DNA of 39,129 nucleotides from Desulforhopalus sp. (GTDB taxonomy: Bacteria; Desulfobacterota; Desulfobulbia; Desulfobulbales; Desulfocapsaceae). How positions within the stretch are numbered: the stretch's first letter is position 1; each line of letters starts with the position of its first letter. Made by a program: the position numbers and the translations under genes. Positions 1 through 39,129 of this stretch are shown here, piece by piece. Location of the stretch: contig JANJUM010000261.1 in NCBI GenBank assembly GCA_024710585.1, forward strand, positions 1 through 39,129. Reading direction: 5' to 3'. The notes below the pieces were generated by a model, which saw nothing but the letters and a program-made list of their open reading frames with translations, did not search any database and was not told the DNA's origin.

Positions 1-368
1 GGGCGGTGGCGGCGGTCAGTCTGCTCGTCGGCGGCATCGGCATCATGAACATCATGCTCGTTTCGGTGACCGAGCGGACCCGCGAGATCGGCATCCGCCT
101 GGCCATCGGCGCGCTGGAGTGCGACGTCCTGCGCCAGTTCCTCGTCGAGGCGGTGGTGCTCTCCTCCTTCGGCGGCCTCTTCGGGGTCATCTTCGGCCTG
201 GGCGGGGCCTACGGCGCGACACGCCTCTTCGACATGCCCTTCGTCTTCAGCCCGGCGGTGGTCGCCGTGGCCTTCCTCTTTTCCGGTGGCGTCGGCATCG
301 TCTTCGGCTATTTCCCGGCGCGCAAGGCGGCCCGCCTCGACCCCATCGAGGCGCTGCGTCACGAATAG
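1..368 (+). CDS. MacB/FtsX-type ABC transporter permease, C-terminal fragment
   Basis: The reading frame is open from the left edge of the window, so the N-terminus lies outside. The visible part of about 122 residues is the C-terminal FtsX-like permease domain. A first hydrophobic segment ([18 protein letters not shown]) is followed by the cytoplasmic coupling loop [15 protein letters not shown], two more membrane segments, and the typical ending [18 protein letters not shown]. These are hallmarks of MacB-family permeases, which with an ATPase and a periplasmic adaptor export lipoproteins, peptides or macrolides. The substrate cannot be told from this part. Family assignment is firm. Confidence 0.9.
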
Positions 369-541
369 GCGGCTCGGGCGGGGCACGCGCTCAAGGCGAA
401 GAGGCCGCCGGCCCTGGCGGATTCACCTTTTTGCGGCCGGCCGCCCCCGGTTCTGGTATGGTGGTGCCGCTTTGCCTCCAGGCCGGCCACCGCCATGCCG
501 GCCCGGAGACCCTCTCCCCTCACATTGCCGTGGTGGTTGTC

Positions 542-1840
542 ATGGAGCATGCCCTGGCCGTTTCTCTGCCCTTTGTCAAAGTCCTCGCCGCCTTCGCGCT
601 GATGCTCGCCGGCATGCGCTTCGGCCTCGGCCTGGCCCTGTCGATCCTGCTCGGCGGCGTCTTCATGGGGCTGGTGTTCGGCTGCGGCCCGCAGGCCATC
701 CTCGTCACCGGATTGACCGCGCTGACCCGCGAGAATTTTCTCTTCCTCGCCGCCATCGTCGGGTTGATCATGATGCTCTCCGACGGGCTGGAGCGTTCCG
801 GGCAGTCCCGGCGGCTGATGGAGGCGCTCTCCGGCTACCTCACCAAGCCGCGCCTGCGCCTGGTGTTCTTCCCCGCGCTCATCGGCCTTTTGCCCATGCC
901 TGGCGGGGCGATCTTCTCGGCGCCGATGGTCAAGGCCATGGGGGAGGACATGAATCTCCCCGCCGAGGACCGGGCCCTGATCAACTACTGGTTCCGCCAC
1001 GTCTGGGAGACCGCCTGGCCGCTCTACCCCGGCATCATCCTCACCGTCGCCCTGGCGCAATTGCCCATCGGCGCCTTTATCGCCTATACCTGGCCGGGGG
1101 TAGTGGCGATGTACGTCTTCGGCTGGTTCTTCTTCCTGCGCGGCCTTGATACCCGTGGCGGCTCGGTGGCGGCCGAGGCCAAGGCCCTGCGGGCAGCGCC
1201 AGGGGTGGTGCTGCGCGAGGGCCTGCCGCTGCTCATCGCCATCGTCGGCGCGGTCGGCTGCGAGACGCTGCTTGCCCGCCTGGCGCCGTCCGTACCCTTC
1301 GAGTGGGGGGTGATCGCCGCCCTGCTCCTCGCGGTGGCGGCCATCGTCGCCATGAATGGCCTTGGCCTGCCTTTCCTCCGCCAGGTGCTGGGCAAGCGCA
1401 GCCTGTGGCAGATGATGCTGGTGGTGGCGGCGATTTTCGTCTTCAAGGACATCATGCAGGAGGCGGGCATCGTCGAGGCGATGGCCGCCGCCGCCGGTGG
1501 CGGGGCGGCCCTCTTCGCCGCAGCCTTCTTCCTGCCCTTTCTCGTCGGCATGGTCGCCGGCATCAATGTCGCCTTCGTCGGGGCGACCTTTCCCCTGCTG
1601 CTCGGGTTGCTGCACAGCCTCGGGCTTGAGCAACAGACGCTGGCCTATCTGGTGGTGGCCACCTTCGCCGGCTTCACCGGGGTGATGATTTCCCCCATCC
1701 ATATCTGCTTCGTGCTGACCTGCAACTACTTCGGCACCAGCATCGGCCGCACCTGGCGGCGGCTGGTGGCGCCGTGCTGCTGCTTTCTGGCCGTCGGCGC
1801 GGCCTATTTCTTCCTCCTCCGCGTCCTCCTCGCCGGTTGA
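542..1840 (+). CDS. DUF401 family multi-pass membrane transporter
   Basis: A 432-residue protein made almost wholly of hydrophobic segments, roughly ten to twelve predicted helices. It matches the DUF401 family (PF04165), a relative of the ion-transporter/GntP-like carriers. The family signature LLPMPGGAIFSAPMV is near residue 120, with an INYWFRHVWE stretch soon after and a PIHICFVLTCNYF segment near the C-terminus. The start is ATG at 542; the open frame extends further upstream but that part is low-complexity and overlaps the preceding gene. The gene lies 173 bp after the MacB permease and 187 bp before carB, and no partner is apparent. The substrate of DUF401 proteins is not known; an organic acid or anion is a guess from the clan. 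Confidence 0.85.
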   Translation: MEHALAVSLPFVKVLAAFALMLAGMRFGLGLALSILLGGVFMGLVFGCGPQAILVTGLTALTRENFLFLAAIVGLIMMLSDGLERSGQSRRLMEALSGYLTKPRLRLVFFPALIGLLPMPGGAIFSAPMVKAMGEDMNLPAEDRALINYWFRHVWETAWPLYPGIILTVALAQLPIGAFIAYTWPGVVAMYVFGWFFFLRGLDTRGGSVAAEAKALRAAPGVVLREGLPLLIAIVGAVGCETLLARLAPSVPFEWGVIAALLLAVAAIVAMNGLGLPFLRQVLGKRSLWQMMLVVAAIFVFKDIMQEAGIVEAMAAAAGGGAALFAAAFFLPFLVGMVAGINVAFVGATFPLLLGLLHSLGLEQQTLAYLVVATFAGFTGVMISPIHICFVLTCNYFGTSIGRTWRRLVAPCCCFLAVGAAYFFLLRVLLAG

Positions 1841-2027
1841 TCCTTTCCGCCGGCCACTCCCGCCCCCCCTGGTGCGTCCGGCCGCCGGATCGGGCGCCTC
1901 GTATTAGCATCACTATATTTTCGTGCGATTATTCATGGCGGGTTTGTCGGCGGGCTGCTAGGATAAGCGGCCGTTGACAGCGAGCAGCGAAGTGCATCCC
2001 GACAACGATCTGCATAAAGGAGCCGCC

Positions 2028-5231
<3,204 letters not shown>

Positions 5232-5281
5232 CGGCGCGGGGCGGGCGACACCACTACTTCAGCAACAGCGAGGGTCTTGTC

Positions 5282-6685
5282 ATGGGCGGTCTTTTCGGCA
5301 TTGTCTCCCAGGAGGAGTGTGTCGCCGATCTCTTCTACGGCACCGACTACCACTCTCACCTCGGCACGAGGCGCGGCGGCATGGCAGTGCGCAACGCGGG
5401 TGGCTTCCACCGCGCCATCCACAACATCGAGAACTCCTACTTCCGCACCAAGTTCGAGCCTGACCTGGCGCAGTTCCACGGCCGCATGGGCATCGGCGTG
5501 ATCAGCGACACCGACCCGCAGCCGCTCATCGTCGAGTCGCACCTCGGCACCTTCGGCATCGTCACCGTGGGGCGCATCAACAACCTGAAAGCCCTCATCG
5601 AAGAGGCCTTCGCCGAGCGCCGCTCTTTCTCCGGCACCTCCGACGGCGTTACCAACCCCACCGAGCTGGTGGCGATGCTCATCTGCGGACAGGAAAGTTT
5701 CGCGGCCGGCATCCGCCATGTCCAGGAGCGCATCCAGGGCTCGTGCTCCATGCTGCTGCTCACCGAGAAGGGCGTCTGGGCGGCCCGTGACCGCCTCGGG
5801 CGCACGCCGCTGGTGATCGGGCGGCGCGCCGGGGCGACGGCAGTCAGCTCGGAGTCTTCGGCCTTCCCCAACCTCGACTTCGCCGTCGACCACTTCCTCG
5901 GTCCGGGGGAGGCGGTGCTGCTCGACGCCGACGGCTGGGAACAGCGCCTCCCCCCGGGGCCGAAGATGCAGGTGTGCTCCTTCCTCTGGGTTTACTACGG
6001 CTACCCGGCCTCGGAATACGAGGGCATCAACGTCGAGGAGGTGCGCTATCGCTGCGGCGCCTTGCTGGCGGAAGACGATCAGGTCGCCGCCGATTGCGTC
6101 GCCGGCATCCCCGACTCCGGCATCGGCCACGCCCTGGGCTATGCCAACCGCAAGGGCATCCCCTACCGCCGCCCCTTCGTCAAGTACACCCCCACCTGGC
6201 CGCGCAGCTTCATGCCGCAGAATCAGGCGATGCGCGACCTGGTGGCGCGGATGAAGCTCATCCCGGTGCGCCGGCTCATCGCCGGCCAGCGGCTGCTCTT
6301 CTGCGACGACTCCATCGTCCGCGGCACCCAGCTGCGCGAAAACGTGCAGATCCTCTTCGACTGCGGCGCCTGCGAGGTGCATATGCGCCTCGCCTGCCCG
6401 ACCCTGGTCTTTCCCTGCGAGTTCCTCAACTTCTCGTCGTCGCGCTCGACCCTCGACCTCATCGGCCGCAAGGTCATCAAGTCCCTGGAGGGGGCCGAGG
6501 ACGGCGCGATCCATCTCTACGCCGAGGATGGGTCGGAAAGGAACCTGGCGATGATCGAGGAGATCCGCCGCCGCCTGCACCTCACCTCGCTGAAATACCA
6601 GCGCCTCGTCGACCTGGTGGCGGCCATCGGCCTCGACAGGGAGAAGCTCTGCACCCACTGCTGGGACGGCAGCAGTTACTTCTAG
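5282..6685 (+). CDS. PurF-like amidophosphoribosyltransferase paralog lacking the catalytic Cys
   Basis: A 467-residue homolog of glutamine PRPP amidotransferase (PurF). The PRT half is well kept: IPDSGIG near 276, the PRPP loop LLFCDDSIVRGTQL at 338-351, and four cysteines (232, 379, 457, 460) matching the 4Fe-4S ligands of Bacillus-type PurF. The N-terminal glutaminase half is degenerate. The protein starts MGGLFGIVS where active enzymes start MCGIxG, so the nucleophilic Cys is Gly. The Arg-Tyr of GHxRYST and the NG of the oxyanion loop are also missing. It therefore should not hydrolyse glutamine; it may use free ammonia, bind regulatory ligands or have a new role. It follows carB by 50 bp and probably shares its transcript. 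Its stop overlaps the stop of the convergent methyltransferase gene by 4 nt. Family membership is sure; function is open. Confidence 0.9.
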   Translation: MGGLFGIVSQEECVADLFYGTDYHSHLGTRRGGMAVRNAGGFHRAIHNIENSYFRTKFEPDLAQFHGRMGIGVISDTDPQPLIVESHLGTFGIVTVGRINNLKALIEEAFAERRSFSGTSDGVTNPTELVAMLICGQESFAAGIRHVQERIQGSCSMLLLTEKGVWAARDRLGRTPLVIGRRAGATAVSSESSAFPNLDFAVDHFLGPGEAVLLDADGWEQRLPPGPKMQVCSFLWVYYGYPASEYEGINVEEVRYRCGALLAEDDQVAADCVAGIPDSGIGHALGYANRKGIPYRRPFVKYTPTWPRSFMPQNQAMRDLVARMKLIPVRRLIAGQRLLFCDDSIVRGTQLRENVQILFDCGACEVHMRLACPTLVFPCEFLNFSSSRSTLDLIGRKVIKSLEGAEDGAIHLYAEDGSERNLAMIEEIRRRLHLTSLKYQRLVDLVAAIGLDREKLCTHCWDGSSYF

Positions 6686-7335
6686 GCCTCCGCAAGAGGT
6701 GAGGGGACGGCCCGTTTGACCCCATGGGCCAGGAAGACGCTGATTCTGGCACTCTTGCAGCCACAGCCGGACTGGGCGCAGCACTCTTCACCGGCATTGA
6801 CCACGGTGACCTCGCTCAGTCCGGCGTCGGCAAGCCATCTGGTCAGAACGTCGCGGTCAAAACCCGGCCAGCGGTCATGATGTTCGGTGAGGAGAAAGGA
6901 AACGTCATGGGTGTCGAGGTCGGTGATCACCACTCTCCCGCCCGGCTTGAGAATGCGCGCCATTTCTTTGATCGCTGCCGCCGGCGACTCGACGTGGTGC
7001 AGGTACATGTTGGCGAAGACATAGTCGACGGCGGCGTCGTCGATTGGCAGCCGTTCCGCTTCGCCCACCCGGCAGTCGAGTCCTCGCCCGTGGCCGAGCT
7101 TATGGCGCAGGGCGTCGAGCATTGCCGCCGATTGGTCGACGGCGATCACCTTCACTCCCCGGTGGAGCAGGCCTTCGCTGATAAAGCCGGTGCCCGCCCC
7201 GAGATCGGCGGCCGCTCGGCCTGCGCTCACCGCTGCCCGGGCTATCGCCTTGTCGCGAAGGGCATCCGTGAAAAACCCTCGCCGCATGGCATCCCACTGG
7301 TCGGCGACTGTTTCGAAATACACCTTGCTGCTCAT
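6682..7335 (-). CDS. Class I SAM-dependent methyltransferase with Cys-rich C-terminus
   Basis: A 217-residue methyltransferase of the UbiE/Methyltransf_11 type. Visible motifs are motif I ADLGAGTGFISEGLL (about residue 38), motif II VIAVDQSAAMLDAL, FANMYLHHVESP, and the post-motif LKPGGRVVITDLDTHD. The last 30 residues hold CCAQSGCGCKSARISVFLAHG, with four cysteines in nine residues; similar tails occur in methyltransferases sometimes found with ArsR regulators. Start chosen at 7335 because AGGA lies about 8 nt upstream; an ATG 9 nt earlier has its Shine-Dalgarno too close. The start overlaps the stop of the upstream gene by 1 nt (TAATG), indicating translational coupling. Substrate unknown; a small thiol, metalloid or quinone is possible. 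Confidence 0.88.
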   Translation of the reverse strand: MSSKVYFETVADQWDAMRRGFFTDALRDKAIARAAVSAGRAAADLGAGTGFISEGLLHRGVKVIAVDQSAAMLDALRHKLGHGRGLDCRVGEAERLPIDDAAVDYVFANMYLHHVESPAAAIKEMARILKPGGRVVITDLDTHDVSFLLTEHHDRWPGFDRDVLTRWLADAGLSEVTVVNAGEECCAQSGCGCKSARISVFLAHGVKRAVPSPLAEA

Positions 7336-7808
7336 TATCGGCATCCTTCGGCAGGTGATTGCGGTTGGCGGGCCTGTGGCCTGTCGCCCGTCTCCAGAAA
7401 GCGCTCGACAAAGCCAACGCCGAAGGCGATGGCACGGCAGGTCAGCCCCTCGCAGAGATGGGGAGGCTGGTCGTCGGAAAAACCTTCGGGGCGCAACTCC
7501 CGGCAGAGCAGGCTGGAGAAGGTGGCGGTGAATTCCACCCCGTAGCGGTGGCACAGCCTGGCAATATCATCGTCCGCCACCCGCTCTCGCCGCCCGAGGA
7601 TGCCCAAGAACATCAGCGCCCCTTCCACCAGGCCGCATTGCGCCCCGTAGCCGCCGGCGCCGTGCATGCCGACGGCGGCATCGACGACCTGGGGCGAGAG
7701 CTCGAGGCCTGCCTGTTCGGCGAGAATGAGCAGGGTGGTGGTGGCGCAGTTGTGTTCATCCCGCCAGTAATATTCCTTGACCCGCTGGTCGATGTGTTGC
7801 CTGTCCAT
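7335..7808 (-). CDS. C_GCAxxG_C_C family putative redox protein
   Basis: A 157-residue protein of the C_GCAxxG_C_C family (PF09719), a group of cysteine-rich, probably redox-active cytoplasmic proteins with no settled reaction. The conserved cysteines are visible: HNCATT near residue 21, GAQCGLVEGAL near residue 58, LLCRELRP near residue 101, and LCEGLTC near residue 118. The ATG at 7808 follows GGAGGATACTGCC, a good Shine-Dalgarno. It is the second gene of a three-gene minus-strand operon, 16 bp after the small membrane protein and overlapping the methyltransferase start by 1 nt. The pairing with a Cys-tailed methyltransferase suggests thiol, metal or metalloid chemistry, but this is inference. 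Confidence 0.85.
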   Translation of the reverse strand: MDRQHIDQRVKEYYWRDEHNCATTTLLILAEQAGLELSPQVVDAAVGMHGAGGYGAQCGLVEGALMFLGILGRRERVADDDIARLCHRYGVEFTATFSSLLCRELRPEGFSDDQPPHLCEGLTCRAIAFGVGFVERFLETGDRPQARQPQSPAEGCR

Positions 7809-7824
7809 GGCAGTATCCTCCTTT

Positions 7825-8037
7825 TCAGAACGTGATATGGGCTGCTGACAATCGCGAGATGCCGTAGGCGGCTGCCAGGGCGACGACAGTCCACAATGCG
7901 GCCTTGGCCTGAGCGAGCCGCTGCGGTGCGCTGCTCTTGGCAGCCGCTGGCGGCTGCCAGCCTTCCAGTCCTTCGCTGCTGGTGTCCTCCGCGTGGATGA
8001 GGTAGGCGAGGACAGAATGTGTCGGTCCGATGTTCAT
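7825..8037 (-). CDS. Small single-pass membrane protein, 70 aa, unknown function
   Basis: A 70-residue protein. The ATG at 8037 is preceded by AAGGAGGATATCG, a strong ribosome-binding site that decides this start over an upstream in-frame ATG. Residues 1-45 are polar (MNIGPTHSVLAYLIHAED). Residues 47-63 form one hydrophobic helix (AALWTVVALAAAYGISR), followed by a short tail. I do not recognise a family. It is the first gene of the operon with the C_GCAxxG_C_C protein and the methyltransferase, and is divergent from the LysR regulator. It could anchor or recruit the other two proteins to the membrane; nothing in the sequence proves that. The operon position and RBS make it a real gene. Confidence 0.72.
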   Translation of the reverse strand: MNIGPTHSVLAYLIHAEDTSSEGLEGWQPPAAAKSSAPQRLAQAKAALWTVVALAAAYGISRLSAAHITF

Positions 8038-8109
8038 CGATATCCTCCTTGTCGTACAGGGCGTTTCACTGCAATTGTTGGCGGCAAGGTACCACCCTTC
8101 GCGGCCGCG

Positions 8110-8129
8110 ATCCAATCGTCTCTTTGGAT
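8110..8129. promoter_or_regulatory. Candidate LysR operator in divergent promoter region
   Basis: Perfect inverted repeat ATCCAA-N8-TTGGAT in the middle of the 185-bp region between the divergent small-protein operon and the lysR gene. Spacing and position fit a LysR-type (T-N11-A-like) activator site. Assignment is inference from symmetry and location. Confidence 0.45.
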
Positions 8130-8222
8130 GGGGGGCTTCCGAGAAAATGATCGCCCCGTTGACGACAAGTGCGGTAGAGTGAAAGGGAGGGGATTTGTTG
8201 TAACGAAACCGGGGAGAAGAGG

Positions 8223-9119
8223 ATGGAGCTCTACCAACTGCGCACCTTTGTCATGGTGGCCGACGAGGGCAATCTCAGTCGGGCTGCCAAGCGGCTGCAT
8301 GCCAGCCAGCCGGCGGTCAGTGCGCAGATAAAGGCGCTGGAGGAGGAATTGGGGGTGCATCTCTTCCTGCGCACCCCCAAGGGGATGTCGCTCACCACCG
8401 ATGGAGTCAAACTTCGCGATCACGCCGGCCAGGTCCTGGCGACGGTGGCGACGATGGAGCGGGAGGCGGGCAGGATGCGCGGGATGCTGCGCGGCCAGCT
8501 GCGCATCGGCATCAACGCCAAACCGGAATTGCTGCGTCTCGCCGAACTGTTCGAGGCCTTGCGCGATCGACACCCGGAAGTGCGTCTGCATCTCCTGCAG
8601 GCGATGAGCGGCGAGGTCGGCGACAAGCTCGAAGCGGGGGAACTCGATGCCGGTTTCATGTTCGGCGAGGTGGCTTCGGACAGGATCTTTGCCAGTGAAT
8701 TACGGCAGATGGAGATGGTGGTTGCCGGACCACCCGAGCTCGCCGCGCAGCTTCCCAGCGCATCCGCCGCCCAGTTGGGGGGCTACCCATGGATCGTCAC
8801 CCCGGACGACTGCCCTTACCAGGCCGTGGCGGAAAAGTTTTTCGCCCGTCACGGTATAACGCCGACCAAGGCGGCCCTGGTCGACGACGAGTCGATCATC
8901 CTGCTAATGGTGAGAAACGGTGTCGGCCTCTCGTTCCTTCTCCGCGACGACGCTCTCGGACCTGCCGCCGAGGAGGGCCTGGCGATCTGGGAGGGGGAGC
9001 GCCCGACCCTGCCCTTGTCCATCGCCTGCCTGCAGCGCCGCAGAGACGAACCGATGCTGGAGATGCTCCTGGCGATGCTCGCCGAGCTGTGGCAGCCGCA
9101 GGGTGAGGCGCTGCGTTGA
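8223..9119 (+). CDS. LysR-family transcriptional regulator
   Basis: A 298-residue LysR-type regulator. Residues 1-60 carry the winged helix-turn-helix (MELYQLRTFVMVADEGNLSR, then AAKRLHASQPAVSAQIKALE), with the usual LxLFxRTPKGMSLT ending. The effector-binding domain runs from about 90 to 290 (GQLRIGIN, EAGELDAGFMFGE, VRNGVGLSFLLRDD). The ATG at 8223 follows GGGGAGAAGAGG. It is divergent from the three-gene operon starting at 8037, so it most likely controls that operon and itself through the shared 185-bp region. The effector is unknown. Its stop directly abuts the stop of the convergent D-serine dehydratase-like gene. Confidence 0.93.
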   Translation: MELYQLRTFVMVADEGNLSRAAKRLHASQPAVSAQIKALEEELGVHLFLRTPKGMSLTTDGVKLRDHAGQVLATVATMEREAGRMRGMLRGQLRIGINAKPELLRLAELFEALRDRHPEVRLHLLQAMSGEVGDKLEAGELDAGFMFGEVASDRIFASELRQMEMVVAGPPELAAQLPSASAAQLGGYPWIVTPDDCPYQAVAEKFFARHGITPTKAALVDDESIILLMVRNGVGLSFLLRDDALGPAAEEGLAIWEGERPTLPLSIACLQRRRDEPMLEMLLAMLAELWQPQGEALR

Positions 9120-10208
9120 TTAGAGGGTGGCGAAGGTTTCGCCGCTCGCCAGGCCTGTGTAGCAGCGCATCAGCTGCACGGTGAGGCAGGAGTGCACCGG
9201 CAGGACGGGGAGGCAGTCGCCGACGCGGAGATCGGCGATTTCATGCTCCGGGCCGACGACGACACCGTGTTCCTGGGAGAGGCTGCGCACAAACATGCCG
9301 GGGATGGGTTCGCCCCAGCCGAGGCCCATGCTGCGCGCCACCCGCCCGTAGATGGTGCCGAGCTGCGGGTCGTGGAGGGCTTCCTTGGAGAGGTGGATGG
9401 CCCCGCCGTAGAGCACCGCCTCGTTGCGCCGGGGGTGCACCGCCACCACCGGGCAGGAGAGGGCGACGGCGATGCGCCGCGACTCGCAGGCGCCGAGGTG
9501 CTGCTGGGTGAGGTCGTAGAAGACGAAGTTGCCGGGGCGGATCTCGTCGCAGCCGGGAAAGTCGCTGGCCAGGCTGCAGCCCGGGGTGTCGCCGACGGAG
9601 ACGAGGAGCTGCGGCCAGGCCTCCTGGTAGCGCTCCTTGAGGGCCGCCATGAGGAGGCAGGCCTGGCGGTGGATGGCCAGCACCTCTCCGGGGGAGGCGG
9701 CGCCGTAAGTGTGGCCGGCGTGGGTGAGAAAGCCGCGGAAATGCAGCTGCGTGCACTGCCGGGCGAGGTCGAGGAGCGCGTCGATGGTTGCGGTGTCCCC
9801 GGCGTCGACCCCGGTACGGTGGTAACCGACGTCGATCTTGATGAAGAAGCCGACCGAACTGTGCAGGCGGCCGGCGAGAAAACGCAGGCTCTCCGCGGAC
9901 TCCACCAGCAGGTTGAGGGCAAGCCGAGGCGCCAGGCGGTTGATGGTGTCGATTTCGAGGATGTTGACCGGAAAGGCGACGGTGATGTCGTCCCACTCGC
10001 TGGCGAAATGTTCGGCCATGGTCTGGGAGGAGACGGTGATGCATCGCACCCCCGCCTCTTTGAACCAGTGTCCGACGGCGAGCGACTGGTGGGTCTTGAA
10101 GTGGGGGCGGAAGATGAGGCCGTGGGCGGCCGCTTTGTCCGCCATCATGGCGATATTGGCATGGCACCTGCCCTCGTCGAGCAGGAGCGTCGGCCGTGGG
10201 TGGGTCAT
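9120..10208 (-). CDS. D-serine dehydratase-like / D-threonine aldolase-like PLP enzyme (fold type III)
   Basis: A 362-residue protein with an N-terminal alanine-racemase-like barrel and a C-terminal D-serine dehydratase-like domain (PF01168 plus PF14031). The PLP-binding lysine is K38 in RPHFKTHQS. A phosphate-binding region SVGDTPGCS is near residue 205. The zinc motif HSC (H339, C341) of eukaryotic-type D-serine dehydratase is present in VLPVHSCLTV. Likely chemistry is zinc- and PLP-dependent elimination or retro-aldol cleavage of a D-beta-hydroxy amino acid; the exact substrate is not decided by sequence. It is the last gene after ugpC and the MCE gene on the minus strand, 36 bp downstream of the latter, so probably co-transcribed. 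Confidence 0.87.
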   Translation of the reverse strand: MTHPRPTLLLDEGRCHANIAMMADKAAAHGLIFRPHFKTHQSLAVGHWFKEAGVRCITVSSQTMAEHFASEWDDITVAFPVNILEIDTINRLAPRLALNLLVESAESLRFLAGRLHSSVGFFIKIDVGYHRTGVDAGDTATIDALLDLARQCTQLHFRGFLTHAGHTYGAASPGEVLAIHRQACLLMAALKERYQEAWPQLLVSVGDTPGCSLASDFPGCDEIRPGNFVFYDLTQQHLGACESRRIAVALSCPVVAVHPRRNEAVLYGGAIHLSKEALHDPQLGTIYGRVARSMGLGWGEPIPGMFVRSLSQEHGVVVGPEHEIADLRVGDCLPVLPVHSCLTVQLMRCYTGLASGETFATL

Positions 10209-10244
10209 CTCCGCTCCTCCATGCAGGCCCGCCTCAGCGGGCAG

Positions 10245-10733
10245 TCAGCGGTTCTTGCCCGGGGAGCCGAGGTCGAGCAGCATCTGCACCGCCCCCTTGA
10301 GCTGCGGGTCGTTGCCGAGGCCCTGGATCTTCTCGCCGAGTTCCGTCATGTGCCACAGGGCGGGGAGGTTGGTGCCGGCGAGGCGCGCCCCGGCGACCAG
10401 CGGCTGCCCGTTTCTGGCGACGTCCCTGACCCGCACCAGCGGGCCGAGTTTTTTGTCGGAGGTGTCGAGGAAGAAGATGGCCTTGTCGGTCAGCCCGAGG
10501 CGGGCCTGTTCGGTGAGGAACAGGGCGAGTTCGGCGCCGTCCGGGGCGATGCCCACCTGCAGCACGCGGCCGACCTCCACCCCGGCCATCCACACCCCGG
10601 CGCCGACGGCGATCCCCTCGGAGTCGGGAAAGATCGCATAGACGGTGTTGCGGCGCAGGTACTCGCCGCGGATCAGCCAGGCGCCGGCGAGGAGGGCCAC
10701 CAGGACGCCAAGGACGAGAACGATCTTTTTCAC
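10245..10733 (-). CDS. MlaD/MCE domain protein, membrane-anchored
   Basis: A 162-residue protein with an N-terminal anchor helix (residues 1-20, MKKIVLVLGVLVALLAGAWL) and a single MCE domain (about 30-110: YAIFPDSEGIAVGAGVWMAG then VEVGRVLQVGI). MCE proteins form hexameric rings in the periplasm that carry phospholipids or other lipids with an MlaE permease and MlaF ATPase. No mlaE or mlaF lies in this window. Start is GTG at 10733; an in-frame ATG 15 nt upstream runs into a stop at once. It lies 49 bp after ugpC. The link with a solute importer ATPase is unusual; the MCE protein may serve a lipid system encoded elsewhere. Confidence 0.85.
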   Translation of the reverse strand: MKKIVLVLGVLVALLAGAWLIRGEYLRRNTVYAIFPDSEGIAVGAGVWMAGVEVGRVLQVGIAPDGAELALFLTEQARLGLTDKAIFFLDTSDKKLGPLVRVRDVARNGQPLVAGARLAGTNLPALWHMTELGEKIQGLGNDPQLKGAVQMLLDLGSPGKNR

Positions 10734-10782
10734 ATCTTCACCCTGTCATGGTTGGCCGGGCGGCAATGCCGCCTCTCCCGGC

Positions 10783-11886
10783 TCAGACGAGCGCCTGGCG
10801 GCTCTCGGCGTCGAAGAGGTGGATGGCGTCGAGCCGCAGGGAAAAGTCCATCTCCTGATTGGCGGCAACCTGGCGGCGCCCCTCGCACCTGGCGATGAAG
10901 CGCACCCCGGCGATATTGACGTGGAGGTGGGTCTCCCCGCCGAGGGGTTCGACGATTTCCACCAGGCCCCTGGTGGTCCAGGTGCCTGGGGAGGCGGCCA
11001 CTCCCGCCTCGCCGGGGACGATGCTCTCGGTGCGGATGCCGAAGACCACCGGGCGGCCGTCGCTGAGCTCCTTGTCCCCTGCCGCGGCGGTCACCGGGAC
11101 GTGCAGCCCCTCCGACAGCACCGCCGCCACCCCGCCGGCCTCGCGGCGCAGCCGGGCATCCAGCAGGTTCATCGGCGGGCTGCCGATGAAGCCGGCGACA
11201 AAGGTGTTGGCGGGGCGCTCGAAGAGCTCGATGGGCGTACCGATCTGCTCGACGTTGCCGGCGCGCATGACGACGATGCGGTCGGCCAGGGTCATCGCCT
11301 CGACCTGGTCGTGGGTGACGTAGATGATCGTCGAGCGCACCTTCTGGTGGAGGCGCTTGATCTCGGCGCGCATGGTGTTGCGCAGCTTGGCGTCGAGGTT
11401 GGAGAGAGGCTCGTCGAAGAGGAACACCGAGGGTTTGCGGACGATGGCGCGGCCCATGGCCACCCGCTGGCGCTGGCCGCCGGAAAGCTCGTGCGGCTTG
11501 CGGCTGAGGAGTTCCTCGATGCCGAGGATCTTCGCCGCTTCCCGCACCCGGGTCTCGATCTCGTCCTTCGGGGTGCCTTTGAGGGTCAGGCCGAAGGACA
11601 TGTTCTTGTAGACGTTCATGTGCGGGTAGAGGGCGTAGTTCTGGAAGACCATGGCGCAGCCGCGGTCCTTGGGGGCGACGTCGTTGACCACCCGCCCGTC
11701 GATGGAGATCGTGCCCTCGCTGATCTCCTCGAGGCCGGCGACCATGCGCAGCAAGGTCGACTTGCCGCAGCCCGAGGGGCCGACCAGGACGAGAAACTCG
11801 GTATCGGCGATGGTCAGGTCGACCCCGTGCACCACCGCCGTCTTGCCATATCGTTTGACCACACCCTCGAGCACCACCTGGGCCAT
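10783..11886 (-). CDS. ugpC: sn-glycerol-3-phosphate-type ABC importer, ATP-binding subunit UgpC/MalK family
   Basis: A 367-residue ATPase with the ABC core at residues 1-240 and a TOBE/OB regulatory domain after it. All motifs are present: Walker [11 protein letters not shown]-loop [11 protein letters not shown], signature [14 protein letters not shown], Walker [12 protein letters not shown], and H-loop [10 protein letters not shown]. Length and layout match UgpC/MalK/MsmK ATPases. It is divergent from ugpB-ugpA-ugpE across a 290-bp region, an arrangement that strongly suggests it powers that importer. MalK-type ATPases can serve more than one permease, so it may also energise others. Confidence 0.92.
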
Positions 11887-11982
11887 ATGCGCTGTTCCTT
11901 CTCCGCTGGGGAATCTGCCGAAACGACCCGAAGGTCGCCGATTACCGCCCTGTTTACCTTATGGGGGCGCCCGCTTCAAGGA

Positions 11983-12022
11983 AAAACGGCTCCAGCCGGC
12001 GCAACTGCGCCGACGCCGTTTT
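11983..12022. repeat. Nested inverted repeat in ugpC-ugpB divergent region
   Basis: Two nested perfect dyads share one centre: outer arms AAAACGGC (11983-11990) and GCCGTTTT (12015-12022), inner arms GGCGCA (11998-12003) and TGCGCC (12006-12011). In RNA it would form a stem with a T-rich 3' side on both strands. It lies 155 bp before ugpB and about 96 bp before ugpC, so it may be a leader hairpin or an attenuator, or an operator. A weak promoter-like TTGACT (12050-12055) follows on the ugpB side. Confidence 0.55.
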
Positions 12023-12176
12023 AGCACGTTGTAGCAGCAACATTGCGCCTTGACTCGCCTGGCTGAACAGATTAAGAAAGACGAAGTGTTTGTGCGGCTT
12101 CCGAGGCTGATGGCAAGCCGGAACCGGTCGTGCCGCTGGCGGGCAGGGCCATAAATTATTTGCAGGAGGACAACAG

Positions 12177-13502
12177 ATGAAGATAAGAGGCGCAGCAACT
12201 CTCTTCTCCCTGATGGCGGCGATCGTACTCTTCGCCGGTCAGGCCATGGCCGAGCCGATCACCATCGAGTGGTGGCACGCCATGAGGGGCGCGCGTGGCG
12301 AGACCCTCGACAAGATGGTCAAGGCCTTCAACGACTCGCAGCAGCAATACAAGGTCGTCGCCGTCAACAAGGGCGATTACGGCGAGGTGGTCAACGCCGG
12401 CGTAGCCGCCTACCGTGCCAAAAAGCACCCCCACATCCTCCAGGCCTTCGAGGTCGGCACCATGACCATGATGCGCTCCGGGGCCATCTACCCGGTGTAC
12501 AAGCTCATGGCCGACGAGGGCTACAAGATCGACTGGTCCGGCTATCTGCAGGCGGTGCTCAGCTACTATGTCGACGAGAAGGACAACCTCCTCTCCATGC
12601 CGTTCAACTCCTCCACCGCGGTCATGTACTATAATGTCGACCTGTTCAAGAAGGCCGGTCTCGAGATGCCGTCGAAGACCACGCCGCTGACCTGGGACCA
12701 GATGGACGAGATCACCAAGAAACTGGTGGCCGCCGGCGCCAAGAAGGGCATGGTCACCACCTGGCAGTCGTGGATCCAGGTCGAGAACTACAGCGCCATC
12801 CACGATATCCCCTTCGCCACCAAGGCCAACGGCTACGAAGGTCTGGATACCGAGATGGCCATCAACAACCCCAAGGTCATCAAGCATCTCGAGCGCCTCA
12901 AGTCGTGGATGGCCGACAACCGCTTCTCCTATGAGGGCCGTGAGTATCAGGGCGCCAACTCGACCTTCGTCGCCGGCGACGCCGCCATCCTCATGGAGTC
13001 GGTGAGCGGCATCGGCAACGTGCAGAAGAACGCCAAGTTCGCCTGGGACATCGCCCCGCTGCCGGTGGAAGCCGACATGAAGCAGCCGCAGAACAGCATC
13101 ATCGGCGGCGCCTCGCTGTGGGTCATGCAGGGTCATGCCAAGGAGGAGTACAAGGGCGTCGCCGCCTTCCTCAACTTCCTTGCCCAGCCCGACATGCAGA
13201 AGCTCTGGCATAAGGAGACCGGCTACTTCCCGATCACCCTCAAGGCCTACGAAGAGCTCAAGCAGGAAGGCTTCTTCGACAAGATCCCCTACCAGGAAGT
13301 CGGCATCAAGCAACTCAACCGCACCAAGCCGACCAAGAACTCCCGTGGCATCCGCCTCGGCTACTTCGTGCAGATCCGCAACATCCTCGACGAGGAGATG
13401 GAACTGATCTGGAACGGCAAGAAGACCCCGGCCCAGGCGATTGCCGACGCCACGGCCCGCAGCAACGAGAAGCTGCGCGAGTTCGAGAAAACCAATAAAT
13501 AG
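12177..13502 (+). CDS. ugpB: Periplasmic glycerol-3-phosphate-binding protein of ABC importer
   Basis: A 441-residue extracellular solute-binding protein (family 1). A Sec signal peptide covers residues 1-25 (hydrophobic core LFSLMAAIVLFAG, cleavage after GQAMA). The mature protein starts EPITIEWWHAMRG, matching the start of UgpB-type proteins. Typical family stretches include AAILMESVSGIGN, and the two permeases beside it align closely with E. coli UgpA and UgpE, which supports sn-glycerol-3-phosphate or glycerophosphodiesters as substrate. The ATG at 12177 follows GCAGGAGGA. A strong stem-loop lies just after its stop, before ugpA, and could protect this highly expressed message. Confidence 0.92.
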   Translation: MKIRGAATLFSLMAAIVLFAGQAMAEPITIEWWHAMRGARGETLDKMVKAFNDSQQQYKVVAVNKGDYGEVVNAGVAAYRAKKHPHILQAFEVGTMTMMRSGAIYPVYKLMADEGYKIDWSGYLQAVLSYYVDEKDNLLSMPFNSSTAVMYYNVDLFKKAGLEMPSKTTPLTWDQMDEITKKLVAAGAKKGMVTTWQSWIQVENYSAIHDIPFATKANGYEGLDTEMAINNPKVIKHLERLKSWMADNRFSYEGREYQGANSTFVAGDAAILMESVSGIGNVQKNAKFAWDIAPLPVEADMKQPQNSIIGGASLWVMQGHAKEEYKGVAAFLNFLAQPDMQKLWHKETGYFPITLKAYEELKQEGFFDKIPYQEVGIKQLNRTKPTKNSRGIRLGYFVQIRNILDEEMELIWNGKKTPAQAIADATARSNEKLREFEKTNK

Positions 13503-13535
13503 CAACGCCGGGGCCTCGCCCCCGCTGACACCCCA

Positions 13536-13576
13536 GGGCCGCCGGGGAATTCCGTGCAGGGATTCCCCGGCGGCCC
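13536..13576 (+). repeat. Strong stem-loop between ugpB and ugpA
   Basis: A perfect 15-bp inverted repeat, GGGCCGCCGGGGAAT (13536-13550) and ATTCCCCGGCGGCCC (13562-13576), with an 11-nt loop, then GTATTTT. It sits in the 117-bp gap between ugpB and ugpA. In ABC operons such hairpins commonly stabilise the binding-protein mRNA and partly stop transcription, giving excess binding protein over permease. The downstream T-run makes partial termination plausible. Confidence 0.8.
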
Positions 13577-13619
13577 GTATTTTCAACCGCCGCCCGCGGC
13601 GCTTTGGCGGACGCATGCC

Positions 13620-14510
13620 ATGATCAAACGGTCCCACTTCTCTTCCAAGGGGTTGGCCTACCTGCTCATCACCCCGCAGGTTCTGGTGACCTTGGCCTTT
13701 TTCTACTGGCCGGCGGTGCAGGGGCTGGTGCAGTCGCTGATGCTCAGTGACCCCTTCGGCCTGAAGAGCCAGTTCGTCTGGTTCGAGAACTTCCAGCGCA
13801 TCTTCACCGACCCGCTCTATCTCAAGTCGATCGGCATCACCCTCTTCTTCAGCCTGATGACCGCCTTCATCTCGCTGGCCGTGGGGCTCTTCCTGGGCAG
13901 CATGGCCAACCGTGCCTTGCGCGCCAAGGCGCTGCTGCGCACCCTGCTCATCTGGCCCTACGCGGTGGCCCCGGCGATTTCCGGCATCCTCTGGCTCTTT
14001 CTGCTCCACCCCTCCTACGGTGTCGTCGCCTACTTCCTCCGCGAGGTGGTTGGCATGAACTGGAACCCGGTGCTCAATGGCAACGATGCCCTCTTCCTGG
14101 TGATCATCGCCAGCGCCTGGAAGCAGATCAGCTACAACTTCGTCTTCTTCATGGCCGGCCTGCAGGCCATCCCCCACTCGCTGGTCGAGGCCGCGGCCAT
14201 CGACGGCGCCGGGCCCCTGCGGCGCTTCTGGGTGATCACCTTCCCGCTGCTCTCGCCGACCATCTTCTTTCTGACGGTGATGAACATCATCTACGCCTTC
14301 TTCGAGACCTTCGGCGTCATCCACACGGTGACCCAGGGCGGACCCGGCGGGGCGACCAACACCCTCGTCTACAAGGTCTATCAGGATGGCTTCATCGGCC
14401 TCAACATGGGGGCCTCCGCCGCCCAGTCCCTGGTGCTGATGGCCCTGATCATCACCATTACCGTGCTGCAGTTCCGCTATGTTGAAAAGAAAGTCCAGTA
14501 CACCATGTGA
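13620..14510 (+). CDS. ugpA: sn-glycerol-3-phosphate ABC importer permease
   Basis: A 296-residue inner-membrane permease with six predicted helices. It aligns along its length with E. coli UgpA: YLLITPQVLVTLAFFYWPA near the start, DPFGLKSQFVWFENF, LIWPYAVAPAISGILWLFLLHP, SAWKQISYNFVFFMAGLQ, the EAA loop EAAAIDGAGPLRRFWVITFPLL, and the ending LQFRYVEKKVQYTM. The EAA loop is where the UgpC ATPase docks. Start is ATG at 13620; more upstream in-frame codons would fall within the intergenic hairpin. It overlaps or touches ugpE, so the two are translated together. Confidence 0.93.
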   Translation: MIKRSHFSSKGLAYLLITPQVLVTLAFFYWPAVQGLVQSLMLSDPFGLKSQFVWFENFQRIFTDPLYLKSIGITLFFSLMTAFISLAVGLFLGSMANRALRAKALLRTLLIWPYAVAPAISGILWLFLLHPSYGVVAYFLREVVGMNWNPVLNGNDALFLVIIASAWKQISYNFVFFMAGLQAIPHSLVEAAAIDGAGPLRRFWVITFPLLSPTIFFLTVMNIIYAFFETFGVIHTVTQGGPGGATNTLVYKVYQDGFIGLNMGASAAQSLVLMALIITITVLQFRYVEKKVQYTM

Positions 14511-14518
14511 CCGCCATG

Positions 14519-15439
14519 ATGGTTGAACGCACCCCCGTCCTCGACACCCTGACCTATGTCTTTCTCCTTGCCGGTATCTGCGTGGTCGGTTTCCCCATCT
14601 TCTACGCCCTGACCGCCGCCACACTGCCTCTGGAAAAGGTGGTGCAGGTGCCGATGCCCCTGCTGCCCGGGGACCAGTTCTTCGTCAATATCGGGGCCGC
14701 CTGGAGCGAGGGCCACCTCGGGCGGCAGCTGATCAATTCCTTCATCATGGCCAGCGGCATCACCTTCGGCAAGATCACCGTGTCGATGTTCGGCGCCTTT
14801 TCCATCGTCTACTTCAACTACCGCTTCCGACAAGTGGCTTTCGCCACCGTTTTCTGCACCCTGATGCTGCCGGTGGAGGTGCGCATCCTGCCCACCTACG
14901 AGATGGCCGCCAACATGTTCGGCCCCTTGCAGTGGCTGATCGACACCCTCCATCTCGGCGCCGTGGTGCAGTGGTTTACCGGCAACGAGTTCGAGGTTTC
15001 CCTGGAGTGGAGCCTGCTCAACAGCTACACCGGCCTCATCCTGCCCCTGGTCGCCTCGGCCACCTGCACCTTCCTCTTCCGCCAATTCTTCCTCACCATC
15101 CCCGAGGAGCTATGCGAGGCGGCCAAGCTCGACGGAGCCTCGGCCATGGCCTTCTTCTGGCGCATCCTCCTGCCGTTGTCCACCACCAACATAGCCGCCC
15201 TGGTGGTCATCGAGTTCGTCTACGGCTGGAACCAGTACCTCTGGCCGCTGCTCATCACCACCACCCCGGAGATGACCACCGCCGTCATCGGCCTCAAGGA
15301 CCTCATTCCCCAGGCCGACGACCTGCCGACCTGGAACGTCGCCATGGCTGGCGCCCTGCTGGTCATGGCGCCGCCGGTACTGGTGGTGCTGCTCATGCAG
15401 CGCTGGTTCGTCAAAGGACTGGTGGAGCGGGAGAAATAA
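14519..15439 (+). CDS. ugpE: sn-glycerol-3-phosphate ABC importer permease
   Basis: A permease of 306 residues from ATG 14519, chosen because MVERTPVLDT aligns with the start of E. coli UgpE (MIENRPWL). ATG 14516 and a GTG at 14507 that overlaps the ugpA stop are alternatives; none has a clear ribosome-binding site, so coupling to ugpA is likely. Matches to UgpE include ITFGKITVSMFGAFSIVYF, TLMLPVEVRILPTYE, SATCTFLFRQFF, the EAA loop CEAAKLDGASAMAFFWRILL, and YGWNQYLWPLLI. Odd feature: about 34 extra residues (135-168) sit between PTYEMAANM and LNSYTGLILPL, where E. coli has a short turn. Inserted residues such as WLIDTLHLGAVVQWF look amphipathic and may form an extra periplasmic or membrane-surface element. 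Confidence 0.93.
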   Translation: MVERTPVLDTLTYVFLLAGICVVGFPIFYALTAATLPLEKVVQVPMPLLPGDQFFVNIGAAWSEGHLGRQLINSFIMASGITFGKITVSMFGAFSIVYFNYRFRQVAFATVFCTLMLPVEVRILPTYEMAANMFGPLQWLIDTLHLGAVVQWFTGNEFEVSLEWSLLNSYTGLILPLVASATCTFLFRQFFLTIPEELCEAAKLDGASAMAFFWRILLPLSTTNIAALVVIEFVYGWNQYLWPLLITTTPEMTTAVIGLKDLIPQADDLPTWNVAMAGALLVMAPPVLVVLLMQRWFVKGLVEREK

Positions 15440-15440
15440 T

Positions 15441-15479
15441 CGCCTGAGGGTGGCAGGGGCCAGGCGGCGGGGCGTTTTT
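15441..15479 (+). terminator. Probable terminator of ugpBAE operon
   Basis: Directly after the ugpE stop: CGCCTG (15441-15446) pairs with CAGGCG (15461-15466), or CGCC with GGCG at 15471-15474 immediately before five T residues (15475-15479). A GC-rich stem followed by a T-run at the operon end supports an intrinsic terminator; the exact stem is uncertain. Confidence 0.5.
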
Positions 15480-15503
15480 GTGCGGCGGGTGGCGGCGGAT
15501 GAG

Positions 15504-15509
15504 TATAAT
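15504..15509 (+). promoter_or_regulatory. Possible -10 box upstream of rec-lpxC
   Basis: A perfect TATAAT hexamer lies 140 bp before the start of the receiver-LpxC gene in otherwise GC-rich DNA. No convincing -35 box is seen at 16-18 bp spacing. It would leave a long 5' leader of roughly 130 nt, in which I recognise no known element. Confidence 0.35.
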
Positions 15510-15648
15510 ATCCTGTCCCAATCCCCCTCTATCGGGTATCTTTGCCTGAGCCGGTGGCGGACGAGGCCTTGCCTTCGCCGGCCGCCGGCCGGTCATCATT
15601 TCTCAGGACACTCCCGCATTCCGCCAGGGCCCAGGGCCCGAAGAACAT

Positions 15649-16983
15649 ATGAACCCCATCTGCATCGTCGACGACCAACCCTATATCTGTTCCACCGTCT
15701 CCAATATCCTCAAGGACGAAGGCTACCCGGCACTGGCCTTCGCCGACGCCGAGAGCTTCTGGGCGAGCCTCGACACCCTCGAGCCCTCGCTGGTCATGCT
15801 CGATATCTGGCTGCCCGGCTCGGATGGCCTGGAGTTGCTCAAGCGTCTGCAGGGGCGTTTTCCCAACCTGCCGATCATCATGATGAGCGGCCATGCCGGC
15901 ATCGAGACGGCGGTGGCCGCCATCAAGGCCGGGGCTTACGACTTCATGGAGAAGCCGCTGCACCTCGAGGCCCTGCTCGACAAGGTCAAGTCGGCGGTCA
16001 AGCATCTTCCGGTGAAGAGCGAGCTGCCGCTGGTCTCCGACGCCGAGGTGGAGACGGTCAGCGCCGACTGCCTGATGCCCCCGGGCATGGTCGAGCTGGT
16101 CGAGTCGGCCATCCCGCAGCGCACCGTGCGCGAGAATGTCGTCCTCAATGGCGTCGGGCTGCTCAGTGGCAGGAAGACCGGCATCATCCTCAGCCCCTTG
16201 GGCGTCGACAGCGGCATCGTCTTCCAGACCCTTGACGGGCAGATCATCCCCGGGCATATCACCGCGGTGGAAAACTACTGCCAGGGCGACTCTTCCAAGA
16301 CCTTCTCGGCCAACTCCACCACCCTCGACAACGGTCGCCAGCAGGTGCGCACCGTCGAGCACCAGCTGGCCATCTTTTCTGTCTACGGCATCACCAACGT
16401 CCTCGTCAAGGTCGACGACGAGGTCCCCAATATCGACGGCTCGGCCAAGGATTTCTGCGACCTCATCGTCCAGGCGGGCATCGAGGAGCAGCCGGCCCCG
16501 ACGCGGGTGGCGGTGATCCGCAAGCGCATCGGCATAGGCAAGGACGAGAAGCAGGAGAAGCACCTCTTTGTCGAGCCCTACGACGGCTTCGAGATCAACA
16601 TGCGCGTCGACTACCCCGCGCCTATCGGCGAGCAGCAGTTTACCTTCAACCCGGCGACCATGTCGTTCGCCCGCGACATCGCCCCGGCGCGATCTTTCAA
16701 CACCTTCGAGAACATCGAGATGGCGCAGCGCCTCGGCAAGGTCGGCGGCGGCTATCTCAACTCGCACATCATCATGTACCAGGGCAAGGTGATCAACACC
16801 GAGCTGCGCTACCCCGACGAGTTCGTGCGCCACAAGATCCTCGACCTCATCGGCGACCTCTGCCTGCTCGGCTACCCGATCCGCGGGCGGATCACCGCCA
16901 ACATGACCTCCCACGGCTACAACCAGGCCCTGGTGGAACGCCTCCACCAGGCCATCGCCAGCAGCTCGCGGCTCGGCCGCTGA
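15649..16983 (+). CDS. lpxC: Response-regulator receiver domain fused to LpxC (UDP-3-O-acyl-GlcNAc deacetylase)
   Basis: A 444-residue two-domain protein. Residues 1-120 are a CheY-like receiver: acidic pair D8-D9, phosphorylation site D52 (VMLDIWLPG), S80 (MMSGHAG) and K102 (FMEKP). Residues 121-154 form a linker. Residues 155-440 are a full LpxC, which removes acetate from UDP-3-O-acyl-GlcNAc, the committed step of lipid A synthesis. LpxC active-site residues are all present: E237-H238 in RTVEHQ, H395 and D399 in EFVRHKILDLIGD, and H422 in TSHGYNQ. This is one continuous frame with no frameshift. E. coli LpxC is about 305 residues and has no receiver. The fusion suggests that a histidine kinase sets deacetylase activity or stability. 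The gene appears alone: ugpE lies upstream past a terminator and the next operon converges. Confidence 0.95.
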   Translation: MNPICIVDDQPYICSTVSNILKDEGYPALAFADAESFWASLDTLEPSLVMLDIWLPGSDGLELLKRLQGRFPNLPIIMMSGHAGIETAVAAIKAGAYDFMEKPLHLEALLDKVKSAVKHLPVKSELPLVSDAEVETVSADCLMPPGMVELVESAIPQRTVRENVVLNGVGLLSGRKTGIILSPLGVDSGIVFQTLDGQIIPGHITAVENYCQGDSSKTFSANSTTLDNGRQQVRTVEHQLAIFSVYGITNVLVKVDDEVPNIDGSAKDFCDLIVQAGIEEQPAPTRVAVIRKRIGIGKDEKQEKHLFVEPYDGFEINMRVDYPAPIGEQQFTFNPATMSFARDIAPARSFNTFENIEMAQRLGKVGGGYLNSHIIMYQGKVINTELRYPDEFVRHKILDLIGDLCLLGYPIRGRITANMTSHGYNQALVERLHQAIASSSRLGR

Positions 16984-16985
16984 AC

Positions 16986-17043
16986 CCCCCTTTCCCCCCG
17001 CTCCGCGAAGGCCATGGCCTCCTCCCGGGGCAAGGGGGATTTT
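16986..17043. terminator. Terminator after rec-lpxC, possibly bidirectional
   Basis: CCCCCTTTCCCC (16986-16997) pairs with GGGGCAAGGGGG (17027-17038) with one wobble, then ATTTTCC. It closes the lpxC transcript 2 bp after its stop and lies between convergent genes, so it may also stop the minus-strand glycosyltransferase operon. Confidence 0.7.
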
Positions 17044-17077
17044 CCTGACAGCAATATGCCCCGCTCCAGGGGCCGGC

Positions 17078-18286
17078 TCAGGCGTTATCCATCATGACGC
17101 ACTCTTCGAGGCGATCCTGGAAGTCGGGGATGGCCGCGGTGACGCGCACCCAGGCCGGCATCATGGGGATGCCCACCGGGTCGTCGACGAACTCCGGGAT
17201 GGCCAGCTTGAGCGCCTGCACGAAGGCTTCGACCGCCTCGATCTCGTTATGGCGGTCGTAAAACAGCCCGTTGATCAGCGACAGGGCGTGGTACTTCTCG
17301 ATGCTGATGCGCGCCTCCTGGATATAGGAGGTGAGCAGAGTGCGGAAGAAGGCGTCGCTGAAGATGATGCCGTCTTGGGAGAGCACGCGGAAGAGGGCCT
17401 TGGCGATGTCGCGGGCCATGCGGATGAGACCCTCGGCGGGCTGGTCCTTCTTGAGGACCTGGTGCTTGTGCTCGTAGGATTCGGCGATCTCCACCTGGCA
17501 GATGCGGTTCACCGAGGCCGCCTGGTAGATCTCGCTGAGCAGACTGACCTCGAGGCCCCAGGTGGGCGAGACGCGGATGCCCTTGGCGAGGCTGGCGATC
17601 ATGGCGAACTCGCCGGAGAGGGCGTAGCGGAAGTTGTCGAGATAGGAGAGAAAGGCGTTGGCCTTGAGGATGTGTTTCAGGGTGCGGATCAGCGGGGAGT
17701 AGAAGAGCCGCGTCACCCGCCCGTAGAGGCGGTCGGTGACGCGGGCGTAGTAGCCCTTGCTGAACTCGAAGTCGGTGGCTGGGTGCACCACCGGGTAGAT
17801 GAGCCGCGCCAGCAGCGAGCGGTGGTAGTTGACGATGTCGCAGTCGTGGGTGGCGACGGCATAGACGTCGCGGTCGGCGAGGATATAGCCGAGGGTCATC
17901 CACACCGAGCGGCCCTTGCCGGGGTGGTCCATGGAGAAGTCGCTGTCGCGCAGCTCGCGCAGCAGCTCCTTCATGCCGGGCCCGTCGTGCCAGACGATAG
18001 TCATTTCCGTGGGAAGGTCGGCGGTCAGTTCGCGGATGCGCTCGAACTGCTCCCGGTCGGCCTGGTCGAGGGAGAGGACGATCTTGTGCAGATAGCCGAC
18101 CTCTTTGAGCTCGTCGAGGATTCGCGGCATCGCCGGGGTATCGAACTCCGAAGCCAGGGCGGGGAGGAGCAGCGCCATCTTGCGCTTGACGCCGATCTTG
18201 AGCAGCTCCGCCTCGATCTCCTCCACCGGCCGCTGTCGCAGATGCTGCAGGACGGTGACCGCGCCATGTTGCCAGAAATCAGACAT
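17078..18286 (-). CDS. Glucosyl-3-phosphoglycerate synthase-like glycosyltransferase (GT81 type)
   Basis: A 402-residue GT-A glycosyltransferase resembling GpgS. Visible: a Rossmann-like start KMALLLPALASEFD (about 36-49), HPGKGRSVWMTLGYIL (121-136), the metal-binding DCD at 148-150, KGYYARVTDRLYGRVTRLF (near 185), LSGEFAM, and GLEVSLLSEIY. The last elements and the order match GT81 enzymes, which transfer glucose from a nucleotide sugar to 3-phosphoglycerate. The product, glucosyl-3-phosphoglycerate, is dephosphorylated to glucosylglycerate, a compatible solute or a polysaccharide primer. It is the third gene of the operon; its start overlaps the upstream glycosyltransferase stop by 8 nt. 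The phosphatase in the operon supports the assignment. Sugar donor and exact acceptor are inferred. Confidence 0.78.
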   Translation of the reverse strand: MSDFWQHGAVTVLQHLRQRPVEEIEAELLKIGVKRKMALLLPALASEFDTPAMPRILDELKEVGYLHKIVLSLDQADREQFERIRELTADLPTEMTIVWHDGPGMKELLRELRDSDFSMDHPGKGRSVWMTLGYILADRDVYAVATHDCDIVNYHRSLLARLIYPVVHPATDFEFSKGYYARVTDRLYGRVTRLFYSPLIRTLKHILKANAFLSYLDNFRYALSGEFAMIASLAKGIRVSPTWGLEVSLLSEIYQAASVNRICQVEIAESYEHKHQVLKKDQPAEGLIRMARDIAKALFRVLSQDGIIFSDAFFRTLLTSYIQEARISIEKYHALSLINGLFYDRHNEIEAVEAFVQALKLAIPEFVDDPVGIPMMPAWVRVTAAIPDFQDRLEECVMMDNA

Positions 18287-19535
18287 TGGAACCTCCCTGG
18301 GCCCAGATGGAGCGGAGATAGTCCTTCATCTCCTCGAAGAGCAGGGCCTGGGCCTCGAAGTGTCGCTCCGCCTCCTCGCTGTTCAAGTTTTCCAGTTCGT
18401 TGATCAACGACGCCACCCGCGCATGGTAGAGGGGGATCATCGTGCTGAGCAGCTTGATGCGCTGGCGCGGCGTCACCCGGAAGGCAGCGGCGTAGCGGTA
18501 GACGGTGCGCACCCAAACCTCGAGGGGCAGGATCAGCTCGCTGGCGTCGTCGTCGGCCACCAGGCGGCGGTAGGTCTCGTAGTCGTCAGGCTCGAGGATC
18601 TGCTTCCACACCCCGCTGAAGTTGCCGTAGCCCATGCGGAAGTATTCCACCAGGCTGGAGCGGTCGATAGCGAAGGCCGGGGCCTCCTGGGCGACCTCCT
18701 CGCCGGTCAGCGCCACCTCCTGCGAGCCATCCATCCGTTGCCAGAAGGACTCGTGCACCTCCATGAGGGCGAAGATGGTGCCGACCACTTGCTGGAACAT
18801 CGGCCCGAGGTCGTTGGCGGGGTCCTTGTGGCCGTGGATCTTGGCACCGAGCCGCGCCTGGCAGATGGCGAAGCCGCCGACCATGGCGGAGACGGTCATA
18901 TAGATGTCGATGCCGAACTTGGCGACATCCGTCTCCCAGACATCCTGGTCGAGGTAGTGCTTGGCCAGTCGTCGCGACACGCCGAAGTCGCCGCCGATGG
19001 GCTGGCGCACGCGCTGGCCGTAGAGGGCGCGGGTCAGATTGTAGGCGATGGTGTTGGTGATGGTGCCGTCGAGCTTGAAGCGCCGATAGTGGGGGCAGAC
19101 GAGGTCATAGCCCTGGGCGATGGGGGCGAGCAGGTTTCGCACCCACTCCGGGGTGATCGACACCAGGTCCGAGTCGAACACCGCCAGGGCCTCGGCCCTG
19201 AGAAAGGTGGCCGCCTCGAAGATCGCCCGCAGGCCGGAGCCCTTGCCGGGGATACCGCGGTAGATGGAGACCATCTTCTCGATGGAGAAGGATTCGATCT
19301 CGAGCTGCTCGGCGAACTCGCGGGTATCGTCGGTGGAGCCGCCGTCGGACACGAAAATCAGCGCCTTGGCGCCGGGGTAGTACTTGCCGAGTCCTTCGGC
19401 CACGGTCTTGATGACGTGGACGATGGCCGCGCCGCTCTGGAACGAGGGGATGCCGATGACGATATCGGCGTGGCCGAGCGCCTCTATGTGTTCGCGCAGC
19501 GGGGTGCGCAGGGCGGTGGAGAAGCGTTGACTCAT
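18279..19535 (-). CDS. GT2-like glycosyltransferase, glucosylglycerate synthase-like
   Basis: A 418-residue GT-A glycosyltransferase. It starts with ADIVIGIPSFQSG (about 23-35), then VSDGGSTDDT (62-71), GKGSGLRAIFEAA (98-110), the metal-binding DSD at 121-123, and QPIGGDFGVS near residue 180. The last motif, with the large C-terminal helical part, recalls glucosylglycerate or mannosylglycerate synthases that join a nucleotide sugar directly to D-glycerate. It overlaps the HAD phosphatase upstream by 4 nt (ATGA) and the GT81-like gene downstream by 8 nt, so the three are tightly coupled. Two routes to the same solute, one via phosphate and one direct, have been described in Persephonella; this operon may hold both. 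Exact activity is not proven by sequence. Confidence 0.72.
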   Translation of the reverse strand: MSQRFSTALRTPLREHIEALGHADIVIGIPSFQSGAAIVHVIKTVAEGLGKYYPGAKALIFVSDGGSTDDTREFAEQLEIESFSIEKMVSIYRGIPGKGSGLRAIFEAATFLRAEALAVFDSDLVSITPEWVRNLLAPIAQGYDLVCPHYRRFKLDGTITNTIAYNLTRALYGQRVRQPIGGDFGVSRRLAKHYLDQDVWETDVAKFGIDIYMTVSAMVGGFAICQARLGAKIHGHKDPANDLGPMFQQVVGTIFALMEVHESFWQRMDGSQEVALTGEEVAQEAPAFAIDRSSLVEYFRMGYGNFSGVWKQILEPDDYETYRRLVADDDASELILPLEVWVRTVYRYAAAFRVTPRQRIKLLSTMIPLYHARVASLINELENLNSEEAERHFEAQALLFEEMKDYLRSIWAQGGSNV

Positions 19536-20419
19536 GGGACCTCCTTAAGGGTGCTGGGGATGTCGGGGGTTGGCCGCGCGGTCTGGCCGGGGGAGCTCGC
19601 CTCCAGGCCGACGATGCGCAAAAAGGCCAGCACCTGCCGGTTCCAGCCGCGGCTCGACGGCTCGCTGGCGCGGATCGCCTTGGGCAGATGCAGGTCGGCA
19701 TAGCCGCCTCTGCCATCGGGCAGCAGCACCGGCATGTCGACCGCCGCCAGCATCGGCAGGTCGTTGGGGCTGTCGCCCAGGGCCATGGTGATCACTGGTC
19801 CGCCGGCGTGGCGGCGGAAGCGCTCGCAGAGAAAGGTCACCGCCCGGCCCTTGTCCTGGGCGGCTGCGGCAAGGTGATGGAAGCGCCCCCCGGCGAGCAC
19901 CTGCAGGCCCCGCTCGGCGGCCCAGGCGATCAGCGGCAGCAGCCGCGCCGGTTCCTCGAGGAGAAAGGGCTCGGTGTACTCGCGGGCTGCGGCGAGAGAG
20001 GCCTTGGTCGGGTGTAGGCCGGTGAGCGCCGCCACCTGGGCCGGTTCCATGTCGCCGAAGCCGCGAACGGCGAAGGTGCGGGCCGCCTCGGCCAGAACCT
20101 GGCGGATGACGGCGTAGGGCAGGCCCCACTCGATCAGGGCGTAGCGACCGTCCCCTTCGGGGGGAAGTTCTCCCAGGCCGGCGAAGTCCCGGGGGATGAA
20201 GAGGGCGGCGCCGCTTTCGGCGATGAAGGGGGTGTCGAGGTCGAGGAGAAGGCGCACCGCTTCCATTTCCCGGCGGGTCTTGCTCGAGACGAGGATGAGG
20301 GGGACGCCATGGCGGCGCAGGGCCTCCAGGGCCTCCGTCGCCGCGGCGAAACCGTAGTTGTCACGATCCAGCAGGCAATTGTCCAAGTCACTAAAAACAA
20401 TGGGATATGGTTTGTTCAT
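19532..20419 (-). CDS. HAD phosphatase, mannosyl/glucosyl-3-phosphoglycerate phosphatase-like
   Basis: A 295-residue HAD-superfamily class IIB phosphatase. Motif I is FSDLDNCLLD near residue 9 (nucleophile and general acid Asp), motif II VSSKTRREME, and motif IV GDSPNDLPML near residue 215. The domain between motifs II and III is the type C2 cap of MPGP enzymes, which cleave phosphate from glycosyl-3-phosphoglycerate. The ATG at 20419 is preferred because AGGA lies about 8 nt upstream and MNKPYPIVFSD is the normal start; an upstream start would add ten residues of no pattern. It is first in the operon with two glycosyltransferases. Its job as the second step after the GT81-like enzyme is a strong inference from context. 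Confidence 0.82.
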   Translation of the reverse strand: MNKPYPIVFSDLDNCLLDRDNYGFAAATEALEALRRHGVPLILVSSKTRREMEAVRLLLDLDTPFIAESGAALFIPRDFAGLGELPPEGDGRYALIEWGLPYAVIRQVLAEAARTFAVRGFGDMEPAQVAALTGLHPTKASLAAAREYTEPFLLEEPARLLPLIAWAAERGLQVLAGGRFHHLAAAAQDKGRAVTFLCERFRRHAGGPVITMALGDSPNDLPMLAAVDMPVLLPDGRGGYADLHLPKAIRASEPSSRGWNRQVLAFLRIVGLEASSPGQTARPTPDIPSTLKEVP

Positions 20420-20457
20420 GGGGATTCCTGTCGCTGCACGATATAGCATAAAGTAAA

Positions 20458-20503
20458 TGTCAGGCAGAAAATAATTCCTGACAAATCACCATTGGTGATT
20501 GTC
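20458..20503 (-). promoter_or_regulatory. Two adjacent dyads upstream of the glycosyltransferase operon
   Basis: TGTCAGG (20458-20464) and CCTGACA (20477-20483) form a perfect 7-bp dyad with 12-bp spacer. Next to it, AATCACCA-T-TGGTGATT (20484-20500) is a perfect 8-bp dyad. They lie 39 to 81 bp upstream of the phosphatase ATG in a locally AT-rich stretch, where a promoter and operators would be. No known regulator site is recognised. From here to 20744 I see no gene; the stretch is AT-richer than its surroundings. Confidence 0.5.
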
Positions 20504-20736
20504 TGCGGGGCCGATTCTGTTGATGTATTGGCCAATAGTAATCATCTGCTCGATTAATGGCAATATTCATCTGTGCGCTTTGTCCGTGAGGGGCTGGGTG
20601 GACAATCCCTTCGTGGTGAAACCAGGTGGTTTTTCCGCTCAATCTTTCCGGAACTTACCTTGGCCAGAAGTGCTGGCGATGGCATCTTTGCTCAAATGGC
20701 GGGACAGGAAATGCAGGTCATTGGCGTGCCAGGCAA

Positions 20737-20776
20737 AAGAGAGTCGCTGCCTGGCGTAAAGAAGGGCCAGGCAGCG
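20737..20776 (-). terminator. Intrinsic terminator of glpD-glpK-HAD operon
   Basis: On the minus strand, CGCTGCCTGGC and GCCAGGCAGCG (20745-20755 and 20766-20776) form a perfect 11-bp stem with a 10-nt loop. It is followed on that strand by ACTCTCTTTT. It lies 29 bp past the stop of the second HAD gene. Confidence 0.75.
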
Positions 20777-20804
20777 GTGGCGAGGAGAGCGGTGGCCAGC
20801 GGCC

Positions 20805-21614
20805 TTATCGTGGCGTGCTGTGCAGCAGCTGGTCGGCCAGTTCGGCGAAGCCGTCGCCACCCTCGCCTGCGGTGACCCAGGCGGGGTCGGCATCCATGTG
20901 ACCGAGAAAGTGGAGGACGTTGGCGACGCCGACGCTGTGCGGGAAAAAGGCGAACATCGGGGCGTCGTTGGGGGAATCGCCGGCGTAGAGCACCTGGTTG
21001 CGGTGGTGGTCGAGGTGGAGGGCGAAGACATCGGCGAAGAAGCGCCTGCTCATGGCCAGCTTGTCGTAGTCGCCATACCAGCCATTGACGTGGATGGAAC
21101 TGATCTTGGCGGTGGCGCCGCGCCTGGTGAAGCAGGATACGATGCTGTCGATGGCTGCGGGGGGCAGCGGGGCCACGTCCTCGCAGAAGTCGATGGCCAG
21201 GTCGGCCTCGCGGTAGGCCTGGTCGGCGGCGACGGCGCAGCCCGGCACCTCGGCCAGCACCTCCTCCCTGATGCGCGCCAGCCTGCGGCGGTCCTCCTCA
21301 CGCTCGAGGGGCGATTTCCAGTAACGCCGCGTCATCACCCGTCGCTGGCTGTCGTAGCGGAAATAGAGCGCGCCGTTTTCCCCCACCACCCCGGCGACTG
21401 GCCAGAAGCGGGCGATCATGTCGCACCAGCCGGCCGGACGCCCGGTGACCGGAACCACCTGGAAGCCGCCCTCGGCCAGCCGCCACAATGCCTGATAGGC
21501 CGAGGCCGGCAGGCGGCCGTGCAGGGTGAGGGTGTCGTCGATGTCGGTGAGGATGTAGCGGACCTCGCCAAAGGTCGCGGCGCTGGCCTGGCTCAGGGGG
21601 CGGGGTGGGTTCAT
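20805..21614 (-). CDS. HAD-IIB family phosphatase, last gene of glp operon
   Basis: A 269-residue HAD hydrolase. Motif I is YILTDIDDTLTL near residue 20, motif II VPVTGRPAGW, motif III lysine in YGDYDKLAM, and motif IV YAGDSPNDAPMF near residue 218. The cap is of the Cof/sucrose-phosphatase/MPGP type. The ATG at 21614 follows AAAGG. It lies 42 bp after glpK on the same strand and before the operon terminator, so it is likely co-expressed with glycerol genes. A sugar phosphate or glycosyl-glycerol phosphate substrate is plausible given the neighbouring glycosyltransferase operon; the sequence does not fix it. Confidence 0.82.
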   Translation of the reverse strand: MNPPRPLSQASAATFGEVRYILTDIDDTLTLHGRLPASAYQALWRLAEGGFQVVPVTGRPAGWCDMIARFWPVAGVVGENGALYFRYDSQRRVMTRRYWKSPLEREEDRRRLARIREEVLAEVPGCAVAADQAYREADLAIDFCEDVAPLPPAAIDSIVSCFTRRGATAKISSIHVNGWYGDYDKLAMSRRFFADVFALHLDHHRNQVLYAGDSPNDAPMFAFFPHSVGVANVLHFLGHMDADPAWVTAGEGGDGFAELADQLLHSTPR

Positions 21615-21656
21615 GTGGGTCTGCCTTTGCGGGGAAAGGAGGATGCTTTTGGCGGT

Positions 21657-23144
<1,488 letters not shown>

Positions 23145-23193
23145 GGCGTGCTCCTTGTGATGAGGCTCTGCGGGCGGTTGCCTGGAATGTGTC

Positions 23194-24744
23194 TCAGACC
23201 TGCGTGTCGCGGGCCTCGGCTGAGGCCGGGAAGTCCGGGGCGGCGGCCAGCACCCTGGCGACATAGCTCTCCAGGGACGCGGTCTGCTTTTCGTCGAAGA
23301 GCAGACCGAGCCTGGTGCGACGCCAGAGGATGTCGGTGGCGGAGCGCGCCCACTCGCGGGACAGCAGGTAGTCGACCTCGAAGGGGTGCAGGTCGCCGCC
23401 AAAGGGGAGGCCGAGGTCGCCGCCGCCGTCGAGAGAGGCGGTCATTTCCCAGGCCCGGCTGCCATAGGTGCGCACCAGGCGGGTGGCGAGCTTGTCGCCG
23501 AGGGCGGGGCGGCTGTTCTTGAGGCGCTCGACTTCTTCCCCGAAGCGTTGCGGGTGGAAGTCGCCGCCGGGCAGGGCGGCCGTTTCCGTCCACGGCGGGC
23601 CCATTGGCGGCAGAGAGGGGGCCAGCCTGGCCAGCACCGACTCGGCGAGCTTGCGGTAGGTGGTGATCTTGCCGCCATAGAGCGACAGCAGCGGCGCTTC
23701 GCCGGGAGGGGCATCGAGCTTGAGCACATAGTCGCGGGTGGCCGCCTTGGCGTCGCTCTTGCCGTCGTCGAAGAGCGGGCGGATGCCGGAGAAGCTGTGC
23801 ACCACGTCCGTCGCGCTGAGCTGGCCGACGAAGTATTCCGAGGCGGCGCGGCACAGGTAGTCGACCTCTTCCGTGGAAATGGCCACCTGGTCGGGGTCGC
23901 CGTGGAAGTCGAGGTCGGTGGTGCCGATGAGGGTGAAGCGCTCCTCGTAGGGGATGGCGAAGACGATGCGCCCGTCGCTGTTCTGGAAGATGTAGGCGCG
24001 CTGGTGCTCGAAGAGCCGTGGCACGACGATATGGCTGCCCTTGACCATGCGCAGGCGCTCGCCGGTCTGCTGGTGGTCGATATGGGGCATGAGCCCGGTC
24101 AGCCACGGGCCGGAGGCGTTGACCAGCGCCCGGGCCTGGACCCGCGATGTTTCGCCGCTCAGGCTGTCGGCCAGTTCCAGGGTCCACAGGCCGCTTTCGC
24201 GGTGCGCCTTGTGCAGCCGGGTGCGGGTGCGGATGGTGGCACCGCGCTGGGCGGCGTCCATGGCGTTGAGCACCACCAGGCGGCTGTCCATCACCCAGCA
24301 GTCGGAATACTCGAAGCCCCAGCGGTAGTTCTGTTTGAGCGGGCGTCCGGCCGGGTCGCGGCGCAGGTCGACGGTGGTGGTGCCGGGGAGCAGTTCCCGG
24401 CCGCCGAGGTGATCGTAGAGAAAGAGGCCGAGGCGGATCAGCCAGGCGGGGCGCAGGCCGCGATGGTGCGGCAGGATGAAGCGCAGGGGCCAGACGATGT
24501 GCGGCGCGGCGCGCAGCAGCACCTCGCGCTCGCGCAGGGCCTCGCGCACCAGTCGGAACTCGTAGTATTCGAGGTAGCGCAGGCCGCCGTGGATGAGCTT
24601 GGTAGAGGCGGAGGAGGTGCCGCTGGCGAGGTCGTTCTGCTCGCAGAGAAAGACGGAGAGGCCACGGCCGGCGGCGTCGCGGGCGATGCCGCAGCCGTTG
24701 ATGCCGCCGCCGATGACGGCCAGGTCGTAGACTGCTGTCTCCAT
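23194..24744 (-). CDS. glpD: Aerobic-type glycerol-3-phosphate dehydrogenase (FAD)
   Basis: A 516-residue FAD-dependent dehydrogenase that oxidises sn-glycerol-3-phosphate to DHAP and passes electrons to quinone at the membrane. The dinucleotide fold is at residues 5-35 ([20 protein letters not shown], then [15 protein letters not shown]). Further hallmarks are [66 protein letters not shown] and [14 protein letters not shown]. Length matches GlpD (about 500). It is the first gene of glpD-glpK-HAD and is preceded by a candidate GlpR operator. The single-chain GlpD form is usually linked to respiration, rather than the GlpABC form. Confidence 0.97.
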
Positions 24745-24802
24745 GGTCAGCCCCCCGAAGCCCTGCCCAGGGAGAGGCGGGGTTTCATTTTTTCAGGAAC
24801 GT

Positions 24803-24816
24803 ATTTCGAACGAAAT
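24803..24816. promoter_or_regulatory. Candidate GlpR operator upstream of glpD
   Basis: ATTTCG-AA-CGAAAT is a near-perfect dyad with 6-bp arms, 59 bp before the glpD ATG. GlpR of enteric bacteria binds TTCG/CGAA-containing palindromes. A related TTTC-CGAAA element lies upstream of glpR itself. Confidence 0.55.
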
Positions 24817-24854
24817 TCCATAACCGGTTGAGTTGAGCATACAACCTCTCGGAG

Positions 24855-24888
24855 GCGAAATAAAGGGCCTCCGCTGCAAAAGGGCCCT
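24855..24888 (-). terminator. Intrinsic terminator of glpR
   Basis: On the minus strand AGGGCC (24888-24883) and GGCCCT (24869-24864) form a 6-bp GC stem with a 13-nt loop, followed by TTATTTCG. It lies 17 bp past the glpR stop, separating glpR from the glpD promoter. Confidence 0.6.
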
Positions 24889-24904
24889 GCCGCCCTTGCC
24901 ATCC

Positions 24905-25672
24905 TCAGGGGCTGGCGATGATGACATCGACCCCGCCGGCGCGGCAGACCTCCTCCAGGGGGGCGGGCAGCTGCTGGTCGGTGACCAGGGTGTCGATCTG
25001 CGTCATGTGGCCGAGGCGCATCGGCGCGGTGCGGCTGAGCTTCATGGCGTCGGCGACGAGGATGACGTGGCGGGCGTTGCGGATGATCGCCTGGGCGACG
25101 CGCACCTCGCGGAAGTCGTAGTCGAGCAGGGAGCCGTCCTCGTCGATGGCGGAGACGCCGATGATCGCGTAATCGGCCTTGAACTGGTTGATGAACTCCA
25201 CCGCCGCGTCGCCGACGATGCCGCCGTCGGCGCGCCGCACCTGGCCGCCGGCGATGATCATCTCCACCCCGAGGGCGTTTTTCATGATGGTCACCGCGTT
25301 GATGTTGTTGGTGATCACCAGCAGGCCGCGGTGGCCGGTCAGGGCCTGGGCGACCTGCTCGGTGGTGGTGCCGATGTTGAGCAGCAGCGAGCAGTTGTTG
25401 GGGATGAGCGCCGCCGCGCACTGCCCGATGGCCTGCTTGGCCGCCGGGGCGAGCAGGCGCCGCGCCTCGTAGCTGACGTTCTCGATGCCCGAGCCGACGA
25501 TGGCCCCGCCGTGGATGCGCTGCAGCAGCTGGAGGTCGCAGAGCTCGTTGAGATCCTTGCGGATGGTCTGCGGCGAGACGGCGAACCGGGCGGCGAGCTC
25601 GTCGACGTCGACGCGGCCCTGTTCGCGGGCCAGGGCGAGGATGGCGTTCTGTCGTTGCGGGAGGGTCTCCAT
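24905..25672 (-). CDS. glpR: DeoR-family glycerol-3-phosphate regulon repressor
   Basis: A 255-residue DeoR-type regulator (E. coli GlpR is 252). Residues 1-55 carry the HTH: QRQNAILALAREQGRVDVDE and FAVSPQTIRKDLNELC. The DeoRC sensor domain follows: LLLNIGTTTEQVAQAL, ITNNINAV, VEMIIAGGQVRRADGGIVG and DYAIIGVSAIDEDGSLLDYD. These are GlpR hallmarks; the effector is glycerol-3-phosphate, which releases the repressor from DNA. The ATG at 25672 is chosen by family alignment (METLPQRQNAIL); the open frame runs 37 codons further without pattern. It lies upstream of glpD on the same strand with a terminator between, and most likely represses glpDK. Confidence 0.92.
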   Translation of the reverse strand: METLPQRQNAILALAREQGRVDVDELAARFAVSPQTIRKDLNELCDLQLLQRIHGGAIVGSGIENVSYEARRLLAPAAKQAIGQCAAALIPNNCSLLLNIGTTTEQVAQALTGHRGLLVITNNINAVTIMKNALGVEMIIAGGQVRRADGGIVGDAAVEFINQFKADYAIIGVSAIDEDGSLLDYDFREVRVAQAIIRNARHVILVADAMKLSRTAPMRLGHMTQIDTLVTDQQLPAPLEEVCRAGGVDVIIASP

Positions 25673-25766
25673 GGGCGTCGCTCCAGGCTGGGGGCGGCCG
25701 CCGTACCGTATGCGCGGCACCGTCCCGGAGCTCATTATCCAATGGTGCCGGAGGGATGTCAATACC

Positions 25767-25781
25767 GTTTTCATACGAAAC
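25767..25781. promoter_or_regulatory. Candidate GlpR site upstream of glpR
   Basis: GTTTTCATACGAAAC resembles the dyad before glpD (TTTC-N-CGAAA) but is less symmetric. It is 95 bp before glpR and 156 bp before the divergent DMT transporter gene. Autoregulation of glpR is a plausible reading. Confidence 0.35.
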
Positions 25782-25936
25782 ACAAGAGGCCTCGAAACGA
25801 AGGCTGCTGGTCACTCGCCCCGGGCGGCAAGAGGAGGCTTGGAAAAAGTGGTTCTGGCCTGTATAGTGCCCTGCTTGCGACGGGCTGCGGCGGAGGCGCC
25901 GCCAACCGCCCAAGGCATCTTCAGCCAAGGACTATC

Positions 25937-26839
25937 ATGACCAGACTCCAGGCCAACCTGCTCCTCGCCCTGGCGGCGATGATCTGGGGCAGCAGCTTCG
26001 TGGTGCAGCAGATCGGCACCGGTACCCTCGGCACCATCAGCTTCACCGGCTCCCGCTTTCTCCTCGGCGCCTTCGTCGTCCTGCCCCTGGCCCTGCGGCA
26101 GCTTGCGCAACGCCGCCGCGAGGGCTACAGCTTCTCGAGCCGCGACCGCCTCGGCATCCTCTGCACCGGCCTGGTGCTGCTCACCGCGGCGGTGCTCCAG
26201 CAGCATGGCATCCTGCGCACCTCGGTGACCAACTCCGGCTTCCTCACCGCCCTCTACGTGCCGCTGGTACCGGTGCTCGGCCTGTTGCTGCTGCGGCGCC
26301 GGGTGCACTTCGCCATCTGGCCGGCTTCCATCGGCTGCTTCGTCGGCACCTATATCCTCAGCGGCGCCAACGAGGTGAGCCTTGCCGTCGGCGACCTCTG
26401 GGTTATCTCCAGCACCCTCTTCTGGGCCGGCCACGTCATGCTGGTCGGCATCATGGCCGGAAGGACCCAGGCGCCGCTGGTGGTCGCGGCAGGGCAGTTC
26501 CTCGTCTGCGGCCTGGGCGGGCTGCTGCTCGGCTATGTGGTGGAGGGGCCCCAGGCGGCCGACTTCGCCGGGGCCCTGTGGGGCATCCTCTATATGGGCA
26601 TCTTCTCGGTGGGCATGGCCTTTACCCTGCAGGTGGTCGGCCAGCGCCACACCCCGGCGGCCGATGCCGCCATCATCCTCAGCGCCGAGACGGTCTTCGC
26701 CGCCCTCGGCGGCATGATCTTCCTCGGCGAGCGGTTGAGCCTCTTCCAGCTTTCCGGGGCCCTGCTCATCCTCGCCGGCATCCTTGCGGTGGAACTTCTG
26801 CCGCATAGCCGGCTGGGGCGCCCGAAAGCCCTCGATTAG
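25937..26839 (+). CDS. EamA/DMT-superfamily transporter
   Basis: A 300-residue inner-membrane protein with about ten helices in two EamA repeats. The first starts LLLALAAMIWGSSFVVQQIG with FTGSRFLLGAFVVLP; the second starts DLWVISSTLFWAGHVMLVG and ends AAIILSAETVFAALGGMIFL, then GERLSLFQLSGALLILAGIL. These are clear drug/metabolite transporter features. Typical cargo is amino acids or metabolites for export; not decided here. The ATG at 25937 follows CCAAGGACTATC. It is divergent from glpR and convergent with msrAB, so it stands alone. Confidence 0.92.
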   Translation: MTRLQANLLLALAAMIWGSSFVVQQIGTGTLGTISFTGSRFLLGAFVVLPLALRQLAQRRREGYSFSSRDRLGILCTGLVLLTAAVLQQHGILRTSVTNSGFLTALYVPLVPVLGLLLLRRRVHFAIWPASIGCFVGTYILSGANEVSLAVGDLWVISSTLFWAGHVMLVGIMAGRTQAPLVVAAGQFLVCGLGGLLLGYVVEGPQAADFAGALWGILYMGIFSVGMAFTLQVVGQRHTPAADAAIILSAETVFAALGGMIFLGERLSLFQLSGALLILAGILAVELLPHSRLGRPKALD

Positions 26840-26862
26840 ACTCTGCCTGCTCCGTTCCCTCC

Positions 26863-27933
26863 CTACTTGAAGAGCCCTTCAAACCCGGCGTAGCCTTCCG
26901 CCGCCAGCTGCCCTGCCGGAACGAAGCGCAGCGACGCCGAGTTGATGCAGTAGCGCAGCCCGGTGGGCGGCGGGCCATCGTCGAAGACGTGGCCGAGGTG
27001 GGAGTTGCCCTTCCTGCTGCGCACCTCGGTGCGCTTCATGAACAGGCTGTTATCGCTCTTCTCGACGATGTTTTCCGCCACCAGGGGCTTGGTGAAGCTG
27101 GGCCAGCCGGTGCCGGAGTCGAACTTGTCGAGGGAGGAGAAGAGCGGCTCGCCGGAGACGATATCCACGTAGATGCCGGCTTCCTTGTGGTCCCAATACG
27201 CATTGTCGAAGGGCGGCTCGGTGTCGTCCTCCTGGGTGACACGGTACTGCAGCGGCGTCAGCTTCTGGCGGAGGTCTACGGAAACCGTTTCCTGGCCGAC
27301 GGTATAGGTCTTGCCCTGCCAGGCGTTTTCAAGGAAGCGGTCGCGGCCCGAGCCGTTGCGGTAGTAGGCGTAGCGCAGCGGGTTCTTACGATAGTAGTCC
27401 TGGTGGTAGTCCTCCGCCGGCCAGAACTTCGCGGCGGGGAGGATCGGGGTGACGATGGGCCGGGAGAAGATGCCGCTCTCGGCGAGCTGCCGTTTCGACT
27501 GCTCGGCGAGCTGTTTCTGCCTGTCGTCGTGGTAGAAGATCGCTGAGGTGTAGGCGTGGCCGCGATCGACGAACTGGCCGCCGTCGTCGGTGGGGTCGAT
27601 CTGCCGCCAGAAGGTGTCGAGCAGAGTGGCATAGGAGACGCGCCGCGGGTCGTAAACGATCTCCACCACCTCAATGTGGCCGCCGGCGGAGTAGTCGTCG
27701 TAGGTTGGTTTCTCGCTGCTGCCGCCGGCGTAGCCGGAGGTGACCGAGACGACCCCGTCGAGGCTTTCGAAGGGCTTTTCCATGCACCAGAAGCAGCCGC
27801 CGGCAAAGAGGGCTTTTTCGGTGGGTTGCGGGTCGGTGGCCTGTGTGTCGCTGCCCGCCGCGAGAGCCGGCAGGGCGGCGAGGACGGTAAAGGCCAGGGG
27901 GAGAAGTGGGGAGAGGAGTATCGAGTGGTTCAT
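26863..27933 (-). CDS. msrAB: Exported methionine sulfoxide reductase MsrAB fusion
   Basis: A 356-residue protein. A Sec signal peptide covers residues 1-26 ([21 protein letters not shown]). The MsrA domain (about 40-200) has catalytic C47 in [11 protein letters not shown] and [13 protein letters not shown]-like [20 protein letters not shown]. The MsrB domain (about 215-350) has [23 protein letters not shown] and catalytic C329 in [11 protein letters not shown]. It reduces S- and R-methionine sulfoxide in periplasmic proteins. The structural CxxC zinc pairs of some MsrB forms are absent. The ATG at 27933 follows CAAGGAGCCCCCC, which rules out upstream starts. A Fur-box-like palindrome lies about 150 bp upstream. 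Confidence 0.95.
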
Positions 27934-28084
27934 GGGGGGCTCCTTGGCGTATCTATTTTGCATGGCCCGGCGGGGCAGGGTGCCCCGCGGGGAGGTCTCT
28001 TTGTCGCTGCCCCGGTGGTGGACCTTCCCGGGGTGGAGGCTGTGAACGGGCTGAAGGTAGTGCGGGCTCGCTCTTTTACGAATC

Positions 28085-28097
28085 AATGATAATCATT
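28085..28097. promoter_or_regulatory. Fur-box-like palindrome upstream of msrAB
   Basis: AATGATAATCATT is a perfect 13-bp palindrome identical to the centre of the 19-bp Fur consensus; the outer three bases on each side do not match. It lies 152 bp before msrAB and 267 bp before the glycine-zipper gene. Iron or oxidative-stress control of msrAB is a reasonable hypothesis. Confidence 0.5.
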
Positions 28098-28206
28098 TCT
28101 GTCTGCCGACACGGTTTTTTTCGCGATCATTCTCCCCGCGGCGCTTGCCGGCCGACATCCTCGGGGCGGCCCGGATGATCTCTGTATCTCTTTGAAAATA
28201 TTGCCA

Positions 28207-28228
28207 TGTCGGGTCGATGTCGGGTCGG
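28207..28228. repeat. Tandem 11-mer in msrAB/glycine-zipper intergenic region
   Basis: TGTCGGGTCGA is followed directly by TGTCGGGTCGG, flanked by CCATG and CATGG which are inverted. The 430-bp region between msrAB (27933) and the glycine-zipper gene (28364) holds only this and the Fur-like site as notable elements. It could be a regulator binding site; no family is recognised. Confidence 0.35.
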
Positions 28229-28363
28229 CATGGAGGGGATATGAGGCCGAATGCCGGGCCATTCCTGTGGATGTCCCCTAGGCGTTGCCACCGGCGAGGC
28301 GTATAAAAAAGGCAAAGAGCGGTTGTTGCCGTGCATTTCACAACATCACAGGAGGAGACTGAC

Positions 28364-28864
28364 ATGGCTGCCAGAGAACGGAAGATATGGATAGTGGCGG
28401 TGGTCGTGGCCATCGCGTCTTTAGTTGGGGAAGCCCGCGCCGCGGATCGGGGCATCGACGGGCTGCTGCTCGGCGCCGGCGGTGGCGCCCTGGTCGGCCA
28501 GGCTATTGGCCGCGACAAGGAAGCTACCTTGATCGGCACCGCGGTGGGCGGCATGATCGGCTATATGGTGGGCGAGGGTATGGACAGGGCCGACGAGGGC
28601 TATACCGTGGCCCATGCCGGCTTCCATCTGCCGCCGCCGCCCCCGCCGCCGGTGCCGTCGATCGTCTTCAGCTTCTCCGACAGGGACCGCGGCCGCAGCC
28701 ACTATGGCGATCGTCGCGGGAAGCGGGTATGCTGGGAGGAGAAGGTCTGGGTGGAAAGGCGTCATGGCGGGTATCGCCCCGAGTGGCGCACGGTGTGCAA
28801 AGACAGACATCGCCCCGGGCACAGGCCGTGGCACTATGACCGTCACGACCGCCACCGCTGGTAA
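28364..28864 (+). CDS. Glycine-zipper envelope protein with Pro-rich linker
   Basis: A 166-residue exported protein. Residues 1-30 form a signal peptide (WIVAVVVAIASLVGEARA). Residues about 33-75 form a glycine-zipper segment (GLLLGAGGGALVGQAIG, LIGTAVGGMIGYMVGEGMD), two helices that pack in membranes, as in SlyB/YMGG-type proteins. A proline run (PPPPPPPVP) follows, then a basic His/Arg-rich tail with two Cys (VCWEEKVWV, TVCKDRHRPGHRPWHYDRHD). The ATG at 28364 follows CAGGAGGAGACTGAC. Likely an outer-membrane-associated structural or stress protein; no enzymatic motif. The tail may bind metals or anionic surfaces. Confidence 0.8.
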   Translation: MAARERKIWIVAVVVAIASLVGEARAADRGIDGLLLGAGGGALVGQAIGRDKEATLIGTAVGGMIGYMVGEGMDRADEGYTVAHAGFHLPPPPPPPVPSIVFSFSDRDRGRSHYGDRRGKRVCWEEKVWVERRHGGYRPEWRTVCKDRHRPGHRPWHYDRHDRHRW

Positions 28865-29009
28865 GGTCGCCTGCGACGCCCGAGAATGGCGCCGCACCGG
28901 GTTATAAAAAAAGGATAGGAAGCGCGCCCCGTCGCGGGCGGGGGCAGTGCAGGGGAGGACCATGGCCGGGGGCCGTGGCCCTCCCTGGCCTTTTGGGGGG
29001 AGAAAGACG

Positions 29010-29414
29010 GTGATCTATGGCATTCTCGGCGATGCGGTGCTGCTCTGCCACCTCGCCTTCATCCTCTTCGTGGTTCTGGGCGGCCTTCTCGTGCTGCGCC
29101 ATCGCCTCCTGCTCCTCCTCCACCTGCCGGCCTTGTGCTGGGGGGTGTATATCGAGTTTTCGGGGGCGATCTGCCCCCTCACCCCTTTGGAGAATCGGCT
29201 GCGCCAGCTTGCCGGCGAGACGGGCTACGAGGGAAGTTTCATCGGTCACTACCTGCTGCCGCTGATCTACCCGCCCGGTCTCACCGCGGAGATGCAGGTC
29301 GTCCTCGGCTTGGCGGTGGCGGCGATCAACCTGGTGATGTATGCTGTCGTGCTCTACCGCCTGAGGAGAGCACGGCACAGACCAACGGCGGCCGCAGGGC
29401 GGCGGTCGCCATGA
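29010..29414 (+). CDS. DUF2784 family membrane protein
   Basis: A 134-residue protein (from GTG 29010) with about three or four helices. It matches the DUF2784 family: LGDAVLLCHLAFILFVVLGG, LLHLPALCWGVYIEFSGAIC, PLTPLENRLRQLAGETGY and FIGHYLLPLIYPPGL. The start is uncertain. GTG 29010 gives the normal family N-terminus and has GGGGAG upstream; ATG 28962 also has a purine-rich run but would add 16 residues of low-complexity sequence. Function unknown in the literature I know. Its stop overlaps an ATG of the cupin frame (ATGA), so the two are likely coupled. Confidence 0.82.
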   Translation: MIYGILGDAVLLCHLAFILFVVLGGLLVLRHRLLLLLHLPALCWGVYIEFSGAICPLTPLENRLRQLAGETGYEGSFIGHYLLPLIYPPGLTAEMQVVLGLAVAAINLVMYAVVLYRLRRARHRPTAAAGRRSP

Positions 29415-29431
29415 AGGAAGAGGGACGGGAT

Positions 29432-29767
29432 ATGTTCGCACGACACGACGAGGACGGCTATATAACGGCGCTGCCGGGGATAGAGCGCAAGACCCTGGTG
29501 TATGGAGAGAAGACCCTGATGGTCGAGTTCCGCCTCGCCAGGGGGGCTCTGCTGCCCTTTCACAGCCACCCCTACGAGCAGACCGGCTACCTGGTGAGCG
29601 GACGGATGACGCTGACCGTCGGCGACGAGGCCCGCCAGCTCGCTCCCGGCGACAGCTGGTGCATCGCCGCCGACCTCAGCCATGGCGCGGAAATCCACGA
29701 GGACGCCGTGGCCATAGAGGTCTTTTCCCCGCTGCGCGAGGACTACCTGCCGCCTGCCGCCGGTTGA
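29432..29767 (+). CDS. Small cupin-fold protein
   Basis: A 111-residue single-domain cupin. The two cupin motifs are visible: G(X)5HXH as GALLPFHSHPYEQTGYLVSG (residues about 38-57) with E as further metal ligand, and LAPGDSWCIAADLSHG (about 70-85). Such proteins bind a metal and often a small ligand. ATG 29432 is preferred for its AGAGGGACGGGAT leader; ATG 29411 overlapping the DUF2784 stop is the alternative. Function unknown. Ends 13 bp before the convergent CBS gene. Confidence 0.85.
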   Translation: MFARHDEDGYITALPGIERKTLVYGEKTLMVEFRLARGALLPFHSHPYEQTGYLVSGRMTLTVGDEARQLAPGDSWCIAADLSHGAEIHEDAVAIEVFSPLREDYLPPAAG

Positions 29768-29780
29768 GAAGGGGCGGCGC

Positions 29781-30251
29781 TCAGCCGTCGATCAACAGCT
29801 TGGTCAGGGCGTTGTAGACATCGCGCAGGTAGACGATGCCCACTACCTTGCCGTCGCTGCGCACCACCGGCAGGCGGCGGATGCGCTCGGTGAGCAGCAG
29901 GTCGGCGCAGCGCAGCAGGGTCTCCTCGGCGGCGATGACGCGCACGTCGTCGCTCATCACCTCCTCCACCGTGGTCAGCTCGGCGATGCGTGACTTTTCC
30001 TGGCGCAGTTCCTGCCAGTCGATGCTGGCGTGGTGTTCCTCGAAGAACATGTGCGAGGGGATGATGACCTGGAGGATGTCCTTGGTCGAGACGATGCCGA
30101 CGAGATTCATCCCCTGGTCGAGGACGACGATGCCGTTGACCGCCAGGCCATGGCCGCGTTTGGTGCGATTCATCACCCCGATGGCCTGGCGCAGAGTCAT
30201 CTCCGGGGTGAGCCAGTTTTTGATCGGTTCCATGATGTCTTTGACCTTCAT
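29781..30251 (-). CDS. Tandem CBS-domain protein
   Basis: A 156-residue protein with two CBS domains: residues 1-60 (VKDIMEPIKNWLTPEMTLRQ, LVGIVSTKDILQ) and about 90-155 (VEEVMSDDVRVIAAEETLLR, RRLPVVRSDGKVVGIVYLRD). CBS pairs bind adenine nucleotides and act as energy sensors or regulators. No catalytic domain is attached. The ATG at 30251 follows AAGGAGGAGCG. It is divergent from upp over a 408-bp region. Confidence 0.9.
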   Translation of the reverse strand: MKVKDIMEPIKNWLTPEMTLRQAIGVMNRTKRGHGLAVNGIVVLDQGMNLVGIVSTKDILQVIIPSHMFFEEHHASIDWQELRQEKSRIAELTTVEEVMSDDVRVIAAEETLLRCADLLLTERIRRLPVVRSDGKVVGIVYLRDVYNALTKLLIDG

Positions 30252-30457
30252 CGCTCCTCCTTGCTGGCGTTGCAACAGCGTCGGTCTGTCGTCCGGTCCG
30301 GGGGCCGTGTCTGTCGTCCTCTCCTTCATCCAATGCTAGCACAGGAAGCTTCGCCAAGGCAAGGAAGGCAGACACTTTTCCGGCGATGGCGACGGTGTCG
30401 CCGGCTGCCTGGGCCTTGTCGCGGAGCCTCCGCGGAGCGCGGCCATGCTTCTCTGCC

Positions 30458-30556
30458 GGCGGCGTCCGCGCCGCCATCGCCGGCTCTTTATTCCCTAGCT
30501 TTTTTCGCCGATTTTTTTTAAAACAGGGTCTCCCGGCCTTTTCGTGGAAGAGGCCG
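30458..30556. other. CBS-upp intergenic hairpins
   Basis: The 408-bp region between the CBS gene (30251) and upp (30660) has no gene I can support. It contains GGCGGCG-TCCG-CGCCGCC (30458-30475), and a stronger hairpin CGGCCTTTTC-GTG-GAAGAGGCCG (30534-30556) with one wobble. A run of eight T and four A (30512-30523) lies between. The second hairpin is about 104 nt before the upp ATG and may lie in its leader. On the minus strand it is followed by a T-run only at a distance. Confidence 0.4.
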
Positions 30557-30659
30557 AAATGACGGCATTGCAGCGAAATAGCGGCATATGACGCACAGCC
30601 GCGGCGGCATGTCGAGCCGGCCCGGCGGACAACGGATAACGACCTGTGAGGAGAAGAGA

Positions 30660-31286
30660 ATGGCCGTACATGTGGCGAACCACCCCCTGATCAAACACAA
30701 GCTCGGGCTCATGCGGCGGCACGACATCTCCACCAAGGATTTTCGCGACCTCGCCTCGGAGGTGGCCCGCCTGCTCACCTACGAGGCGGCCAAAGACCTG
30801 CCGACTCAGAAGAAGATCGTCCGGGGCTGGGCCGGCCCGGTGGAGGTCGACGAGCTCAAGGGTAAAAAGATCACCATCGTCCCCATCCTTCGTGCCGGTC
30901 TCGGCATGATGAACGGGGTCATCGACCTCATCCCCTCGGCCAAGGTGAGCGTCGTCGGCTACTACCGCAACGAGGAGACGCTGCTCCCGGTGGAATACTA
31001 CGTCAAGACCGCCAAGGACATCACCGAGCGGGTGGCGCTGATCCTCGACCCCATGCTGGCCACCGGCGGCACCCTGCTGGCAACCATCGAAACCCTGAAG
31101 AAGGCCGGCTGCCAGACGATCAAGGGGCTGTTCCTGGTGGCCGCCCCGGAAGGCATCAAGAAGGTCACCGAGGCTCACCCCGACGTCGACATCTACGTCG
31201 CCGCGGTGGATGAGGGTCTCAACGAGGTTGGTTATATCATTCCCGGGCTGGGTGACGCCGGGGACAAGATTTTCGGCACCAAATAG
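30660..31286 (+). CDS. upp: Uracil phosphoribosyltransferase
   Basis: A 208-residue enzyme, the same length as E. coli Upp, which makes UMP from uracil and PRPP in pyrimidine salvage. Visible: [20 protein letters not shown] at the start, [10 protein letters not shown] near 82, the PRPP loop [17 protein letters not shown] near 127-143, and the uracil-binding end [17 protein letters not shown]. The ATG at 30660 follows GTGAGGAGAAGAGA. The upstream open frame extension lacks homology. Followed by its own terminator. Confidence 0.97.
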
Positions 31287-31351
31287 GGGCGGCCTGCCGC
31301 TTCCTGTCATTTTTGGCGACGCGTCCGAAGCGGCGCGCCGCCGCCACGAAG

Positions 31352-31391
31352 GCCGGCCGCCTGGGGTATCCATGGCGGCCGGCGGGTTTTT
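31352..31391 (+). terminator. Intrinsic terminator of upp
   Basis: GCCGGCCGCC (31352-31361) and GGCGGCCGGC (31374-31383) form a perfect 10-bp stem with a 12-nt loop, then GGG and five T residues (31387-31391). It lies 65 bp after the upp stop. Confidence 0.85.
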
Positions 31392-31424
31392 CCATGAACG
31401 GACACTGACCGTTGGGAGGTTGAG

Positions 31425-33311
31425 ATGGTTTTTCCGATAGATTTGAAGAAATATGTGCCCCTGACCTTCGTCCTCGACGAGGAGCGGCTGAGCGAGGAGC
31501 GGCTGCGCCTGCTCGCCGACAACGTCCGCCTGGTGCGCGACAGCCTGGTCTTCTTCACCGCGCTGGCCAACGTCAAGGGGCTCGGCGGGCACACCGGCGG
31601 CGCCTATGATATCGTCCCCGAGGTGCTCATCGTCGATGGCTTCATGAAAGGCACCGGCACGGTGCACCCGGTGCACTTCGACGAGGCCGGCCACCGCGTC
31701 GCCATCCAGTACGCCATGGCGGTGCTCAACGGCTACCAGCCGGCGGAGTGGCTGCTGCACTACCGCGAGTTCGGCCATGGCCTCTACGGCCACCCCGAGC
31801 GCGACGAGCGGCACGGGGTGTTCTTCTCCTCGGGCCGCCTCGGCCACCTGTGGAGCTATGTCAACGGCGTCGCCGAGGCCGACCGCACCAAGACGGTGGT
31901 GATGTTCGGCAGCGACGGCTCGCAGATGGAGGGCGACAACGCCGAGGCGGCCCGCTATGCCGTGGCCCGCGGGCTCTCGGTCAAGCTGTTCATCGACGAC
32001 AACGACGTCACTATCGCCGGCCACCCCAGCGCCTACATGAAAGGCTTCGATGTCGCCCGCACCCTGGCCGGGCAGGGCCTGGCAGTCAGCGTCGGCGACG
32101 GCGAGGACCTCCAGGCCCTCTACGGGCGCATCCGCCAGGCGCTGCTCGCTTCCGGGCCGGTGGCGGTGGTCAACAAGCGGCCCATGGCGGTGGGTGTTCC
32201 CGGCATCGAGGGCTCCCCCAAGGGGCACGACGTCATCGCCGTCGACCTGGCCATCGCCTATCTGCGCCAGCGCGGCCTGACCGAGGCGGTGGCGATGCTC
32301 GAGAACCAGGCTGCGGCCAAGGATTCCCGCACCTATCTCGGCAGCAGCCGCGAGACCGGCAAGGTCCGCGACGATTTCGGCAAGGTTGTGTGTGACCTGC
32401 TCGGCACCATGGAGCGGCCGGAAGAGAAGGTGCTGGTGGTCGACTCAGACCTCGAGGGCTCCTGCGGCCTGCACCATATTCGCAAGAAGTACCCGCAGCT
32501 CTACGTCCATGGCGGTATCATGGAGCGCAACAACTACTCGGTGGCCGCCGGTTTTGGCTCAGAGCCGGGCCGCCAGGGGATCTTCGGCACCTTCTCGGCC
32601 TTTCTCGAGATGGTGGTCTCGGAGATCACCATGGCCCGCCTCAACAACGCCAATGTCCTCGCCCACTTCTCCCATGCCGGCATCGACGACATGGCCGACA
32701 ACACCTGCCACTTCGGCATCAACAACTTCTTCGCCGACAACGCCGTCGCCGAGGGCGACCGCACCCGGCTCTACTTCCCCGCCGACGTATTGCAGCTGCG
32801 GGCGATGCTCAAGGCGGTGTTTTTCGAGCCGGGGCTGCGTTTTCTCTTCTCGACCCGCTCCGCCACCCCCTGCCTCCTCGATGAGGGCGGCGAGAAGCTC
32901 TACGGCGGTTCCTATGTCTTCACCCCGGGCAGGGACGAGATCGTCCGCCAGGGCACGGATGGCTGGGTGGTCAGCTATGGCGAGATGACCTACCGCTGTC
33001 TCGACGCCGTCATGCAGCTGCGTCGCCAGGGACTCGAGGTGGGGCTGATCAACAAGCCCACCCTCAACGTCATCGATGAGGAGAGCCTGGCCATGGTCGG
33101 GGCCAGCCCCTTCGTGCTGGTGGTGGAGAGTCAGAACGTCAAGACCGGCCTCGGCGCGCGCTACGGCGGCTGGCTGCTCGAACGTGGCCTTCACCCCCGC
33201 TATGCCTGCCTCGGCACCGCCAGAATCGGTCGCGGCGGCATCGCCGAGCAGCTGCCGAACCAGGGGCTCGAGGTGGAAAACATCATCGACCGCATCCTCT
33301 CGTTCACCTGA
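31425..33311 (+). CDS. Transketolase-like TPP enzyme, single chain
   Basis: A 628-residue protein in the order N-terminal TPP domain, pyrimidine domain, C-terminal domain of transketolases. The TPP/Mg motif is GSDGSQMEG (162-170) through DDND (191-194). A His/Gly-rich stretch GLGGHTGGA (52-60) resembles transketolase substrate sites. The second half holds HGGIMERNNYSVAAGFG with the probable catalytic Glu, and a C-terminal VSYGEMTYRCLDAV...LVVESQNVKTGLGARYG. It diverges from TktA and DXS: standard QHTPGH is missing. Probably transfers two-carbon units or acts on an atypical keto substrate. The ATG at 31425 follows GGGAGGTTGAG. It is flanked by terminators, so is monocistronic. Confidence 0.85.
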   Translation: MVFPIDLKKYVPLTFVLDEERLSEERLRLLADNVRLVRDSLVFFTALANVKGLGGHTGGAYDIVPEVLIVDGFMKGTGTVHPVHFDEAGHRVAIQYAMAVLNGYQPAEWLLHYREFGHGLYGHPERDERHGVFFSSGRLGHLWSYVNGVAEADRTKTVVMFGSDGSQMEGDNAEAARYAVARGLSVKLFIDDNDVTIAGHPSAYMKGFDVARTLAGQGLAVSVGDGEDLQALYGRIRQALLASGPVAVVNKRPMAVGVPGIEGSPKGHDVIAVDLAIAYLRQRGLTEAVAMLENQAAAKDSRTYLGSSRETGKVRDDFGKVVCDLLGTMERPEEKVLVVDSDLEGSCGLHHIRKKYPQLYVHGGIMERNNYSVAAGFGSEPGRQGIFGTFSAFLEMVVSEITMARLNNANVLAHFSHAGIDDMADNTCHFGINNFFADNAVAEGDRTRLYFPADVLQLRAMLKAVFFEPGLRFLFSTRSATPCLLDEGGEKLYGGSYVFTPGRDEIVRQGTDGWVVSYGEMTYRCLDAVMQLRRQGLEVGLINKPTLNVIDEESLAMVGASPFVLVVESQNVKTGLGARYGGWLLERGLHPRYACLGTARIGRGGIAEQLPNQGLEVENIIDRILSFT

Positions 33312-33326
33312 AAGTCCTCGTTTCTT

Positions 33327-33356
33327 GACGGGCGGTCCCGGCCGGGACCGCCCGTC
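33327..33356 (+). terminator. Palindromic terminator after transketolase-like gene
   Basis: A perfect 30-bp palindrome: GACGGGCGGTCCCGG joined directly to its reverse complement, then CTTCTTCCC. It lies 15 bp past the stop. Very stable stem; the U-tract is weak, so termination may need Rho or pausing. Confidence 0.7.
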
Positions 33357-33506
33357 CTTCTTCCCGTAACCTCACGGCACGACTCGGCCAGCGGTCAGCC
33401 CCGCCTGGCCTGCTCACCATAGGCTGGCAGGCCACCCCTGGTGCTGGCGACCCCGCGCCCTCTCGGCGGCAGACTCTGCCGAAAACCCTCACCACGCCTC
33501 TTTGCC

Positions 33507-34193
33507 ATGCCCGATACTTCCCGAACGGTCAGCCCCGGCCCTACCCCCGACACCCTGCGTGCAGCCAGCGGCGAGCTGCTGCGCCCGCCGTCGCACTGGC
33601 GGCTGCTGCCGCCGGGCGACGCCCCGCTCACGAAACTGGTCAAGGCCAAGGGGCCGGTATGGCTGGTGCAGGTCAAGGTCGGCCGGCGGTTGATGTCCCG
33701 CGGCATCTGGGCGGACGGGGCGAGCATCGAGGCCGCCCGCCGTGAGCTGTCAGAGCGGCGCGAGGCTCCTGGCTACGAGGAGGGACGGGCCCGGGCCGAG
33801 GCGTCGCGACAGAGGAGGGAAGAGAAATACAGAGAGGAGTTTCGGCAGCAGGTGCTGCGCTTTCTCGATTTTCACCCCCGCCATCAGGGGCTTGCCGTCG
33901 AGTTGGCCCGGCGGGTGACCGAGCTGGCCACTCCGGTGGGCAGCGGCACCGTCGCCCGGACGGCGAGGATTCCGGTGGAAGAGAGGGCCCGCGCCGCGAC
34001 CATCGCCTGGTTGCGCCATGAGACCACCGCCTACGACCACATGACCATCGCCCGCGTCAAGGGGCGGCGGCGCGAGGTGCGCCGCGAGCTGGCGGTCGGG
34101 TCGCTGCGCCTGCTCGAAGGCTATCGCCAGGGGGCGGAGGTTCCCGCCGACTGTCCACTGGGCAGAGCCCTCGGCGCGGGCGGCGGCGCCTAG
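33507..34193 (+). CDS. DUF2293 domain protein
   Basis: A 228-residue basic, Arg-rich soluble protein. The N-terminal part HWRLLPPGDAPLTKLVKAKG and VGRRLMSRGIWADGASIEAA is typical of DUF2293-containing proteins. A charged coiled-coil-like stretch covers about 90-120. DUF2293 proper is at about 125-215 (LARRVTELATPVGSGTVART, ARAATIAWLRHETTAYDHM, RVKGRRREVRREL). The start ATG 33507 is chosen by length; no strong ribosome-binding site. Function unknown; the basic helical domain suggests nucleic-acid binding. It converges on the dac gene. Confidence 0.78.
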   Translation: MPDTSRTVSPGPTPDTLRAASGELLRPPSHWRLLPPGDAPLTKLVKAKGPVWLVQVKVGRRLMSRGIWADGASIEAARRELSERREAPGYEEGRARAEASRQRREEKYREEFRQQVLRFLDFHPRHQGLAVELARRVTELATPVGSGTVARTARIPVEERARAATIAWLRHETTAYDHMTIARVKGRRREVRRELAVGSLRLLEGYRQGAEVPADCPLGRALGAGGGA

Positions 34194-34203
34194 CCCGCGA
34201 AGG

Positions 34204-35322
34204 TCAGCGCTCCCTGCCGCGCCGCCGCAGGAGCAGGTAGCCCGGCACCGCCATTGCCACCATGCCGAGCAGCAGGCCCCACAAAAACATCGCCCAGTCC
34301 CGGGCCGGGGCAGCGTCCGTCGCCGCTTCGGCCGCCGCTTCCTCGTCGGCTTCCTCTTTGGCCGCTCCGCCCGCCGGAGCGACGGCCGTGACAGTCTTGC
34401 CGGGAGCCGCCGGTCCGCTGACCTGAGCGGCTGGCCCTTTGCCGGGTGCGGCCGCTTTGGCCGCCGCCGGCGGCGGAACTGCCTTGGGCGGCACCATGGT
34501 GAAGCCCTTGGCGAGCAGTTCCCTGGCCTTGGCGTCGCGCACCTTGCGGTCCTTGCTGCCCATGACGATGGCGATGATGCGCACGCCGCCCCGCTTGGCG
34601 GTGGTGGCGATGGAGAAGCCGGCCGCCTGGTAGTAGCCGGTCTTGAAGCCGTCGACCCCGTCGACCTCGCCAATGAGGTGGTTATGGTTGCGCATGATGA
34701 AGGTGTTGTCGCGGAACGGCCTCTCCTTGATGCCGGTGTACTTGAAGGTGTCGGGCCGTTTGGCCAGCTCGCGGCAGAGGATGGCCAGGTCGGCGGCGGT
34801 GGTTTCGTCGGGTTTCTGGCCTTCCCCGGGGGGCAGGCCGTGCACCGAGTGAAAGCGGGTCGACTTCATCCCCAGTTCCGCCGCCTGCTTGTTCATCAAA
34901 GCGACGAAGCCTTCCTTGGAGCCGGCGATATGCGTCGCCAGGGCGACGGCGGCGTCATTGGCCGACTGCACCGTCAGGGCGTAGAGCAGTTCCTCGAGGG
35001 GAAACTGCTCCTTGGAGTCGAGGTAGACCTGGGAGCCGCCGGTCTTGGCCGCTTCCGGAGTCACCTGCACCATGTCGGCGAGGCTGATCCTGCCCTGTTC
35101 GAGTTCCTTGAGGATGACCAACAGGTTCATCAGCTTGAGCACTGAGGCCGGGTAGACGGTGGTCTCGGCCTGCTCGGCGAAGAGCACCTTGCCGCTGTCG
35201 GCGTCGAGCACCAGGGCGGAGATGTAAGGGTCCTTGGCCATGGAGGCGACTTTGGCCCGCGCCGCCCAGGCCGGTTGGCAGAAGAGGAGAGAGGTCAGCA
35301 GGAGCAGGGCCAGTCGTTTCAT
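34204..35322 (-). CDS. D-alanyl-D-alanine carboxypeptidase (DacA/PBP5-like) with long linker and C-terminal TM
   Basis: A 372-residue periplasmic peptidase S11. Signal peptide residues 1-20 (LALLLLTSLLFCQPAWA). Active-site motifs are SxxK S60-VL-K63, SxN S120-A-N122, and KTG K227-TG. It trims the terminal D-Ala of peptidoglycan pentapeptides. After the catalytic domain (ending near 278), where DacA usually has a beta-rich second domain and an amphipathic anchor, this protein has a Pro/Ala/Lys-rich then acidic linker (about 279-337) and a true transmembrane helix (WAMFLWGLLLGMVAMAVPGY) with a basic RRRGRER end. The start ATG 35322 fits the signal peptide. It lies 127 bp downstream of the PfkB kinase with a hairpin between. 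Confidence 0.92.
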   Translation of the reverse strand: MKRLALLLLTSLLFCQPAWAARAKVASMAKDPYISALVLDADSGKVLFAEQAETTVYPASVLKLMNLLVILKELEQGRISLADMVQVTPEAAKTGGSQVYLDSKEQFPLEELLYALTVQSANDAAVALATHIAGSKEGFVALMNKQAAELGMKSTRFHSVHGLPPGEGQKPDETTAADLAILCRELAKRPDTFKYTGIKERPFRDNTFIMRNHNHLIGEVDGVDGFKTGYYQAAGFSIATTAKRGGVRIIAIVMGSKDRKVRDAKARELLAKGFTMVPPKAVPPPAAAKAAAPGKGPAAQVSGPAAPGKTVTAVAPAGGAAKEEADEEAAAEAATDAAPARDWAMFLWGLLLGMVAMAVPGYLLLRRRGRER

Positions 35323-35404
35323 GGGGTGCCTCGCAGGAGGGGGAAGGGGTGGCCGGGGCCGGAGCGATGGCCGGGCCGGGTTGTCGCTGTGTCTCGTCTC
35401 GCGC

Positions 35405-35438
35405 GGGGGAGGTCGGCGCCTGCGGCGAGACCTCCCCC
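35405..35438 (-). repeat. Hairpin between kinase and dac genes
   Basis: GGGGGAGGTC (35405-35414) and GACCTCCCCC (35429-35438) form a perfect 10-bp stem with a further CGCC-TGC-GGCG inside. It lies just past the kinase stop on the minus strand. No T-run follows, so it may be an mRNA-stabilising or Rho-dependent element. Confidence 0.55.
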
Positions 35439-35449
35439 ATGCCCGGGGC

Positions 35450-36370
35450 TCAGCGCCCCAGGCGGTCTGCGAACTCCTCTGTGGTGAAGCTGTAGACCTG
35501 GGTGCCGTTGCACTCCACGGCGAAGGAGGCGCAGGCGCTGCCGCGCAGGGCGGCGCTGGGCAGATCGAAACCCTGTACCAGGGCGCTGAGCAGACCGCCG
35601 CGATAGGCATCGCCGGCGCCGGTGGGGTCGACCACCCTGCGCGCGGTGAAGGCGGGGATGTCGACCACCCCTTGCGGGCCGTGGATGCGTGAGCCCTCGC
35701 CGCCGAGGGTGACGATGGTGGTTCGCGCCAGGGCGAGGAGCCCGGCCTCGTCAAGGCCGGTCTTGTCCTGGATGAGGTTGAACTCGTAGTCGTTGACGAT
35801 GAGCAGGAGGGCCTTGTCGATGGTCTCCAGGAGATCTTCGGGCTTGAGCATCGGCAGGGCCTGGCCGGGGTCGAAGACATAGTCGATGCCGAGGCGCGCT
35901 GCCTGGCGCGGGTAGCCGATCATGTCGTCGAGGTTGCCCGGCGAGACCAGCAGCAGGGTGTTGGCGGGATCGAAGCGGCTCAGTTCAAGCTGGGATGAGT
36001 GCTTCATCGCGCCGGGGTTGAAGCCGGTGATCTGGTTGTTGGCGGTATCGGTGGTGATATAGGCCCCGGCGGTGAGTTCCTCGTCGATGATGCGGATGCC
36101 GCTGCGCTCGATGCCGTGGTGGTCGAGCCACTGGAAATACTTGTGGTGATCGTTGCCGATGGTGGCGGAGACGAGTGGCGCGGCGCCCATCAACCTGAGG
36201 GCGTAGGCGATATTGCCGGCGGTGCCGCCGTAGTTCTCGGTGACCCCGTTGACCTGGAAGCAGACGTTGAGGGTGTGGATCTTGTCCGGCAGGATATGGT
36301 CGGAGAAGCGCTCGGAAAAGTTCATGATGCGGTCGTAGGCGAGGGAGCCGGAGACGATGATCGTTTTCAT
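35450..36370 (-). CDS. PfkB-family kinase, nucleoside/adenosine kinase-like
   Basis: A 306-residue ribokinase-fold kinase. The substrate-side GG motif is YGGTAGNIAYALRLMG (47-62) and the ATP-side motif DPTGAGDAYRGG (248-259) with catalytic base D254. The N-terminus VSGSLAYDRIMNF, with HILPDKIHTLNVCF, resembles bacterial nucleoside kinases of the Burkholderia/Methanocaldococcus type that phosphorylate adenosine, inosine and similar. Sugar kinases of the same family cannot be excluded. ATG at 36370. It lies upstream of dac on the same strand. Confidence 0.85.
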   Translation of the reverse strand: MKTIIVSGSLAYDRIMNFSERFSDHILPDKIHTLNVCFQVNGVTENYGGTAGNIAYALRLMGAAPLVSATIGNDHHKYFQWLDHHGIERSGIRIIDEELTAGAYITTDTANNQITGFNPGAMKHSSQLELSRFDPANTLLLVSPGNLDDMIGYPRQAARLGIDYVFDPGQALPMLKPEDLLETIDKALLLIVNDYEFNLIQDKTGLDEAGLLALARTTIVTLGGEGSRIHGPQGVVDIPAFTARRVVDPTGAGDAYRGGLLSALVQGFDLPSAALRGSACASFAVECNGTQVYSFTTEEFADRLGR

Positions 36371-36524
36371 GGGAAAGACCTGATAGCGGAGATGAGAGGG
36401 TGGGACGGGGATTGTTGCCCGATCTTTTCGAGTCCATTATGCCTTAGCGCCAAAAAATGCAAGCCTTTGTTTGCGTCGTCATGTGTCCGAGGGCTGACCC
36501 TTTTCCGGCGATGTGGGAACGAGG

Positions 36525-36597
36525 CCTGCATTGCCGCGCCTCCCGCGCTCGCGGCGGCTCCCTGGCAGGTGGAGGGCTTCCCGTGGCGCAATGCAGG
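36525..36597. repeat. Long dyad in the 596-bp kinase/amino-acid importer intergenic region
   Basis: CCTGCATTGC (36525-36534) and GCAATGCAGG (36588-36597) are perfect inverted repeats 53 nt apart, extended by a G-U and a G-C pair. The inside holds CCGCG-CT-CGCGG. Further small stems (GGCAG/CTGCC near 36645-36670, CGGGC/GCCCG near 36678-36702) follow. Between the divergent kinase (36370) and binding-protein gene (36967) I see no credible gene. The stretch 36525-36705 could encode a structured RNA; I recognise no Rfam family. Confidence 0.45.
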
Positions 36598-36966
36598 TCG
36601 CGAAGCTGAGGGAGAGGTGCGCGGGCGCGATTGGCCGTGGTGGGAGAAGGCAGTCCGAGGTCCCCTGCCGGGAGGATCGGGCTGGCTGCCAAGACGGCCC
36701 GGTGGTACGATTCTCCTTGAGTTTTGGCAAGGAGTCTGTTACCCAATGGGAAATCGTGGCGCCAGTGCCGTGAACCTGGCGGAAACTCGACAAAATTGCG
36801 TGATTTCCGCCTGTTGCCGATGGCGTCCGGCAAGCCTCCCAGGGCACCGTCGAGGGTCGCAGACCGTATGCCGGTGTTCCGGCGGTGAGTTGCGAGTATC
36901 GGGGGGCCGCGGTTTCCGCCACGGAGGCGGCGGCCTTGTCAACCATAACGCATTAAGGAGAGAAGG

Positions 36967-37770
36967 ATGAAAAGACTGTCGCTGTTGTTTGTAGTTGCCC
37001 TCGCCGTGGTCAGCTTTTCGGTGGGCGCCGCCCTGGCTGCCGACACCCTGGCCGAGATCCAGAAGCGTGGCAAGCTGCGCGTCGGCATGGAGCCCGGTTA
37101 CATGCCCTTCGAGCTGACCAACCAGAAAGGCGAGATCATCGGCTTCGACGTCGATATGGCCAAGCGCATGGCCGCGGCCATGAAGGTCGAGCTGGAACTG
37201 GTGTCCACCGCCTGGGATGGCATCATCCCGGCCCTGCTCACCGAGAAGTTTGACATCATCATGTCCGGCATGACCCTCACCCAGGAGAGAAACCTCAGCG
37301 TCAACTTCGCCGAGCCCTATATCCTCATCGGCCAGTCGATCCTCCTCAAGAAGGAACTCGCCGACACCGTCAAGTCCTACAAGGACCTCAACAACGCCAA
37401 GTACACCATCGCCTCCAAGCTCGGCACCACCGGCGAGCAGGCCACCAAGAAGATGATCCCCGACGCCAAGTACATCTCCTATGAGACCGAGCAGGAAGGC
37501 GTCATGGAACTGGTCAATGGCAAGATCGACGCCTTCATCTACGACCTGCCCTTCAACGCCATCGCCGTCAATCAGAAGGGCGGCGGCAAGATCGTCCACC
37601 TCAGCGAGCCCTTCACCAAGGAGCCCCTCGCCTGGGCCATTCGCCGCGGCGATCCCGATTTCCTCAACTGGCTCAACAACTTCATGCAGCAGGTCAAGTA
37701 CGACGGCGTCTATGACAAAATCTACCAGAAATGGTTCAAGGACGACGCCTGGCTGAAAGAGATCCAGTAA
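36967..37770 (+). CDS. Polar amino-acid ABC importer, periplasmic binding protein
   Basis: A 267-residue family-3 solute-binding protein (PF00497). Signal peptide 1-24 (LLFVVALAVVSFSVGAALA). Then GKLRVGMEPGYMPFELTNQK, IIGFDVDMAKRMA, WDGIIPALLTEKFDIIMSGM, and TLTQERNLSVNFAEPY match glutamine/histidine/cystine-type binding proteins. The arginine after TLTQE binds the alpha-carboxylate of the ligand. The ATG at 36967 follows AAGGAGAGAAGG. The permease and ATPase genes follow on the same strand, making a full importer. The ligand is some polar amino acid; not resolved. Confidence 0.94.
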   Translation: MKRLSLLFVVALAVVSFSVGAALAADTLAEIQKRGKLRVGMEPGYMPFELTNQKGEIIGFDVDMAKRMAAAMKVELELVSTAWDGIIPALLTEKFDIIMSGMTLTQERNLSVNFAEPYILIGQSILLKKELADTVKSYKDLNNAKYTIASKLGTTGEQATKKMIPDAKYISYETEQEGVMELVNGKIDAFIYDLPFNAIAVNQKGGGKIVHLSEPFTKEPLAWAIRRGDPDFLNWLNNFMQQVKYDGVYDKIYQKWFKDDAWLKEIQ

Positions 37771-37834
37771 GGGACATCAGGCGCCACGGGTAGAGCGGCG
37801 CTTTCACCGACAATCGGAACCAAGGACTGTTCAC

Positions 37835-38794
37835 TTGAAAGCCGCAGAAAACACGTGGCCCTGGAAGGTTCTGCTGGCGGTCATCCTCATCGGGGTGGCC
37901 GCCGGCACCTGGGGAGCGGTAAAGCAAATCGATTATCAATGGCGCTGGAACCGGGTTCCGCAGTACTTCGCCTATGTCACCGAGGATGCCAGGAAGGTGC
38001 CCTTCGATGGGGAGGTGGTGGCGGTCACCGACAAAGGCGAGCAGACGGCAGTCACCGTAGCCGGTGCGGGGAGCGACAAAAAGGAGTTCACCGTCGATAC
38101 CGCCTCGCTGAAGGTCAAGAAGGGCGACGAGCTCTTCGCCGGCGACACGGTTGGTTTCGTCAAGCAGTGGAACCTCGGCCCGCTCACCCTGGGTCTGTGG
38201 ACGACGCTGTGGCTCTCCGCCGTTTCCAGCTTTTTCGGGCTGATCCTCGGGCTGGTCACCGGGCTCGCCCGCATTTCCAAGAATTTCACCGCCCGCTGGC
38301 TGGCGCTGCTCTACGTCGAGTGCATCCGCGGCACGCCTCTGCTGGTGCAGATCTTCATCGCCTATTTCTTTCTCGGCACCGTCTTCAACCTCAGCCGTAA
38401 CGTCTGCGGTGTCGGCGCCCTGTCCCTCTTCTGCGGCGCCTACGTCGCCGAGATCGTCCGCGCCGGCATCCAGTCCATCTCCAAGGGGCAGACCGAGGCG
38501 GCCAGGTCGTTGGGCATGACCGCCGTGCAGACCATGTGGGACATCATCCTCCCCCAGGCCTTCAAGCGCATCCTGCCCCCCCTGTCGGGTCAGTTCATCA
38601 GCCTCATCAAGGACTCGTCGCTGGTGTCGGTCATCGCCATCACCGACCTCACCAAGTCGGGGCGTGAGATCATCACCTCGACCTTCGCCACCTTCGAGGT
38701 GTGGCTGCTGGTGGCGGCGATGTATCTGCTGGTGACCTCGCTCCTGTCGCAACTGGTTTTCTACATGGAGAGGAGGCTCGCCGTCAGTGATTAA
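37835..38794 (+). CDS. Polar amino-acid ABC importer permease with N-terminal periplasmic insert
   Basis: A 319-residue HisM/GlnP-type permease. After a first helix (about 10-28) comes a soluble insert of about 80 residues (33-112; FDGEVVAVTDKGEQTAVTV and VKKGDELFAGDTVGFV), with the look of a small beta-barrel or barrel-sandwich fold. The core permease follows from 114: GPLTLGLWTTLWLSAVSSFF, ECIRGTPLLVQIFI, the EAA loop EAARSLGMTAVQTMWDIILP, and SLIKDSSLVSVIAITDL. Start is TTG at 37835 with CCAAGGA 9 nt upstream; no ATG fits. Its stop overlaps the ATPase start by 8 nt. Confidence 0.92.
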   Translation: MKAAENTWPWKVLLAVILIGVAAGTWGAVKQIDYQWRWNRVPQYFAYVTEDARKVPFDGEVVAVTDKGEQTAVTVAGAGSDKKEFTVDTASLKVKKGDELFAGDTVGFVKQWNLGPLTLGLWTTLWLSAVSSFFGLILGLVTGLARISKNFTARWLALLYVECIRGTPLLVQIFIAYFFLGTVFNLSRNVCGVGALSLFCGAYVAEIVRAGIQSISKGQTEAARSLGMTAVQTMWDIILPQAFKRILPPLSGQFISLIKDSSLVSVIAITDLTKSGREIITSTFATFEVWLLVAAMYLLVTSLLSQLVFYMERRLAVSD

Positions 38795-39129
38795 AGCGGT
38801 CAACGTGGTCAAGATCTTTTCCGGCAAGGCCGGGGTAGTGCGGGCGGTGGACGGCGTGTCCACCGAGGTGGCGCGGGGCGAGGTGGTGGTGATCATCGGC
38901 CCCTCCGGCTCGGGAAAATCGACCTTTCTCCGCTGCATCAACGGCCTGGAAGACTTTACCGAGGGACATATCATCATCGACGGCGTTGATCTTGCCGACA
39001 AGAAGACCAACATTAACAAGGTGCGGGCCGAGGTCGGCATGGTCTTCCAGCAGTTCAACCTCTTCCCCCACAAGACGGTGCTGGAGAACCTCACCCTGGC
39101 CCAGTGCCGGGTGCGCAAGCGCGGCAGGA
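38787..39129 (+). CDS. Polar amino-acid ABC importer, ATP-binding subunit, partial
   Basis: The first 114 residues of a GlnQ/HisP-type ATPase, cut by the window end. Start GTG at 38787 overlaps the permease stop by 8 nt. Residues: Walker A IIGPSGSGKSTFLRCINGLE, then IIIDGVDLADKK and the Q-loop VGMVFQQFNLFPHKTVLENL. The family is clear; signature and Walker B lie outside. It completes the binding protein-permease-ATPase operon. Confidence 0.94.
   Translation, partial: MIKAVNVVKIFSGKAGVVRAVDGVSTEVARGEVVVIIGPSGSGKSTFLRCINGLEDFTEGHIIIDGVDLADKKTNINKVRAEVGMVFQQFNLFPHKTVLENLTLAQCRVRKRGR

Follow-up and report, generated by a model that had tools for sequence, protein, structure and literature searches.

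A receiver-LpxC fusion in Desulfobulbales and Nitrospirota, and comparative evidence linking it to NtrY-type histidine kinases

We describe a gene of a Desulforhopalus genome whose product joins an NtrX-like receiver domain to LpxC. This enzyme catalyses the committed step towards lipid A, the outer-membrane anchor; it is the principal point at which LPS synthesis is controlled, and a drug target. Sequence comparison leads us to predict that the LpxC part is catalytically competent and that phosphorylation of the receiver governs its activity or stability, with the phosphate most likely supplied by an NtrY-type kinase, and we give this reading a probability of about 0.6. No description of such a REC-LpxC fusion was found in the literature searched (open-licence PMC papers), and the main text of a 2025 review contains neither the word receiver nor the word fusion (PMC12444477). 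Receivers on enzymes and regulation of LpxC are both already known; what is new is a receiver on an LpxC that is able to stand in for the housekeeping enzyme.

The fusion gene and its product

As the original prediction had it, a single open frame encodes both parts (Table 1): the frame is open, its product is 444 aa long and both Pfam domains lie above their cut-offs, namely Response_reg (E 6.2e-28, 97.6 bits against a cut-off of 30.2) and LpxC (PF03331; E 2.9e-71, 240.5 bits against 27), with no further Pfam domain in the protein at E 0.001. The product passes the NCBIfam equivalog cut-off of TIGR00325 lpxC (202 against 187.25 bits) and misses that of the bifunctional LpxC/FabZ family NF009667 (179.9 against 465 bits). 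Chance, mis-assembly and gene-calling artefacts are ruled out as explanations because the fusion recurs, in full-length homologues 71-84% identical to it, in many separately assembled genomes, isolates included; most of its homologues share the start MNPICIVDD.

Each of the ten residues that had been called complete stands at the number given for it, and none of them varies across the 27 fused proteins aligned, drawn from the host order, Nitrospirota and one Aminicenantes genome. Five of them are the receiver residues of Table 1; the others (E237, H238, H395, D399 and H422) line up with the motifs of Pseudomonas aeruginosa LpxC, and we take them to be the zinc ligands and catalytic (acid/base) residues of the enzyme. 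An AlphaFold2 model of the fusion (mean pLDDT 77.6, pTM 0.66, with part of the linker below a pLDDT of 50) contains the LpxC fold, which aligns to 7pzw over 273 residues (VIA-align Z 28.8, rmsd 3.2) and has its best matches in the LpxC structures of P. aeruginosa, E. coli and A. aeolicus. For the receiver, the best match among solved structures is the Brucella abortus NtrX receiver 4d6y (Z 22.4, rmsd 1.2, 119 residues, 44% identity), with other receivers lying within 1 Z of it. NtrX is likewise its top NCBIfam response-regulator family, at 111.8 bits, a score far under the cut-off of 600 because the receiver is the sole shared part. The protein itself is not an NtrX, having by Pfam the REC domain and neither sigma-54 AAA+ nor Fis HTH.

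Among ten fused gene pairs, the dN/dS of the receiver ranges from 0.025 to 0.195 in the nine with finite dS. It is similarly low for the LpxC domain (0.037-0.191 across the pairs), and higher than both for the linker (0.098-0.815) in the eight of ten pairs where it was computable. By this measure the receiver and the LpxC domain are both under purifying selection, and the receiver is kept functional in the fusion proteins.

Table 1. Coordinates of the fusion gene, its domains and neighbours, and of related loci in other genomes
Feature	Sequence	Position	Strand	Remarks
REC-LpxC fusion gene	window	15649..16983	+	444 aa plus stop
Receiver domain, residues 4-113	window	15658..15987	+	NtrX-like; D8, D9, D52, S80, K102; Pfam, alignment, structure match
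Linker, about residues 114-156	window	15988..16116	+	residues 120-141 pLDDT under 50; raised dN/dS
LpxC domain, residues 157-433	window	16117..16947	+	E237, H238, H395, K396, D399, D403, H422; Pfam, alignment, structure match
ABC importer genes	window	12177-15439	+	sugar-type solute-binding protein, permeases
Glycosyltransferase, HAD-type hydrolase, 402-aa protein	window	17078-20449	-	glycosyltransferase with mannosylglycerate-synthase match; 402-aa protein without Pfam match
ntrY and fusion, G540	L258	5903-9972		
ntrY and fusion, G464	L259	8848-12920		
Histidine kinase gene upstream of REC-LpxC, G065	L163	5051-7133		overlaps small gene with weak BamD similarity
NtrX remnant, G019	L314	4896-5186		
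Receiver, sigma-54 AAA+, AAA lid and LpxC in one protein, G041	L142	6500-8674		725 aa
lpxC, ntrY and ntrX in a row, G557	L322	3825-8546		one strand

The gene stands alone in the 39-kb window (the whole stretch of DNA analysed, 39,129 nucleotides): a permease frame of the importer cluster ends 209 bp upstream, and the downstream gene is convergent. In line with the prediction that no kinase lies next to the fusion, a tblastn search of the window with the catalytic halves of two NtrY kinases (E 1e-3) gave no match. The ABC sugar importer, glycosyltransferase and HAD neighbours are local to the window, and those on the minus strand are possible compatible-solute genes. A shared operon function was rejected for most fusions, the best-shared neighbour cluster being present in three of the 29 fused loci compared; L033 and L180 among these belong to one genome, and L142, also among them, encodes a longer protein that stayed outside the LpxC cluster.

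Distribution of the fusion and replacement of the canonical enzyme

The spread of the Response_reg plus LpxC architecture was looked up and takes in the host order and the sampled Nitrospirota and Acidobacteriota. LpxC is present in at least 237 of the 257 Desulfobulbales genomes (PF03331 search), and at least 30 of the 257 carry an LpxC domain with a receiver. The latter count, which includes two fusions apparently cut by contig ends (G032 and G033), is a lower bound, since the re-search covered the 41 genomes that had several matches or whose best E was weaker than 1e-86, and the rest of the order was taken as canonical from its scores. Beyond the order, the fusion is present in at least 12 of the 295 Nitrospirota-phylum genomes sampled (ten close and two divergent), and a divergent version occurs in three of 119 sampled genomes of the phylum holding the Aminicenantes genome, which we take to be Acidobacteriota in GTDB. 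The carriers include Desulfoprunum benzoelyticum DSM 28570, Desulfofustis glycolicus DSM 9705, isolates of Desulfopila and Desulforhopalus, and Nitrospirota MAGs. Eleven further LpxC frames of 403-706 aa from the Nitrospirota and Aminicenantes-phylum samples gave no receiver by tblastn at E 1e-2, a test that did detect the receivers of two known fusions, and a 448-aa LpxC frame (L232) has no receiver on inspection.

In a tree of 66 LpxC domains, whose bootstrap is not fully settled, a 100/100 branch separates all 37 fused rows from the 29 canonical rows; 21 canonical rows were left out of this tree (L113, L114, L128, L133, L145-L148, L150, L153, L154, L156-L161, L247, L249, L251 and L256). On this phylogeny the fused LpxC domains are one protein lineage. 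The fusion of the window is 74-76% identical at the protein level to three Nitrospirota fusions (L044, L048 and L049), whereas the same comparison between phyla yields 42-47% for canonical LpxC and 36% for NtrY; the excess over canonical LpxC points to transfer of the fusion between phyla. A search of 72,556 plasmid records at E 1e-30 gave no plasmid match for it.

The original prediction would have been weakened by a second full-length lpxC in the genome with the fused copy not needed. Half of that objection stands here, as the host genome (4.15 Mb in 276 contigs, 95.8% complete) does have a normal lpxC, a 337-aa frame on contig C13 that adjoins lpxK, and its LpxC domain is about 36% identical to the fused one. 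With this second copy present, it would be unsafe to suppose that all lipid A synthesis of the organism is under the control of the fused enzyme. NtrY and NtrX are also present, side by side (tblastn), and with normal lpxC, NtrY and NtrX all kept, the fused copy may be dispensable here; since NtrX is kept, the fused receiver would also have to compete with it. The probable role of the fusion in this genome is that of a second, regulated LpxC alongside the normal enzyme.

The same objection does not hold for relatives: in 11 of the 30 host-order genomes with a fusion, no other LpxC was found (G001, G017, G025, G038, G041, G065, G067, G172, G173, G174 and G175), the isolate D. benzoelyticum among them; G030 and G176, which have contig-end fragments of a normal lpxC, were counted as having one. 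Canonical lpxC adjoins lpxK, or is one small frame away from it, in all 18 canonical loci, and from six of the fusion-only genomes it is missing at an otherwise intact lpxK locus. There, lpxK is followed by the c23 gene in G017, G172, G174 and G025 (by a 23-residue remnant of c23 in G172) and by proC in G038 and G065, with 30-225 bp between the lpxK match and the next-gene match; the related genome G033 still has lpxC at that lpxK locus. This count excludes G041 and G001, whose contigs end at the locus, and G175, in which no lpxK was found, and in the sequence after lpxK of G173 and G067 neither lpxC nor the usual next gene was found. Other enzymes of the pathway are largely retained: among this genome and 20 in which no LpxC but the fusion was found, LpxD is present in 20 of 21 (missed in G038) and LpxB in 20 of 21 (missed in G041), and LpxK is present in 16 of 17 host-order genomes tested, some of them not fusion-only (missed in G175). 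We regard it as very probable that the fusion works as an LpxC, and the simplest reading of these genomes is that it can carry lipid A synthesis alone.

These observations also bear on the idea that the LpxC domain has moved to another substrate, so that the fusion acts outside lipid A synthesis, which we regard as very unlikely. It would fit the retention of a normal lpxC in this genome and the loop of the main fused clade, AR[ST]FNTF as against ARTFGYV in the two canonical copies compared. It sits poorly with the fusion being the sole LpxC found in over a third of the fused host-order genomes, with LpxD, LpxB and LpxK being kept in nearly all fusion-only genomes tested, and with the score above the TIGR00325 equivalog cut-off; moreover, three of the four divergent fusions aligned (G041, L055 and G571) keep an ARTFGF loop, the fourth (G540) having ARTYGS.

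Associations with NtrY and NtrX

Comparative evidence at the level of gene order links the fusion to an NtrY-type histidine kinase. In two Nitrospirota genomes, G540 and G464, the start of the fusion overlaps the stop of an NtrY-type kinase gene by four bases (ATGA), and the fusion occupies the position after NtrY that is usually held by NtrX. The overlapping kinase has 734 aa, with NtrY_N, HAMP, PAS, HisKA and HATPase_c domains. A DUF4390 gene lies directly before ntrY in G540 and a gene of the same size has that place in G464, the domain being confirmed by Pfam in L258 only and not in L259. In L258 a tetrahydrofolate dehydrogenase/cyclohydrolase gene follows the fusion.

A kinase beside the fusion is not a general rule, and was rejected as one: NtrY-like kinase domains were detected by tblastn in seven of 44 fused loci (G065, G174, G030, G009, G540, G464 and G639; the 44 include a few genomes twice), and the genes overlap in G540 and G464 only. 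The NtrY of the host genome is itself paired with NtrX. G065 has another kinase, of HAMP-HisKA-HATPase type, encoded on the strand of the fusion some 1.5 kb upstream of it. In G317 the gene that follows the fusion was rejected as a kinase, its domains being HAMP-HD_5. Across genomes, tests of 24 fused genomes detected NtrY in 22, among the matches listed; the two without detectable NtrY, G065 and G262 (best E about 4e-7, among the matches listed), mean that NtrY is not the universal partner.

Those two genomes, together with the absence of a normal lpxC from some of the genomes that carry the fusion, are what would be expected of a passive receiver, carried by an alternative housekeeping LpxC for which phosphorylation is irrelevant. 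We consider this quite unlikely, given that the five phosphorylation residues do not vary in any of the aligned fused proteins, that selection on the receiver is, by dN/dS, about as strict as on the LpxC domain and more relaxed on the linker, and that a kinase gene overlaps the fusion in two genomes.

The presence of NtrX differs between fused and canonical-only genomes. By tblastn of the fetched stretches, an intact NtrX lies beside NtrY in seven of eight canonical-only genomes (the exception being G046; in G039 another gene stands between the two) and in only five of 19 assessable fused genomes. The 19 exclude G175, where the contig ends, and G540 and G464, which were set aside because the fusion itself sits there. 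A genome-wide search of 70 chosen host-order genomes, 30 fused and 40 canonical-only, split cleanly into orthologues with E at most 1e-167 and other proteins at 1e-97 to 1e-104. Among the matches listed, NtrX is absent from 8 of 30 fused against 1 of 40 canonical-only genomes (Fisher p 0.004, ignoring kinship) and from 7 of 11 fusion-only genomes against 2 of 59 others (Fisher p 9e-6, again ignoring kinship); when only genomes at least 90% complete are taken, the corresponding figures among the matches listed are 5 of 8 against 2 of 57 (p 1.3e-4, ignoring kinship). Two of the fused genomes without NtrX are incomplete (G001 at 84% and G174 at 75%). By taxonomy, NtrX was lost at four places among G174 and the more complete fused genomes, namely genus g4 of family f1, family f4, G041 and G019. 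In G019 a remnant of NtrX adjoins an intact ntrY, with both ends in one frame and the middle part, comprising the phosphorylation site and the AAA+ domain, gone. Outside the order a probable NtrX is present elsewhere in five of seven fused genomes, among the matches listed (G257, G259, G288, G571 and G639), and the canonical-only Nitrospirota genome G526 has, among the matches listed, an NtrX score no better than G540 and G464, so that NtrX absence there is not special to fused genomes.

The retention of NtrX in the other fused genomes of the order, 22 of 30 including this one among the matches listed, is what a sink or feedback role would need, and could be taken to favour signalling in reverse, with the LpxC domain sensing lipid A precursor flux and adjusting how well the receiver drains phosphate from NtrY, whereby NtrX output would report LPS supply. 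As fusions persist in the eight genomes where no NtrX was found among the matches listed, this cannot be the only role, and we hold it to be very unlikely as an account of the fusion.

Two loci bear on how the fusion could have arisen. The only LpxC found in G041 is a protein in which a receiver, a sigma-54 AAA+ domain and an AAA lid precede LpxC, with no helix-turn-helix by Pfam; the same genome has an NtrY preceded by a DUF4390 gene, no adjacent NtrX and no NtrX orthologue among the matches listed. This NtrX/NtrC-type protein is a possible intermediate between NtrX and REC-LpxC. In the canonical-only genome G557, of the Aminicenantes-phylum sample, lpxC, ntrY and ntrX stand in a row on one strand, an arrangement that offers a route by which such a fusion could arise. 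On contig C38 of G585, lpxC and NtrY matches are about 0.7 kb apart on one strand, among the matches listed. A tree of 48 receivers was unresolved and too weak to place the fused receivers, so descent from NtrX is not demonstrated by it.

Proposed mechanism and relation to known control of LpxC

We propose that a membrane kinase of the NtrY type would set the phosphorylation of D52 on the fused receiver, NtrY being the presumed donor also in this genome, where NtrX exists as well. The phosphorylated receiver would alter the activity or lifetime of LpxC through the linker, and the output of the two-component system would then be the committed enzyme of lipid A synthesis itself, with no transcription factor between. 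Upstream, a periplasmic DUF4390 protein would perhaps tune NtrY, as proposed for PlrP and PlrS, where genetic evidence has the DUF4390 protein PlrP acting on the NtrY homologue PlrS (PMC13001219). The original prediction that the receiver places LPS synthesis under a histidine kinase is thereby borne out in part: the complete receiver and the NtrY-type link speak for it, and the normal second lpxC of this genome against it. As to the sign, we lean, as a guess, towards phosphorylation acting as a brake on the fused LpxC, given that lpxC transcription is reduced by NtrYX in the species measured and that NtrY could not be detected in two fused genomes. A more extended proposition, that NtrY phosphorylates LpxC directly and without transcription, and that the fusion has replaced the housekeeping LpxC and, in several lineages, NtrX, and has spread between phyla, is tentative, and we would give it slightly less than even odds.

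Response regulators with enzyme outputs are known, among them CheB and the GGDEF, HD-GYP and PP2C types. The fusion resembles these in having a receiver joined to an enzyme, but their outputs are signalling or modifying enzymes and that of the fusion is the committed enzyme of envelope biosynthesis. With canonical LpxC (TIGR00325/PF03331) it shares the fold, zinc ligands and catalytic residues; it differs in its N-terminal receiver and linker, in its separate, well-supported lineage and in lying outside the lpxK-lpxC locus. NtrX is the closest regulator to the fused receiver by NCBIfam score and by the sequence and fold of solved structures, and shares with it the NtrY linkage seen in G540 and G464, whereas the fusion has no AAA+ or DNA-binding domain and its output is an enzyme.

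Receivers that serve as proteolysis adaptors, such as RssB and CpdR, raise the alternative of phospho-regulated proteolysis, in which the receiver is a built-in degradation switch and a protease removes the fused LpxC according to its phosphorylation state, with an outcome like that of FtsH. Control of LpxC turnover is known in E. coli (PMC12444477), and the C-terminal tail of the fusion is short relative to the canonical copy of this genome. Set against this, control of LpxC activity by a bound protein is also known, by MurA in P. aeruginosa (PMC12444477), and we judge a pure degradation switch unlikely.

Control of LpxC as previously described consists of proteolysis in E. coli, activating MurA in P. 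aeruginosa and broad transcriptional regulons (PMC12444477). The P. aeruginosa MurA-LpxC and E. coli YejM-LapB-FtsH systems resemble our proposal in being post-translational, but work through separate proteins with no phosphotransfer (PMC12444477). The NtrYX system is reported to lower lpxC transcription in the alphaproteobacteria Rhodobacter sphaeroides and Caulobacter crescentus (PMC12444477); in the former, deletion of NtrYX raised lpxC transcripts 8.8-fold, with no NtrX site lying at lpxC (PMC7240162). There, unlike in the fusion, NtrYX acts on lpxC via transcription (PMC12444477, PMC7240162). A two-component control of lpxC in a sulfate reducer has a precedent in the NtrC-type regulator DVU2934 of Desulfovibrio vulgaris, for which lpxC was the single mapped target; that protein, likened here by its description, binds DNA upstream of lpxC and is not fused to it (PMC3333781).

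If our main reading is true, a receiver on LpxC would give a sensor kinase direct, fast and reversible control of the enzyme. Such direct kinase control is testable because nature provides the contrasts: a fusion overlapping ntrY, a fusion that is the sole LpxC found in an isolate, and a fusion beside a normal LpxC. The fusion further provides a concrete route by which evolution could have passed from NtrYX acting on transcription to control exerted on the enzyme, the G041 protein being a possible intermediate. Its presence as the sole LpxC found in several relatives suggests that in these bacteria a sensor kinase may control outer-membrane synthesis directly, and not via gene expression.
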